From positions 1-52,200 of the forward strand of contig CAJQMI010000020.1 of assembly GCA_905479395.1 (NCBI GenBank): a DNA stretch of 52,200 nucleotides. Reading direction: 5' to 3'. Of this stretch, positions 1 to 52,200 are shown piece after piece. The notes below the pieces were generated by a model that saw nothing but the letters and a program-made list of their open reading frames with translations, was not told the origin of the DNA and did not search any database. Origin of the DNA: an uncultured Flavobacteriales bacterium (GTDB taxonomy: Bacteria > Bacteroidota > Bacteroidia > Flavobacteriales_D > Sanyastnellaceae). Made by a program: the position numbers and the translations under genes. The stretch's first letter is position 1. Each line of letters starts with the position of its first letter.

Positions 1-2
1 AC

Positions 3-164
3 CCATTGAGTGGAGAACGATTTAGGCTGGAAACGGATAGTGTGGAGTCTGGCGGAGTTCTGCAAGCCACGATTCTTGTCAAGGATCCGACACCATTTGG
101 TCGTGAAAAGGTAAAAAGACACCTTGCGCTTCGGGTCGTTGACAGAAGCGCACACAGATGGTAA
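3..164 (+). CDS. C-terminal end of an unidentified protein (partial)
   Basis: An open frame enters from the left edge and ends at the TAA at 162-164, giving about 53 residues. The other two forward frames close within the first 30 bases. I do not recognise the fragment; it is hydrophilic, ends in a basic tail (...RSAHRW), and has no visible motif. Its stop codon overlaps the ATG of the next gene (158-160) within the string ATGGTAA, which suggests translational coupling and a shared transcript with the DUF3822-rsmD-coaD genes. The start and identity lie outside the window. Confidence 0.6.
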   Translation, partial: PLSGERFRLETDSVESGGVLQATILVKDPTPFGREKVKRHLALRVVDRSAHRW

Positions 165-952
165 CTGGCGCAACTAAAAACGAAGATTCCAGCCTGCTCA
201 TGGCTTGGAGTGGCAATCATCTTCAGTGGTTGCACTGTCAGGGAATGACGGTCCTTCGGTCTGAAACCTTAGCGGTTGCTGATTCCAAAGCTTTGCGAAA
301 AGCTCTTCTTGACATTAAATCGGAACTGGAAGGCGTGGGCTCAGTGCAGTTTGCGACAGACCTTCCGTACTTTTCAATGGCTCCTTCGAGGGTCGCTTTG
401 GGAAGGGAAAAGGCGCTTCAAACATTGCACCTCGGAGGCGATGCGATTCTACCCGTTTCCTTTTACTCTGAGGCTTTTGGTGAGGAAGCGTCGCTCATCG
501 AGCAAGACTTGCCCGGTTTTCAGGATGAGGTGGAAGCCATATGGCCACGGGCAAAACGGGTTTCAATGGCTCTCATGTTTTTGGAATCTGTGGTCTTGGA
601 GACGAGAAAGAATGTGAGCGCGGGTTGTGTCGCAATTCATGTGGGACATGAGCGGGCGCTGATGGCACTTTTTGCAGAAGGTGGTTTGATGTGGTCCATG
701 ACCACAGATGATTTGGCTGGCGATGGGATTTTGTACCACGTGGTCAATGCGATCAAACGTCAGGAGCGAACGGAAGAGCTGGAAATGGAAGTCTTGCTCA
801 CGGGGCAGGTCGAAGAGAATGGAGAACTCATGCAGAGTTTCAACCGATTTTTCGAACGGGTGGAGGTAAAAGCACCTGAGGTGGAGTGGGAGCGTGTCCC
901 TTCTCACCCTCAGCATGCGTCAACATTAACACGAATGCTGCCATGCGCATAA
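158..952 (+). CDS. DUF3822 family protein
   Basis: A 264-residue soluble protein with no signal peptide or membrane segment. It is called DUF3822 mainly from its place directly before rsmD and coaD, which is the usual position of that Bacteroidota family, together with its length and its alternating strand/helix pattern; from memory the family is thought to have an actin/ASKHA-like fold of unknown role. The ATG overlaps the stop of the upstream frame, and the stop at 950-952 overlaps the rsmD start by 10 bases, so the genes form a tight operon. Function is unknown. The family assignment is moderate, but that the gene is real is nearly certain. Confidence 0.75.
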   Translation: MVTGATKNEDSSLLMAWSGNHLQWLHCQGMTVLRSETLAVADSKALRKALLDIKSELEGVGSVQFATDLPYFSMAPSRVALGREKALQTLHLGGDAILPVSFYSEAFGEEASLIEQDLPGFQDEVEAIWPRAKRVSMALMFLESVVLETRKNVSAGCVAIHVGHERALMALFAEGGLMWSMTTDDLAGDGILYHVVNAIKRQERTEELEMEVLLTGQVEENGELMQSFNRFFERVEVKAPEVEWERVPSHPQHASTLTRMLPCA

Positions 953-1476
953 CAGGAGGGTCATACAAGGGGCGTCGCCCCAAGGTGTCAAAATCATTCA
1001 AGGGCAGACCAACCACGGATTTTGGTCGCGAGAGTTTATTCAATGTATTGCGTTCACGCTTGGATATAGAGGGGTTGGCGGTTTTGGAATTATTTGCCGG
1101 AACAGGCATGATCGCGCTGGAGTTTTTTAGCCGAGGCTGTGAATCAGTCGTTTCTGTTGAAAAAGATCCAGCAGCTGTGCGAGGAATGCATAGCATTGCC
1201 CGCTCTTGGGAATTGGATCAATGGCAGATTGTTCGGGCCGATGCCATGGGGTTTGTCAAAAAATCATTGACGCAGTACGATTTGGTCTTCGCAGATCCGC
1301 CGTTTGATCTTCCAGAATTGAAGAAGATTCCTGAGTGGGTGCTCGAGAGCACCTTGTTGGTCCCCGATGGTTGGTTTATATTGGAGCACGGAGAGCGCAC
1401 GGATGTTTCTCATATTCCAGGTTTTAAGGAAACCAGAAAGTATGGTCATGTTCATTTCAGTCTCTTTCAAAAGTGA
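943..1476 (+). CDS. rsmD: 16S rRNA (guanine(966)-N(2))-methyltransferase RsmD
   Basis: A SAM-dependent methyltransferase of 177 residues predicted to modify G966 of 16S rRNA in the small subunit. The N-terminus MRITGGSYKGRR and the RPTTDFGRESLFNVL region are typical of RsmD. The SAM-binding motif ELFAGTG is at about residues 49-55, and the catalytic motif IV DPPF is at 118-121. The frame is open back to 886, but the ATG at 943 gives the family's usual N-terminus. It overlaps the DUF3822 gene by 10 bases and is followed directly by coaD, the standard flavobacterial arrangement. Confidence 0.95.
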   Translation: MRITGGSYKGRRPKVSKSFKGRPTTDFGRESLFNVLRSRLDIEGLAVLELFAGTGMIALEFFSRGCESVVSVEKDPAAVRGMHSIARSWELDQWQIVRADAMGFVKKSLTQYDLVFADPPFDLPELKKIPEWVLESTLLVPDGWFILEHGERTDVSHIPGFKETRKYGHVHFSLFQK

Positions 1477-1947
1477 ATGTCAACCATGAAAAAAGCCGTT
1501 TTTCCCGGGTCTTTTGACCCCATAACAAGAGGCCATATGAACATCTTGGAACGGAGCCTGCCGTTGTTCGATGAAATCATCGTTGCAGTTGGGGTGAATA
1601 GCGCCAAGACATCGATGTTCAGTATGGAAAAGCGTTTGAGGTGCTTGGAGTCGGTCACGGCGAGGTTTTCCAAGGTGAGCGTTCAAACATTCGAAGGCCT
1701 TACCAGCGCTTTTTGCGAAAAGCAAGGAGCTGATTGGTTGATTCGCGGCGTTCGCAATGGGGGTGACTTCGAATACGAACGTACCATTGCTCAAATGACC
1801 AAATCATTGAATCCAAAACTGGAGACAGTGATTTTATTCACGGATCCAGAATTCGCCCACATTCACTCAAATGTTGTTCGGGAAATCTTGCGCAACGGAG
1901 GCGACGCTAGTGCTTTCATCCCGTCAGAATTGAGCAAAGAGCTTTGA
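1477..1947 (+). CDS. coaD: phosphopantetheine adenylyltransferase
   Basis: Catalyses the penultimate step of coenzyme A synthesis, 4'-phosphopantetheine + ATP to dephospho-CoA. The protein has 156 residues (153 if the ATG at 1486 is used, which gives the more typical MKKAVFPGSF start). The nucleotidyltransferase motif is seen as GSFDPITRGH and the substrate loop as RGVRNGGDFEYE; the C-terminal ATP-binding motif is a slight variant, HSNVVRE. The ATG at 1477 abuts the rsmD stop with no gap. The TGA stop at 1945-1947 overlaps the TTG start of the next gene. Confidence 0.95.
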   Translation: MSTMKKAVFPGSFDPITRGHMNILERSLPLFDEIIVAVGVNSAKTSMFSMEKRLRCLESVTARFSKVSVQTFEGLTSAFCEKQGADWLIRGVRNGGDFEYERTIAQMTKSLNPKLETVILFTDPEFAHIHSNVVREILRNGGDASAFIPSELSKEL

Positions 1948-3422
1948 GCACAGTGGGCATTCAACGTTTTTTCAATCTAGCTCTTGTCATTCTCTTTGGC
2001 ATGTCGTGGGGCATTCGCGTCAACCAAGTGCAAGCTCAAAGCCAGCGGCACGTTGGTGAACGCTTCGAGGTTCGTGGAAACTGTGCTCACGAGGATTTGG
2101 GTGAAACAGCACCAAGTCTTCTGCACGTGAGGCAATTGCCATACCCTGGCATCAGCAGCGGGGATTGGTTGGATGAGATACTCGTTGGTTCAGATGGTTC
2201 GTTTGTGTGGGAGCTGGATGAATTTCATCAGCCGACGTTGTTCGAATTGTCGGCACCACCTTGGTCATGGATTGTTGTTGTGCGTCCCAATGAACCTTGT
2301 CACTTGGATCTGAGTCCAGGGAAACAGGCCCGAGGCCTTTACGGAGCTTCAGGTTTCTCAAATTGGAGCGGTTCTCATCCCAGCAATGTTCTGGATTCAC
2401 TTTTGGCGCAACAGCGTTTGCTGAATGGACAGTTGGCCGCCTCTGTTATGCTAAAAATGAACGGCGTAGTTCTCGCAGAAGACGACTCAACGATTCAGCA
2501 AGAGCGATTGGTAGATGAATCGTTTGAAGGGGCATGGTCACATGCTGGAGAAGCAATGGAGGAACCATGGGAGCTGGATTTGTGGTGGCATTCGAAGCTC
2601 AGTTGGATGGTAGCTCGGGGAAGCACGAATGAGGCCTTGGATTCTGTTTGGGCAACCAGCGGAATGGCCTCAGACTTCAGAACAAATCAAGAAAAGTTGC
2701 AATCTGCAGGTTGGTTGAGCGCTTGGAGACAGGTTTATGGCAGCTGGTGGATGAATGACGCACTCGATTGGGATGCAATCAATGCGGCCGTTTTTCTTGC
2801 CAATCGTGACTCGCTGGAGCGCGCAATGAACCAAGTGTTGGATCCGTCCAACCCGGAAGCACTCGAGTTGGCTTGGTTGGACATGGCAATTGTTCAGCCA
2901 TCCAAAGTGGTTGAGCGTGTTTGGGAGAGCATTGCGATGGGGGGATTTTACCAAGATTTGCACAAGGAGTTGCTCCAGGCGCGTCGCAAGGGTCGATTTG
3001 GTTGGACTCCGGAGCCAATTTCATGGGTCCTGCCCAATGGAGATCTGGACTCCCTTTCAGGCCAATGTTTGCAACCTTGGAAAATCTTATTGGTTGTGAA
3101 AGACGGCTCGTCAGCGGCAGCTCGTGAACGCGAATACTTCAATGCACTGATCAAAGAAGCAGATTGCCGTGAATTATGCGCCTTTGTTGTTTCAATAGAC
3201 AGCAATGAAGAAGGCTGGTCGACAACAGTTTCAGGTCGAAAAAGCATCAATGAGGAGGTGGTGTGGATTGGCAACAATCCCCAAGTGTTTGAAGACTACG
3301 GAATCGAAGCTGTTCCCACGGTCATCGCGATCAATGGCGCAGGTGAGCTGAGCCGACAATTAAGCCGACTGCCAAGCGCAGGACTTTCTTCTCAATTGAA
3401 GCAGTTTGTGAAGAAGCATTGA
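1944..3422 (+). CDS. exported protein with C-terminal thioredoxin-like domain
   Basis: A 492-residue protein with an N-terminal signal sequence (hydrophobic core near residues 10-22, cleavage likely after the AQA near residue 32). The middle is rich in Trp and Ser and has no family I recognise. The last 120 or so residues resemble a TlpA/redoxin fold, with the cis-proline motif VPT near residue 465, but there is no CxxC pair, so a disulfide reductase role is doubtful. No ATG lies before the signal sequence: translation must begin at TTG 1944, which overlaps the coaD stop as TTGA, or at GTG 1953. This suggests reinitiation after coaD. Function is unknown. Confidence 0.85.
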   Translation: MSTVGIQRFFNLALVILFGMSWGIRVNQVQAQSQRHVGERFEVRGNCAHEDLGETAPSLLHVRQLPYPGISSGDWLDEILVGSDGSFVWELDEFHQPTLFELSAPPWSWIVVVRPNEPCHLDLSPGKQARGLYGASGFSNWSGSHPSNVLDSLLAQQRLLNGQLAASVMLKMNGVVLAEDDSTIQQERLVDESFEGAWSHAGEAMEEPWELDLWWHSKLSWMVARGSTNEALDSVWATSGMASDFRTNQEKLQSAGWLSAWRQVYGSWWMNDALDWDAINAAVFLANRDSLERAMNQVLDPSNPEALELAWLDMAIVQPSKVVERVWESIAMGGFYQDLHKELLQARRKGRFGWTPEPISWVLPNGDLDSLSGQCLQPWKILLVVKDGSSAAAREREYFNALIKEADCRELCAFVVSIDSNEEGWSTTVSGRKSINEEVVWIGNNPQVFEDYGIEAVPTVIAINGAGELSRQLSRLPSAGLSSQLKQFVKKH

Positions 3423-3445
3423 TGATTTGTTGATTGGAATTCTTG

Positions 3446-4051
3446 TCAGTCGGGAATCGAAGCAACGAGGTCGAGAATGCTCGGATAGGTATTCTCTAAT
3501 AATTCAGGCCCAAAAGGACGAAATTTCCATTGCACATCGGTAATTCCCTCCTCGCTTTGAGGAGCTCCTTTGGTGTCTTTTCCGTCATGATGCGCGTGGA
3601 ACCAGAACGTGGTCTTCAAAATGGGTATGCCGGATTCTTCGTAGGTATGATAAGTGGTCCGCAAATGTCCCGCCAAAGAAAGGCGGTCGATTCCTGTTTC
3701 TTCCGTCACCTCGCGTGCAGCAGCTTCTTCAATGCTTTCCCCTTTCTCAACCTTTCCTTTGGGCAAATCCCAACGGGTGTTGCGCTCAATCCATAGAAAG
3801 GCTCCGTCCCGGTTCTCGACGACGCAACCTGCAGCAAGGACCTCCTGATACAAAATGCAGAAATTCATCCAGAGAGATGCCACGTCACTGCTTGCCAGCG
3901 TTACACCCTTTATGCCAGTGTGTTGACGGAGCAATTGAGGCAATTCTTGAAGTTGTTTTTTGTTCGGCTCTTTGATCACCAAATCATTCTGCTTTGCCTG
4001 GGGATTTTCAGTGAAGAATACCGGACGATTCAAGATATAAACTTCATACAT
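3446..4051 (-). CDS. NUDIX hydrolase
   Basis: About 201 residues from the ATG at 4051. The NUDIX box is complete: G-x5-E-x7-REVTEETGI at roughly residues 99-121, preceded by the RWDLPKGK strand-turn typical of the fold. It hydrolyses an unidentified nucleoside-diphosphate-linked substrate. Start choice is open: MYEVYILN at 4051 looks most like homologues, but ATGs at 4057 and 4060 are in frame, and the one at 4060 would overlap the pyrE start on the other strand. It is divergent from pyrE and converges on the thioredoxin-fold gene, with 23 bases between. Confidence 0.92.
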   Translation of the reverse strand: MYEVYILNRPVFFTENPQAKQNDLVIKEPNKKQLQELPQLLRQHTGIKGVTLASSDVASLWMNFCILYQEVLAAGCVVENRDGAFLWIERNTRWDLPKGKVEKGESIEEAAAREVTEETGIDRLSLAGHLRTTYHTYEESGIPILKTTFWFHAHHDGKDTKGAPQSEEGITDVQWKFRPFGPELLENTYPSILDLVASIPD

Positions 4052-4058
4052 TCGCATC

Positions 4059-4715
4059 ATGATTTTGTCCGTTGAAAGTAGGCGTAAAGTTGCGGAATTC
4101 CTCCTCCGAATTAAAGCGATTGAATTGAACCCCACCGCTCCATTTACTTGGGCCAGTGGACGACGGTCTCCAATCTATTGCGACAATCGAAAAACGCTTA
4201 GTCACCCGAGTGTTCGAACCTTTACACGTCAACTTTGCGTTGAGGAGATTGAGAACCGTTTTGGAAAAGTCGATGCCATTGCTGGTGTAGCTACAGGCGG
4301 CATCGCTTTGGGAGCTCTTGTGGCACAGGAGTTGGGTCTGCCATTTATCTATGTGCGCTCAAAGGCCAAAGACCATGGTCTGGGCAATGCAATTGAAGGG
4401 GATTTGTCCGTGCTATCCAATGTTGTTGTGATCGAGGATTTGATTTCCACAGGTCAAAGCAGCTTAAAAGCGGTTGCGGCATTGCGAGAGGCAGGCGTTG
4501 AGGTAAAAGGTCTTTTGGCCATATTCACTTATGGATTTGATGTTGCAGAAGCGGCCTTTGCTGAGGCCAATTGCATGTGGAGCACATTGACGGACTATTC
4601 GACGATGCTCGATCAGGCAATGCAAGAGGGTTACATCACCCCAGAACAGCGAACATTGCTTGATTCATGGAACAGTGACCCTCAGGCATGGAGCGATAAA
4701 TTCAATGAGCAATGA
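4059..4715 (+). CDS. pyrE: orotate phosphoribosyltransferase
   Basis: Converts orotate and PRPP to orotidine 5'-monophosphate in pyrimidine synthesis. It has 218 residues. The N-terminal FTWASGRRSPIYCDNR substrate loop and the PRPP-binding motif VVVIEDLISTGQSS are clear, and the flexible-loop region RSKAKDHGLGN is present. The ATG at 4059 fits the family N-terminus (helix VAEFLLRIKAIELNP). The stop overlaps the next start as ATGA. The gene is head to head with NUDIX, so its promoter must lie within the NUDIX coding region. Confidence 0.96.
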   Translation: MILSVESRRKVAEFLLRIKAIELNPTAPFTWASGRRSPIYCDNRKTLSHPSVRTFTRQLCVEEIENRFGKVDAIAGVATGGIALGALVAQELGLPFIYVRSKAKDHGLGNAIEGDLSVLSNVVVIEDLISTGQSSLKAVAALREAGVEVKGLLAIFTYGFDVAEAAFAEANCMWSTLTDYSTMLDQAMQEGYITPEQRTLLDSWNSDPQAWSDKFNEQ

Positions 4716-5116
4716 TCATTGAAAGTCCTTTGGTCCAGGCGGGCGCATCTGCTGAGGTATTGTTTGAAGCGCTTCGCAGTCCAGCAATGTTGGAGTCTGT
4801 ATTGCCATCGAATCAGATCAGCGAGTTCGAAGCAACGGATTCTGGATGCTCCTTCAAAGTAGCCGGTGGGTTTGCCATCGTCATTGAGCGGGTGTCAGAA
4901 GAGCGTCCTACATTGATCGAATATGCATCTCAAAAAGGGACGCCTATCCGCTTCGACTTACACGTATTGATCGAGGCCATTGAGGCCAACAAGGCGTCTT
5001 TGCAGGTGCGATGTGATGCCGACTTAAATCCGTTCATGAAGATGATGGCAGAGAAGCCGCTACAGGCCATTTTTAATGGGATGGCAGAAGCGGTTCAGCA
5101 AAAGTACCCTGTTTAG
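4712..5116 (+). CDS. SRPBCC (START-like) family protein
   Basis: A 134-residue soluble protein starting at an ATGA overlap with the pyrE stop. The pattern (N-terminal strand, then VLFEALRSPAMLESVLP, a run of alternating strands and a long C-terminal helix MMAEKPLQAIFNGMAEAVQQ) is that of small SRPBCC ligand-binding proteins, which normally follow pyrE in flavobacteria. The ligand is unknown. Its TAG stop (5114-5116) overlaps the stop of convergent birA by two bases. Confidence 0.85.
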   Translation: MIIESPLVQAGASAEVLFEALRSPAMLESVLPSNQISEFEATDSGCSFKVAGGFAIVIERVSEERPTLIEYASQKGTPIRFDLHVLIEAIEANKASLQVRCDADLNPFMKMMAEKPLQAIFNGMAEAVQQKYPV

Positions 5117-6075
5117 TTTGCCTCAGCATCGAGCTGATCGTAAATCCAAGACCATTGCAATTGCTTGTTGTTTTCGATGGATTGAAGGCTTCCGCTGTCC
5201 TCCGTCTTCTTCCATTCCATGATGCAGCGTCCGGAACCATCCACAGCTGCAATTTTTCCAACTTTTGCCTCGTTCTTCCAGCGGTAAGACTTCCAGATTC
5301 CTTTTGCCAACAAGCACCCGTCGAACAGTTTGCTCATTTCCTGATGGTATGCAGCCGCAGCTGAGCTGCTAAATGTGCAGGCAACCTTCCATTCTTCGAT
5401 GGCCAAACGAACGTTTTTTTCAAGGGACTTGCCCAGGATGTGCGGATCAAATTGATCGGCTTTGATGTTCGGAGCTACTTGAGAAAGAGAAGTGCGATAG
5501 CGTGGCAGATCGGATGATAAAGCATTGATGCCAATTCCGATGACAGAGCCACTGATGTGTTGACCTTTCCATGCATTTTCGATGAGAATTCCACCGCACT
5601 TTTCCCAGATTTTGCCACTTTGCACATACAGATCGTTGGGCCATTTGATCCGAGTGGGCGATGCAGCCGGCTTCAAAGCATCATCGATGGTTTGAAGGGT
5701 CGCAAGGGCAATGGCTTTGTTCAAGGCAAACCAAACGTTTGCATGCAGCGCCAACTTCGCAGACGTGTCTGGCTCCCAATTGATTGCCAAAGTCCAAGCC
5801 AGGTCCAGTCCTTTGCCGTGCTCCCAACGGGCCCCGCGCTGTCCTTTGCCGCTGAGCTGGTGGTCCGTCGTGAAAATTCCAATGTCACCAGACGAGGCAG
5901 TTTTCAACCATTCAATGGCTGATTCGTTTGTGCTGTCACAACGTTCAAAGTGATGTCGGTGAATTTCCAATTCAATCGTGGTTTTGCCCTCGAGCGGGGA
6001 GGTTGTGGTTTGAACAATGCCAAAGGTACGGGGGTCTGGGAATCTTCCCTCCGGACTGTTGGCATGTTTTCGCAA
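5113..6075 (-). CDS. birA: biotin--[acetyl-CoA-carboxylase] ligase
   Basis: Attaches biotin to the biotin carboxyl carrier protein through biotinyl-5'-AMP. Visible motifs are CDSTNESA near the start of the domain, the biotin-AMP loop GKGQRGARW, and IKWPNDLYV followed by GGILIE. There is no DNA-binding domain, so it is the monofunctional form. The longest frame gives 320 residues, with an N-terminal extension of about 40 that family members lack. A promoter-like box, TACCTTTG, lies inside that extension (6028 to 6021 on the minus strand), so the true start is probably a non-ATG codon further in, for example TTG 5970. The stop overlaps that of the SRPBCC gene. Confidence 0.9.
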   Translation of the reverse strand: MRKHANSPEGRFPDPRTFGIVQTTTSPLEGKTTIELEIHRHHFERCDSTNESAIEWLKTASSGDIGIFTTDHQLSGKGQRGARWEHGKGLDLAWTLAINWEPDTSAKLALHANVWFALNKAIALATLQTIDDALKPAASPTRIKWPNDLYVQSGKIWEKCGGILIENAWKGQHISGSVIGIGINALSSDLPRYRTSLSQVAPNIKADQFDPHILGKSLEKNVRLAIEEWKVACTFSSSAAAAYHQEMSKLFDGCLLAKGIWKSYRWKNEAKVGKIAAVDGSGRCIMEWKKTEDSGSLQSIENNKQLQWSWIYDQLDAEAN

Positions 6076-6147
6076 TCCTGAGCGGCATGCAACTGCTTAT
6101 GCATTGTATCTTTCGAGTCATTATCACATTCATAACGCCAGCTTCAT

Positions 6148-6504
6148 TTGGTACAAGAACTGCCGCTGCTCAATGCAGTCATCGAGGGACTTCAAGAAGT
6201 CAAAGGAAAACAGATCACGGTCATGGATTTGCGACACATTCCCCACGCAGTAGCGGGGTGGTTTGTGATTGCTCATGGCACAAGTCGCACCCAAGTTGAA
6301 GCGCTCGCCCAATCGGTAGAAAGCACCACAGCGGAGAAAGCGGCTGAAAAACCATGGGGAAAGCAAGGCCTTCGAAATGGAGAGTGGGCTGTGTTGGATT
6401 ACAGCGATATCGTCGTTCACGTTTTTCACGAAGAGATGCGTGGGCGATATGCGCTCGAAGAATTGTGGGGAGATGCGAACATTGAGACCGTTGACGAAGT
6501 TTGA
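6148..6504 (+). CDS. rsfS: ribosome silencing factor RsfS
   Basis: Binds ribosomal protein uL14 on the 50S subunit and blocks subunit joining when nutrients are scarce. It has 118 residues. The family core is clear: GKQITVMDLRHIPHAVAGWFVIAHGTSRTQVEALA, then WAVLDYSDIVVHVFHEEMRGRYALEELW (quoted as two long strands, residues about 20-54 and 77-106). The start must be TTG at 6148: an in-frame TAA at 6133-6135 lies just upstream, there is no ATG or GTG between, and the first internal ATG is too late. It begins the rsfS-ftsH-DUF2007-cdsA-psd operon. Confidence 0.93.
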   Translation: MVQELPLLNAVIEGLQEVKGKQITVMDLRHIPHAVAGWFVIAHGTSRTQVEALAQSVESTTAEKAAEKPWGKQGLRNGEWAVLDYSDIVVHVFHEEMRGRYALEELWGDANIETVDEV

Positions 6505-6511
6505 TTAATCC

Positions 6512-8566
6512 ATGGAAGAACAAAAGGACCAAGGAAGCGAAAGCCGCAACGGAGGAAAGCCGTCGCTGAATTTTTACTGGATATATGCCGTGATTGTCGT
6601 GGTGCTCTTGGGCATGCTTATGCTCAACTCAGGCCAGGATGGCCGTCAAATCCAGTGGGCGGAATTTAAAGAGCGCATCGAAGACGGCGAGGTGAAGCGT
6701 GTTGTTTTTGATGGGCAACGTGCCACCATTACGCTCAATGAGTCCGTTCGCGAAGCAGAATCAGAAGGAGAGGACGAAGAATCCCTCCTGAAATCGGTTT
6801 ATAGATCCTCAGATTACTGGTTGAATGTACCTGTAGGAGACGCATACCTCGATGACATGAAAACGTTGTCGGAGGAATATGAATTTGACTATGTCTATGA
6901 GCCAGTAAATGAATGGGGACAGCAAATGCTCACTTATGTCATTTTCTTTGGACTGATGATTGGCGTGTGGATTCTGCTCATGCGTCGCCTTGGAGGCGGC
7001 GGCGGTGGAGGGGGGCAAATCTTCAACATTGGAAAGTCCAAAGCACAACTCTTTGAAAAAGGAAAAGGCACGGATGTGAACTTCAAAGATGTTGCGGGAT
7101 TGGACGGAGCAAAAGAAGAACTGGAGGAGATTGTTGAATTTCTCAAAGCCCCAGAAAAGTATACCAATCTTGGGGCCAAAATCCCCAAGGGCGCACTTTT
7201 GGTAGGACCTCCTGGAACAGGTAAGACGCTGCTGGCCAAGGCGGTAGCGGGGGAGGCGCAGGTACCATTTTTCTCGTTGAGCGGATCGGATTTCGTGGAG
7301 ATGTTTGTGGGAGTAGGGGCGTCGCGTGTGAGAGATTTGTTCAAGCAAGCCAAGGAGAAATCCCCGGCCATCATTTTCATTGACGAGATTGATGCCATTG
7401 GACGAGCCCGTGGCAAGAACGCGAGCATGGGTTCCAATGACGAACGAGAGAACACGCTGAATCAATTGCTGACCGAAATGGATGGTTTTGGCACAAACAG
7501 TGGCGTCATCATTATAGCGGCTACCAACCGCGCCGACATCTTGGACAAAGCATTGATGCGTGCTGGGCGCTTCGATCGCCAGATCTATGTGGACATGCCG
7601 GACCTGACCGAGCGCAAGGCGATTTTTGAAGTGCACTTGGGTCCAATCAAAGTAGACGATTCGATTGACATTGATTTCCTGTCCCGACAAACCCCAGGGT
7701 TTAGTGGTGCGGACATTGCCAATGTGTGCAATGAAGCAGCCTTGTATGCCGCACGGAAGGGTAGGGATAAAGTGATTCACCAAGATTTTCTTGATGCCGT
7801 AGACCGCATCATTGGAGGATTGGAGAAGCGCACAAAAATCATCTCAGAACAAGAGAAAAAGACCATTGCATACCATGAGGCGGGTCATGCCGTGGTGAGT
7901 TGGTTGGTGGAGTTTGCTTCGCCTTTGGTCAAAGTGAGCATTGTGCCTCGAGGTCAATCCTTGGGCGCGGCTTGGTACTTGCCTGAGGAACGTCAAATTA
8001 CCACTACCGAGCAAATGCTCGATGAGATGTGCGCGGCACTTGGTGGTCGGGCAGCAGAAGAATTGGTGTTTGGCAAGATATCGACAGGTGCGCTCAGCGA
8101 TCTTGAGAAAGTCACCAAACAAGCATATGCCATGGTGAGCATCTATGGTTTGAATGAGAAAATTGGAAACCGAAGCTACTATGACAGCCGAGGAGACCAG
8201 ACGTTTACAAAACCTTATAGTGAGGAGACATCCCGCATCATTGACGAAGAGGTGGGCAAGCTAATCGAAGGTTCTTACCAACGAGCCAAGGAAATCCTTC
8301 ATGCGAATTTCGAGAAATTAAGCAGCTTGGCAGAGTCACTGCTTCAGAATGAGGTCATATTCCGCGAAGACGTGGAGCGTATAATTGGTGAGCGTCCTTT
8401 TAAAAAGGCGCCCCAATCTGTGGCGTTCACTCCAAAAAAATCAAACCAAGCGGACGAAGTTAAAGTTGCTGCAGCCCAGGAGGAGAGCGTTTCAAAAGCA
8501 AAGAGCGAAACTGAATCAAAGGAGGAAGGCGATGCAGATGGCGCAACTTCCTCTTCAGAGGCATGA
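6512..8566 (+). CDS. ftsH: ATP-dependent zinc metalloprotease FtsH
   Basis: A membrane-anchored AAA+ protease that degrades misassembled membrane proteins and short-lived regulators. It has 684 residues. Two membrane segments lie at about 22-40 and 138-157, with a periplasmic domain between. A run of eight glycines (161-168) follows the second segment. Walker A GPPGTGKT is at 232-239, Walker B IIFIDEID at 287-294, the second region of homology ends in MRAGRFDRQ near 349-357, and the zinc site HEAGH is at 455-459, with the third ligand Asp in GALSDLE. The acidic Ser/Glu-rich tail is typical of Bacteroidota. The stop overlaps the DUF2007 start (ATGA). Confidence 0.98.
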
Positions 8567-8778
8567 ACGGTTGGGTGATTGTATACAGCGACGGGTTTCC
8601 GCCAGCGGTGGAGCTTAGAAGAGCAGTGTTGGAGCAGCATCAGATACCTGCTGTTGTGCTCAACAAGCGTGACAGCAGTTACTTGTTCGGTTTTGTTGAA
8701 TTGTTGGTTCAAGAAGAAGATTTGGTTCGGGCAAAGGAGGTGTTGCTCTACGATACAACCTTGCCAACGGAATCGTAA
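8563..8778 (+). CDS. DUF2007 domain protein (putative signal-transducing protein)
   Basis: A 71-residue soluble protein that starts at an ATGA overlap with the ftsH stop. The pattern WVIVYSDGFPPAVELRRAVLEQHQIPAVVLN followed by VELLVQEEDLVRAKEVL (two beta-alpha units, a GlnB/PII-like half) fits DUF2007, which normally lies between ftsH and cdsA in flavobacteria. The biochemical role is unknown. Translational coupling with ftsH suggests a link with membrane quality control or phospholipid supply. Confidence 0.85.
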   Translation: MNGWVIVYSDGFPPAVELRRAVLEQHQIPAVVLNKRDSSYLFGFVELLVQEEDLVRAKEVLLYDTTLPTES

Positions 8779-8783
8779 AACCG

Positions 8784-9434
8784 ATGAGCGAGACGCAGGT
8801 TAGGAGCATTACAGGGGCCGTTTTCGGATTGATCGTAATAGGGTCTGTGGTACTCAGTCCTTGGACGAGTGCAGCGCTTTGGATCGCTGTTGGCGTGCAA
8901 GGTTGGAGGGAACTGCACACCGGGACAAAATCAACAGAAAAGACCAGTCGCTGGATGTTTGCTGCCGCTGTTTTGGCGTGGGTTTACTTGATGGTTCAAT
9001 TGGCCTGGAGTAAACAGGGTGTATATGTCCCTGCACAACTCATGAGTTTGTTGATCTTGATTTGGAGCAATGATTCTGGAGCCTATTTCGTCGGTAAGCC
9101 ATTTGGTAAGCATAAATTGATGCCGGCTGTCTCGCCAGGTAAGTCGTGGGAAGGTTTCGTCGGTGGAGCCTTTTTTGCAGGGTTTGCCGCGGTTTTGCTC
9201 TTTGGCTGGCAGGACGTTTGGCTGGGTCCGTTGATGGCCGTCTTGGCAACGGCAGGCGACCTGCTTGAAAGTGCATGGAAACGCTCCAATGGAATCAAAG
9301 ATTCAGGTAAAATAATGCCGGGTCATGGTGGTGTATTGGACCGCTTTGATGGCTTCACGATTGCGGCGCCCGTGTACGCTCTGATTCTATATTTGCATCC
9401 CTTACAATTCAACCTGAATTTCTTATTCGAATGA
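8784..9434 (+). CDS. cdsA: phosphatidate cytidylyltransferase
   Basis: Makes CDP-diacylglycerol from phosphatidic acid and CTP in the inner membrane. It has 216 residues, shorter than the roughly 270 of many homologues because the N-terminal hairpin region is reduced. About six hydrophobic segments are visible. The C-terminal CDS signature is intact: GDLLESAWKRSNGIKDSG followed by PGHGGVLDRFDG at about residues 157-190. It starts five bases after the DUF2007 stop, and its end overlaps psd by four bases. Confidence 0.94.
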   Translation: MSETQVRSITGAVFGLIVIGSVVLSPWTSAALWIAVGVQGWRELHTGTKSTEKTSRWMFAAAVLAWVYLMVQLAWSKQGVYVPAQLMSLLILIWSNDSGAYFVGKPFGKHKLMPAVSPGKSWEGFVGGAFFAGFAAVLLFGWQDVWLGPLMAVLATAGDLLESAWKRSNGIKDSGKIMPGHGGVLDRFDGFTIAAPVYALILYLHPLQFNLNFLFE

Positions 9435-10090
9435 CGTTTCATAGAGAAGGTACAGCGACATTGATTGTCGCTCTTTTGTTCACTGCTGCTGTTGGCTTTG
9501 CTTCTTATACATGGTTGCCGACCTGGGCGTTCTACATTCTTGGGCTGGGATGTCTCGTTCTGCTTGGTTTGGTAGTGAATTTCTTTCGCATGCCCTCCCG
9601 CTCCATCGGTTCGCAACGCTTGGAAGACGTTTTGTGTCCGAGCGATGGGAAAGTGGTGGTGATTGAAAAGGTTCAAGAAACGGAGTGGTTCAAGGATGAA
9701 AGGATCCAAGTGAGCATTTTCATGAGCCCATTGAACGTGCACGCGCAGTGGTCTCCCATGGCTGGACGTGTTCTTGCTGCGCGCTATCATCCTGGGAAAT
9801 ATCTGGTTGCATGGCATCCGAAAAGCAGCACCGAGAATGAAAGAACCACGCACGTCATTGAAGGACAGCATGGCACGGTCCTTTTTCGCCAAATAGCAGG
9901 AGCAGTCGCACGTCGGATTTGCTGGTACTTGAAAGAGGGGGATGAGCTCGCCCACGGAGATGAGGTAGGCTTCATCAAATTTGGTTCACGGATTGATGTT
10001 TTTCTGCCGTTGGACAGTGAGATCTGTGTCAAAATGAATCAAAATGTGGTCGGCAGAGAAACCATTCTTGCTCAGTTAAAGGCTTCTTGA
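9431..10090 (+). CDS. psd: phosphatidylserine decarboxylase family protein
   Basis: Decarboxylates phosphatidylserine (or a related head group) to the ethanolamine lipid, following CdsA in the pathway. It has 219 residues with two N-terminal hydrophobic segments (about 8-50). The family core is present: LCPSDGKV, then SIFMSPLNVHAQW with the catalytic His region. The self-cleavage site is F-G-S-R at 184-187, where Ser186 would become the pyruvoyl group of the small alpha chain. The ATG overlaps the cdsA stop. It ends the rsfS operon. Confidence 0.92.
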   Translation: MTFHREGTATLIVALLFTAAVGFASYTWLPTWAFYILGLGCLVLLGLVVNFFRMPSRSIGSQRLEDVLCPSDGKVVVIEKVQETEWFKDERIQVSIFMSPLNVHAQWSPMAGRVLAARYHPGKYLVAWHPKSSTENERTTHVIEGQHGTVLFRQIAGAVARRICWYLKEGDELAHGDEVGFIKFGSRIDVFLPLDSEICVKMNQNVVGRETILAQLKAS

Positions 10091-10160
10091 TAAAAGGCTT
10101 GCACCAATAATTGGTTTTTTTCGCTTCTTTTCGGTTCTTGTTGATTCTAAATCAAACCAT

Positions 10161-12077
10161 ATGAAGCATTTTACCCTGGCCTTGGCTTTAGGTCTATTTG
10201 TTATTTCAGGAATGGCGCAGTCCGTTGCTAATTCTGGTCAGCAACTGCTGCAGGATGTCCCTCAACTAGCACCTGCGTTGCGCACCGCAGTTCCGATGCC
10301 GACAAAGGCCATTGCCGATTTCTCAGACCGGCCACAACAACCACTTGAAGGCGAATCGACGCTGGACATTGAGCACGTTATGTCCCGAGAGATGATTGTA
10401 GAACGTCAGGTCATTGGTTACACACAATACGACTTGCAATCCAATGCCGCCATCGATGATCGCATGGCAGGCGGAGCTAATGCAATCTCTGCGGCTTGGA
10501 CCATGAGCTTGGAATTGACACCATTTTCAGATCGTGGCACAGGATATAATTTTTATGATGGAACCGCATGGGCTGAGATCGCTTATGAGCGCATCGAGTC
10601 AACCCGAATCGGATGGCCTTCTATCGTGCACACCGCAAGCGGTCGTGAAGTGGTTGTCAGTCATCCTGGCATCGACACACCCTTGCACATGGCATGGCGC
10701 GACGCCGGAACGGGATCTGCTTGGTCTGAGGCGAGCATCCCCAGTGACATTGCTGTTGGAAAGTTATGGCCTCGGATGGCTGCAGGTGGCGAGGATGGCA
10801 ATTCCTTGCATGTGATTTGCGTCACCACCCCGGAGGCAAATGGCGGAGCTTTCTATGGTGGTCAAGATGGCGCCTTGGTTTACTATCGCTCGCAGGACGG
10901 TGGCGATACGTGGGACATCATTGATCACATCTTTCCGGAAGCAGACAGCACACAATTTTTTGGTTTCAGTGGTGATACGTATGCTATTCATGCCCGAGGC
11001 AACACCGTGGCGCTTGCATCCTTCAACGATTTCAGCGATTCGTTTGTCATGATTTCACAAGACAACGGTGACACGTGGGAAAAGCAGCTGCTAGTCGACT
11101 TCCCAGTGGACATGTATGAAGTGGATATGGGATTGCCTGAGATTGGAGAAGATTACAATGAAGATGGCTTGTTCCAAGAATTCTTCAACGCCGATGGAGC
11201 AGGTGATGTTCACATTGATGCATACGGACAAGTTCATGTTTCCTTTGGCTCCATGTATTACATGGACGCAGACACCATCGATGGTACGACGAGCTATTTC
11301 CCTGGGACCAATGGATTGGCCTATTGGAATGAATCCATGGGTCCTGACAGCGCGCAAATCATCGCTTACTCCTTTGATTACGATGAGAGCGGTACGTTGG
11401 ACTTTGAGGATGAAATCGCGGCTTATTTTGTAGGATGCGCTGCCTTCCCATCCATGGCCACTGATGCATCAGGGGCGATGTATATTACGTATTCTGCCAT
11501 CATGGAGAACTTCTCTACGGGAGCTCAAAATTATCGCCATCAATTCGTTGTGCATAGTACCGATGGCGGGGTGACTTGGAACACGGAGGACGCGTGTGAT
11601 TTGACGCCAGACATTGACTTTGACGGATATGAGGCGGTATTTGGTTCGATTGCTCCAGATGTAGTCGATGGTAAATTGGAGATTATCTACCAGCGCGATT
11701 TTGAACCAGGATTGCACGTTCGAGGGGATGAAGATCCGATCGACATCAACGACATCGTGCACTTGCGTGTTCCTACGGACGATTTGGGCGATTGCTCAGA
11801 TGTTGAATTTGAAGATTGGGTGGGCATCGCCGAAGCGATAGACCCAGCCGATATCAACTTGTATCCGAACCCAGCGGATGATCAAGTTGAATTGGTCATC
11901 AATCGCCCAGGTGCGCATCAAGTGGATGTTTGGAGTGCTACAGGTCAGCGTGTGCTCTCCATGCAAACAACAGCGATGGTTCAAAGATTGGAGACCAGCC
12001 AATGGGCTCCAGGAATTTATTTGGTGAATATCGCTCAAGGTGAATATCACACCGTGGTGCGGTTGGCCGTCCAGTAA
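10161..12077 (+). CDS. exported Asp-box protein with T9SS C-terminal sorting domain
   Basis: A 638-residue protein with a signal peptide (MKHFTLALALGLFVISGMAQ). Three Asp-box motifs of the form S-x-D-x-G-x-T-W occur near residues 243, 299 and 466, which points to a sialidase-like beta-propeller, though I see no full catalytic set. Two EF-hand-like acidic loops (DYNEDG and DYDESG) occur near residues 331 and 406 and probably bind calcium. The last 75 or so residues, from LYPNPADDQVEL to the end, are a type A T9SS sorting domain, so the protein should be delivered to the cell surface or medium. It is a single gene between psd and cinA with a strong terminator behind it. The substrate is unknown. 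Confidence 0.9.
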   Translation: MKHFTLALALGLFVISGMAQSVANSGQQLLQDVPQLAPALRTAVPMPTKAIADFSDRPQQPLEGESTLDIEHVMSREMIVERQVIGYTQYDLQSNAAIDDRMAGGANAISAAWTMSLELTPFSDRGTGYNFYDGTAWAEIAYERIESTRIGWPSIVHTASGREVVVSHPGIDTPLHMAWRDAGTGSAWSEASIPSDIAVGKLWPRMAAGGEDGNSLHVICVTTPEANGGAFYGGQDGALVYYRSQDGGDTWDIIDHIFPEADSTQFFGFSGDTYAIHARGNTVALASFNDFSDSFVMISQDNGDTWEKQLLVDFPVDMYEVDMGLPEIGEDYNEDGLFQEFFNADGAGDVHIDAYGQVHVSFGSMYYMDADTIDGTTSYFPGTNGLAYWNESMGPDSAQIIAYSFDYDESGTLDFEDEIAAYFVGCAAFPSMATDASGAMYITYSAIMENFSTGAQNYRHQFVVHSTDGGVTWNTEDACDLTPDIDFDGYEAVFGSIAPDVVDGKLEIIYQRDFEPGLHVRGDEDPIDINDIVHLRVPTDDLGDCSDVEFEDWVGIAEAIDPADINLYPNPADDQVELVINRPGAHQVDVWSATGQRVLSMQTTAMVQRLETSQWAPGIYLVNIAQGEYHTVVRLAVQ

Positions 12078-12098
12078 TTCTTGAAAAAGATGTTTTGA

Positions 12099-12128
12099 AG
12101 CCCCTCGCTGTGGTGAGGGGCTTTTTTT
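12099..12128 (+). terminator. rho-independent terminator after the T9SS Asp-box gene
   Basis: The inverted repeat AGCCCCTC / GAGGGGCT with a short loop is followed by seven T residues, 22 bases after the stop at 12077. It isolates the upstream gene from cinA. Confidence 0.9.
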
Positions 12129-12163
12129 ATGTCTGATTTTCGAAGTCGGTAGGACGTGCGGAT

Positions 12164-12171
12164 TAGTTTTG
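12164..12171 (+). promoter_or_regulatory. -7 box of the cinA promoter, probably leaderless
   Basis: TAGTTTTG matches the Bacteroidota -7 consensus TAnnTTTG exactly and ends four bases (CAGC) before the cinA ATG at 12176. Transcription would start at or next to the A of the ATG. A TTTTCG at 12137-12142 is the only candidate for the -33 element and is weak. Confidence 0.6.
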
Positions 12172-12175
12172 CAGC

Positions 12176-13420
12176 ATGCTAGCGGAAATCATCACCATTG
12201 GAGACGAATTGTTGTTGGGTCAGACCATTGATACCAACTCTGCTTGGATGGGTGCACAGCTCTCTGCGCATGGTGTTCGGGTGCATCGAATCACCTCTAT
12301 TTCTGATGAGGCTAAAGCAATTCAGGCAGCACTGGATGAGGCGTTATCGCGGGTTGATTTTGTGCTCATGACAGGAGGGCTTGGCCCCACCCGTGATGAC
12401 ATCACCAAGGAAACGTTGGCAGCGTATTTCGATACTCAACTTGTCATGGATGAGGCAATCCTGCACCGCATCACAGAATGGTTTGCGGGAAGAGGGTTTG
12501 AAATGCTCGAGGTGAATCGGCATCAGGCGATGATGCCACAAGCATGCAAGGTTCTTGTGAATCCTCGAGGCACGGCCATGGGCATGTGGTTCGAACAAGA
12601 TGCAGGCCAGAAAGTAGTGGTCAGCATGCCCGGGATTCCATATGAAATGAAGGGATTGATGCTCGAAGAAGTTTTGCCGCGCGTGGACCAACACTGGAAA
12701 TTGCCGACGCGATACCATCGCACATTGCTCACGCAAGGAGTGGGAGAGAGCTTTTTGAGTCAATTGGTTTGGGATTGGGAGGAACAACTGGAATCCCATG
12801 GGGTTTCCATTGCTTATTTGCCGGCGCCGGGACAGGTTCGTGTGAGGCTGAGTGCGGTGGATTTTGATCCAGTTGTAGCCAAGGAGCGCGTTGAAGCAGA
12901 AGTAACGGCATTCCTGGTTTTGGCTGGGAATCATGTTGTTTCCGATCAGGATGAAGGATTGGGGGCAGCTGTTGTTAGGCTCTTGACCAAGAAAAAATTG
13001 ACCATGGCTACAGCCGAATCTTGCACAGGGGGTGCCATAGCAGCAAGCATCACTTCAGTGCCAGGGAGCAGTGCGATTTTCAAAGGATCAGTGGTGGCGT
13101 ATGACAATCAAATAAAGCAATCCATGCTGGGCGTTTCAGATGAGGCGTTGCAGGAACATGGGGCAGTGAGTGAATCAGTGGTGCGACAAATGGCTGCAGG
13201 AGCGCGAGAAAGACTAGGTGTGGACTATGCGGTCGCCACCTCTGGTGTAGCCGGTCCAGGGGGTGGATCAATTGAAAAGCCTGTGGGTATTGTATGGATA
13301 GCGCTTTCCGGACCGAGGGGTGTGGAGTCCAAATGTTTGAACTTTGGCAACAGCCGTACACGTAACATCGAAAGAAGTGTGCGAGAAGCATTGGCTTGGA
13401 TCATTCGCGCAGCAAAATAA
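12176..13420 (+). CDS. cinA: CinA family protein (nicotinamide-nucleotide amidase)
   Basis: Deamidates nicotinamide mononucleotide to nicotinate mononucleotide in NAD salvage; some members also hydrolyse ADP-ribose. It has 414 residues and both domains. The N-terminal MoCF/MoaB-like domain (about 1-170) shows IITIGDELLLGQTIDTNS and LMTGGLGPTRDD. The C-terminal amidase domain (about 255-412) shows TMATAESCTGGAIAASIT, VAYDNQIKQSMLGV and ATSGVAGPGGG. It is monocistronic, between a terminator and rpmB, with a promoter box four bases before the start codon. Confidence 0.95.
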   Translation: MLAEIITIGDELLLGQTIDTNSAWMGAQLSAHGVRVHRITSISDEAKAIQAALDEALSRVDFVLMTGGLGPTRDDITKETLAAYFDTQLVMDEAILHRITEWFAGRGFEMLEVNRHQAMMPQACKVLVNPRGTAMGMWFEQDAGQKVVVSMPGIPYEMKGLMLEEVLPRVDQHWKLPTRYHRTLLTQGVGESFLSQLVWDWEEQLESHGVSIAYLPAPGQVRVRLSAVDFDPVVAKERVEAEVTAFLVLAGNHVVSDQDEGLGAAVVRLLTKKKLTMATAESCTGGAIAASITSVPGSSAIFKGSVVAYDNQIKQSMLGVSDEALQEHGAVSESVVRQMAAGARERLGVDYAVATSGVAGPGGGSIEKPVGIVWIALSGPRGVESKCLNFGNSRTRNIERSVREALAWIIRAAK

Positions 13421-13467
13421 ATGCAATGAAGTTCTGGCAAACGGTTGGATGACTGGTTTTTCTGTCG

Positions 13468-13475
13468 TTTCTTTG
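13468..13475 (+). promoter_or_regulatory. possible -7 box of the rpmB promoter
   Basis: TTTCTTTG differs from TAnnTTTG at one position; a TTGG at 13444-13447 lies about 20 bases upstream as a possible -33 element. It would leave a leader of 15-16 bases before the rpmB ATG at 13496. Confidence 0.4.
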
Positions 13476-13495
13476 CCGTCCGAAAAAGTAATGTT

Positions 13496-13738
13496 ATGAG
13501 CCGCATATGTCAACTCACTGGTAAGAAAGTAATGGTAGGAAACAACGTTTCTCACTCGAAGCGTCGCACCAAACGTACTTTCTACCCCAACTTGCAGAAG
13601 AAACGATTCTTCAACCCTGAAGATGGTACTTACGTAACCTTGCGTGTATCCACGTCAGCTATGCGCACAATCAATAAAATGGGACTGCAGGCAGCCATTG
13701 CCCAGTCTAAGGCAAAGGGTCTCTTCGTAGAAGCTTGA
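13496..13738 (+). CDS. rpmB: 50S ribosomal protein L28
   Basis: Eighty residues; the N-terminus MSRICQLTGKKVMVGNNVSHSKRRTKRTFYPNLQ (positions 1-34, here in parts MSRICQLTGKK and VSHSKRRTKR) is characteristic of bL28 and fixes the start at 13496, although the frame is open upstream. In most Bacteroidota rpmB is followed by rpmG and a DUF4295 gene; here a terminator follows 35 bases after the stop and the next gene is convergent, so this copy stands alone. Confidence 0.97.
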   Translation: MSRICQLTGKKVMVGNNVSHSKRRTKRTFYPNLQKKRFFNPEDGTYVTLRVSTSAMRTINKMGLQAAIAQSKAKGLFVEA

Positions 13739-13772
13739 GCTGATTGATTCTGCTTCTTAGGAAGGAGAAATA

Positions 13773-13801
13773 AAAAAACCGCCCCTCGAGGCGGTTTTTT
13801 T
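13773..13801. terminator. bidirectional rho-independent terminator between rpmB and the prohibitin gene
   Basis: The repeat AAAAAACCGCC / GGCGGTTTTTT encloses a short loop with A-rich and T-rich flanks on both sides, so it can stop transcription from rpmB (plus) and from the prohibitin gene (minus). Confidence 0.9.
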
Positions 13802-13855
13802 ATGCGGTAAACAATCTGCATTGATCGAATCAAATTCGACCGTGTGATTTTAGGA

Positions 13856-14686
13856 TCAATTGCCTCCTAGAATCAATGGGAGTCCATCTTCTGCATTTCC
13901 AATCACCACCACTTTCGAATTTGGGCTATTGGCGAGGGCAGATGTCGCTTCAATGCCTTTCCATTTGAGGAGTTCCTTGCTGATGCCACGGGAAACGATT
14001 TCTTGATAATCGCGGATTCCTTCGGCTTCAATTCGCATACGCGCTGCCTCTTTGCTGGCCTTTTCCAATCGGAATTCGTACTCCAAGGACTCTTGTTCTT
14101 GTTGCAATTTTCGCTCAATGGCTTCCTCGAGTTTCCGGGGCAATTGAATGTTGCGAATCAATACATCATTGAGTTGGAGGAAGTTCTCGGATAACTTCTC
14201 ACGCATGCGTGCATCTATCTCAGTCTGAATTTCGTCGCGACGTGTTGTGTTGAATTCTTCAGGTAGGTACTTGGCGATGACTTCACGAGCAACGGAACGC
14301 ATCGCAGGAACGACGACTTTTTGTTCGAAGTTCTTGCCTCGTTCGATCTCCAAGCGTGCAAGCGAGGCGATGTCTGGCTGGTAGAATACAGTCACATCCA
14401 TTTCGATTTTCAGGAGGTTGGAACTAAGCACTTCCAAGTGTTCCAGGCGCTCCCGCTGACGCACCTCATAAGTGTAAACCTTGTTCCAAGGTGCTTTGAA
14501 ATGAAACCCTGATTTCATAGGAGTCTCAGCGGGATTTACTCCTGAGCCAAACGTGTGAAACAATAGCCCGGCATGACCGGAAGGGATGGTAACCGTGAGA
14601 GAGCCTCCTAAGAGCAGAATGGGGGCAAAAATCAAGGTAATGATGAGTATGCGTCGCATACTCTTGGGATTTGGTTGTTGTGACAT
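13856..14686 (-). CDS. prohibitin/SPFH domain protein
   Basis: A 276-residue membrane-anchored protein of the stomatin-prohibitin-flotillin group. One N-terminal membrane segment lies at about residues 11-33, followed by the SPFH domain (TVTIPSGHAGLLFHTFGSGV ... SSNLLKIEMDVTVFYQP) and a charged helical region at about 185-235 (LEEAIERKLQQEQESLEYEF), typical of prohibitins that assemble into rings and scaffold membrane proteins, often with FtsH. It ends short of a shared terminator. It lies 68 bases after the VWA gene, enough for its own promoter (a weak TTAATTTG box at 14692-14699). Confidence 0.92.
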   Translation of the reverse strand: MSQQPNPKSMRRILIITLIFAPILLLGGSLTVTIPSGHAGLLFHTFGSGVNPAETPMKSGFHFKAPWNKVYTYEVRQRERLEHLEVLSSNLLKIEMDVTVFYQPDIASLARLEIERGKNFEQKVVVPAMRSVAREVIAKYLPEEFNTTRRDEIQTEIDARMREKLSENFLQLNDVLIRNIQLPRKLEEAIERKLQQEQESLEYEFRLEKASKEAARMRIEAEGIRDYQEIVSRGISKELLKWKGIEATSALANSPNSKVVVIGNAEDGLPLILGGN

Positions 14687-14754
14687 GGGACCAAATTAAG
14701 AAGAAGGCAGCTGCAACCGGGAGCTTTGGCAAATTTTGTCGCTCCCGGCATCAA

Positions 14755-16932
14755 TCAATACCCCACTGTTCTGCGTCGAATGATCCATTCCGCAGCCAAC
14801 AACATCAATGCGATGAGCAGAAGCGGAATCCACTCTACTCCATTTTGAAGCGCAACTTGTTCGTGCAGAACGGTTGCTGGTATGCCAGACTTTACGAACG
14901 CCAGCGCAGCTTCAGAAGGTTTCTTTGATTGCCAAATACCGATGTATTCACCACCATTTTGTGATGCAATTCGCTCGAGAATGCCATGGTCAGCTGGCAG
15001 GCTTGTTTGTTCAATAAACGTATTCTCGACCACAATGATTCCCTTCTCGGTGAACTTTTCTTGAGCAATCGTGCACCGCGCATCCCAGGTGTATTGGCCT
15101 TCCGGCATGCGGCCAAAATCCATTAGATAGCGATCTCCGTCAAATCGCATGGTTTTGAAAAACTCACTTCCAGACTCGTCTCTCAAGATCACTTCGATCT
15201 CAGCATTTTCGGACATGGTCCATCCAGCGTCATAGGCCTCTGCTTGAAAGCTCACGCGCACATCATTTGAAACCCTTGATTCAGTTTGAATTCGAAATCG
15301 TTCGCGTTCGTTGCTTGCTGCCAAAAATTGCACGTGACGTTGAATCAGTTGATCGAACGATCCATGGTCGTTTTCTTGGAGGTAATTTCTCATTCTCCAA
15401 TTCCACAAGCCCTCGCCCAAAGTCAACGCGGTTCGTATGCCTGCAGGATTGATTTCGGTCGCCCAAAAAGCATCTTGAGTTTCCAAATTTCCGAGTTGCT
15501 TGAAGAGCAGAGGAGTCCATGACTGTGACCATGCCACGCTTTCCATTGGTCCTGTCATGGGGGGCCATGACCGCAATTCTTCACCCAACTCATTGACGTT
15601 AAAATCAATGATGCCATAGCTGGGATTCATTCGGCCTCGAAAATTCTGGGTCAAGTCTGATGTGCTTGTTAAGCGGACACCAAGTCCATTTGGATTTCTG
15701 AGGCAATTAAAGGACGCCGTTGATGCCGCCATCCACCAAGTGTTGACGTTGGTTGATGCTATCCATGTTTCCCAATCTTTCCCCTCCCATGTCTGACCAA
15801 GAAGATTGTGAGCAACGATGACATCGGACTCTTTCAAGGCTTCTAGAATGCCCGACGCTTGAAATGGGTTGTTTAGGTAGATCGTGTTTACTTCGTACGC
15901 GTCCAGTTCGTTCAGTGCCATTGCGATTGCCCCGAGGTCCGGATGCGGCGCGGATGCGATGCATGTGACGATCCTTCGGCTTTCAAGTACCTCGACGTAA
16001 AAGTTTCGGTTGTTGTTTTGAAGATCGAATTCGTTGCCCCCCGCACTTGCTTCGATGCGATACTTCTGAGTACCTGCAGACATGGCAGGAAGCATGAATT
16101 TAACCTTCTTAAGGTCTTTATTGCTTGCACACACCCATTCCTCTTGAGCCAGTTGTTTGCCGCCTTTGAAGATGCGAACGCGTGAGTTCTGTCCCTCCAT
16201 GCCTTGTGACTGTACAATGGCTTCCACAGGAAAAGTGTTGTTGAGGTAGGCTATTTGATTGTGATTCACTCGAACAATCCACCGGTCTTCATGTCTGGTG
16301 GTATCTCCAAGTCCAACGGTGAAAGTAGGGGCGAGCGGCCATGAAGTTCCGTATTCTGGATCAGCACCTCGGTTCACGAGCCCGTCGGACGCTAATATGA
16401 TTCCTGCAATGTTGCGGTTTTCAATTCTGTCGTTGAGTTCTTGGATTGCTTCTGAGAGATTGGTTTGAGCCCCTTTCCAGCGAAGCGTGGGTTGGTCTTC
16501 GGATGCCAATTCAAACAGACTGCGATCAAAACCATACCATTCTGTACCCAATCCCAATTCTGCCAGTTCTCGGCCCAATTCCTTGAACCAATCGTTCAAG
16601 GCTTGTGCTCCCGATACGCTGTCTATGCGAGAGAGTATGGACGCACTCTGATCAACGAGAACCACTGCTATTGGCTCTTCTTTTTCCAATTCGATTTCAC
16701 GAATCAGGGGCTCCAACAATAGAAAAGTCAGAATTGTGATAGCGCACCACCGGATGAGCGCTAATCCCAATCTCCCTATGACACTGAGCCCACCGCCGGT
16801 GGATTTCTTCTCGACCCCACCACCGCGTCTTCCATAAAGCCACCATGCGGCCAAAATGCCGGGTGTCCCAACTGCAAACCATTGCCACGGCTCAGCCTCG
16901 ATGATCCATTGACTCGGCAGTGACAGGTCCAT
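14755..16932 (-). CDS. membrane protein with von Willebrand A-like domain
   Basis: A 725-residue membrane protein. Hydrophobic segments occur near residues 18-34 and 56-75, and one near the C-terminus (about 700-716), followed by a short basic tail. After the second segment comes a VWA-type fold with the metal-site motif D-Q-S-A-S at 94-98 (DxSxS intact) and GIILASDGLVNRG near 185, the site of the third metal-binding residue. The rest resembles the periplasmic part of aerotolerance-like membrane proteins. Function is unknown. It starts ten bases after the fabG stop, so it is probably the last gene of the amidase-MCE-FeS-fabG operon. Confidence 0.85.
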   Translation of the reverse strand: MDLSLPSQWIIEAEPWQWFAVGTPGILAAWWLYGRRGGGVEKKSTGGGLSVIGRLGLALIRWCAITILTFLLLEPLIREIELEKEEPIAVVLVDQSASILSRIDSVSGAQALNDWFKELGRELAELGLGTEWYGFDRSLFELASEDQPTLRWKGAQTNLSEAIQELNDRIENRNIAGIILASDGLVNRGADPEYGTSWPLAPTFTVGLGDTTRHEDRWIVRVNHNQIAYLNNTFPVEAIVQSQGMEGQNSRVRIFKGGKQLAQEEWVCASNKDLKKVKFMLPAMSAGTQKYRIEASAGGNEFDLQNNNRNFYVEVLESRRIVTCIASAPHPDLGAIAMALNELDAYEVNTIYLNNPFQASGILEALKESDVIVAHNLLGQTWEGKDWETWIASTNVNTWWMAASTASFNCLRNPNGLGVRLTSTSDLTQNFRGRMNPSYGIIDFNVNELGEELRSWPPMTGPMESVAWSQSWTPLLFKQLGNLETQDAFWATEINPAGIRTALTLGEGLWNWRMRNYLQENDHGSFDQLIQRHVQFLAASNERERFRIQTESRVSNDVRVSFQAEAYDAGWTMSENAEIEVILRDESGSEFFKTMRFDGDRYLMDFGRMPEGQYTWDARCTIAQEKFTEKGIIVVENTFIEQTSLPADHGILERIASQNGGEYIGIWQSKKPSEAALAFVKSGIPATVLHEQVALQNGVEWIPLLLIALMLLAAEWIIRRRTVGY

Positions 16933-16942
16933 ATGCAGAAAA

Positions 16943-17689
16943 TTAAGCGGTGATCATACCTCCGTCGACGCAAATGGTCTGACCGGTGATGTAGGCACTC
17001 ATGTCGCTTGCGAGAAAAGTGCAGAGTTGCGCCACATCTTCAGGCTTTCCTCCTCGCTTCAATGGAATGGCATCGCGCCAACCTTGAACCGTGTTTTCAT
17101 CCAGTGCAGCCGTCATTTCTGTTTCTATGAATCCAGGTGCAATGGCATTGCATCGGATGTTGCGAGATCCCAATTCGAGGGCGACCGATTTGGTGAATCC
17201 CAAGATTCCAGCTTTGGAAGCGGCATAGTTGGCTTGGCCGGCGTTGCCTTGAACCCCAACCACAGAACTGACATTGATGATGCTTCCTGATCGTGCTTTT
17301 AACATCGTCCGCATGACGGCTTTGGTCAAGGCAAAACAGGATTTGAGATTGACGTCGATGACGCGGTCCCATTGCTCCTCGCTCATTCGCATCAACAACG
17401 TGTCATCCGTGATTCCGGCATTGTTGATGACGATGTCAACTGTTCCAAAGGCTTCTACGACTGAAGCCACGAGGCTCTCAGCTTCATCCATTTTTGCAGC
17501 ATCAGACTTGAATCCACGAACGGTACCTCCGTTTGCTGTAAGCTCAGCTTCTAATGAACGGGCTTTTTCTTCCGACGAGCGGTAGGTGAAGGCAACCTTG
17601 GCGCCTTGGCTTACAAATTCTTGGGCGATGGCTTTGCCAATTCCGCGAGACGCGCCAGTGATAATGGCGACTTTTCCTTCTAATAACAT
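16943..17689 (-). CDS. fabG: 3-oxoacyl-[acyl-carrier-protein] reductase
   Basis: The NADPH-dependent reduction step of fatty-acid elongation. It has 248 residues and is a classical short-chain dehydrogenase: cofactor motif TGASRGIG at about 11-18, NNAG near 90, catalytic Ser in NVSSVVG, and Y-x3-K in NYAASKAG. The C-terminal SAYITGQTICVDGGM is typical of FabG. It is ten bases after the CCG-domain gene and ten before the VWA gene. Another short-chain reductase function cannot be excluded, but the fit to FabG is very good. Confidence 0.93.
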   Translation of the reverse strand: MLLEGKVAIITGASRGIGKAIAQEFVSQGAKVAFTYRSSEEKARSLEAELTANGGTVRGFKSDAAKMDEAESLVASVVEAFGTVDIVINNAGITDDTLLMRMSEEQWDRVIDVNLKSCFALTKAVMRTMLKARSGSIINVSSVVGVQGNAGQANYAASKAGILGFTKSVALELGSRNIRCNAIAPGFIETEMTAALDENTVQGWRDAIPLKRGGKPEDVAQLCTFLASDMSAYITGQTICVDGGMITA

Positions 17690-17699
17690 GAGGGGATGT

Positions 17700-18509
17700 T
17701 TAGGGTGCAGGTGTGTCGAGCAGGTCAGCTGCTTCGGCGATCAACTCTGCGATGTCTTTGACTTCTACTTCGGATTCCTTGTTGGCGTTCTTGACGCCAT
17801 CGGTGATCATGGTGTTGCAAAAGGGGCAGCCTGTTGCGATGACTTCCGGTTTGTTTTCGAGCGCTTCATTGGTGCGTTCATGATTGACTTCAGTGTCACC
17901 TTTTTCAGCCTCTTTGAACATTTGTGCACCTCCAGCTCCACAGCACATGGCGTTTTGTTTGCAACGCCGCATTTCTAGCAGCTCAGCGTCCAGTTTTTGA
18001 ATGACTTCACGAGGGGCTAAGTACTCACCATTGCCTCTGCCGAGATAGCAAGGGTCGTGGAAAGTGATGCGCTTGCCTTTGAAGGGCGCTCCATCTGCCA
18101 TGCGTAGTTTTCCATTTTCAATGAGTTCTCGAATGAATTGGGTGTGATGCAGGACTTCATAGTTGCCGCCAAGCTCCGGGTATTCATTTTTCAAAACATT
18201 GAAGCAATGAGGGCATCCAGTGATGATGCGCTTGATGCCATAGCCATTGAGCGTGGCGATGTTCTGTGCCGCTTGCATCTGATACAGGAATTCGTTGCCA
18301 GCTCGTTTTGCGGGATCACCGGTGCAAGATTCCTCCTGTCCCAAGACGGCAAAGGATGTTTCAGATGCGTTTAAGATGCGTGCAATTGCCTTGGTGATGC
18401 GCTTGGCGCGGTCGTCAAAACTTCCGGCACACCCAACCCAAAAGAGTACGTCGGGTGTCTGTCCTGCGGCGGTTAGTTCCGCCATGGTAGGTATGTGTAT
18501 CGAACTCAT
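17700..18509 (-). CDS. (Fe-S)-binding protein with two CCG domains
   Basis: A 269-residue soluble protein with two cysteine-rich CCG modules of the type found in HdrB, LutA and glycolate oxidase iron-sulfur subunits. The first is FWVGCAGS ... ESCTGDPAKR ... GCPHC; the second is HDPCYLGR ... MCCGAGG ... GCPFC. It starts six bases after the stop of the membrane Fe-S protein, and the pair resembles HdrD/DsrK-type electron-transfer modules split over two genes. The electron partner is unknown; possible roles are quinone-linked lactate/glycolate-type or ETF oxidation. The pair is common next to the MCE gene in Bacteroidota. Confidence 0.9.
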   Translation of the reverse strand: MSSIHIPTMAELTAAGQTPDVLFWVGCAGSFDDRAKRITKAIARILNASETSFAVLGQEESCTGDPAKRAGNEFLYQMQAAQNIATLNGYGIKRIITGCPHCFNVLKNEYPELGGNYEVLHHTQFIRELIENGKLRMADGAPFKGKRITFHDPCYLGRGNGEYLAPREVIQKLDAELLEMRRCKQNAMCCGAGGAQMFKEAEKGDTEVNHERTNEALENKPEVIATGCPFCNTMITDGVKNANKESEVEVKDIAELIAEAADLLDTPAP

Positions 18510-18515
18510 GTCTCT

Positions 18516-19832
18516 TTAAACTTCGTTGGTCCATTTGCCTCGGTCGCCTGCGGGAAAGGCCCAAGGTGCGCCGTTGTTTTCGATGTTGTTGAACATCGAA
18601 GTGATGGATTCAGGCGATTTGCTATCCTCCATAATAAGGCTTCTGCGCATGTCCAGAATGATGCCCATCGGACTGATGTTGATGGGACATGCTTGCACGC
18701 AAGCTTGGCAGCTGGTGCAAGCCCATAATTCTTCTTCAGTGATCCAGTCTCCCAAGAGCGATTTTCCATCCGGTTTCCATTCTCCGCCATTGGCTTCCCG
18801 TGACACTCCAATCTCTTCGATTCGATCCCGCGTGGACATCATGATTTTGCGTGGACTCAATAACTTTCCTGTCTGGTTGGCAGGGCATTCTGAGGTGCAG
18901 CGGCCGCATTCTGTGCAGGTATATGCCTCCATCAACTGCTTCCACGTAAGGTCAGGGGCGTCTTTTGCACCAAATTTTGGAGGCGCAGCATCAGCAGGAG
19001 CTGCGGCGAATGGATCCGCACTGGGGTCCATCATCAATTGAACTTCTTTGGTTACCGCTTCCATGTTATCCATCGCTGCGGGCGCATCCAAATTCGAAAA
19101 GTACGTATTTGGAAACGCTAGAATGATGTGGAAATGTTTCGAATAGGGGACGTAAACCAAAAACGAGAGGACTCCGACGATGTGCGCCCACCACATGCCG
19201 CGTTCAAGGCCAACAATTCCAGCATCAGACAAGCCAGCGTAAAGTGGTGCCAACAGGCTGCTAACGGGGAAAGAACCCGCTGCGGTGTAATGAGGCAGTC
19301 CGCGCGCTTGTGCAATTGCGTCTGTAGCGTTCATGCTCAGAAAAGCAAACATCAAAACCACCTCTGCCACGAGGATGATGTTGGCATCCAGGGATGGCCA
19401 CCCCTGAAGATCTTTGGAGGTTAATCGCACAATCGCCATTCCGTTACGCCGAATGAAAAACACCACACAGGCCAGAATGACACCAGCAGCCAACCACTCA
19501 AAGGATGCGATTAACACGTTGTAAAAACCGCCGAGAAAAGCGAAAATTCGGTGGGTGCCGAAAAGTCCATCGATGACAATTTCTAGCATCTCGATGTTGA
19601 TGATCACGAACCCAGCATAAATGATGATGTGCATGATGCCTGCAACAGGACGCGCTGTCATCTTGCTTTGTCCCAAGGCGACGCGGGCCATGGTCTTCCA
19701 ACGCTCTAGTTTCCGGTCGCTCCCATCCCAATCGATTCCCGAGAGGATATTGCGGCGAATGACGCCAATTCGCTTGACGAAGAAGAAACTGGCTGTGCCC
19801 AGAATAACGAGAAATAGCAGTTGACTCAACAT
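18516..19832 (-). CDS. membrane (Fe-S)-binding protein, HdrD/FadF-like
   Basis: Four to six hydrophobic segments in the N-terminal 240 residues form a NarI-like membrane part, and a C-terminal domain carries two 4Fe-4S motifs, CTECGRCTSECP and CTSCQACVQACP. The protein would pass electrons between the quinone pool and the CCG partner encoded next to it. The frame is open to 19886, overlapping the MCE gene by 29 bases, but MLSQLLFLV at 19832 is the better start and gives 438 residues with a membrane segment at once. A Pro/Ala-rich linker (near residues 270-290) joins the two parts. Confidence 0.88.
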   Translation of the reverse strand: MLSQLLFLVILGTASFFFVKRIGVIRRNILSGIDWDGSDRKLERWKTMARVALGQSKMTARPVAGIMHIIIYAGFVIINIEMLEIVIDGLFGTHRIFAFLGGFYNVLIASFEWLAAGVILACVVFFIRRNGMAIVRLTSKDLQGWPSLDANIILVAEVVLMFAFLSMNATDAIAQARGLPHYTAAGSFPVSSLLAPLYAGLSDAGIVGLERGMWWAHIVGVLSFLVYVPYSKHFHIILAFPNTYFSNLDAPAAMDNMEAVTKEVQLMMDPSADPFAAAPADAAPPKFGAKDAPDLTWKQLMEAYTCTECGRCTSECPANQTGKLLSPRKIMMSTRDRIEEIGVSREANGGEWKPDGKSLLGDWITEEELWACTSCQACVQACPINISPMGIILDMRRSLIMEDSKSPESITSMFNNIENNGAPWAFPAGDRGKWTNEV

Positions 19833-19857
19833 CGTTCGATTCTTTCTTAAATGAGCA

Positions 19858-20910
19858 TCAAGGCTCTTGGTTTTCTTCCCGCTCATCCAACTGTTGTTCG
19901 ATGATGGCCTTGAGCTTTTTTAATTCTTTTTTGGACAGTGCCTTTTCCTGCTTCTTTCCAAAAACAGAGACCCGCACGTAACGCCACGGATTGAGGTAGA
20001 GGTCGTTGATGAGGTATTGCAGCTCGTTGTTGGTGGCAATCAGGCCATCGTGCAAAGAGTCGCTGTTTACCAATTGTCCCAAAGAGCCCTCGCCCATGTT
20101 GATTTTGCGGGTGATTTCATCAACATGTGTCAGAGCTGAATTGGCGCGTTGCACGGTTTCGGCGAAGTTTACGGCCGCCAATGAATCTGAGATTTCGGAG
20201 AAATTCTCCATCACATTGGCGAGGTCATCATTGTGTTCTTGGATGTTCGATGTGATGCCTTCGACATTGCTCATGATGCCTTTCAAGGCGGAGCGATTTT
20301 CAGCAACCATGTTATCCAATTGAATGGAAGTCTTCTCCAAGCTTTCCACCGTGCGCTGGATGCTTTCAAATGCTGTAGGCAATCCCAATGTGGCGTCTGC
20401 TTCAAAAACAGCCTTGAGGTTTTCCAATATATCGTCTACGCCATCAATCAATTGATCGGTTTTGTTTTTCAAGGGGATCAACTCGATTCTGACGGCTTCT
20501 GCAATTCCCATTTCCAAATCGCTTGTCAAGGTGTCGCCCGGAGAAGCAAGAGATTCATCTTCTCCAGCAATGAGATCAATCGCTTTGGTGCCAAAAAAGT
20601 CGCTGGAAACGATTTTTGCTCGGGTATCGCTTGGAATGCGCAAGGCGGATTGTTCAATTTCAAATGCAACGATCAAAGAACCGTCACCCGCATCTGAAAA
20701 TCCCACTTCGGTCACTTGGCCAACCTTGAATCCATTGACCACAACAGGGTTGGACACAGCAAGGCCATCAATGGCAGCGTAAGCAGCGTAGTAGGTGTTG
20801 GATGGGCTGAATGGGTTGAATCCTTTCAAATAATTCACGCCAAGTACCAGCAAGACAAGTCCGCCGATGACAAGCGCTCCAATCTTAAATTCTTTTGATG
20901 CTGTAGCCAC
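19858..20910 (-). CDS. MCE family protein (MlaD-like)
   Basis: A component of an intermembrane phospholipid transport system, anchored in the inner membrane. It has 350 residues with one membrane segment near residues 9-28 and an MCE domain at about 35-115 (YYAAYAAIDGLAVSNPVVVNG, then VGQVTEVGF and SSDFFGTKAIDL). It is followed by a long helical region (about 150-280) like those that form the channel in MCE rings, and a Lys/Glu-rich tail. Its ATPase and permease partners are not in the window. It starts five bases after the amidase stop. Confidence 0.92.
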   Translation of the reverse strand: MATASKEFKIGALVIGGLVLLVLGVNYLKGFNPFSPSNTYYAAYAAIDGLAVSNPVVVNGFKVGQVTEVGFSDAGDGSLIVAFEIEQSALRIPSDTRAKIVSSDFFGTKAIDLIAGEDESLASPGDTLTSDLEMGIAEAVRIELIPLKNKTDQLIDGVDDILENLKAVFEADATLGLPTAFESIQRTVESLEKTSIQLDNMVAENRSALKGIMSNVEGITSNIQEHNDDLANVMENFSEISDSLAAVNFAETVQRANSALTHVDEITRKINMGEGSLGQLVNSDSLHDGLIATNNELQYLINDLYLNPWRYVRVSVFGKKQEKALSKKELKKLKAIIEQQLDEREENQEP

Positions 20911-20915
20911 GTAGA

Positions 20916-22034
20916 TCAGTTTTTTCGAACGGGTTTCACTCCTTGAGATTCAAATGATGTCCCTTCAAATTTAACGACAAAGGCATCGGAGAATCCTTGT
21001 TTTTGCATTTGCACTTTGAGTGCGTTGGCTTCCGCCGACTTCGCGCAATTCCCGACAGCGTATTTGTAGAGTCCGTTACGAAGATACTCCACCGCCGACG
21101 GTAGACCTTGCAGTCGGGCATCATCTTCTTTGAGAGGCAGTCCCGCGGTCATGATTTGGACACGGAAGGTAGGTGAAGGGAGTGCCGTTTTTTCTTCAGG
21201 AAGCAATTCAATTGCAGGGGTTTCCCTCCTGCTTTCGGGAGCAGGGTGGTATTTTTCTTTGTAAGTCCTAAAGGCCCGCAGCAATGCAGAGGCCATGAGC
21301 TCTTGACCGGAATTGGAATTCAGAAATTCCTCCTCGGTTGGATTGGTTAAGAATCCCAATTCAACGAGGACAGATGGCATTTGGGTGAAGCATGTCACGT
21401 AATACCCGGCCTGGCGCACCCCGCGATCCTTGCGTCCAACCCGCTGCTTGAATTGCGTTTGGATGAGGCTGCCTAGCTCGAGACTTTGCTGAAGGAATAT
21501 TGATTGGCGCAAGCTCAGAGCGATGTACGTATCAGGGTCGTCGGGTTTGAAACCTTCGTAAAACGTCTCGTAATCCTGCTCGCGTGAGATGAAGGCGTTT
21601 TCTTGCATTGAGACCCGAAGACTCTCTTTGCTCCTGTCCATTCCCATGACAAACGAACTTGAACCGACCGCATTCGGACTGGTAAATGCGTCGCAATGAA
21701 TGCTTATGAAAAGATCTGCGTTGATGTTGTTGGCCAGTTTTACACGCTCCCGAATCTTCGGGTAGGTATCGCCATCCCGCGTCATCACAATTTCCACGTC
21801 GGGAAAGCGTTCGGAGATGTAGTCGCGCAATAGCAGCGCGACATCCAAGGTGACTGTCTTTTCAGTGGCCTTGTATCGGCCGGTTCCTAAATTCCCCGGA
21901 TCTGATCCGCCGTGCCCAGCGTCAATGACCAAAACCATGCTTGGAGCAACAGGAGTGAAAGCAACAGAAAGGAATATCAGCCCTCCCATGGCCCACAGGA
22001 CCGCTCGTTTCGTTAGTTTTGACTGCCGTTTCAT
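20916..22034 (-). CDS. N-acetylmuramoyl-L-alanine amidase with SPOR-like domain
   Basis: Cleaves the amide bond between MurNAc and L-Ala in peptidoglycan. It has 372 residues with an N-terminal membrane/signal segment, then an Amidase_3 domain: VIDAGHGGSDPG (zinc His), FISIHCDAF (zinc His) and SVLVELGFLTNP (catalytic Glu). The last 75 or so residues (FRVQIMTAG to VVKFEG) look like a SPOR domain that would bind denuded glycans at the division site. The frame extends to 22292, but homologues start near MKRQSK. A TAGATTTG box ending at 22044 would start transcription near 22039, which favours the ATG at 22034 over 22043. Confidence 0.93.
   Translation of the reverse strand: MKRQSKLTKRAVLWAMGGLIFLSVAFTPVAPSMVLVIDAGHGGSDPGNLGTGRYKATEKTVTLDVALLLRDYISERFPDVEIVMTRDGDTYPKIRERVKLANNINADLFISIHCDAFTSPNAVGSSSFVMGMDRSKESLRVSMQENAFISREQDYETFYEGFKPDDPDTYIALSLRQSIFLQQSLELGSLIQTQFKQRVGRKDRGVRQAGYYVTCFTQMPSVLVELGFLTNPTEEEFLNSNSGQELMASALLRAFRTYKEKYHPAPESRRETPAIELLPEEKTALPSPTFRVQIMTAGLPLKEDDARLQGLPSAVEYLRNGLYKYAVGNCAKSAEANALKVQMQKQGFSDAFVVKFEGTSFESQGVKPVRKN
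22014..22021 (+). promoter_or_regulatory. -7 box of the lptD promoter
   Basis: TAGTTTTG matches TAnnTTTG exactly and ends 11 bases before the lptD ATG. It lies inside the first codons of the divergent amidase gene. No good -33 element was found. Confidence 0.5.
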
Positions 22035-24504
22035 GCGTTCCATCAAATCTAAAACGTCACGACCCTTGCGCGTCGTCTGTCTTGCACTGATTTTCCGTGC
22101 CCTGATGTGGATAAGCACACCTTCCATGCTGTGCGCACAAATGGAGGGGGATGTCGCTGACTCGCTGACGGTTAGCCAGCAAACGGAGGAGCCTTTTGAA
22201 GTGGATTGGGGAGCTGATGATTCCACCCGTGTGAATGCCATCACGTCCGAGGTCGAATTGTTTGGAAACGCTTTTGTAGCCATGGATGACATTCGCTTGG
22301 AAGCCTATCGCATCGTTTACAGTTCGCAAAAGAATCAAGCCTGCGCTTACGGAATAAGGGATTCATTGGGAGATTGGATTGGACGCCCCGTAATGACGCA
22401 AGGAGGTCAAACGTTCGAGCAAGACGAGCTATGCTTCGATTTGAAATCCCGCCGCGGACTGAGTCGTAAAGCAGTGACTGTTCAAGGGGAAAGTGTTTTT
22501 CACGCCGAGGTAGCCAAACGTCAGAGCGATCAACGCATCCATGTGGCCAATGCCAAATTCACCACGTGCAATGCTGACAATCCGCATTTTCATTTTCATT
22601 TGAAGCGGGCGATTATGATTCCCGGAGAGAAGGTTGTCTCCGGTCCATTTTACCTGAAATTCAGGAAAATCCCTACGCCACTCGCTCTGCCATTTGGATG
22701 GTTCCCGACGCCACCGGATAAACGCAGCCATGGTTTACTGATGCCCGGATACGGAAACGGAGGCGCGTTGGGATTCTTTCTCAAGGACTTGGGGTATTAC
22801 ATGCCCATTGGCGAATACGCCGATACGCGTTTGACTGGGGATATTTACTCTGGTGGTTCTTGGGCGTTGCGCAGCAGCACCAATTACCGGATTCGATACC
22901 GCGCAAGTGGAAACCTAAACCTGAGTTATCAGCGGATTCGCGATGGATTCACGGGGTTGCCAACGCTTTCGCTTTCCAACCAGTTTTTTGTGCGGTGGAG
23001 CCACAGCCAGGACAACCGAGCGCGGCCCAATAGCCGCTTCAATACCAGTGTGAATTTTGGTTCAAACAACCATTTCCAGTCCAACATCACGAGCAACCAG
23101 CAGGATTACCTGACAAACACTTTTCAGTCGAGCATTCAATATTCGCGGTCGTTTCCGGGCAAACCAATTTCGCTCGCCCTCAGCGCACGACATGCTCAAA
23201 ATTCGCAAACGGGCAATGTGAATATCACAGCGCCGGCTATGACGCTCAATTTGCAACGATCGAGTGTGGCCAAACTTCTTGGGATGAGCGCTTCGCGCAT
23301 TCGACTGCTTGATGAGATTGCGGTGTCGGCGTCTTCACGCTTTGAGCAGACGATGCAAGCACCTGACAGTGTGTTTCTCGCGGGCGATTGGTCCAACGTT
23401 TCCTTTCGAAATGGAATCAAACACAATGCATCCGCTTCAAGTCAAATGCGGCTGGGCTTTGTGAGCATCACTCCGAGTTTCCAGTACAACGAGTTTTGGG
23501 CGTTTCAGGAGTTGAATGGTCGCTTAATTGAAGATGAATCAGGAGCCGTGCAACAGGTGACGGATACACTAACGGGCTTTCAAACTACGCGGGATTGGCG
23601 GCTTTCTGCAAATGCTTCCACACGTTTTTATGGCACTTTCGAATTCAATCCCAACAAACGCATTCAGGCGATTCGTCACGTACTCAGTCCCACAATGGGT
23701 CTCAGTTATACACCAGAATTGCAGCGCACTCAAACCGTAAGCTTAAACGATGAATCTTACGAGTTCAATCCTTACAGTTTGAATCGTTTTGTGCCGCAAG
23801 ACATTCGCGCATCAGGTGCGGTGAACTTTGGCCTCAGTCAGAATTTGGAGGCCAAGGTGATGGACAAGGCCACAGGTGATGTGCGTAAGGTTCGTTTGAT
23901 CGACAATTTGGTGACTTCTGCGAATTACAATTTCATAGCGGATTCCTTGGGGTTGAGCGACATCTTCACCCGGGCGAACACGGATTTATTCAATAAGGTT
24001 CGGGTCAATCTCGGAATTTCACACAGCGCTTATGCGAGGGACTCTAGCGGGCAGCGGATTGATCAGTTCCTTGCAAGCCAAGGGAAGCCCATTTTACGCA
24101 TGACGCGAGCAAATGCTGCACTTGGCAGTAGCTTTAACGGAGGGAGTGAGGGAGCATTTCCATGGAATTTCCGTGCTGACTACAACCTCGATTTGCGAAA
24201 AAACTGGAGGGCAGACTTGCAGCGTGACACGTTGATCATGACCCAAAGTGCCCGGGTACGAGGCTCCATCGAAATCATGGATAATTGGCGAGTGGACGTG
24301 AACACCGGATACGATTTGGTCCGCAAGGAATGGACCCCAACGCAACTGGACGTTTATTGGGACCTTCATTGCTGGGAACTGTCGGTGAACTGGGTGCCGA
24401 TCGGTGTCAGGAAGAGCATTTACCTGCGACTCAACATCAAGGCTTCAATGCTCAAAGACCTGAAGGTGGAGTACCGCAACAACAACACAGACTTGCTGTT
24501 CTGA
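22033..24504 (+). CDS. lptD: LPS-assembly protein LptD
   Basis: The outer-membrane barrel that inserts lipopolysaccharide. It has 823 residues from the ATG at 22033, with a signal peptide ending near MLCAQ. The OstA-like beta-jellyroll follows (SEVELFGNAFVAMDDIRLEAY, about residues 70-200). The barrel has many alternating hydrophobic strands rich in Asn, Ser and aromatic residues, including ATRHVLSPTMGLSYTP-type repeats near 545. The frame is open from 21850, but homology and the signal peptide start at MRSIKS. The start codon overlaps the amidase start codon on the other strand. Confidence 0.92.
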   Translation: MRSIKSKTSRPLRVVCLALIFRALMWISTPSMLCAQMEGDVADSLTVSQQTEEPFEVDWGADDSTRVNAITSEVELFGNAFVAMDDIRLEAYRIVYSSQKNQACAYGIRDSLGDWIGRPVMTQGGQTFEQDELCFDLKSRRGLSRKAVTVQGESVFHAEVAKRQSDQRIHVANAKFTTCNADNPHFHFHLKRAIMIPGEKVVSGPFYLKFRKIPTPLALPFGWFPTPPDKRSHGLLMPGYGNGGALGFFLKDLGYYMPIGEYADTRLTGDIYSGGSWALRSSTNYRIRYRASGNLNLSYQRIRDGFTGLPTLSLSNQFFVRWSHSQDNRARPNSRFNTSVNFGSNNHFQSNITSNQQDYLTNTFQSSIQYSRSFPGKPISLALSARHAQNSQTGNVNITAPAMTLNLQRSSVAKLLGMSASRIRLLDEIAVSASSRFEQTMQAPDSVFLAGDWSNVSFRNGIKHNASASSQMRLGFVSITPSFQYNEFWAFQELNGRLIEDESGAVQQVTDTLTGFQTTRDWRLSANASTRFYGTFEFNPNKRIQAIRHVLSPTMGLSYTPELQRTQTVSLNDESYEFNPYSLNRFVPQDIRASGAVNFGLSQNLEAKVMDKATGDVRKVRLIDNLVTSANYNFIADSLGLSDIFTRANTDLFNKVRVNLGISHSAYARDSSGQRIDQFLASQGKPILRMTRANAALGSSFNGGSEGAFPWNFRADYNLDLRKNWRADLQRDTLIMTQSARVRGSIEIMDNWRVDVNTGYDLVRKEWTPTQLDVYWDLHCWELSVNWVPIGVRKSIYLRLNIKASMLKDLKVEYRNNNTDLLF
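22044..22051 (-). promoter_or_regulatory. -7 box of the amidase promoter
   Basis: On the minus strand TAGATTTG matches TAnnTTTG exactly; it directly abuts an ATG at 22043 and lies nine bases before the ATG at 22034. It sits inside the lptD coding region. Confidence 0.5.
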
Positions 24505-24510
24505 TTCGAT

Positions 24511-24675
24511 TTAGCGCGCCAACCAACGCACAACCATCACAACCAAACACATCACAAACATCACGAGGCTGATTTTGTTAACGCCGTGCATCATGCGCAA
24601 ACTGACATCGGCATCGGGGTCGCGATGGAATAAATTGGCAGGGTTGAGGTAGTAGAACATTTTCTTGAAAAACAT
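24511..24675 (-). CDS. small membrane protein, DUF6728-like
   Basis: A short gene of 54 codons lying between lptD and ridA. It begins MFFKKMFYYLNP, has an acidic/polar middle (HRDPDADVSLRMMHGVNKIS) and ends in one membrane segment (about residues 36-50) with a WLAR tail. The motif R-M-M-H-G-x-N-K-I-S before the membrane helix resembles the DUF6728 family of flavobacteria as I remember it. The stop is TAA at 24513 to 24511, seven bases from the convergent lptD end. Function is unknown. Confidence 0.7.
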   Translation of the reverse strand: MFFKKMFYYLNPANLFHRDPDADVSLRMMHGVNKISLVMFVMCLVVMVVRWLAR

Positions 24676-24693
24676 GGCTTTCAGTTTCGTGAT

Positions 24694-25077
24694 TCAACGA
24701 TGGGTGTGGGCAATGACAGAAATTTCAACGCGCGCACCCTTGGGAAGTCCAGCAACAAAAACAGCTTCGCGTGCCGGAAATGGCTCAGGCATGATGTCTT
24801 TGTAGGTTGCATCCATTCCTGTGTAATCTTCTGTGCTGATGAGGAAAACACTCGCTTTTACGACATGCCGTAACTCCAATCCGGCAGCCTCCAAAATACG
24901 TTGCACGTTGCGCATGCTCTGTTTTGTAGCTGCCTCTATCGAATCAGAGATGAGTTCGTTTGATTCGGGAGCAAGCGGAATTTGTCCGCTCACAAAGACC
25001 AAATCACCAGCGGAAACAGCTTGGCTGTAAGCTGCTACAGGTGCAGCTGCGTGGGTTGAAGAAATGGTTTCAGACAT
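24694..25077 (-). CDS. ridA: RidA family protein (2-iminobutanoate/2-iminopropanoate deaminase)
   Basis: Hydrolyses reactive enamine/imine intermediates released by PLP enzymes. It has 127 residues. Visible family features are YSQAVSAGDLVFVSGQIPL, the VVKASVFLISTEDYTGMDATY segment, and FPAREAVFVAGLPKGARVEI with the substrate-binding Arg and the Glu near the C-terminus. The promoter box TAGCTTCG ends four bases before the ATG. It is divergent from the pabA/trpG gene, with 50 bases between the starts. Confidence 0.95.
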   Translation of the reverse strand: MSETISSTHAAAPVAAYSQAVSAGDLVFVSGQIPLAPESNELISDSIEAATKQSMRNVQRILEAAGLELRHVVKASVFLISTEDYTGMDATYKDIMPEPFPAREAVFVAGLPKGARVEISVIAHTHR

Positions 25078-25081
25078 GCTA

Positions 25082-25089
25082 CGAAGCTA
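25082..25089 (-). promoter_or_regulatory. -7 box of the ridA promoter, probably leaderless
   Basis: On the minus strand TAGCTTCG (one change from TAnnTTTG) is followed by four bases (TAGC) and then the ridA ATG. Confidence 0.5.
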
Positions 25090-25127
25090 AGAATGGATTT
25101 CCCACCTTTGCACATCGAAGTACATCA

Positions 25128-25769
25128 ATGCGCATTCTGCTGGTAGATAATTACGATTCCTTCACTTGGAACATCGAACACATGTTGGTTAGCCAAGGTG
25201 ATGTCGAGGTTAGGGTGATGCGCAATGATGAGATTAATCCGGCGGGCATTGTTCATTTTGATGGCATTGTGCTCTCTCCGGGGCCTGGTTTGCCAGACGA
25301 AGCAGGGCAGTTGATGCGCATCATCCCCATAGCTGCTGCGCAGCAGGTTCCCATGCTCGGGGTTTGCCTCGGAATGCAGGCCATTGTTCAGCATTTTGGA
25401 GGAACACTGGTCAATATGCAACGCGTATTGCATGGGCAAACTTCGCAACTCACTTCGATCGCAACGAAGCGACTTTTTCAGGGACTCGAGCCTCCTTTGA
25501 CCGTGGGCCATTACCACAGTTGGATTTTGGAGGAAAGCAATTTCCCCCCAAACCTCGAGTTGACCGCACGGAATGAGGACGGTTTGCCCATGGCAATTTC
25601 TCATCCGCACTTGCCCATCGAAGCGGTGCAATTTCATCCTGAATCTGTGCTGACGCCGCAGGGGGCGACGATGCTTCGCAATTGGTTAAAGCTTGTGGCA
25701 GCGCACCGTCTTGAGCATCCTGCCGACCAGTCGAGTGTGGCGGTTTGGTTGGAGCCTGAGGATTCTTAA
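25128..25769 (+). CDS. pabA: glutamine amidotransferase of anthranilate/aminodeoxychorismate synthase
   Basis: The component II subunit that supplies ammonia from glutamine. It has 213 residues. Class I amidotransferase motifs are complete: ILLVDNYDSFTWNI, VLSPGPGLPDEAG, the nucleophile Cys in GVCLGMQAI, GHYHSW, and the His-Glu pair in QFHPESVLT. PabA and TrpG cannot be separated by sequence here, and the partner PabB/TrpE gene is not in the window. A lone gene like this usually serves folate synthesis in this group, so pabA is my best guess. The start is fixed by MRILLVDN at 25128. Confidence 0.9.
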   Translation: MRILLVDNYDSFTWNIEHMLVSQGDVEVRVMRNDEINPAGIVHFDGIVLSPGPGLPDEAGQLMRIIPIAAAQQVPMLGVCLGMQAIVQHFGGTLVNMQRVLHGQTSQLTSIATKRLFQGLEPPLTVGHYHSWILEESNFPPNLELTARNEDGLPMAISHPHLPIEAVQFHPESVLTPQGATMLRNWLKLVAAHRLEHPADQSSVAVWLEPEDS

Positions 25770-25773
25770 AGGC

Positions 25774-25809
25774 AAAAAAAACTCCGCTTTGGCCGGGGCC
25801 AAAGCAGAG
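25774..25809 (-). terminator. rho-independent terminator of the lipoprotein operon
   Basis: Read on the minus strand, CTCTGCTTTGGCC / GGCCAAAGCGGAG forms a long stem (one mismatch) followed by eight T residues. It ends transcription of the three-lipoprotein operon at 25835-29309 and lies just after the convergent pabA stop. Confidence 0.88.
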
Positions 25810-25834
25810 CTTCAATCGTTGTGAATTGCAGCGA

Positions 25835-26416
25835 TTATTGTTCGCGGTAGGTAGACATGACCTCTTCGAAGGTATCTTTAAATTGGTCGTAATTGTATTC
25901 AGCGCGAATGCGTTCCTCTTGTTTCAACCCTTCGACATAAGCATCGGCCAATTCACCGCCGCTCAACTCGATGGCGAGATACGCGATGTACTTTTTACCT
26001 TCTGTCATGGTCAATTCTTGACAAATGGTGATGGCTCCTGTCAATTTCTTATTGACGATGGTGCGGGACAATTCATTGAACTTGCTAGTCGCTTCCTCCG
26101 TTGTTCCGAATCCGAGCTGCGTGGCTTGGTTTTCGGCGACAATTTCAACTGTGGCCTCGACTGCTCTAGCGAGGGTGGCCTCTGCATTCTGTCGGGCAAT
26201 TTTCTTTGCAATTTCACGCTGTGGGCTTGTGCCAGTTGCAGAAGCACGGAAGTATTCCCCATTGGTCAAGAACTCAGGTCCTGAACAGTACTCGACAATG
26301 CGCACTTCTCCGCGCGTTTCTGGTGTCGATGAGGTGTCTTTTCCACTTTTGCAGCCGGTGAGCAACAATGCAGTGGTCGCGCCCATGAGCGCGAAGGTGT
26401 GAAGGGCTTTATTCAT
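25835..26416 (-). CDS. LPP20-like lipoprotein
   Basis: About 193 residues from the ATG at 26416; the frame is open to 26473 but the lipoprotein signal starts at MNKALHTFALMG. The lipobox is LLTGC. The rest is a compact alpha/beta domain: REIAKKIARQNAEATLARAVEATVEIVAENQ is the long first helix of an LPP20-type domain, followed by strands with AITICQELTMTEGKKYIAYLAIEL. The C-terminus is charged. It is the third of three lipoproteins in a row, 95 bases after the second. No function is known. Confidence 0.8.
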   Translation of the reverse strand: MNKALHTFALMGATTALLLTGCKSGKDTSSTPETRGEVRIVEYCSGPEFLTNGEYFRASATGTSPQREIAKKIARQNAEATLARAVEATVEIVAENQATQLGFGTTEEATSKFNELSRTIVNKKLTGAITICQELTMTEGKKYIAYLAIELSGGELADAYVEGLKQEERIRAEYNYDQFKDTFEEVMSTYREQ

Positions 26417-26511
26417 AATAATCGTAATTTCAGTTGTTGGATGGCAAGTTGGTGAATTCAATAAACATGCCAAAATGTTTGTGTGCCAGATTTAAAGTGC
26501 GCGTATGAGCC

Positions 26512-27918
26512 TCATTGGTACAAAGCGTTGACCAGTTGCCTTAGAAAACGGCCTTTTATCTCCAATGTCGCTTTTCGATATGCTTCTGCGTGGGCTGTTT
26601 CCCAGCTGTTGTGCACCCCTTTGATGTCGCTCAAATTCTGCTGCAAAATCGGAGTTCCGTCTTGTGCCTTCAATACAACCGAAGCATTCAGGAATGCGGT
26701 AAAAAATCCTGAGCCTGACCCTCCGTTTCGGGTGTCCGAGTCCAATGCCAAGATGAGGTCGGCGTCTTTCTTGCTTTCGACCCATGCCACCCCTTGGTCG
26801 CTGAGGCCTTCTGCTATTGCATCCCGCAGCAATCGCTGCTCTCGTTTTGTGCCCCGCGTTTTTTCTGTTGTGTTGAAGTAAATGGTCGGTGGAGTGAGGG
26901 CGATCGGAATGGATAAAGCAGGGACAGGAAGGTGGGTTAAAAAATCCCGTGCAGGAGATGATTCAATGCGAGGTGCCAATTGATCAAGGTCCAACGCAAT
27001 GTTCAATTCGGAATGAAGGGTTCCCGGTTCGAATTCACTCAATCCGATGGTCACTTCACCGGCAGGATTGGTTTGTCCTCTATCGCTTTTAGGCAGGGTT
27101 CCACGGCTGTAACGCCAGATGACAGGGATGTTGCTCAAATGCCGGTCGTCGAGTGTTGCCTTGCAGATGATTGCACCGCGGTAACGGCCTGCAAAGGAGA
27201 GGGCAAGCTGGTTTTTTTCAGTTTGGAGGTGAATGTCGCTCATCATTCGAGAGATGCCGTCCAAAGCTGCGCGATCCAGTGCGATTTCTCCCTTTGAAGT
27301 TTGCCAGAGATTGATCTCACCCCAGTGATTTTCCAGGTCCTCCAAGCACCTGATGTATCCGTCTATCGCCATGGCGATGTTGCCTTGCTTGTGGGAACTG
27401 AGCGCCGATTCAAAGTGTCCTCCAGCAATCGCTAGATCTGCTGCTTTGCGTTCCTCTAAAATCCGCTGATACGTGGCTTTGTTGAGCCGGTAGTACGCCC
27501 AGATTTCCGTTTCGTTTTCGTAGCGTCCAACCAGCTCATATCCCTCGAGATCTTCTGTGGCAGCGCTTTTGATTCTTTCTTCAAAACTCTGTCCGGTGAT
27601 GCCTTGAAATTGAGTGGTGTGAAGGATGGAGGAGGATTCAATTTTCACACGAATCTGACCGGCGAGTTCCGCAAGTGCGCGTTGCTGTGCCGTGCCAAAA
27701 GCGTCGGCATCGAATTGGGCTTTGCTCGCACTCGCAATGCCAATGTAATCGCTGCTCAGACGGGGACGCTCATTGATCCACTCAGGGGTTTCTCCCCATT
27801 GATTCGACCCCGCACATCCACCTAAAACCAATGCAAGCATGAGGCATCCAGCAAGGCTTCCAAACAAGTTTCCAGTTCTGAAAACCATGGCGATTGAGTT
27901 TTTGTCTGATCCAATCAT
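26512..27918 (-). CDS. LPP20-like lipoprotein with extra C-terminal domain
   Basis: A 468-residue lipoprotein; the lipobox is LVLGGC, Cys35 counting from the ATG at 27918, which overlaps the upstream stop as ATGA. The ATG at 27888 would give a more usual signal length. An LPP20-like domain covers about residues 35-155 (TPEWINERP, YIGIASASK, GTAQQRALAELAGQIRVKIESSS, YYRLNKATY). A helical linker, a carboxypeptidase-like strand domain (about 250-330) and a C-terminal domain (about 350-465; DAIAEGLSDQGVAWV, DADLILALDSDTR) follow. The C-terminal part recalls FlgO/CsgG-type modules, but I am not sure. It is probably attached to the outer or inner membrane. Confidence 0.82.
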   Translation of the reverse strand: MIGSDKNSIAMVFRTGNLFGSLAGCLMLALVLGGCAGSNQWGETPEWINERPRLSSDYIGIASASKAQFDADAFGTAQQRALAELAGQIRVKIESSSILHTTQFQGITGQSFEERIKSAATEDLEGYELVGRYENETEIWAYYRLNKATYQRILEERKAADLAIAGGHFESALSSHKQGNIAMAIDGYIRCLEDLENHWGEINLWQTSKGEIALDRAALDGISRMMSDIHLQTEKNQLALSFAGRYRGAIICKATLDDRHLSNIPVIWRYSRGTLPKSDRGQTNPAGEVTIGLSEFEPGTLHSELNIALDLDQLAPRIESSPARDFLTHLPVPALSIPIALTPPTIYFNTTEKTRGTKREQRLLRDAIAEGLSDQGVAWVESKKDADLILALDSDTRNGGSGSGFFTAFLNASVVLKAQDGTPILQQNLSDIKGVHNSWETAHAEAYRKATLEIKGRFLRQLVNALYQ

Positions 27919-29309
27919 TGCACGAGACGTAGCGCCTCTGCCTCAACACGTGAGCGCGTGGCATTGGCTATTTGATCCACAGCCTCGTCGATCATTGAGA
28001 CCTCGGACTTCAGGTTCGCGTTGGCTTGAAGCTGGGTCATCAGATCGCGGCGTCCCAAGCGCCACATGCTTCCGTTGCTGCGCGCAGGGTAAATGTTTTT
28101 GTGATCGCCACCATAGCGCGCATATTCGGTGTTGTCGCTTTGTTCACGCTTGATGATTTCCGTCATCTCTGTTTTTCCCGTTGCAAGCGAAATCAGTGCC
28201 AGTTGCACGGTCACCGTGATGGTGCGCGATTGACGGTATTTTTGATAATTCACACTGCGGTACTTGGTCTCATACACCTTCTTGCCATCTTCGTTGACTT
28301 TGGCGACTTTGTATCCTTCAAATCCTCGCGTGTCGATGCGTTGAAGAGATGAGGTGGAAACATCGCAAGAAACAACCGTTGCCTTCAAAATGGCTCTGGC
28401 TCCCATGAGCTCTCCAACTTCCACAGCTGAATTTGCATCAATTACACCGCTCAGAGACAATTGTTGCTCTTGAAGAATGAGTTGCTGATTCTCTCGGTCT
28501 ACCAAGTGCAAAAAGGGGTCTTTGCTTTTGCTCAGAGCTTGCTCCACATAGGACTTGAGCTTGTTCTCCATGCCTGTTCGATTTGAGCCGTTTTCAAAAT
28601 TGACGAGTGCGATGCCGTACTGTCCTTTTTCAAGGCATTCATCTCGCAACATTTTGGCATCCTTAAAATTGTCATCTCTCGAGACGCACGCGTTGAAATC
28701 GGCGTAGGCAGAACGCCAGTGGCTGTTCTCCAGTGCATTCAGTCCGTTTCGGTAAAGCGGCTCGCAAAAAGCAATGTCTGCGAGTGACCGTGAGTCTCTA
28801 TAATCAGCTTCCAATCGAAAAACCTCGTCAAAAGTCTTCAAGGCCTCGCTAAACTTCTCTGCTTCGAGATGTGCCAGGGCTTCCTCATAGACATCTTCCA
28901 AATGATCATTTTTGACCCGGTTATAAGCTGCTTCAGTGTCGCCGAGAATGAGCAGTCCAATGCCCAGCCTTTCCACCTTCGTTTGGTAGGTTTTTGCTTT
29001 TTCAAAAGCTGCAACTGCGACCGCACGGTTTCCAGCGAGACGCGCCTCATCAAAGCGTGCCAAGTGATCATTGAGCACCCATTGTCCTGCACGCTGCAAT
29101 CCAGCAAGTCCATCGGTGTTGAAGGGGTCTTTGGATACCGCCGTGAAATAAAAATTAGCGGCCTGCGACATCATTCCGACCTCTTCCATCTTTATGCCAC
29201 GCTTCACAAAGGCTTTGGACCCAGAACAACTGGAGAGCACGATCAAAGAACACATTGTTAGAATGAGCGTGAACGAGCGGAAAAGGTTGGTTTTGACGGT
29301 CGGTAGCAT
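27915..29309 (-). CDS. TPR-containing lipoprotein
   Basis: A 464-residue lipoprotein with lipobox IVLSSC and N-terminal signal MLPTVKTNLFRSFTLILTMC. From about residue 35 to 240 it has helical repeats that look like tetratricopeptide units (FFTAVSKDPFNTDGLAGLQRA, KFSEALKTFDEVFRLEADY, WRSAYADFNACVSRDDNFKDA). The second half (about 270-450) is a mixed alpha/beta domain containing GARAILKATVVSCDVSTSS and TITVTVQLALISLATGKTE, reminiscent of CsgG-like periplasmic folds. It is the first gene of the three-lipoprotein operon, with an ATGA overlap to the next. Function is unknown. Confidence 0.82.
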   Translation of the reverse strand: MLPTVKTNLFRSFTLILTMCSLIVLSSCSGSKAFVKRGIKMEEVGMMSQAANFYFTAVSKDPFNTDGLAGLQRAGQWVLNDHLARFDEARLAGNRAVAVAAFEKAKTYQTKVERLGIGLLILGDTEAAYNRVKNDHLEDVYEEALAHLEAEKFSEALKTFDEVFRLEADYRDSRSLADIAFCEPLYRNGLNALENSHWRSAYADFNACVSRDDNFKDAKMLRDECLEKGQYGIALVNFENGSNRTGMENKLKSYVEQALSKSKDPFLHLVDRENQQLILQEQQLSLSGVIDANSAVEVGELMGARAILKATVVSCDVSTSSLQRIDTRGFEGYKVAKVNEDGKKVYETKYRSVNYQKYRQSRTITVTVQLALISLATGKTEMTEIIKREQSDNTEYARYGGDHKNIYPARSNGSMWRLGRRDLMTQLQANANLKSEVSMIDEAVDQIANATRSRVEAEALRLVQ

Positions 29310-29386
29310 CGGATGAATTCAAGCGCCAAGTTAATGCGAATGCGCCTTCAGTGAAGCGAATTTCGTGCCAAGCTTAAATCCTGATT

Positions 29387-29394
29387 TATCTTTG
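29387..29394 (+). promoter_or_regulatory. -7 box upstream of the saccharopine dehydrogenase gene
   Basis: TATCTTTG matches TAnnTTTG exactly; it ends 17 bases before the ATG at 29412. The candidate -33 element is TTTCG at 29361-29365. Confidence 0.5.
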
Positions 29395-29411
29395 ACGCAA
29401 AGCGAAATGCA

Positions 29412-30755
29412 ATGGAGTCAATGAAAATGGTGGTGGTTTTGGGAGCAGGTCGATCGAGTTCATCGCTCATACAGGAATTGTTGAATCGATCGGAGTCGAA
29501 CGGGTGGCGGGTAGCTGTTGGTGACATGGATGTCGCGTTGGCTCAGCAGAAATGTGCAAATCACCCTGCATCTGAGGCATTTGAGATTGATCCGTCAGAC
29601 AATGCTTCACGCGATGCGCGCATCGCTTCTGCAGATTTGGTCATCTCCATGGTCCCTGCCTTTTTGCATCCGCAAATTGCAGCTGTTGCCATCGAGGCTG
29701 GCGTGCCGGTCATCACGCCGAGTTATGTGAGTCCTGAGATGGAGGCCTTGCACGAACACGCAGTCGAAAAAGGCGTTTTGGTGCTCAATGAAATTGGCTT
29801 GGATCCAGGAATCGATCATTTGAGCGCCAAACAAGTGCTCGATCGTATTGAGGAAGAGGGCGGGAAAATGATCGAGTTTGAATCCTATTGCGGCGGATTG
29901 ATTGCGCCTGATTCAGACAACAATCCATGGCATTATAAATTTAGTTGGAATCCGCGCAACGTGGTGCTGGCGGGTCAAGGCGGATCAGCCACGTTTTTGG
30001 CGGGTGGCGCAGACCGAATGGTTCCACCGCATCGCGTTTTCCAAAATGCTCGCACCATTGAGGTTGGTGGAGTTCCTTTTGAGGGGTATCCCAATCGTGA
30101 TTCCATTGCGTATGTCGACAAATACGGGTTGGATGGCATCCAAACACTTGTGCGCGGTACGCTTCGAGGAGAAGGGTTTTGTGCAGGCTGGGACGCGCTC
30201 GTGCAATTGGGTTGTGTCAGTGATGACGTGAGCATGACGTGGTCGGAAGGCTGCTCATGGGCTGATTGGTTGCGCTCGTTTGTGCCGGCCCAATGGGCGG
30301 AGGAAAGTCTGGAGTCTGCTGTGCGTCGGATCACGAATTGTTCGGACGTTTCGATGTCAAACTTGCAATGGTTGGGTTTGTTTGATGAGCAACTTGGGCC
30401 GCTAACGACAGAAGGAACTCCTGCCCAGATCATACAAGAATTGCTGGAAGAGAAGTGGGAATTGAAGCAAGAGGATCGCGACATGATCGTGATGTGGCAT
30501 CGTTTCTTGTACGAGAACAACGGCGAACGTCATGAAGTCACCAGCTCATTGCGATTGGAAGGACGAGATGCAGTTTATACAGGCATGTCAGACACTGTGG
30601 GTTGGCCCATGGCCATTGCGGCTGAAGCGATGCTCAAAGGAACGTTCAAGCAAACAGGCGTTGATGTTCCCCTTCACCGAGACTATTACGATGTGATTTT
30701 GCCTGAATTGGAACGATTGGGTGTTCAGTTCCAGGAAACACACCGCAAATGTTAA
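29412..30755 (+). CDS. saccharopine dehydrogenase family protein
   Basis: A 447-residue NAD(P)-dependent enzyme related to Lys9 saccharopine reductase, which links lysine and 2-aminoadipate metabolism. The Rossmann motif is VVVLGAGRSSSSLIQELL (residues about 7-24). The family block EIGLDPGIDHLSAKQVLD is at about 135-152, and SYCGGLIAPDSDNNPW near 165. The C-terminal domain includes EVTSSLRLEG and TVGWPMAIAAEAML. Internal ATGs at 29421 and 29427 are alternatives. Its stop overlaps the next gene by seven bases. Confidence 0.93.
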   Translation: MESMKMVVVLGAGRSSSSLIQELLNRSESNGWRVAVGDMDVALAQQKCANHPASEAFEIDPSDNASRDARIASADLVISMVPAFLHPQIAAVAIEAGVPVITPSYVSPEMEALHEHAVEKGVLVLNEIGLDPGIDHLSAKQVLDRIEEEGGKMIEFESYCGGLIAPDSDNNPWHYKFSWNPRNVVLAGQGGSATFLAGGADRMVPPHRVFQNARTIEVGGVPFEGYPNRDSIAYVDKYGLDGIQTLVRGTLRGEGFCAGWDALVQLGCVSDDVSMTWSEGCSWADWLRSFVPAQWAEESLESAVRRITNCSDVSMSNLQWLGLFDEQLGPLTTEGTPAQIIQELLEEKWELKQEDRDMIVMWHRFLYENNGERHEVTSSLRLEGRDAVYTGMSDTVGWPMAIAAEAMLKGTFKQTGVDVPLHRDYYDVILPELERLGVQFQETHRKC

Positions 30756-31147
30756 GCGCAGTCTTAGCTGCTTCTTTTTGTTGCTGCTGTTGGGGGATGC
30801 CAGAGTGGCCTGCTGAAGGCGTGGCGGATGCCGATTGGGTCGAACAAGCCTTGGAATGGCGTTTGTCAAAGGGTGTGGACGATTGCGGTCAAGAAATGCT
30901 TGCCTTGGATGCCCTCTCATTGGAATGGGTTGCGAATTCGACTGAAATCCAGGTAAACATTGAAACGCAGAACTGGCCTTTTCTGGCTGTTTCGCCAGAA
31001 TTGATGGCGCCGCTGATCCAGCTGCATGTGTGGAGGATGATGCGAGGAAAAGAAATTGAAAAGGAGGAAGTAAATCGAGCAATGAAGCGCATTGCACGGC
31101 GCACAAAAACAGTGCGTTTCCGCGAAATCCGGGGCAGCTTTAACTGA
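30749..31147 (+). CDS. small exported protein of unknown function
   Basis: A 132-residue protein that starts inside the last codons of the saccharopine dehydrogenase gene. A short hydrophobic N-terminus (MLSAVLAASFCCCCWGMP) contains four consecutive cysteines and may be a signal peptide. The mature part is acidic and Trp-rich in its first half and strongly basic near the end (MKRIARRTKTVRFREIRG). Codon use resembles the neighbours, so I think it is a real gene. No family is recognised. The C-terminal half is reminiscent of small DUF proteins but nothing specific. Confidence 0.6.
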   Translation: MLSAVLAASFCCCCWGMPEWPAEGVADADWVEQALEWRLSKGVDDCGQEMLALDALSLEWVANSTEIQVNIETQNWPFLAVSPELMAPLIQLHVWRMMRGKEIEKEEVNRAMKRIARRTKTVRFREIRGSFN

Positions 31148-31150
31148 AGA

Positions 31151-31243
31151 TTAGAGCAAGTTGCTCGCTGCCACGAAAGTGGTGATCGATGCAACAAACA
31201 TCAGGATGATCAGTGCTAAATATCGAAGAGGTATCTGCTTCAT
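31151..31243 (-). CDS. possible 30-residue membrane peptide
   Basis: A short minus-strand frame MKQIPLRYLALIILMFVASI... with a basic start and one membrane helix ends in TAA at 31153 to 31151, only four bases from the end of the convergent gene above. The 200-base stretch between that gene and ispH holds nothing else. A GGGTGAG lies just before the ATG. The peptide is short and no family is recognised; it could be real or chance. Confidence 0.35.
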   Translation of the reverse strand: MKQIPLRYLALIILMFVASITTFVAASNLL

Positions 31244-31335
31244 ACTCACCCGTTACGAGAGAAGTGCGAGTGAGGTTGCGGAATCTCGAAAGGAAAATTT
31301 GACACTGGCCCCAACATTCTTTCCGCTCAAAGGGT

Positions 31336-31343
31336 TTTCTTTG
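31336..31343 (+). promoter_or_regulatory. -7 box of the ispH promoter, probably leaderless
   Basis: TTTCTTTG (one change from TAnnTTTG) is followed by four bases (CTGT) and then the ispH ATG at 31348. No convincing -33 element was seen. Confidence 0.4.
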
Positions 31344-31347
31344 CTGT

Positions 31348-32592
31348 ATGCGCAGCTTTGAAGTCCCATCTTTTTACCTCAGTCCCATCATTTCAAGGGT
31401 CAAGACCAGGCGCAAGTCGCTCGACCCTCGAAAGCAGGATTTTGAGCCAACGGTGTTGGATTTTGGCACTGTTCGGTTTGTGCTTGCCCGTCATTTTGGC
31501 TTCTGTTTTGGCGTAGAGAACGCGATTGAGATTGCTTACCGTGCCATAGAAGAAAATCCAGGAAAACGAATTTTTCTTTTGAGCCAAATGATTCATAATC
31601 CCGAAGTCAATGCGGATTTACAGGACCGTGGAATTCAGTTTTTGCAGGACACAGAAGGAAATATTTTGACTCCGATGTCAGAATTGAAGCGCGAAGATGT
31701 GGTGTTGATTCCCGCGTTTGGAACCACCCTCGAGATTGAAGCGGAGCTCAAAAATATTGGTGTTGACGTTGATTCGTACAACACGACCTGTCCCTTTGTC
31801 GAGAAGGTTTGGAAGCGGTCAGCAAAATTGGCTACAGAACAGTATACCATTGTGATTCACGGAAAGCCCGAACACGAGGAGACGCGCGCCACGTTTAGCC
31901 ATGCAGGTGAAAATGGCCACGCGGTGGTCATCAAAAACATGGAGGAGGCTGAAGTGTTGTGTGGATTTATCTCAGGCTCCACGGACTTTGCTGAATTTGA
32001 TTCGCATTTTAGAGGACGCACTTCAGACGGTTTTGACCCGTCCGTGCATTTGACCCGAATTGGCGTTGTGAATCAAACAACGATGCTCGCTTCAGATACG
32101 CAGGCAATCAGTGATCGAATCAAGCGGGAAGTCGACAACAGGAGCACCAAAGGTGATTTGACGGATTTTGCCAACACACGCGACACATTGTGCTACGCCA
32201 CGAATGATAACCAGCAGGCTACCCAGGCTGCTTTGGTAGCTGATGAGGCGGATATGGCGGTCGTAGTTGGCGGCTACAACAGTTCAAATACGTCACATCT
32301 CGTGGAGCTTTGTGAGGAGAAATTGCCGACTTTTTTCATCCGAAATGAAAAGGAATTCATGCCGGACGGAACGGTTGGACACTATGATTGGCGTCGGGGT
32401 TTGCACCAGTCAACCATGGATCCGTGGCCTGCTCCAGACGCCAGCAACCCGCCATGCGTTTTGGTCACCAGTGGAGCTTCTTGTCCCGACGCAACGGTTG
32501 ATCGTGTGATGCATGCCATCCTCAACCGGTACCCCGGTTCGAAACTTGTGGATGACGTGTTAGTCGATTTTGAACAACGAATGGCTCTCTAG
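31348..32592 (+). CDS. ispH: 4-hydroxy-3-methylbut-2-enyl diphosphate reductase
   Basis: Last enzyme of the MEP pathway, reducing HMBPP to IPP and DMAPP with a 4Fe-4S cluster. It has 414 residues, the long form found in Bacteroidota and cyanobacteria. The cluster cysteines are in HFGFCFGVENAIE (Cys53), NTTCPFVEKVW and TSGASCPD. The N-terminus RSFEVPSFYLSPIISRVK and PTVLDFG match the family, so the ATG at 31348 is secure. It provides the isoprenoid precursors for the carotenoid genes 6-13 kb away. Confidence 0.96.
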   Translation: MRSFEVPSFYLSPIISRVKTRRKSLDPRKQDFEPTVLDFGTVRFVLARHFGFCFGVENAIEIAYRAIEENPGKRIFLLSQMIHNPEVNADLQDRGIQFLQDTEGNILTPMSELKREDVVLIPAFGTTLEIEAELKNIGVDVDSYNTTCPFVEKVWKRSAKLATEQYTIVIHGKPEHEETRATFSHAGENGHAVVIKNMEEAEVLCGFISGSTDFAEFDSHFRGRTSDGFDPSVHLTRIGVVNQTTMLASDTQAISDRIKREVDNRSTKGDLTDFANTRDTLCYATNDNQQATQAALVADEADMAVVVGGYNSSNTSHLVELCEEKLPTFFIRNEKEFMPDGTVGHYDWRRGLHQSTMDPWPAPDASNPPCVLVTSGASCPDATVDRVMHAILNRYPGSKLVDDVLVDFEQRMAL

Positions 32593-32635
32593 GCCAGAAT
32601 TGCACGCGCTCCGGCGTAAATTCGCATACACCATT

Positions 32636-33004
32636 ATGCAAGCACCTCGCCTCAAATCCATGTTTCGGAACGTTCGAATAGAGCCTCGAAGGTTTGAATT
32701 CAAGTCCCGGCATTTGCCAGATTTGGATGAAAAATGGCACGAGCGCAAAGCTCGGGTTGAACAAGATGTTTCGACTGACGCGTCCGATAAACCGGTGGCG
32801 AGATCAATTCGGTTTCGTTCAAAAGGGAGCGGAAGTTCCGACCAACGTTTGGAACAACGCCAGCAGCAGATTGCCGGCGCGCGTTGGTCCATGATGCGTG
32901 CTGGCTTAATTGCCTTAGGATTGATTTGGCTCGCTTGGAAAGGAATTCAATGGGTGGAGCAAAGTGATTTTTCACGTGTGTTGAAATGGATGGAAAATGC
33001 CTGA
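32636..33004 (+). CDS. small membrane protein upstream of mutL
   Basis: A 122-residue basic protein that starts at MQAPRLKSMFRNV; the frame is open to 32570 but this ATG is preceded by a TAAATTCG box at 32617-32624 and gives the normal size. The N-terminal half is charged (EPRRFEFKSRHLPDLDEKWHERKARV), and a single membrane segment lies near residues 85-101, with a tail near MENA. A small protein of this layout normally precedes mutL in flavobacteria and is sometimes mis-named riboflavin synthase subunit beta. It overlaps mutL by eight bases. Function is unknown. Confidence 0.8.
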   Translation: MQAPRLKSMFRNVRIEPRRFEFKSRHLPDLDEKWHERKARVEQDVSTDASDKPVARSIRFRSKGSGSSDQRLEQRQQQIAGARWSMMRAGLIALGLIWLAWKGIQWVEQSDFSRVLKWMENA

Positions 33005-34880
33005 AGTGATCCAACAACTTCCAGAGAATGTCTCGAATCAGATTGCGGCAGGAGAGGTGGTGCAACGCCCGTCTTCTGCTGTCAAAGAGTTGATGGAGAA
33101 TGCGATCGATGCAGGTGCAAAGCGGATCGAAGTGCGGGTGGTGGATGCAGGACGTACGTTGATCCAAGTGATGGACAACGGATCGGGCATGGTTCATGCC
33201 GATGCGAAGCGCTGTTTTCAGCGACATGCAACGTCTAAAATTAGCGTGGCTGAAGATCTCTACAGCATTGTTTCGAAGGGTTTCCGAGGAGAGGCGTTGG
33301 CCTCAATTGCTTCCATTGCGCATGTTGAATTGAAGACGCGTCACGCCAGCGAAGAACATGGTGTGCATCTGCAACTGGAGGGCGGTAAGGCTGCAAAACC
33401 TTTGCCTTGCGTGCTTGAAATGGGCACTCAAATCGCAGTCCGCCATTTGTTTTTCAATGTGCCAGCGCGTCGCAATTTTTTGAAATCTGATGCGGTAGAA
33501 ATGCGGCACGTGATTGATGAATTTCATCGCCTTGCCTTGGCCCATGAGGAGGTTCATTTCTCATTGCACCACAATGACTCAGAACTGTTCAACCTCAAAG
33601 CTTCTTCACGGAGGAAACGGGTGGTTGGCGTTTTTGGAAGCAAGTACGATGAGCGCTTGGTCCCGGTCGAAGAAAGCACTGATGTGGTGGGAGTGGAAGG
33701 CTTCGTTGGAAAACCTGAATTTGCCCGGCGCACCCGCGGAGAGCAGTTTTTGTTCGTGAACCAGCGTTTCATCAAACATCCGTTGTTGCACCGTACCATC
33801 ATGGATGCCTATGAGGGTTTGTTGCCCAGAGATCAGTATCCGCTGTATGTTTTATTCTTGACCATTGATCCTGCTCGGTTGGATGTGAACATACATCCCA
33901 CCAAGACCGAAATAAAATTTGACGAAGAGCGCCATGTGCTGTCCTTGCTGTTGCCTGCCATTCGAAGGGGACTCGGCAAGTATGCTGTGGCACCTTCCCT
34001 TGATTTCGAACAAGAGACAGGCCTAAATATCCTGCCGTTGGACCCCAGCCGGAATGTTCCCGAACCAGCGGTGAGTGTAAACGCAGATTACAATCCGTTT
34101 CGAACCCCTGCTCAAAGCAATGCAGCACCATCCGTGTCTGGAAACCGGTCAAGCAATGCGCTGCGCCCCGGTCGCGGGCAGATGGACGCTTGGAAGAAGC
34201 TATACGGCGACGCTCTCACATCGGATCCCATTTCGGTTTATGACGACAATGCATCCGTCGAATTGGTACAGTCAGAGGTTGGTGAGGGTGTCACGCCCTT
34301 GCTCAGCGAGCAAGCGGTGGATCAGAAACGTTCGGTCTTTCAATTCCAGCAGCGTTACGTTGCTACGAGCACACGCTCGGGCGTTCTGCTCATTGATCAG
34401 CATCGGGCGCATCAACGTGTGCTTTATGAGTTGTTGGTTTCCCAGTTGGAAAACGCCACGTCTTCGATTCCCGTGCAGCGCCTGTTGTTTCCGGAAGTTG
34501 TGGAGCTGAATACCAGTGACCGCCATTTTGTGCTTGAGTCGAGGGAGTGGCTCGAGCGCATGGGACTCCTGATCGAGCCCCACGAGAATGGGGTTCAAAT
34601 CACGGGGATGCCTGCAGAAGGCGAGTCTACCCCGGCCAGGCTCATTGAAGCAGTGTTAGAGGATGATGGAAATGATTTGCCGGGAATTTCTCGTGCCGAA
34701 CGGGTAGCAGCTCAGATGGCACAGTCTATGGCAATTCGATCAGGGAAGGGTTTGAAAGAGGAGGAGATGACGGATTTGTTGGACCGTTTGTTTGGTTGTT
34801 CCACTCCCGATCGCGACCCGTTTGGTCGTCGTGTGATTGTTAACTTTGATGCCAACGACATCGAGCAACGATTCCAATAA
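32997..34880 (+). CDS. mutL: DNA mismatch repair protein MutL
   Basis: Links MutS recognition of mismatches to strand removal. It has 627 residues. The GHKL ATPase motifs are all present near the N-terminus: MENAIDAGA, DNGSGM, and SKGFRGEAL. A Pro/Ser/Ala-rich linker at about 350-400 joins the C-terminal dimerisation domain (about 445-625). In that domain the endonuclease metal motif reads DQHRAHQRVLYE, so the usual Glu of DQHAxxE is Gln. It starts inside the previous gene and is followed, without a gap, by a rhomboid gene. Confidence 0.95.
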   Translation: MPEVIQQLPENVSNQIAAGEVVQRPSSAVKELMENAIDAGAKRIEVRVVDAGRTLIQVMDNGSGMVHADAKRCFQRHATSKISVAEDLYSIVSKGFRGEALASIASIAHVELKTRHASEEHGVHLQLEGGKAAKPLPCVLEMGTQIAVRHLFFNVPARRNFLKSDAVEMRHVIDEFHRLALAHEEVHFSLHHNDSELFNLKASSRRKRVVGVFGSKYDERLVPVEESTDVVGVEGFVGKPEFARRTRGEQFLFVNQRFIKHPLLHRTIMDAYEGLLPRDQYPLYVLFLTIDPARLDVNIHPTKTEIKFDEERHVLSLLLPAIRRGLGKYAVAPSLDFEQETGLNILPLDPSRNVPEPAVSVNADYNPFRTPAQSNAAPSVSGNRSSNALRPGRGQMDAWKKLYGDALTSDPISVYDDNASVELVQSEVGEGVTPLLSEQAVDQKRSVFQFQQRYVATSTRSGVLLIDQHRAHQRVLYELLVSQLENATSSIPVQRLLFPEVVELNTSDRHFVLESREWLERMGLLIEPHENGVQITGMPAEGESTPARLIEAVLEDDGNDLPGISRAERVAAQMAQSMAIRSGKGLKEEEMTDLLDRLFGCSTPDRDPFGRRVIVNFDANDIEQRFQ

Positions 34881-35569
34881 TGCTTCAAAATGCACCGCAG
34901 GTTGTCAAAAACCTCATCATCATCAATGTCTTGTTCTTTGTCGCTTCCATGCTCATGGGGCAAGATCAAGCGGTCACTTGGCTCGCCGGTACTTACCCCG
35001 GCTCGCCCTTTTTTCAACCATGGCAGATCATCACGCACATGTTTATGCATGGGGGACTGGGTCATCTCTTCTTCAACATGTTTGCTTTGTACATGTTTGG
35101 GAGCCAGTTGGAGAGATTGTGGGGCCCGAAGCGCTTTTTGAACTACTACATCATCAGTGGCTTGGGCGGATTTTTCTTGCATGAGTTTTTCATTGGACTG
35201 GACTTTTACCAGACATATGGTACGTTTTTCCCGAGCCGATCGCAACTGGTGCCCAGTGGGATGTCAGATATGCAGGCCGTGTATATTTTGGAAGCCACAT
35301 TCGGAAGAGTGGTTGGTGCATCCGGGGCTGTGTTTGGAATTTTACTCGCATTTGGACTGCTCTTTCCGAATACGCGTTTGATGCTTTTGTTTCCTCCAAT
35401 CCCGATCAAAGCCAAGTACTTCGTAATGGGCTATGGATTGATCGAATTGGGCTTGGCGCTGGACAATGGTTCAGGTGATAACGTTGCTCACTTTGCCCAT
35501 CTCGGCGGTATGCTATTTGGTTACATCCTGCTCAAACGATGGCAGAAAGAACGTGGGACATTTTATTGA
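34880..35569 (+). CDS. rhomboid family intramembrane serine protease (1)
   Basis: A 229-residue membrane protein with about six hydrophobic segments. The catalytic Ser is in GASGAVFG (near residue 154) and the catalytic His in HFAHLGGMLFG (near 205); HLFFN near 61 is the conserved HxxxN of the oxyanion region. It has no CxxC or rhomboid-fused domains. The ATG at 34880 overlaps the mutL stop. A second rhomboid gene follows at once, as in many flavobacteria. Confidence 0.94.
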   Translation: MLQNAPQVVKNLIIINVLFFVASMLMGQDQAVTWLAGTYPGSPFFQPWQIITHMFMHGGLGHLFFNMFALYMFGSQLERLWGPKRFLNYYIISGLGGFFLHEFFIGLDFYQTYGTFFPSRSQLVPSGMSDMQAVYILEATFGRVVGASGAVFGILLAFGLLFPNTRLMLLFPPIPIKAKYFVMGYGLIELGLALDNGSGDNVAHFAHLGGMLFGYILLKRWQKERGTFY

Positions 35570-35574
35570 TTCGC

Positions 35575-36498
35575 ATGTGGGAAGAGGTTAAAAAACAGTG
35601 GAATACAGGCGGCATTTTGAATCGCTTGATTCTTTTCAATGTCGGAGTATTTGTCGCTTTGGCGACCGTGCAATTGACGGAACGTTTGGGTTTGGTGGAG
35701 TTGGGCTTTTCTCGCGCCGAAGCGTTTGGTTTGGCCACATCTTGGGATTTCTCGGTGATCCTCACGCGTCCTTGGACATTGCTCACGCACATGTTTGTGC
35801 ACACAGGTGTTTGGCACCTTGCGATGAACATGCTTTGGTTGCATTGGATGGGTCGAATGTTCGTCACGGAGTTCGGAGCGCGTCGCCTGCTGAGCATGTA
35901 TTTCGTTGCAGGTTTAGCAGGTTTTTTGCTCTATGCAATTGTGCTCAATATTTTTCCTGGTATGCGGCAAGGATTGCATGCGTACGGAGCCAGCGCAGCG
36001 GTGATGGGCATCATGGCTGCCGTTGCAACAGCGCAGCCCAACCGCACCATCAACTTGGTTTTATTGGGTGCAGTTCCGTTGAAGTATTTGGCGATTGGAT
36101 GGGTCGGACTGGATTATTTTGCGCTCAGCGGTTCTGACAATACGGGAGGGCATTTGGCACATTTAGGGGGTGCTGTGTTTGGCTATTTCGCAGTCATGGA
36201 GTCTCGTAGAGGCAGAGATTGGGTGGGGTGGTTTGAATCTGTTCTTGATGCTATGGTAGGGTTGTGGTCGAGTAGCCGAGATGCCTTGACACCCATACAG
36301 GGACGCAAGCGAAAAACACGTCGCCGCACTCCACGAAATTCAGGCAGTAATTCGTACAAATCCGACGAAGAATTCAACGTTGAGAAGAAGGCGAAATCGA
36401 CTCAGATGGATGCAATTCTTGACAAGATTTCAAAGCACGGTTATGACAACCTTACTGCGGAGGAGAAGGAATTCTTGTTTCGTCAATCCAATACATGA
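35575..36498 (+). CDS. rhomboid family intramembrane serine protease (2)
   Basis: A 307-residue rhomboid protein with a catalytic Ser in YGASAAVMG and a His in GHLAHLGGAVFG, plus HLAMN as the HxxxN motif, so it should be active. A cytoplasmic C-terminal tail of about 90 residues is rich in Lys/Arg (GRKRKTRRRTPRN) and ends in the helix LTAEEKEFLFRQS, a C-terminal conserved segment seen in flavobacterial members. The frame is open from 35539, overlapping the first rhomboid, but MWEEVKKQWNTGG at 35575 is the better start, five bases after the stop. Confidence 0.92.
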   Translation: MWEEVKKQWNTGGILNRLILFNVGVFVALATVQLTERLGLVELGFSRAEAFGLATSWDFSVILTRPWTLLTHMFVHTGVWHLAMNMLWLHWMGRMFVTEFGARRLLSMYFVAGLAGFLLYAIVLNIFPGMRQGLHAYGASAAVMGIMAAVATAQPNRTINLVLLGAVPLKYLAIGWVGLDYFALSGSDNTGGHLAHLGGAVFGYFAVMESRRGRDWVGWFESVLDAMVGLWSSSRDALTPIQGRKRKTRRRTPRNSGSNSYKSDEEFNVEKKAKSTQMDAILDKISKHGYDNLTAEEKEFLFRQSNT

Positions 36499-37649
36499 AG
36501 CAGCCCAAGGAACCGCCCAAAGCAAGGCCTTGGTGGTCCATGATGCTGTTCGTTCCTGGATTGTTGGGTGTGCTGATTGCGGAGTGTGCTGTGCACATTT
36601 CTCCTGAAGCGATGCCCATTTTGGGGGTGGCAGGGCTTGTGTTTCCATTGAGTTGGGTGCTTTTGGTATTCGGAACCATCGGAGCATTTCGTTCGCGCAT
36701 CTGGAAATGGGCGCTGATTGGTTGCGTTGCATTGTTGCTCTCGCATTCCCATGCTCAATCAACATGGGGCTTGAACGTGCCTGCTTCATTTGAATCTCCT
36801 GCGATGTCAGAAGGGAAGATCAACGTGTTGTCATGGAATGTGCGGCAATTCAATCGCTTTGCTTGGATAGGTGTTCCTGGTGTTCCGGACTCGATTTTGG
36901 CCCATATGAAACGTGCAGATGCGGATGTTATCTGCATTCAAGAAACATACTTAGAAGCGACGAAGGGCCGAGAGGCTCGCACAAATCCGTGGATGTCACG
37001 CGACATGCTCAAGCGCGGAACAGGACTGCCTTATTTGACTGAAGAGATGGCGCTGGGACGAGGAACAGACAAGCTGTTTGGTTTGGTCATTCTTTCGCGT
37101 TATCCCATTCTTCATGTTCAGACGCTGCCCTTTGACAATGATAAAAACAACAGCGCAATGTCGGTGGACTTGGCCATTGAAGGCGATACGGTTCGCGTTT
37201 TCAATGTGCATCTCAGCAGCATTGGCTTTGAACAATCGGATTATGAAGATGCGCGCAACGTCACTGACGAGGCTGCGCGTTTGCGTATTCTACAACGTCT
37301 GCAGTCTGCGTGGAAAAAACGAGCAAGTCAGGCTCGAAAAGTAGCAGAGGCAGCTTGCAATAGTCCTTATTCCGTCGTGTTAACGGGGGATTTCAATGAC
37401 ACACCTGTTTCTTATGCTTCTCAGCAAATGACAACATGCCTCGTTGATGGTTACCGCCGTTCGGGCGTCTGGAACAAGCCGGCATTGGGAAGCACATACC
37501 AGGGAGATTGGCCTTTTTTGCGAATCGATCAGATGTGGCACAGCGCAGAATTGACATGCAGATCGTATGAAACCATTGACGTGGCCTTATCGGACCATCG
37601 TCCGATCAAGGGAACATTCTCATTCCCGAGTCACACTCCCGAAAACTAG
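36495..37649 (+). CDS. membrane-anchored endonuclease/exonuclease/phosphatase family protein
   Basis: A 384-residue protein with two to three hydrophobic segments in the first 85 residues and an EEP domain after that. Motifs are NVLSWNVRQFNRF, CIQETYL (catalytic Glu), VILSRYPI, GDFNDTP and SDHRPI. The substrate is unknown: DNA, phosphodiesters and lipids are all known in the superfamily. The ATG overlaps the second rhomboid stop. Its TAG stop is part of a CTAG string that is also the crtY stop on the other strand. Confidence 0.93.
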   Translation: MKQPKEPPKARPWWSMMLFVPGLLGVLIAECAVHISPEAMPILGVAGLVFPLSWVLLVFGTIGAFRSRIWKWALIGCVALLLSHSHAQSTWGLNVPASFESPAMSEGKINVLSWNVRQFNRFAWIGVPGVPDSILAHMKRADADVICIQETYLEATKGREARTNPWMSRDMLKRGTGLPYLTEEMALGRGTDKLFGLVILSRYPILHVQTLPFDNDKNNSAMSVDLAIEGDTVRVFNVHLSSIGFEQSDYEDARNVTDEAARLRILQRLQSAWKKRASQARKVAEAACNSPYSVVLTGDFNDTPVSYASQQMTTCLVDGYRRSGVWNKPALGSTYQGDWPFLRIDQMWHSAELTCRSYETIDVALSDHRPIKGTFSFPSHTPEN

Positions 37650-38404
37650 GCTTTGCGCTGCTTTCGCGCTTCGCGTTCTTTGAGCGCTTCGATGCCGGCG
37701 ACATGCATGCCGATTAGCAACAAGTTATAGGCCATGTCGTCTGCAGGCATTGAAAAAATCCTCCAACCGGTATTGTGTCCAGGGTGGTACCAAACAATTT
37801 GATCTCGGATGATGGAGGCGTCCGAATGCAGCACTGGATATTTCCAGAAATCCAATCCGGTCAGGACACCGTTCGAGAGGATCATTGGAAAAAGCAGAAC
37901 GAAAAAGGCCAACCATAAATCGGCGGACCAACGCTTTAACTTTCGAGTCGTCCACAAGAGACCGAAAAAGGTCAAAAAAGAAGTGATGGCGATGTACCAC
38001 TGGTTTCGGAAATTCCACACGAGCAGGAAGCAGATGATTAATCCGGCAATGTTCAATGTGGTGTCTGCGTTTTTCAGTGGATTTCGCTTCACATAAGTGC
38101 GCAATGCAAAGTACGTGAACACACTCGCATAGGGAATGCAAAAGAAGAAGAGCCACTCTTCAATTGGGAGGCCAAAAATTTCAGGGCCTAGCAGGTAGTC
38201 CGGATTGAAGGCCCAAATCCCAGCACGGGTGAACCAGACATCCCAAGCAATGAAGAAGCCACCAACAGCAAGGTTGACGGGCAGGAAGTATTTCCATTCT
38301 TTAAAGAAAGCCACTTTCTTATCAAAACTCAGCAAAAACGGCAAGGCCAATACAGCCACATCCAACATGAGGTAGAGGCCATGAAGATTGACATTTTCCA
38401 TCAT
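37646..38404 (-). CDS. crtY: lycopene cyclase (CrtY-cd type)
   Basis: Cyclises the psi ends of lycopene to beta rings in the membrane. It has 252 residues and about seven hydrophobic segments. Motifs FGLPIEEWLFFFCIPYA and MPADDMAYNLLLIG are the two PxE(E/D)-type sites of fused CrtYc/CrtYd-like cyclases. The ATG at 38404 overlaps the crtZ stop; 38401 is an alternative. It is the last gene of the carotenoid operon, and its stop overlaps that of the convergent EEP gene. Confidence 0.92.
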   Translation of the reverse strand: MMENVNLHGLYLMLDVAVLALPFLLSFDKKVAFFKEWKYFLPVNLAVGGFFIAWDVWFTRAGIWAFNPDYLLGPEIFGLPIEEWLFFFCIPYASVFTYFALRTYVKRNPLKNADTTLNIAGLIICFLLVWNFRNQWYIAITSFLTFFGLLWTTRKLKRWSADLWLAFFVLLFPMILSNGVLTGLDFWKYPVLHSDASIIRDQIVWYHPGHNTGWRIFSMPADDMAYNLLLIGMHVAGIEALKEREARKQRKA

Positions 38405-38907
38405 GATTGAAGGGGTTTACCTGTGTTTCGTTTCATCGCCATCGCACGCTTCGCGTCTTGCCAGTATTTGCGTGGCACAAACAACATCCCAAAGCATTCA
38501 CCATCTTCCTTGGTGAGGTGTTTGTGGTGCACTTTATGAGCTTTCCGAATGGCCATGAAGTACGTGTTTTCTGTACGCCTGAACCATTTGAATCGTTGGT
38601 GAATGAAAACATCATGCACCAAGAAATACGCCAATCCATAAGCGGCTATCCCAGTTCCTATCCAGACACGGAAGTCTCCGCCTGCCATTGATCCTGTCAC
38701 GAAACACCAAGCACTTGGAATGGCGAAAATCAGGAAAAAAGCATCATTCCTTTCGAAGAATCCAGGTTCATGCACGTGGTGATCCGCATGAAAGAACCAC
38801 ATGGTGCCGTGCATGAGGTACTTGTGGGCAAACCAAGCAACTCCTTCCATGCCAATGAAAGTGCCTATGACAATGCTAGCTGCTGAAATGAAATTTATCG
38901 CGTCCAT
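38401..38907 (-). CDS. crtZ: beta-carotene 3-hydroxylase
   Basis: Adds the 3-hydroxyl group to beta rings. It has 168 residues with membrane segments. The fatty-acid-hydroxylase His clusters are complete: HKYLMH, HADHHVH, HDVFIHQR and HKVHHKH. It overlaps cruF by 13 bases and crtY by four bases, so the three are translated in close coupling. Confidence 0.95.
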   Translation of the reverse strand: MDAINFISAASIVIGTFIGMEGVAWFAHKYLMHGTMWFFHADHHVHEPGFFERNDAFFLIFAIPSAWCFVTGSMAGGDFRVWIGTGIAAYGLAYFLVHDVFIHQRFKWFRRTENTYFMAIRKAHKVHHKHLTKEDGECFGMLFVPRKYWQDAKRAMAMKRNTGKPLQS

Positions 38908-39554
38908 GGAAACCAGTTCAAAAACAAAAAGAAGAGTACAAAGATGGCAACAAGTAATCCAGCTCCGATGTTTTTACCGTTTTTTTGAGGGAGCAGATGG
39001 TATGCAAAAGCCACAATCCACCAGGTGGCGTAATTGCTCCAGGGAACAGAAACGGCATCCCAAGCCCACCATCCAGCTCGGATGGCTACAGGTTCGATCA
39101 AGCCGTCCAACGCGGTCATCAAGGATGCAGCGAGCAAAGCCCGAACGATTCGGTTCAGGGCATTGTTTTTGAGATGAAGCCACCGCTTCATGAAGCGGTC
39201 TGACCAGTGACCAAATCCCAGAAGCGACATCCACCACAGCGCTCCCAAAATCAACGGAACTCCAGCCAATTTCACGCCTAAAATATCGCCGTATTCATAG
39301 GCTCCAAAAAGAACGCCAGTCTGCACGCCGATGATTTCAACGGCTAGTCCACCGCCAATGGCCAAAAGCCAAGTCCAGTGGCGATCTTCCCAATCCATCC
39401 AAGCTGCTAACACTCCGTTGACAAGAAGGTTAGAGGCGGTGAAGTCCAAGAAGAATTTGCCGTATCCTGCTAAGATGCCCACTACGCCGACGGCATGCAA
39501 GATGAGCATGATTCTGGGGATCCAATGCCGCTCGAAACTGTTGCTGTGAGTCAT
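38895..39554 (-). CDS. cruF: carotenoid 1',2'-hydratase CruF
   Basis: Hydrates the psi end of a monocyclic carotenoid at C1'. It is a DUF422-family membrane protein of 219 residues starting at ATG 39554 (ATGA overlap with the crtD stop); the frame is open to 39737 but that extension is not family-like. Family blocks are GVVGILAGYGKFFL, VEIIGVQTGVLFGAYEYGDILG, and ALDGLIEPVAIRAGWWAWD. It lies between crtD and crtZ, as in saproxanthin/myxol-producing flavobacteria. Confidence 0.9.
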   Translation of the reverse strand: MTHSNSFERHWIPRIMLILHAVGVVGILAGYGKFFLDFTASNLLVNGVLAAWMDWEDRHWTWLLAIGGGLAVEIIGVQTGVLFGAYEYGDILGVKLAGVPLILGALWWMSLLGFGHWSDRFMKRWLHLKNNALNRIVRALLAASLMTALDGLIEPVAIRAGWWAWDAVSVPWSNYATWWIVAFAYHLLPQKNGKNIGAGLLVAIFVLFFLFLNWFPWTR

Positions 39555-41050
39555 GAATAAGAATCGATGAGTTCTGTGGCGATTCGTGCGCTGAGCAAAC
39601 ATAAGGGGATTCCACCGCCTGGGTGCACGCTTCCCCCGCAAAAGTACATGCCTTTGAGCTGTGTAGAGCGATTGCGGTGCCTTAAAAATGCCGCCAACAT
39701 GTTGTTTGAGCTCGCACCATAAAGTGCACCGCGCCAAGAGCTCGTGCGGTCTTGAAGTCCTTGAGGCGTCAATGTAAATTCCGAGTCAATGAGAGGTTCG
39801 ATGTCTTTGCCAAGCGTGCGCTTGATTTTGGAGAGCACGTGTCTTCGGATTTCAGGAACCAGCGCTTCGACTCGGGCTGGATTCGCACCGACGTTGACCA
39901 TTACAAACCAATTTTCACAACCGTTAGGAGCGTCCGAAGGCTGCACCTTTGATGAGATGTTGATGTATACCGTTGGGTCTTCACCGGGGACATCTGTCTT
40001 GCTGATGTCTTCGAATTCTTTGCGGTAGTTTTTGCTAAATAGGATGTTGTGCAAATGCAGATTGGCATGCTCACCTTTGATGCCCCAATAAAAAATAACA
40101 CCGCTGGTAGACCGTTCTTGCTTCAAGATTTTTTCGGGAGCTGGCAGGTCCGGCAGCAATTTTCGGTAGGTAGGCTGCACGTCCGAATTTGAGACCACGA
40201 TATCAGCAAGAATGAGTTCAGCGCTGTTCTTCTCGAGAACAATGCCTGTCACTTTCCCCTCTTTGTGCACGATGCGTTGGACGGGCGCGTTGCAATTGAT
40301 TTCGACCCCAAGGGACTCTGCCAATGCGACGAGATGCTTCGTGATTCCATGCATGCCTCCATGGGGGAAATGGGTGCCCATGCCGTGTTCGAGATGCGGA
40401 ATGACATGCAACATCGCCGGAGCCCGATGCGGATCTGAACCGTTGTAGGTCGCGTAGCGATCGAATAGCTGCACCAAGTGGGGCTCTTTCAAATGTCTGT
40501 TGTTCCAACGGTGCAGTGTGCCGAGCCAGGGAAGTTTATGCACAAAGGGGAGCACGGCGCGCCATGCTGATTTTCCGGCACCTCGCCACTCGTGCAGGCT
40601 CTGTTCCAGAAAAATCTTACGAGTGGCCTCAAAACTGCGTCCGCTGTGGGCGATGTGCGCTTCGAGTTTCGAAGCGTTGGCACCAAATGCTTTTGTGGCA
40701 CTTTCTACAAACGCTTTGCGGTCAGACCAAGCCACGAGTGATTTTCCATCCTCCCAGAAGTAATGAGTGGAACGGTCCAAAGTCTCATAGGTAAAGGGTT
40801 CAGGCAATGAAGCTTCAGGTCGATGAACTCGCGCAAAAGCATCGAGTTCTTGGATCAATTGCGGCCATGTAAATAAGGAGGGGCCTAAATCGAACCGGTA
40901 CCCGTTCTCACGGTGTTCGCGAAGTTTCCCGCCGGGTTCAGCAGCGGCCTCAAAAAGGCGGACATTGCAGCCTTTTGCGGCCAATCGTATGGCAGCGGCC
41001 AGTCCGGCTACACCCGCACCGACGACGATGGCTTGATGAGGTTTTCTCAA
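39551..41050 (-). CDS. crtD: carotenoid desaturase CrtD (CrtI-type)
   Basis: A CrtI-like FAD protein that probably introduces the 3',4' double bond after CruF hydration. FAD motif VVGAGVAGLAAAIRLAAKG lies near the N-terminus and the C-terminal motif is GMYFCGGSVHPGGGIPLCL. It has about 500 residues from TTG 41050, two bases after the idi stop; an ATG at 41104 is in frame but adds 18 residues that overlap idi. The role is assigned by position next to cruF and by the presence of a second desaturase (crtI) at the operon start. Confidence 0.87.
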   Translation of the reverse strand: MRKPHQAIVVGAGVAGLAAAIRLAAKGCNVRLFEAAAEPGGKLREHRENGYRFDLGPSLFTWPQLIQELDAFARVHRPEASLPEPFTYETLDRSTHYFWEDGKSLVAWSDRKAFVESATKAFGANASKLEAHIAHSGRSFEATRKIFLEQSLHEWRGAGKSAWRAVLPFVHKLPWLGTLHRWNNRHLKEPHLVQLFDRYATYNGSDPHRAPAMLHVIPHLEHGMGTHFPHGGMHGITKHLVALAESLGVEINCNAPVQRIVHKEGKVTGIVLEKNSAELILADIVVSNSDVQPTYRKLLPDLPAPEKILKQERSTSGVIFYWGIKGEHANLHLHNILFSKNYRKEFEDISKTDVPGEDPTVYINISSKVQPSDAPNGCENWFVMVNVGANPARVEALVPEIRRHVLSKIKRTLGKDIEPLIDSEFTLTPQGLQDRTSSWRGALYGASSNNMLAAFLRHRNRSTQLKGMYFCGGSVHPGGGIPLCLLSARIATELIDSYS

Positions 41051-41052
41051 GG

Positions 41053-41634
41053 TTAAGCAGTCTGTTTGAGTGCAGCTAACTTGTCTTTCACTTGCTCGTA
41101 ACAAATCCTAAACCAAACGGTGAAGTTTTCAGGGTAAGCGCTCAGTTCAAATTCAAGTGCTTCCGTGCTGATGTATCTATAACTGGAGACTTCTTCTGGG
41201 TTTGGTTCTGGCAATTGATCAGAGTATCCCACACAGACATGGTCCAATTCGTGCTCGATCAAGGCATTTGAGAATTCACTGCGATAAATGAAGTGAAACA
41301 AAGGTTTCGCTTGGCAATACAGCCCCAACTCCTCCTGTAACCGTCGTGTGGCAGCCGTGGCTGCAGACTCCCCTTTTCGCGGATGGCTGCAACATGCGTT
41401 CGTCCACAATCCACCACTGTGGTATTTGTCGTGAGCGCGCTGCTGTAAGAGCCATTCCCCATTGCTATTGAAAATGAAGAAAGAAAAAGCACGGTGCAAG
41501 GCTCCCTTGCGATGTGCTTCCATTTTTTCCATCATCCCCACTTCTTGGTCTTGGGGATTGACCAAAACCACCATTTCGTTGAGTGCGCTCATTGCATCGC
41601 CCGTGTAGGACCTGCTCTCGTTGGATATGGTCAT
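41053..41634 (-). CDS. idi: isopentenyl-diphosphate delta-isomerase, type I
   Basis: Interconverts IPP and DMAPP. It has 193 residues (179 if the ATG at 41592 is used, MSALNEMV). The NUDIX-like core is present: HRAFSFFIFNSNGEWLLQQRA, the active-site Cys in TNACCSHP, and LQEELG, with EHELDHVCVG near 125. The neighbouring hypothetical gene ends one base upstream, and crtD follows directly. It balances the precursor supply made by ispH. Confidence 0.94.
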   Translation of the reverse strand: MTISNESRSYTGDAMSALNEMVVLVNPQDQEVGMMEKMEAHRKGALHRAFSFFIFNSNGEWLLQQRAHDKYHSGGLWTNACCSHPRKGESAATAATRRLQEELGLYCQAKPLFHFIYRSEFSNALIEHELDHVCVGYSDQLPEPNPEEVSSYRYISTEALEFELSAYPENFTVWFRICYEQVKDKLAALKQTA

Positions 41635-41635
41635 A

Positions 41636-42148
41636 TCAAAGTTGGTTTAAAAAGGCTTCGACGAAAGATTCGTACTCCGGATGTTCCGACCAGAACTCCT
41701 TGGAAAGTGCTTCCTTGACTGCTGCAGCGTCGCTGACCATATCGCTGTTGTATTCAAGCAGTGCTGGGACACTAAACTGCACAGATAGCCTGAAATACCT
41801 CAGGTCTGGATCAAGGGGACTTTGCGCAATCGCATCTTCCAATTTAGGTTTCCAAGCTTGAAACTGGGTCAATTTGTCTAACGGGTTCCACATGGATTCC
41901 GCAAGCATCAATTGAGCAGTAGACTTCATGCCCAGACCGAGAGCAGATTCTGGATGCTCAGCAATAAATGCTACAGCCATGGAGTCAAACTCCAAGACAA
42001 CGGCTTCGGAACCGGGGTCCAAGCATGCAAGGCGGTAATAGTCTAAGACAGAAAAAACCGCTGAACGGTCTGCGATATTTTCGTGTTGGCTATGGAACTC
42101 ACCAACTGCAACACACGAAACAAGCCACACAATTGCCCATCTTTTCAT
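41636..42148 (-). CDS. exported protein of unknown function inside the carotenoid operon
   Basis: A 170-residue protein with a signal peptide (MKRWAIVWLVSCVAVGEFHSQ). The mature part is mostly helical and acidic: a DYYRLACLDPGSEAVV segment, an EHPESALGLGMKSTAQLMLAESMW helix with the look of TPR/Sel1-type repeats, and LDPDLRYFRLSVQFSVPALLEYNSD. It lies between crtB and idi with one-base gaps on both sides, so it is co-translated with the pathway genes. No enzyme motif is visible; a role in carotenoid transport or outer-membrane placement is only a guess. Confidence 0.82.
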   Translation of the reverse strand: MKRWAIVWLVSCVAVGEFHSQHENIADRSAVFSVLDYYRLACLDPGSEAVVLEFDSMAVAFIAEHPESALGLGMKSTAQLMLAESMWNPLDKLTQFQAWKPKLEDAIAQSPLDPDLRYFRLSVQFSVPALLEYNSDMVSDAAAVKEALSKEFWSEHPEYESFVEAFLNQL

Positions 42149-42149
42149 T

Positions 42150-42992
42150 TCAAAGCATATTTAAGCTGTGACGCAAGTACGAACCCACGAAGAGCGTGGC
42201 CTTGCGGGAGTTGGGAATGCGGATGCGCTCTTCCATGATCCGGTCGCTGGGCAAGCTTCTGATTTTTTGGAACAAACGCAGGTAGTAGATGTAGGCAATG
42301 TAGACGCCCAAGCGGCTGCTCCGAGGCAACTCGATGATGCCTTTGTACGCTTCCTTGAAATCGGCTTCGATTTCATCTTCGATGATGCTCTTGGTTTGCT
42401 CGTCGAAACTGGTCATGTCGAGATTGGGAAAGTAAGACCGTCCCATTTCCTGGAAGTCTGCTTTGATGTCTCGTAGAAAGTTGATTTTTTGAAAAGCAGC
42501 GCCTAGCCGCTCCGCGAAAGGGCGAAGTCGTTCGTACTCGGATTGATCGCCATTGACGAAGACCTTCAAGCACATCAGTCCAACCACTTCAGCTGAGCCT
42601 ACAATGTATTGTTCGAAGCCCACGCGGTCGTAATCAGCGCGCTTCAGGTCCCACTCCATGCTTTGCAGAAACAGATCCACATGATTTTTATCCAGGGAAT
42701 ACCGGTGGAAGACTTGCTGGAAAGCGTGCAGGATGGGGTTGAGGCTAATGCCTTCTTCCAGAGCTAGGTTGGTGTCTACTTTGAACCGTTCGAATAGCGT
42801 GGATTTGTCCTTGTGATGAAACGTGTCTACGATTTCATCTGCAAATCGAACGTATCCATAAATGGAATATATCGGTTGCCTGAGTTGCTCACCCAAAAAT
42901 CGAATTCCGAGCGAGAAAGATGTGCTGTAAGCTTTCGTGGTCAGCACGCTGCACTCCGCGCATACGCGGTCGTAAAGTTTCAAAGCATCCAT
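42150..42992 (-). CDS. crtB: phytoene synthase
   Basis: Condenses two GGPP to phytoene. It has 280 residues of the squalene/phytoene synthase type. First Asp-rich site: YGYVRFADEIVDTFH (DxxxD region). Second: FLRDIKADFQEMGRSYFP. The helix AYSTSFSLGIRFLGEQLRQPIY is typical. It starts 31 bases after the crtI stop and ends one base before the unknown exported protein. Active-site residues look normal. Confidence 0.95.
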   Translation of the reverse strand: MDALKLYDRVCAECSVLTTKAYSTSFSLGIRFLGEQLRQPIYSIYGYVRFADEIVDTFHHKDKSTLFERFKVDTNLALEEGISLNPILHAFQQVFHRYSLDKNHVDLFLQSMEWDLKRADYDRVGFEQYIVGSAEVVGLMCLKVFVNGDQSEYERLRPFAERLGAAFQKINFLRDIKADFQEMGRSYFPNLDMTSFDEQTKSIIEDEIEADFKEAYKGIIELPRSSRLGVYIAYIYYLRLFQKIRSLPSDRIMEERIRIPNSRKATLFVGSYLRHSLNML

Positions 42993-43023
42993 GTGGAATC
43001 AACCAATTTAAGGTGCTTTTGGT

Positions 43024-44535
43024 TCAATTGCGCTCATCGGTGTGGACTTTCATCCACTCGTGGGCTTCTACTCCTGCAACTTCCCCGCTGATCAGACTTG
43101 GAGGCACACCAGGACCTGGAGTTGTAAGCTGGCCTGTAAAGTACAATCCTGGAAGTTTACTTTTCATCTTCGGCTTCCAAAATGCCGTTTGCTTGAGGGT
43201 GTTGGCCAGTCCGTAGGCATTGCCTTTGAAAGCCCTGTAATCCTCTTGAAATTCACGATGTGCAAACCCGCGTTTGTAGACTATATGAGGCCGAATGTCC
43301 ATGCCTATTTGCCGCTCTAACCGGTCGCACATCTCTTCGAAATAGGCATCACGTTGTCCTGGACTTTCATCCAATCCGGGTGCAAGCGGGATGAGGAAAA
43401 AGAGGTTTTCGCATCCATCTGGAGCCACACCTCGATCCGTCGTTGAAGGAGCACTCACGTAAAACAGCGGGTCTTTGGGCCATGTCTTCGAATCGTAAAT
43501 GGTCTCCGCATGCGGTCCAAATGGTGTGTCGAAAAATAGGTTGTGGTGTTGCAGGTTGGGAACGCGGGTGTTGACCCCCACATAAAAAAGCAAAGAACTA
43601 GGTGACATCACGCGTTTGTCCCAATATTGTGCGTCATAACGGCGCCATTTGGCAGGCAGCAGTGATTGCTCAACGTGGTGGTAATCAGCTCCAGCGATGA
43701 CGGATTTGGCTCCAATGACTTCGCCCGATTGCAGGCGCACGCCATTTACGGCTTTTCCGTTGTCGGTGATTTGGGCCACATCGGCATTGCAAACAAATTC
43801 TACGCCGAGTTTTTCGGCAACCCGCACCATCGCACGTACTATTTCGTGCATGCCTCCCATCGGATACCATGTGCCGAGCACGGTGTCGGCGTAGTTCATC
43901 AAGCTGTATAGCGCAGGTGTTTTTTCGGGTTTAGCGCCTAAAAACAACACGGGAAATTCGATGATTTGAAGCAGCCGTTTGTCCGTGAAATAATTCCGGG
44001 CATGGGCGCTAAAACTCTTCAGTAAGGTCAGTTTGGTGGATTGTTGCAACGTTTCCCACGTGGCAAATTCCATCACGCTATGGGCTGGTTTGCGGACGAA
44101 ATTATTCATCCCAATTTCATACTTCACTTCTGCTTCATCTAGAAAGGCTTGGAGTCGACTGCCTGCTCCGGCTTCCATGGAGTCGAATGTGGCCTTTAAC
44201 GTTTCCAAGCTGGCAGCTATTTCGACAGGGCCGTCTTTGAACCAAACGGTGTAGGAGGGATCAAGCCTCACCAGGTCAAGTTCTTTGTTGACATCGCTGC
44301 CAAATTTGGCGAAGTACGCTTCAAACACATCGGGCATCCAATACCAACTTGGTCCCATGTCAAATGTGAAACCTTGCTCATGGAAGACGCGTGCACGTCC
44401 ACCCGGATGGTCGTGGCGCTCAAGTACTTTTACGCTGCGGCCCAACGCGGCAAGTTGGGTGGCTGCTGCAATTCCGGCAAAGCCGGCTCCGATGACCAAG
44501 GCATCGCAGCTGTGGGAGGGGGATTGTTGCTCCAT
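43024..44535 (-). CDS. crtI: phytoene desaturase (CrtI)
   Basis: Desaturates phytoene to lycopene. It has 503 residues. The FAD motif is VIGAGFAGIAAATQLAALG at about 14-32 and GPSWYWMPDVFEAYF near 60; the C-terminal part has GLYFTGQLTTPGPGVPPSL, standard for CrtI. First gene of the operon, with a promoter box TTGTTTTG ending five bases before the ATG. It is distinguished from crtD by its first position, next to crtB, and by the C-terminal TPGPGVP motif. Confidence 0.94.
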   Translation of the reverse strand: MEQQSPSHSCDALVIGAGFAGIAAATQLAALGRSVKVLERHDHPGGRARVFHEQGFTFDMGPSWYWMPDVFEAYFAKFGSDVNKELDLVRLDPSYTVWFKDGPVEIAASLETLKATFDSMEAGAGSRLQAFLDEAEVKYEIGMNNFVRKPAHSVMEFATWETLQQSTKLTLLKSFSAHARNYFTDKRLLQIIEFPVLFLGAKPEKTPALYSLMNYADTVLGTWYPMGGMHEIVRAMVRVAEKLGVEFVCNADVAQITDNGKAVNGVRLQSGEVIGAKSVIAGADYHHVEQSLLPAKWRRYDAQYWDKRVMSPSSLLFYVGVNTRVPNLQHHNLFFDTPFGPHAETIYDSKTWPKDPLFYVSAPSTTDRGVAPDGCENLFFLIPLAPGLDESPGQRDAYFEEMCDRLERQIGMDIRPHIVYKRGFAHREFQEDYRAFKGNAYGLANTLKQTAFWKPKMKSKLPGLYFTGQLTTPGPGVPPSLISGEVAGVEAHEWMKVHTDERN

Positions 44536-44540
44536 GGTTG

Positions 44541-44548
44541 CAAAACAA
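44541..44548 (-). promoter_or_regulatory. -7 box of the carotenoid operon promoter
   Basis: On the minus strand TTGTTTTG (one change from TAnnTTTG) ends five bases (CAACC) before the crtI ATG. A TTG about 19 bases upstream fits the -33 element. It is 69 bases from the divergent bshB1 box. Confidence 0.5.
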
Positions 44549-44617
44549 CATCGATTCGGGCGTTGTTCAACACAAACATCGAATTCGTGGCCTTTTCGAT
44601 TGGCTGAGCCTAAGCGC

Positions 44618-44625
44618 TACCTTTG
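44618..44625 (+). promoter_or_regulatory. -7 box of the bshB1 promoter, probably leaderless
   Basis: TACCTTTG matches TAnnTTTG exactly and ends four bases (TACC) before the bshB1 ATG at 44630. Candidate -33 elements are TTTTCG at 44593-44598 and TTGG at 44600-44603. Confidence 0.6.
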
Positions 44626-44629
44626 TACC

Positions 44630-45373
44630 ATGGAAAATCAAGGTTCGATTTTTGATCTCTGTGCGTTTGGTGCGCATCCTGATGATGTGGAATTGTTTGC
44701 TGGTGGCACCATCGCGAAAAGTGTTGCTCAGGGCAAACACGTTTCACTCGTGGATTTGACCCGAGGTGAGTTGGGCTCTCGTGGCACAGGGGAGACTCGG
44801 GCCGTTGAATCTGCCGCAGCTCAAAAGGTTTTGGGCATCCAACATCGGGAAAACCTTGACCTTGGTGATGGTTTTTTCGAAGTCAATGAAACTTCATTGA
44901 ATGCAGTGGTGGAAGTGCTACGGCGATTGAGGCCAAAGATTGTTTTGGCAAATGCCCTTGAGGACCGCCACCCCGATCACGGAAGGGGAGCTGAATTGGT
45001 GCATCGCGCTGCTTTTTTGAGCGGACTCGCAAAAATAGAAACGTGCGATTCAGTCACAGGTAAAATGCAATTGCCATGGCGCCCTCAAGCTGTTTACCAT
45101 GGCATACAGGATCGATGGCGAGAACCAAGCATTGTATTCGATATCAGCGGATTTGAGGAAGTCAAGGCTCAGGCCATTGCGGCGTATGTCACGCAGTTTT
45201 ATCAGCCAGAAGAAGCCCCTGGAACTCCCCAAACTCCAATCAGTACGCCGGAATTCCTGATGCATTTAAAGGCACGAGACGCAGCGATGGGGAGGCTTGT
45301 TGGTGTGAAAAGCGGCGAAGGTTTTGAAGTCAAGCGACCGCCGGTAGTGGACGATCTCGGCATGCTGGGCTGA
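44630..45373 (+). CDS. bshB1: bacillithiol biosynthesis deacetylase BshB1
   Basis: Removes the acetyl group from GlcNAc-malate in the second step of bacillithiol synthesis. It has 247 residues. The zinc motif FGAHPDDVELFAGG is near residue 12 and the HPDHGRG motif near 120; TRGELGSRGT is typical of the subfamily. The frame is open back to 44285 through crtI antisense sequence, but the ATG at 44630, preceded by a good promoter, is the real start. It is divergent from crtI. Confidence 0.94.
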   Translation: MENQGSIFDLCAFGAHPDDVELFAGGTIAKSVAQGKHVSLVDLTRGELGSRGTGETRAVESAAAQKVLGIQHRENLDLGDGFFEVNETSLNAVVEVLRRLRPKIVLANALEDRHPDHGRGAELVHRAAFLSGLAKIETCDSVTGKMQLPWRPQAVYHGIQDRWREPSIVFDISGFEEVKAQAIAAYVTQFYQPEEAPGTPQTPISTPEFLMHLKARDAAMGRLVGVKSGEGFEVKRPPVVDDLGMLG

Positions 45374-45388
45374 GCCCAATGCAGGAGA

Positions 45389-46624
45389 TTAAAAGAGCAG
45401 ATTTTTGACAGGAGTGGATTCGCATTTGGACCAAGCCGCCAAAAGACCTAGCGCCTGCACGATGGCAGCTCCTGATGCGGCGTAGGCTGCTCCGATGGCT
45501 CCATAAGCTGGGATGGTGGCTGTGGCGAGAATCAGCAGGGTGAGCAAACCCGCTCCCGAAGTCCAGGCATTCCAACGATGCTGACCAATTCCCGAAAGGT
45601 GGTGGGCAACGACCGAAGAAAAAGCCCCAGCAATAGCCGCTGGTGCAAGTCCCAGCACAACAGGGTGAATGCCTTCAAATCCAAATGCCCAACAGTATGC
45701 GCTATCCGGTACAATCAATGCTCCTGCCAGTGAAACTGCTGAACCGAGCAGCGCACGACGCAATTGCGTTTGCGTGTGGGAAAGCCGCTTGCCGCGGTTT
45801 CTCTCTGCCGCGGTGCGGGTGTAGACAAGAGGAGCTAGAGCACGCGGGATTAGCCACATCGCTTCCAATCCGTAAAAGGCGATGGAATAAATGCCCGAGG
45901 CTGCAATGCCAGCAGGCGCTTGGGCGAGCAAGCTAAGGTTGGAGCGGTTGGTTAACATTTGCAACAAGGCTCCGGTCTGCGCAGCACGACCAAATTTCCA
46001 GAGTCTGCGAGCTACCCGGTGTGGCGCCACTCGCTCGGATTTTGTCGGGCGTTGCACTTGGCGCAACACCAAGATTAAAGAAGCCACAAATGCGACTCCA
46101 AGGCTGACGGCCAACGCTTTCAAGAAGTCCGAGACTTGAGGTGATTCTGAAGTGTTGAATAATGCAGCGAGTATGATCAAAAGAACGCCAGCTTGCAGCA
46201 CTTGCAGCACATTGTGGGATTTGATTTTTTGCTCTGCTAATAGAATCTGACCGTGAAAGATGATTGCTCCCTGCATCCAGCCGGTCGTTGCGATAAAAGC
46301 AAAGTGACTCAATGGTAAAAAATGCAGAGCGGTGCCCAGTCCTGTTCCGAAAACAGCAGATGCGATGAGCCACAAATGCCCCGGGATCAATGTGTTCCAA
46401 ACGGGCATTTCTTTTTGCAGAAATACCACGGTGCCACCTGCGAGAAAGCCACTCAGTCCCGTGATGACCAAAATGCCCAATTGAATCCAGGCGATTTCCC
46501 CTTGTCCACTGGCACCAAGTGTGCGCGAATTCAGAAGAATGATAGCAGTTGTGAAAATCAACAGCAGCAGACGGCTAATCAATGCGTGGCGATCTTCTGA
46601 ACGCGCTTGTGTTTTTGCCGTCAT
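45389..46624 (-). CDS. polysaccharide flippase-like membrane protein
   Basis: A 411-residue integral membrane protein with about 12 hydrophobic segments, of the Wzx/MATE-like (polysaccharide biosynthesis) type. The N-terminal segment ISRLLLLIFTTAIILLNSRTLGASGQGEIAW is characteristic: these transporters start with a similar helix followed by LG..G.G. It probably flips a lipid-linked glycan made with the glycosyltransferase next to it, which it overlaps by four bases (ATGA). The substrate is unknown. Confidence 0.82.
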   Translation of the reverse strand: MTAKTQARSEDRHALISRLLLLIFTTAIILLNSRTLGASGQGEIAWIQLGILVITGLSGFLAGGTVVFLQKEMPVWNTLIPGHLWLIASAVFGTGLGTALHFLPLSHFAFIATTGWMQGAIIFHGQILLAEQKIKSHNVLQVLQAGVLLIILAALFNTSESPQVSDFLKALAVSLGVAFVASLILVLRQVQRPTKSERVAPHRVARRLWKFGRAAQTGALLQMLTNRSNLSLLAQAPAGIAASGIYSIAFYGLEAMWLIPRALAPLVYTRTAAERNRGKRLSHTQTQLRRALLGSAVSLAGALIVPDSAYCWAFGFEGIHPVVLGLAPAAIAGAFSSVVAHHLSGIGQHRWNAWTSGAGLLTLLILATATIPAYGAIGAAYAASGAAIVQALGLLAAWSKCESTPVKNLLF

Positions 46625-47820
46625 GCCGATTGAAGTTGCGAAGACTTTATGGGTTCGTTTGATTCGAGTGCCTTGGTGTAAACATTGCTGTATGCATGAG
46701 CAACAGCGTCCACGCTAAAATGGTCAACAGCATGCGCGCGAAGCGCATCGCAATCAAAAGAATCCTTGCCTGCGATCCAACGTTGCATCGTGTCTGCCAT
46801 TGCCGTTTCATTTTCGGATTCAACCAAAGCGCCTCGGCCAATTGAAAGGTGCTCACTGATGCCTCCCACATCTGTAGACAGAACAGGGATTCCGCTGGCC
46901 CAAGCCTCTGGAATGACACAAGGAAAGTTTTCGTAGCGACTGAAAAGCAAGAGCGCATCAGCGTTGCGCATTTTCTCAGCCACTTGATCAAGGGAAATCT
47001 CTCCATGCACAGTGATGCAGTCTTGCAGTCCAAGTGCATCGACCAGTTTCTGATGGGGTTGCGGGTTTCCATCCCCGACAATCTGCACGTGAAATTGATC
47101 GGAGTTTTGGCGGACACGCTGAACAGTTCGAATCAAGCCACTGATGTTTTTTTGATCATCTGCCAATGAGCTGATGTGCAGCCATTGGAATACTTCTCCT
47201 GGTTTTTTGATTTTTGACGGTTGTGGTTGAAACAGGTCTGTATCCACGACGTTGGGAACCACACAAAATTTCTCTTCTTGTTCAAGTTGAGCAAAACGTT
47301 TGATGCTTTGAGCGAGATCGCTTGAAACGGGGCAAATCAGCTGTGCTTGCTGGAGTGTGGCGCGCATGGATCTTCTCCGCCAAAACGGAAGGCGATGGCT
47401 TTGTTCGGAGTGGTAGGCGGTCCAGTGTTCAGTGACAACGAGTGGGATGTTCCATCGCGTTGCCAATAAACGTGCTGCTTTTCCTGCAGGGTAAGCCACA
47501 TGCAAATGGATCAGATCAAAGGGTTGGTCGTTGATTTGCTCAGCCAAACATAAAAGTTCACGAGTCACCCTGCGAACAACTGGTTTTTGGGCATTGAAAT
47601 ACACAATGTGTTCCGAGAAGTTCCCGAAATCTCTGAGTGAGTTTTGCGGAATTGATTGATCGGTGGGGCAAGGGGCAGCATACCAGACCGCGCCGGTGTG
47701 CATTGAGGAAATGGCCTCAATGTGACGTTTGACGAAATTGCCCAGCGTTCCGTGGACTTTGCTGGGGTACCAGCTGGCGATATGCAAGATGTGCAATCTG
47801 TTCGCGGTCGTTTGAGTCAT
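46621..47820 (-). CDS. glycosyltransferase family 4 protein
   Basis: A 399-residue GT-B glycosyltransferase. The N-terminal domain begins LHILHIASWYPSKVHGTLGNFV and has HLHVAYPAGKAARLLA. The C-terminal nucleotide-sugar domain has VPNVVDTDLFQP, DADALLLFSRYENFPCVIPEAWASGIPVLSTDVGGISEHL (E-x7-E region, from ENFPCVIPEA). It acts in the cytoplasm, probably on the glycan exported by the flippase gene that overlaps its end. A weak box GACCTTTG lies five bases before the ATG. Confidence 0.93.
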   Translation of the reverse strand: MTQTTANRLHILHIASWYPSKVHGTLGNFVKRHIEAISSMHTGAVWYAAPCPTDQSIPQNSLRDFGNFSEHIVYFNAQKPVVRRVTRELLCLAEQINDQPFDLIHLHVAYPAGKAARLLATRWNIPLVVTEHWTAYHSEQSHRLPFWRRRSMRATLQQAQLICPVSSDLAQSIKRFAQLEQEEKFCVVPNVVDTDLFQPQPSKIKKPGEVFQWLHISSLADDQKNISGLIRTVQRVRQNSDQFHVQIVGDGNPQPHQKLVDALGLQDCITVHGEISLDQVAEKMRNADALLLFSRYENFPCVIPEAWASGIPVLSTDVGGISEHLSIGRGALVESENETAMADTMQRWIAGKDSFDCDALRAHAVDHFSVDAVAHAYSNVYTKALESNEPIKSSQLQSA

Positions 47821-47825
47821 GGCTT

Positions 47826-47833
47826 CAAAGGTC
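47826..47833 (-). promoter_or_regulatory. possible -7 box of the glycosyltransferase-flippase operon
   Basis: On the minus strand GACCTTTG differs from TAnnTTTG by one base and ends five bases (AAGCC) before the ATG at 47820. The -33 element is unclear. Confidence 0.35.
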
Positions 47834-47903
47834 GCAAGGTTTTTGGTTAAACCTAAAACGACAATTGGTCGTCAATATTGAACGTTATCCACTAGATTAG
47901 CCT

Positions 47904-49490
47904 ATGACACGTTTTTTTCTTTGCACGCTTTTCGCACTCGCCCTTGGAATTGCTTCGACCTGGTCACAGGTTCCCACGTTCCACGCCGATGTTGCGCCTA
48001 TTATTTACCAGAATTGCACGGAGTGTCATCGCGTGGGTGAAATCGGTCCAATTCCTTTCACCACATACGATGAGGTCGCAAATCAAGCCGCGTTCATCGC
48101 ATACGTCACCTCCTCAGGTTACATGCCACCTTGGACGCCAGACGTTGAATATGCTTCGCTGCGGGGCGAGCGTTACCTGACACAGGATCAAATTCAAGTG
48201 TTGGCAGATTGGTACGAAGCGGGAATGCCAGAGGGTGATCCCGCCCTAAATCCAGGACTGCCAGATTTTCCAGAAGGCAGTCAAATTGGTGAGCCAGATT
48301 TGGTGGTCTCCATGCCAGAACCATACGTGCATGGTGGAGACATGACAGAGCAATACCAGGTTTTTGTCTTGGAAACAGGAGTGGAGGAGGAGACCGAAAT
48401 CGGAGCTGTTGAGATACGCACAGGCAATGCAGCCATTGCGCACCACGCCCTGATCGCTTATACCGAGAGTGCCGTTTCGATCGCCGGAGCCGAGGAGTTG
48501 GATGCCGAGGACGATGCGCCAGGGTATGAGAGTTTTGGCGATTATGGCGTAAGCGTTGAGGATTTTCTTTTCGGTGGTTGGGTGCCAGGCACACCGCCCA
48601 CAGATTTCCCTCCTACGATTGGAAAGACCATCGGTCCTGATGGTCGCTTGCTTTTGCAGATGCACTACGGGCCCACGCCTGTGGAGGAGTCGGATGTGAC
48701 AGAAATTAACTTGTTCTTTGCCGAAGAACCCATTCAGCGCGAAGTGGATTTGGCACTTATGACGGTGAATAATTTGACCGAGCCGTTTTTCATTCAGCCG
48801 GATGCTGTGGAGACGTTTCATGGCATTTTGAATGTGACCAACGACATGAGTCTTTTGTCCATCACCCCGCACTGCCACTTGCTTGGTCAATCTTGGGAAG
48901 TCTATGCCGTTTCTGGAAATGGCAACGACACGATTCCGTTGATTTCGATTCCGGAGTGGGACTTCAACTGGCAAGGAATATTTAGTTACCCGGAGTTGAA
49001 GCATATCCCAGCGGGGTATACGATTCATGGTTATTGCACCTATGACAATACCTCGAGCAATCCGAACAATCCCAACAACCCACCGCAGTGGACGGGATGG
49101 GGTGATTTGACCGGAGATGAAATGTTTGTGATGTTCTTGCAATTTGTGGATTACATGCCCGGCGATGAAAACATCAGCTTGTCTGTGCCTGATCAGGATA
49201 CACGAATCGTTTATGCTGCAGATAATTTATTTCCAGCATGGCCCAATCCTGCTCGTCAAGGCCAAACGGTAACGTTTGGATACCACCTCAATCAGGCGGA
49301 CGCTGTTGCACTTGATCTTTTGGACGTGCGGGGCCGGGAGGTGCAAAACATCATGCCACAACAGAACGTATCCGCGGGACATCATGAGCAACGATTTGCG
49401 TTGCCTCAATTGAAGCCTGGCACTTATTTCTATCGCTTGACCACATCATCTGGACTCGTGCGCAGTCACATGATTCAAGTGCAGGATTGA
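47904..49490 (+). CDS. cytochrome c / copper monooxygenase-like protein with T9SS sorting domain
   Basis: A 528-residue exported protein with a signal peptide (cleaved near residue 22). A haem c motif CTECH lies at 38-42 with the typical distal region IPFTTYDEVANQAAFIAY. It is followed by a copper type II ascorbate-dependent monooxygenase-like region: HHALIAYT near 180, LLLQMHYGPT near 250 (Met-x-His), and ITPHCHLLGQSWEV near 320, likely copper ligands. The C-terminal 85 or so residues (AWPNPARQGQTVTFGYHL...) form a T9SS sorting domain. It sits one base before a redoxin gene. The substrate is unknown; peptidylglycine-like hydroxylation is only a family resemblance. Confidence 0.88.
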   Translation: MTRFFLCTLFALALGIASTWSQVPTFHADVAPIIYQNCTECHRVGEIGPIPFTTYDEVANQAAFIAYVTSSGYMPPWTPDVEYASLRGERYLTQDQIQVLADWYEAGMPEGDPALNPGLPDFPEGSQIGEPDLVVSMPEPYVHGGDMTEQYQVFVLETGVEEETEIGAVEIRTGNAAIAHHALIAYTESAVSIAGAEELDAEDDAPGYESFGDYGVSVEDFLFGGWVPGTPPTDFPPTIGKTIGPDGRLLLQMHYGPTPVEESDVTEINLFFAEEPIQREVDLALMTVNNLTEPFFIQPDAVETFHGILNVTNDMSLLSITPHCHLLGQSWEVYAVSGNGNDTIPLISIPEWDFNWQGIFSYPELKHIPAGYTIHGYCTYDNTSSNPNNPNNPPQWTGWGDLTGDEMFVMFLQFVDYMPGDENISLSVPDQDTRIVYAADNLFPAWPNPARQGQTVTFGYHLNQADAVALDLLDVRGREVQNIMPQQNVSAGHHEQRFALPQLKPGTYFYRLTTSSGLVRSHMIQVQD

Positions 49491-49491
49491 T

Positions 49492-49950
49492 ATGTGGAAA
49501 GTATGGATTTTCTTGGCGCCACTCTGCCCAATTTGCCAGGATTACACGTTTTACCTCAATGCACTCTATGAGCAGTGGGAGGAGGAATATCCGGGTCAAG
49601 TTGAGATGGTTGGTTGGTTTCCGAACCCAACGGTGACGGATGAACAAATTGCTGAGTTTGCAGATCGTTATGGGGTGGAATGGACGCTTGCTGCAGATTC
49701 TTTGGGTTGGTCCGACTCGGTTGAAGCGAAGTGGACGCCGGAAGCTTTTCTGGTTGATCCCGCTGGCGAGGTGCAGTACCGAGGACGGGTGAATGATCTT
49801 TATTATGCGCTTGGCAAGCATCGGGCGAAACCAAGTAAGCAAGACTTGGCTTTGGCTGTTGAACAAGCTTTGACGGGATTGGAAATCGTTCCTGAACGCA
49901 CAGACGCCATTGGATGTCCCATTGAACGTAGGATTTCTGCGCAGGACTGA
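49492..49950 (+). CDS. redoxin-like protein with CPIC motif
   Basis: A 152-residue thioredoxin-fold protein with CPIC at residues 12-15 (LAPLCPICQDYTF) and a redoxin-type body (KWTPEAFLVDPAGEVQYRGRVND). The tail GLEIVPERTDAIGCPI resembles the C-terminal segment of redoxin domains that are fused to cytochrome c/copper monooxygenase proteins in other bacteria. Here it is a separate gene starting one base after the monooxygenase-like gene and has no signal peptide. It probably serves the upstream protein, though how it would reach the same compartment is not clear. Confidence 0.88.
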   Translation: MWKVWIFLAPLCPICQDYTFYLNALYEQWEEEYPGQVEMVGWFPNPTVTDEQIAEFADRYGVEWTLAADSLGWSDSVEAKWTPEAFLVDPAGEVQYRGRVNDLYYALGKHRAKPSKQDLALAVEQALTGLEIVPERTDAIGCPIERRISAQD

Positions 49951-50001
49951 ATGAGATTGAAGATATTCTTCGTCTCTGCAAGGACTTTACAAAACTCCAA
50001 T

Positions 50002-50009
50002 TATCTTTG
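50002..50009 (+). promoter_or_regulatory. -7 box of the tRNA-His promoter
   Basis: TATCTTTG matches TAnnTTTG exactly and lies 19 bases before the tRNA, which fits a start near 50014 and a short 5' leader removed by RNase P. Confidence 0.6.
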
Positions 50010-50028
50010 CGCACCCTTTGGGGTAAAC

Positions 50029-50103
50029 GGTGGCTATAGCTCAGCTGGTTAGAGCACTGGTTTGTGGTACCAGGGGTCGTGGGTTCGAGCCCCATTAGCC
50101 ACC
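50029..50103 (+). tRNA. tRNA-His (anticodon GTG)
   Basis: The cloverleaf is clear: acceptor stem GTGGCTA/TAGCCAC, D arm GCTC...GAGC, anticodon stem CTGGT/ACCAG with loop TTGTGGT (anticodon GTG), and T arm GTGGG TTCGAGC CCCAT. G at 50029 and C at 50103 give the G(-1):C73 pair that marks histidine tRNAs. No CCA is encoded. Confidence 0.97.
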
Positions 50104-50111
50104 CTAGAAGA

Positions 50112-50146
50112 AGCCTTGCAACTCGTTGCGAGGCTTTTTTGTTTTT
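50112..50146 (+). terminator. rho-independent terminator after tRNA-His
   Basis: The stem AGCCTTGCAAC / GTTGCGAGGCT (one mismatch) is followed by TTTTTTGTTTTT, nine bases after the tRNA. Confidence 0.85.
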
Positions 50147-50198
50147 GGACAAATGCAACGGCTTTGATTTTCTGGAAGCCTAAAAACTTCAAGGCTCG

Positions 50199-50606
50199 TT
50201 ATCCGGGCAATCCAGATCCCATCTTTTGTTTCCATGCGGCGGTCTCGTGCAGATCAGACCAACAGCAGGAGCCTTTTTCCCAAATAGCCAGCCCTGCTTC
50301 GGTGATTTGCACGGCATCTCGCACGGGCGTGCGAATGAAACCGGCAATGCAGAGGTTGATTTTTGCCCATCCCATGCGGTTCAGTAACAGCGGCTGACCA
50401 TTGCTGTGTGTCGCAATCAGATCAATCGATTCCAGGTGCATAAAATGCTTTTTTTTTGCTTCTTTTCGCATCGATTCATACCACATTGGTTCTCCATGGG
50501 ATAATACATCGAGTAAGGCGAAGAATGTATCTTCTTGTTTGGGAACTGCCATGAGTAGGTTTGGTACGAACACAACGGAAATAGTTCGTTGGTTGTTCTC
50601 ATCCAT
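50199..50606 (-). CDS. solitary Mrr-N-like winged-helix protein
   Basis: A 135-residue soluble protein from the ATG at 50606 (a TTG at 50615 is in frame). The C-terminal half resembles the N-terminal winged-helix domain of Mrr-type restriction enzymes: FFALLDVLSHGE near residue 28, then LLLNRMGWAKINLCIAGFIRTPVRDAVQITEAGLAIW (residues about 72-108, quoted in two parts in the family as N-R-x-x-WA and P-x-R-x-x-x-x-I-T-x-x-G). The nuclease domain is absent. It may be a DNA-binding regulator. It is divergent from the exported protein gene at 50658 and follows a tRNA gene. Confidence 0.72.
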   Translation of the reverse strand: MDENNQRTISVVFVPNLLMAVPKQEDTFFALLDVLSHGEPMWYESMRKEAKKKHFMHLESIDLIATHSNGQPLLLNRMGWAKINLCIAGFIRTPVRDAVQITEAGLAIWEKGSCCWSDLHETAAWKQKMGSGLPG

Positions 50607-50645
50607 GGCAATCAAGTGCTAAAAATTGTTTTTTTCCGTTTATGC

Positions 50646-50653
50646 TATATTCG
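50646..50653 (+). promoter_or_regulatory. -7 box of the gene at 50658, probably leaderless
   Basis: TATATTCG (one change from TAnnTTTG) ends four bases (CGGC) before the ATG at 50658. A TTG at 50626-50628, 17 bases upstream, fits the -33 element well. Confidence 0.55.
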
Positions 50654-50657
50654 CGGC

Positions 50658-51293
50658 ATGAATTATTTTAAGAATGCGTTGATTTTGGCTGGAGCAGTTG
50701 CTTTTACAGCTCTGGGTTTTGCCCAAACACCTGGAGAGCCTGCTACTATCTCAGAGGTAGGTAGATTGACGGGTCCAAGATTCGGTCTCACCTACATTGG
50801 AGACGGAAGCACTTCCCAAGTCTTGAACCGTTATCACCAGATGGATTCCATGGAGGTAGCTGAAGCTGGCGATTTGCCATTCACATGGACCACTCAATAT
50901 GGATGGCAATGGGAAACGCGCTTTGCAGACTCAGGTGGTCCTATCGTGGGACTTGTGGAATGGGTAGCGTTTGTTGCAGGAATGGAAAAGGGAATGTTCT
51001 TGCCGAGCTTTTCAAGTTTGGTTGGTGTGCGTGGAGAAGGTGGTTTTGAATTTGCGACAGGTCCGAACTTGTCCGCTTCAGGCTTGGGATTTGTCTTTGC
51101 AGCAGGATACAACATCAAGAAAGGTGACTTGAACATGCCGATTAACATTTCCATAGTTCCTGATAAGATGGGTTCTAAGAATTCGGCTGCAGGTGACATC
51201 TTGGATACGAACGATTATTTTGATGCGATTAAACTGAATAACACGGGCATGCGCGTGACCATTTCAGTGGGTTTCAACTTGTCGGACAAGTAA
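50658..51293 (+). CDS. exported protein, possible outer-membrane beta-barrel
   Basis: A 211-residue protein with a signal peptide (MNYFKNALILAGAVAFTALGFAQ). The mature part is rich in Gly, Ser and aromatic residues with alternating strands (RFGLTYIGDG, YGWQWETRFADSGG, GFVFAAGYNIKKGDLNMP, MRVTISVGFNL), which suits a small outer-membrane beta-barrel. The final strand ends in a polar tail. Function is unknown. It has its own promoter and a strong terminator, so it is monocistronic and probably well expressed. Confidence 0.82.
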   Translation: MNYFKNALILAGAVAFTALGFAQTPGEPATISEVGRLTGPRFGLTYIGDGSTSQVLNRYHQMDSMEVAEAGDLPFTWTTQYGWQWETRFADSGGPIVGLVEWVAFVAGMEKGMFLPSFSSLVGVRGEGGFEFATGPNLSASGLGFVFAAGYNIKKGDLNMPINISIVPDKMGSKNSAAGDILDTNDYFDAIKLNNTGMRVTISVGFNLSDK

Positions 51294-51323
51294 ACGATTG
51301 CATTGAGCCAATTTGTGGCAAGA

Positions 51324-51361
51324 AAAAGCCCCCTGATGCAATGCGCATCAGGGGGCTTTTT
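51324..51361. terminator. bidirectional terminator between the barrel protein gene and trxB
   Basis: The stem AAAAAGCCCCCTGATGC / GCGCATCAGGGGGCTTTTT, with a short loop, has A and T runs on both sides and serves both converging genes. Confidence 0.92.
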
Positions 51362-51380
51362 AGTTATTGATTTTCACGTA

Positions 51381-52200
51381 TCAGTGAATGCCTTTGGCCG
51401 CGAGGTAGCGCTCAGCGTCCAAAGCTGCGATGCAACCCGTGCCAGCAGCGGTAACGGCTTGGCGATAGGTTTTGTCCGCTGCATCACCGCTGACGAAAAC
51501 ACCTTCGCGATTGGTGCGTGAGGTGCCGGGCTCACCATATTTGATGTAGCCTTGCTCGTCGAGATCAATCCAACCTTTGAATACATCGGTATTGGGCTTG
51601 TGGCCAATCGCCACAAAGAAACCTGTGGCGGGAATGTCATGTTCTGCGTTGGTCTTGTTGTTGCGCACCCGGATGGCTTCGACGCCTTCTTCACCGAGGA
51701 CTTCAACCGTATCTGTATTCCAGAGTACCTCAATGTTCTCCATGCCCAGCACGCGATTTTGCATGGCCTTGGATGCGCGCATTTCATCGCGTCGCACCAG
51801 CATGGTCACCTTCTTGCAAAGCTTTGCTAAGTAGCTGGCCTCTTCACAGGCTGTATCACCGGCTCCAACGATCACCACATCCTGACCGCGGTAGAAAAAC
51901 CCATCGCAGACAGCACATGCACTGACTCCGCCTCCGGCGTCGCGCAAGCGCAGTTCAGATTCCAATCCCAACCATTTGGCTGACGCTCCTGTTGATATGA
52001 TCACAGAATCTGCATGCACCTCAATCCGATCTGCACCTTCACCGACCCAGATTTTGTGGACAGGTCCTGAGAGGTCCACTTCGGTGACCCATCCGGTGCG
52101 CACATCGGTATCGAATCGTTTGGCTTGTGCTTCCAAGTCCATCATCATTTGTGGACCGTTGATTCCCTCGGGATACCCCGGAAAATTGTCAACTTCGGTG
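51381..52200 (-). CDS. trxB: thioredoxin reductase (partial, 5' end outside window)
   Basis: Reduces thioredoxin with NADPH. The last 270 or so residues are seen; the frame is open to the right edge, so the start with the FAD motif is missing. The redox motif is CAVCDGF, and the NADPH motif VVIVGAGDTACEEASYL follows; VFVSGDAADKTYRQAVTAAGTGCIAAL is the C-terminal FAD block. An in-frame ATG at 52148 is internal: residues upstream, TEVDNFPGYPEGINGPQ, are family sequence. It shares a terminator with the gene at 50658. Confidence 0.96.
   Translation of the reverse strand, partial: TEVDNFPGYPEGINGPQMMMDLEAQAKRFDTDVRTGWVTEVDLSGPVHKIWVGEGADRIEVHADSVIISTGASAKWLGLESELRLRDAGGGVSACAVCDGFFYRGQDVVIVGAGDTACEEASYLAKLCKKVTMLVRRDEMRASKAMQNRVLGMENIEVLWNTDTVEVLGEEGVEAIRVRNNKTNAEHDIPATGFFVAIGHKPNTDVFKGWIDLDEQGYIKYGEPGTSRTNREGVFVSGDAADKTYRQAVTAAGTGCIAALDAERYLAAKGIH

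Follow-up and report, generated by a model that had tools for sequence, protein, structure and literature searches.

Co-inherited CsgG-type and LPP20-type lipoproteins with sigma-54-type promoter motifs in a flagellum-less flavobacterium

Three neighboring lipoprotein genes in the genome of an uncultured Flavobacteriales bacterium, given the working names P1, P2 and P3, encode proteins whose co-function is well supported. We propose, at slightly less than even confidence, that the three proteins make up an outer-membrane lipoprotein complex, a ring or scaffold that would face the periplasm and respond to stress. The observations behind this proposal are the gene structure of the locus, the lipoboxes, the domain relations, the conservation and co-inheritance of the genes, the promoter motifs, the presence of rpoN and the absence of FliF-type genes; from them we infer a physical complex, its membrane side, its ring geometry and its bracing or stress role.

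Introduction

Most of what is known about LPP20-type and CsgG-type lipoproteins comes from flagellar rings, from curli secretion and from a small number of antigens. In the SHS2 family, ring formation is reported to accompany extra residues inserted after the SHS2 helix and before the second strand, and the ring-forming SHS2 proteins FlgP and FlgT carry a beta-hairpin at this insert (PMC12222027). A co-inherited trio in bacteria that lack flagella offers a route to the role of LPP20 and CsgG folds outside flagella and curli, and a common sigma-54-type promoter connects this trio with a regulon reported to comprise chaperone and envelope-stress genes, which makes its role directly testable. The domain families concerned are known ones, in a combination for which a search of the open-access literature found no description.

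In this study, we analyze the three genes within the window, the whole stretch of 52,200 nt that was examined (assembly GCA_905479395.1, contig CAJQMI010000020.1, positions 1 to 52,200; GTDB lineage Bacteria; Bacteroidota; Bacteroidia; Flavobacteriales_D; Sanyastnellaceae). The genes occupy 25835-29309 of the minus strand, and their distribution was surveyed in a sample of 149 genomes of the class. An earlier reading of the DNA, here called the original prediction, had described the locus as a three-lipoprotein operon. The sigma-54-type motifs found before P1 and, separately, before P3, the wide and shuffled co-inheritance of the genes and a paralogue of P3 all go beyond that reading.

Results and Discussion

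Organization of the locus

Three consecutive lipobox-bearing genes had been claimed for this locus, and all are present, each beginning with a signal peptide and a lipobox (Table 1). The lipobox cysteine (C28 in P1, C25 in the 458-aa frame of P2 and C22 in P3) is kept in every aligned relative, save one P2 row with a mis-called N-terminus. The ATGA overlap of the first two genes (-4, or -1 nt) and the 95-nt gap before the third were confirmed as well; the overlap recurs in most relatives, where the gap spans 44-117 nt. Across 30 loci of this genome and its relatives, the order is P1-P2-P3 wherever the contig extends far enough. The original prediction also placed the genes on one transcript ending at a strong terminator. 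The terminator was upheld, with a stem fold z-score of -3.9 and 0 of 200 shuffles equally good, but the single transcript is doubtful because a conserved sigma-54-type promoter motif sits within the P2-P3 gap.

Table 1. Features of the P1-P2-P3 locus, in window coordinates.
Feature	Position	Strand	Basis or remark
Sigma-54-type motif of P1-P2, TTGGCACGAAATTCGC	29357..29371	(-)	47 nt before P1 start
P1, lipoprotein, TPR region + CsgG domain, 464 aa	27915..29309	(-)	
P1 TPR-like helical region, residues ~33-225	28635..29213	(-)	TPR families in most members
P1 CsgG domain, residues ~238-464	27918..28598	(-)	Pfam and profile-profile match
P2, lipoprotein	26512..27918	(-)	468 aa from ATGA start; 458 aa if from 27888
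P2 LPP20 domain	27484..27786	(-)	Pfam; PDB profile match 4kzs (HP1454), E=8.8e-5
P2 insert, SHS2 helix to second strand, residues ~78-117	27538..27657	(-)	Candidate beta-hairpin
P2 Ig/macroglobulin-like domain, residues ~238-310	26959..27177	(-)	Big_1 matches, AF2 model, Foldseek
P2 C-terminal LptE/DUF4136-like domain, residues ~324-457	26518..26919	(-)	Foldseek, DUF4136
Sigma-54-type motif of P3, TTGGCATGTTTATTGAA	26459..26473	(-)	42 nt before P3 start
P3, LPP20-fold lipoprotein, 193 aa	25835..26416	(-)	
Intrinsic terminator	25778..25813	(-)	16-pair stem + T-run

P1 joins a TPR region to a CsgG domain

The first gene had been described as TPR plus CsgG-like, and domain searches agree. P1 matches the CsgG family (PF03783) with E=8e-7 and 29.0 bits, against a curated cut-off of 20.8 bits, and Pfam matches to CsgG and TPR_2 were obtained in 24/24 and 21/24 of its relatives, respectively; the TPR region also has weak NCBIfam TraC/BamD matches. 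A single CsgG sequence matched P1 only in part, and a family profile of E. coli CsgG and Bacteroidota homologues was required, with which the C-terminal half of P1 aligned over the full CsgG length (E=2.8e-11). What we take to be the two transmembrane-hairpin regions of CsgG both lie within this alignment, the first being longer in P1 than in CsgG. Beta-periodicity is absent from the P1 hairpin regions, although true CsgG fails the same test, which is hence non-discriminating.

The extent of this alignment, hairpin regions included, favors a reading in which P1 is a CsgG-type outer-membrane pore with P2 and P3 as periplasmic adaptors, in the manner of CsgE and CsgF for CsgG. P1 is, however, no close relative of CsgG, because E. 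coli CsgG as a query had no match in this genome, and among the scanned neighbor genes of the window (LptD, RidA, GATase, saccharopine DH and LytB) there is neither a curli-type substrate gene nor any of the curli genes csgA, B, E and F. P1 resembles the curli channel in its full-length CsgG domain and lipobox but departs from it in having ~200 additional residues of TPR region, a longer first hairpin region and other partners, and a pore of this kind seems to us unlikely.

P1 could also be an LpoA/LpoB-like activator of peptidoglycan synthases, built of TPRs and an LpoB-like fold, with P2 and P3 as partners. The combination of TPRs with a CsgG-type fold suits such a role, as do weak LpoB profile matches in 22 of the 24 P1 members and, outside the class, a CsgG/LpoB-type protein that adjoins the P2 homologue in L172 and scores 27.4 bits with LpoB, above the cut-off. 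Yet the P1 of the window reaches 14.6 bits with LpoB (PF13036), below the cut-off of 22.3, while CsgG scores higher. A conserved synthase neighbor is likewise absent, since the genes flanking the trio are mostly not conserved, and we consider a synthase activator improbable.

P2 and P3 are related through the LPP20 fold

LPP20 plus a C-terminal module was the prediction for the second gene, and both parts were recovered. P2 exceeds the cut-off for LPP20 (PF02169; 33.4 against 25.9 bits), a family matched in 24/24 relatives, and its AF2 model (mean pLDDT 82) places the LPP20 domain first, followed by a helical hairpin, an Ig/macroglobulin-like domain and an LptE/DUF4136-like C-terminal domain. 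Among the relatives, Big_1 is matched in 9/24 and DUF4136 in 5/24 (best E 8.7e-5). Foldseek aligned the C-terminal domain with LptE chains at E 4e-5 to 1e-3 and TM (target) 0.36-0.44, and its other matches included Cj1090c and an A. baumannii minor lipoprotein. This fold match, along with lptD lying ~2 kb away, had prompted a reading of P2 as a substitute LptE, which was ruled out: P2 has no match to the LptE family (PF04390), the genome encodes a separate LptE that does (G000:C75), and lptD is no conserved neighbor.

Within the LPP20 domain, P2 has an insert of ~30-40 residues that is conserved in the alignment of its relatives. Beta periodicity is seen at residues 73-90 and around 105-115, and the monomer model has low pLDDT at residues 83-111, inside the insert. 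Judged from the models, P2 appears to carry the ring-marking insert of LPP20/SHS2 proteins, at a position apparently matching the beta-hairpin of the ring-formers FlgP and FlgT (PMC12222027), and P3 appears not to, the same position being predicted helical.

P3 is the most conserved of the three proteins, and its assignment to LPP20 was borne out by fold and by homology, not by Pfam, where a search with PF02169 gave no match for the P3 of the window and weak matches in 8/24 relatives. Searched against the whole PDB, the P3 model (AF2, pLDDT 75.7) had H. pylori Lpp20 as its top match (5ok8, E=5e-3, prob 1.00, target TM 0.63), followed by other H. pylori relatives. Comparison of the alignments by hhalign also found P3 homologous to the LPP20 domain of P2 (E=8.6e-6, prob 83).

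The three genes are inherited together in varying arrangements

Among the 149 class genomes, P1 occurs in 26, P2 in 26 and P3 in 31, and the complete trio, which the original prediction had proposed to look for as a unit in other genomes, is present in 25 genomes of ten families. P2-bearing genomes (n=26) contain P1 in 25 cases and P3 in all 26, and P2-P3 without P1 is the case in f26; Fisher p for co-occurrence is ~1e-26 to 1e-21, values that ignore phylogeny and so overstate its strength. The three genes are adjacent in 13 genomes, including the order P3-P1-P2 and one divergent case, whereas P1-P2 are paired with P3 elsewhere in 8, and P3-P2 are paired with P1 elsewhere in 4. Because the arrangements differ, neighbor inheritance alone is insufficient to account for the co-occurrence, and genes that are kept together though separated point to joint function more strongly than synteny by itself would. 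Beyond the class, a few families have full-length P2 homologues, some of which stand beside a P3-like or CsgG/LpoB-type gene. Since LPP20 and CsgG relations were found and the trio is conserved, the original prediction stands on the two points, domain relation and conservation as a unit, by which it had asked to be judged.

The same data bear on whether the genes encode three separate lipoproteins that share regulation and inheritance and form no physical complex. P3 is indeed separable: it has its own promoter motif, and 5 of the 31 P3-bearing genomes lack both P1 and P2. But the near-perfect co-occurrence and the P1-P2 overlap in most relatives speak against full independence, and we assign this possibility a low probability.

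The absence of flagellar genes, noted originally for the window, extends to the class: a YscJ/FliF gene was found in 0/149 genomes, that of the window included, while positive controls were detected. The trio as part of a flagellar FlgO/P/T ring was therefore ruled out. It is very unlikely, too, that the trio serves the type IX secretion/gliding machine as an accessory ring. In support of that idea, the LPP20 rings of flagella are motor accessories, the remFG-sprCDBF operon of F. psychrophilum is driven by sigma-54 (PMC9723704), and GldL is present in 26/26 P2-bearing genomes. GldL, however, is near-universal, so its association with the trio is without information (141/149 genomes, against only about 26 for the trio), and the genes on either side of the trio are mostly not conserved.

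Sigma-54-type promoter motifs precede P1 and P3

Alignment of the P2-P3 gap across the genus revealed a conserved block, TTTGGCAYGCTWATTG, built like a sigma-54 promoter of the -24/-12 type. Its core, TTGGCAYG, is conserved in 19/19 aligned genus members, and at -12 most P3 motifs read GA where GC is canonical. A scan for TGGCACGN4TTGCW, allowing <=2 mismatches within 120 nt of the start, located the motif upstream of 56/93 P3 genes and 30/75 P1 genes, counts drawn from related sequences and not independent, as against 14/469 control ORFs and 4/88 P2 genes in the same scan. Distances from motif to start cluster at about 25-70 nt. The P3 motif is retained in families that keep P3 apart from P1 (L117, L119, L121 and L124), and among the more distant families most have a P1 without the motif. 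A scan for sigma-70-type promoters returned a single weak site, below the number that chance would give.

In this genome the strict pattern is matched 14 times, compared with once for the reversed control. Intergenic matches include those before P1, P3, a P3 paralogue (G000:C29), groES-groEL and a gene for a predicted outer-membrane beta-barrel protein; most of the remaining ones fall inside long open frames and probably arise by chance. The genome has an rpoN (sigma-54) gene. In F. psychrophilum, sigma-54 is reported to serve genes of protein quality control and envelope stress; its mapped promoters there control groESL, dnaK, htpG, clpB and skp, along with exported proteins whose function is unknown (PMC9723704). 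The presence of groESL in the lists of both species supports the identification of the motif. With one motif before P1 and a separate one before P3, the trio probably comprises two co-regulated units, P1-P2 and P3, rather than one transcript. Promoter analogy with this one other species suggests a link to stress, and the trio is probably stress-regulated. Separately, a sigma-54 activator gene overlaps the lptE start in this genome.

A proposed outer-membrane complex

In Bacteroidota, lipoproteins exposed at the surface are expected to have an acidic export signal directly behind the lipidated cysteine. At least two acidic residues at positions +2 to +6 were found in 0/24 P1, 0/23 P2 and 3/24 P3 proteins, and this absence of the signal suggests a periplasmic face. 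For all three proteins we predict lipidation and an anchor in the outer membrane, most likely with the protein facing the periplasm.

Because the CsgG and LPP20/SHS2 families both include ring-formers, P2 bears the candidate insert and P3 is helical there, we propose P1 as the ring, P2 as its partner and P3 as an accessory. P1 would form a CsgG-type ring with TPR arms reaching into the periplasm; P2, using its LptE-like domain and the LPP20 domain with the hairpin, would stack on or around this ring; and P3 would join as an LPP20 accessory. The complex would brace or maintain the envelope, expressed from two sigma-54-type promoters, one for P1-P2 and one for P3, of the class that serves chaperone and envelope-stress genes in the related flavobacterium. 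The envelope ring or secretion scaffold first suggested for the locus is a reasonable reading, the ring itself being a proposal.

Relation to known systems

Proteobacteria have a lipoprotein trio of CsgG/HfaB, DUF4810 and DUF799 (GNA1162) proteins, in which, likewise, two lipoproteins partner one of the CsgG type; the Pfam search of the present trio listed no DUF4810 or DUF799 match. The FlgO/FlgP/FlgT system of Vibrio and Campylobacter shares with the trio the LPP20/SHS2 folds of FlgP and FlgT, but neither the P1-type union of TPR with CsgG nor anything like P2's C-terminal half is described for FlgP; any relation would be one of domains only. A broader idea, doubtful though conceivable, is that non-flagellar bacteria use a sigma-54-controlled LPP20/CsgG lipoprotein ring to brace the outer membrane in general or as a scaffold for its repair; if so, the flagellar FlgO/P/T rings would be one specialized use of an older envelope-ring toolkit.

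LipL41 of Leptospira is related to P1 through an NCBIfam match to residues 262-385 (E=3.8e-6) that is far below the cut-off. LipL41, like FlgP and FlgT a precedent for rings, assembles into large 36-mers of two 18-fold layers and contains TPRs, although these are C-terminal and those of P1 N-terminal, and partners of the P2 or P3 type are not named in the available part of the LipL41 report (PMC3861479). H. pylori Lpp20 (HP1456, PF02169) provides the closest solved fold to P3, which the PF02169 profile does not detect, while the N-terminal domain of P2 passes the Pfam cut-off and is followed by three further domains.

Other genes with the sigma-54-type motif

The sigma-54-type motif that precedes P1 and P3 also lies upstream of a P3 paralogue elsewhere in the window's own genome, 23 nt from the start, and many other genomes of the class likewise carry a second P3-like gene. 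In the same genome the motif precedes groES and a gene for a predicted outer-membrane beta-barrel protein, which is a possible further member of the regulon.

Features in and beyond the window (G000, the window's own genome; C, contig; L, locus)
Feature	Location	Remark
P3 paralogue	G000:C29:3831-4397 (L129)	188 aa lipoprotein; adjoins msrA
sigma-54 activator - LptE - unknown - SecG - GroES - GroEL cluster	G000:C75 (L191) 974-6241	
sigma-54-type motif	G000:C75 (L191) 2958-2972	upstream of groES
sigma-54-type motif	G000:C5:30223-30237	23 nt upstream of predicted beta-barrel gene start
predicted outer-membrane beta-barrel protein	L192:2924-3700 (G000:C5)	
lptD	window 21850-24504	about 2 kb from trio
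LPP20-ARPP-1 domain fusion	L173:7086-8996	genome outside class

Neighbourhood and relatives of the trio

The proximity of lptD and the LptE-like domain of P2 are, taken together, suggestive; the neighbourhood of the trio with lptD is not conserved. Where P1 stands apart from P2-P3, in family f22 (L120, L128), it has two conserved flanking genes of ~150-160 aa and ~600 aa. Other families of the class carry CsgG-domain genes in adjacent pairs (G061:C78, G138:C55, G097:C53, G141:C94), an arrangement that differs from the trio. P3 homologues are also present in metagenome bins titled 'Chryseobacterium gleum' (L050, L057, L058, L071, L080, L088, L089), a label that is probably wrong.
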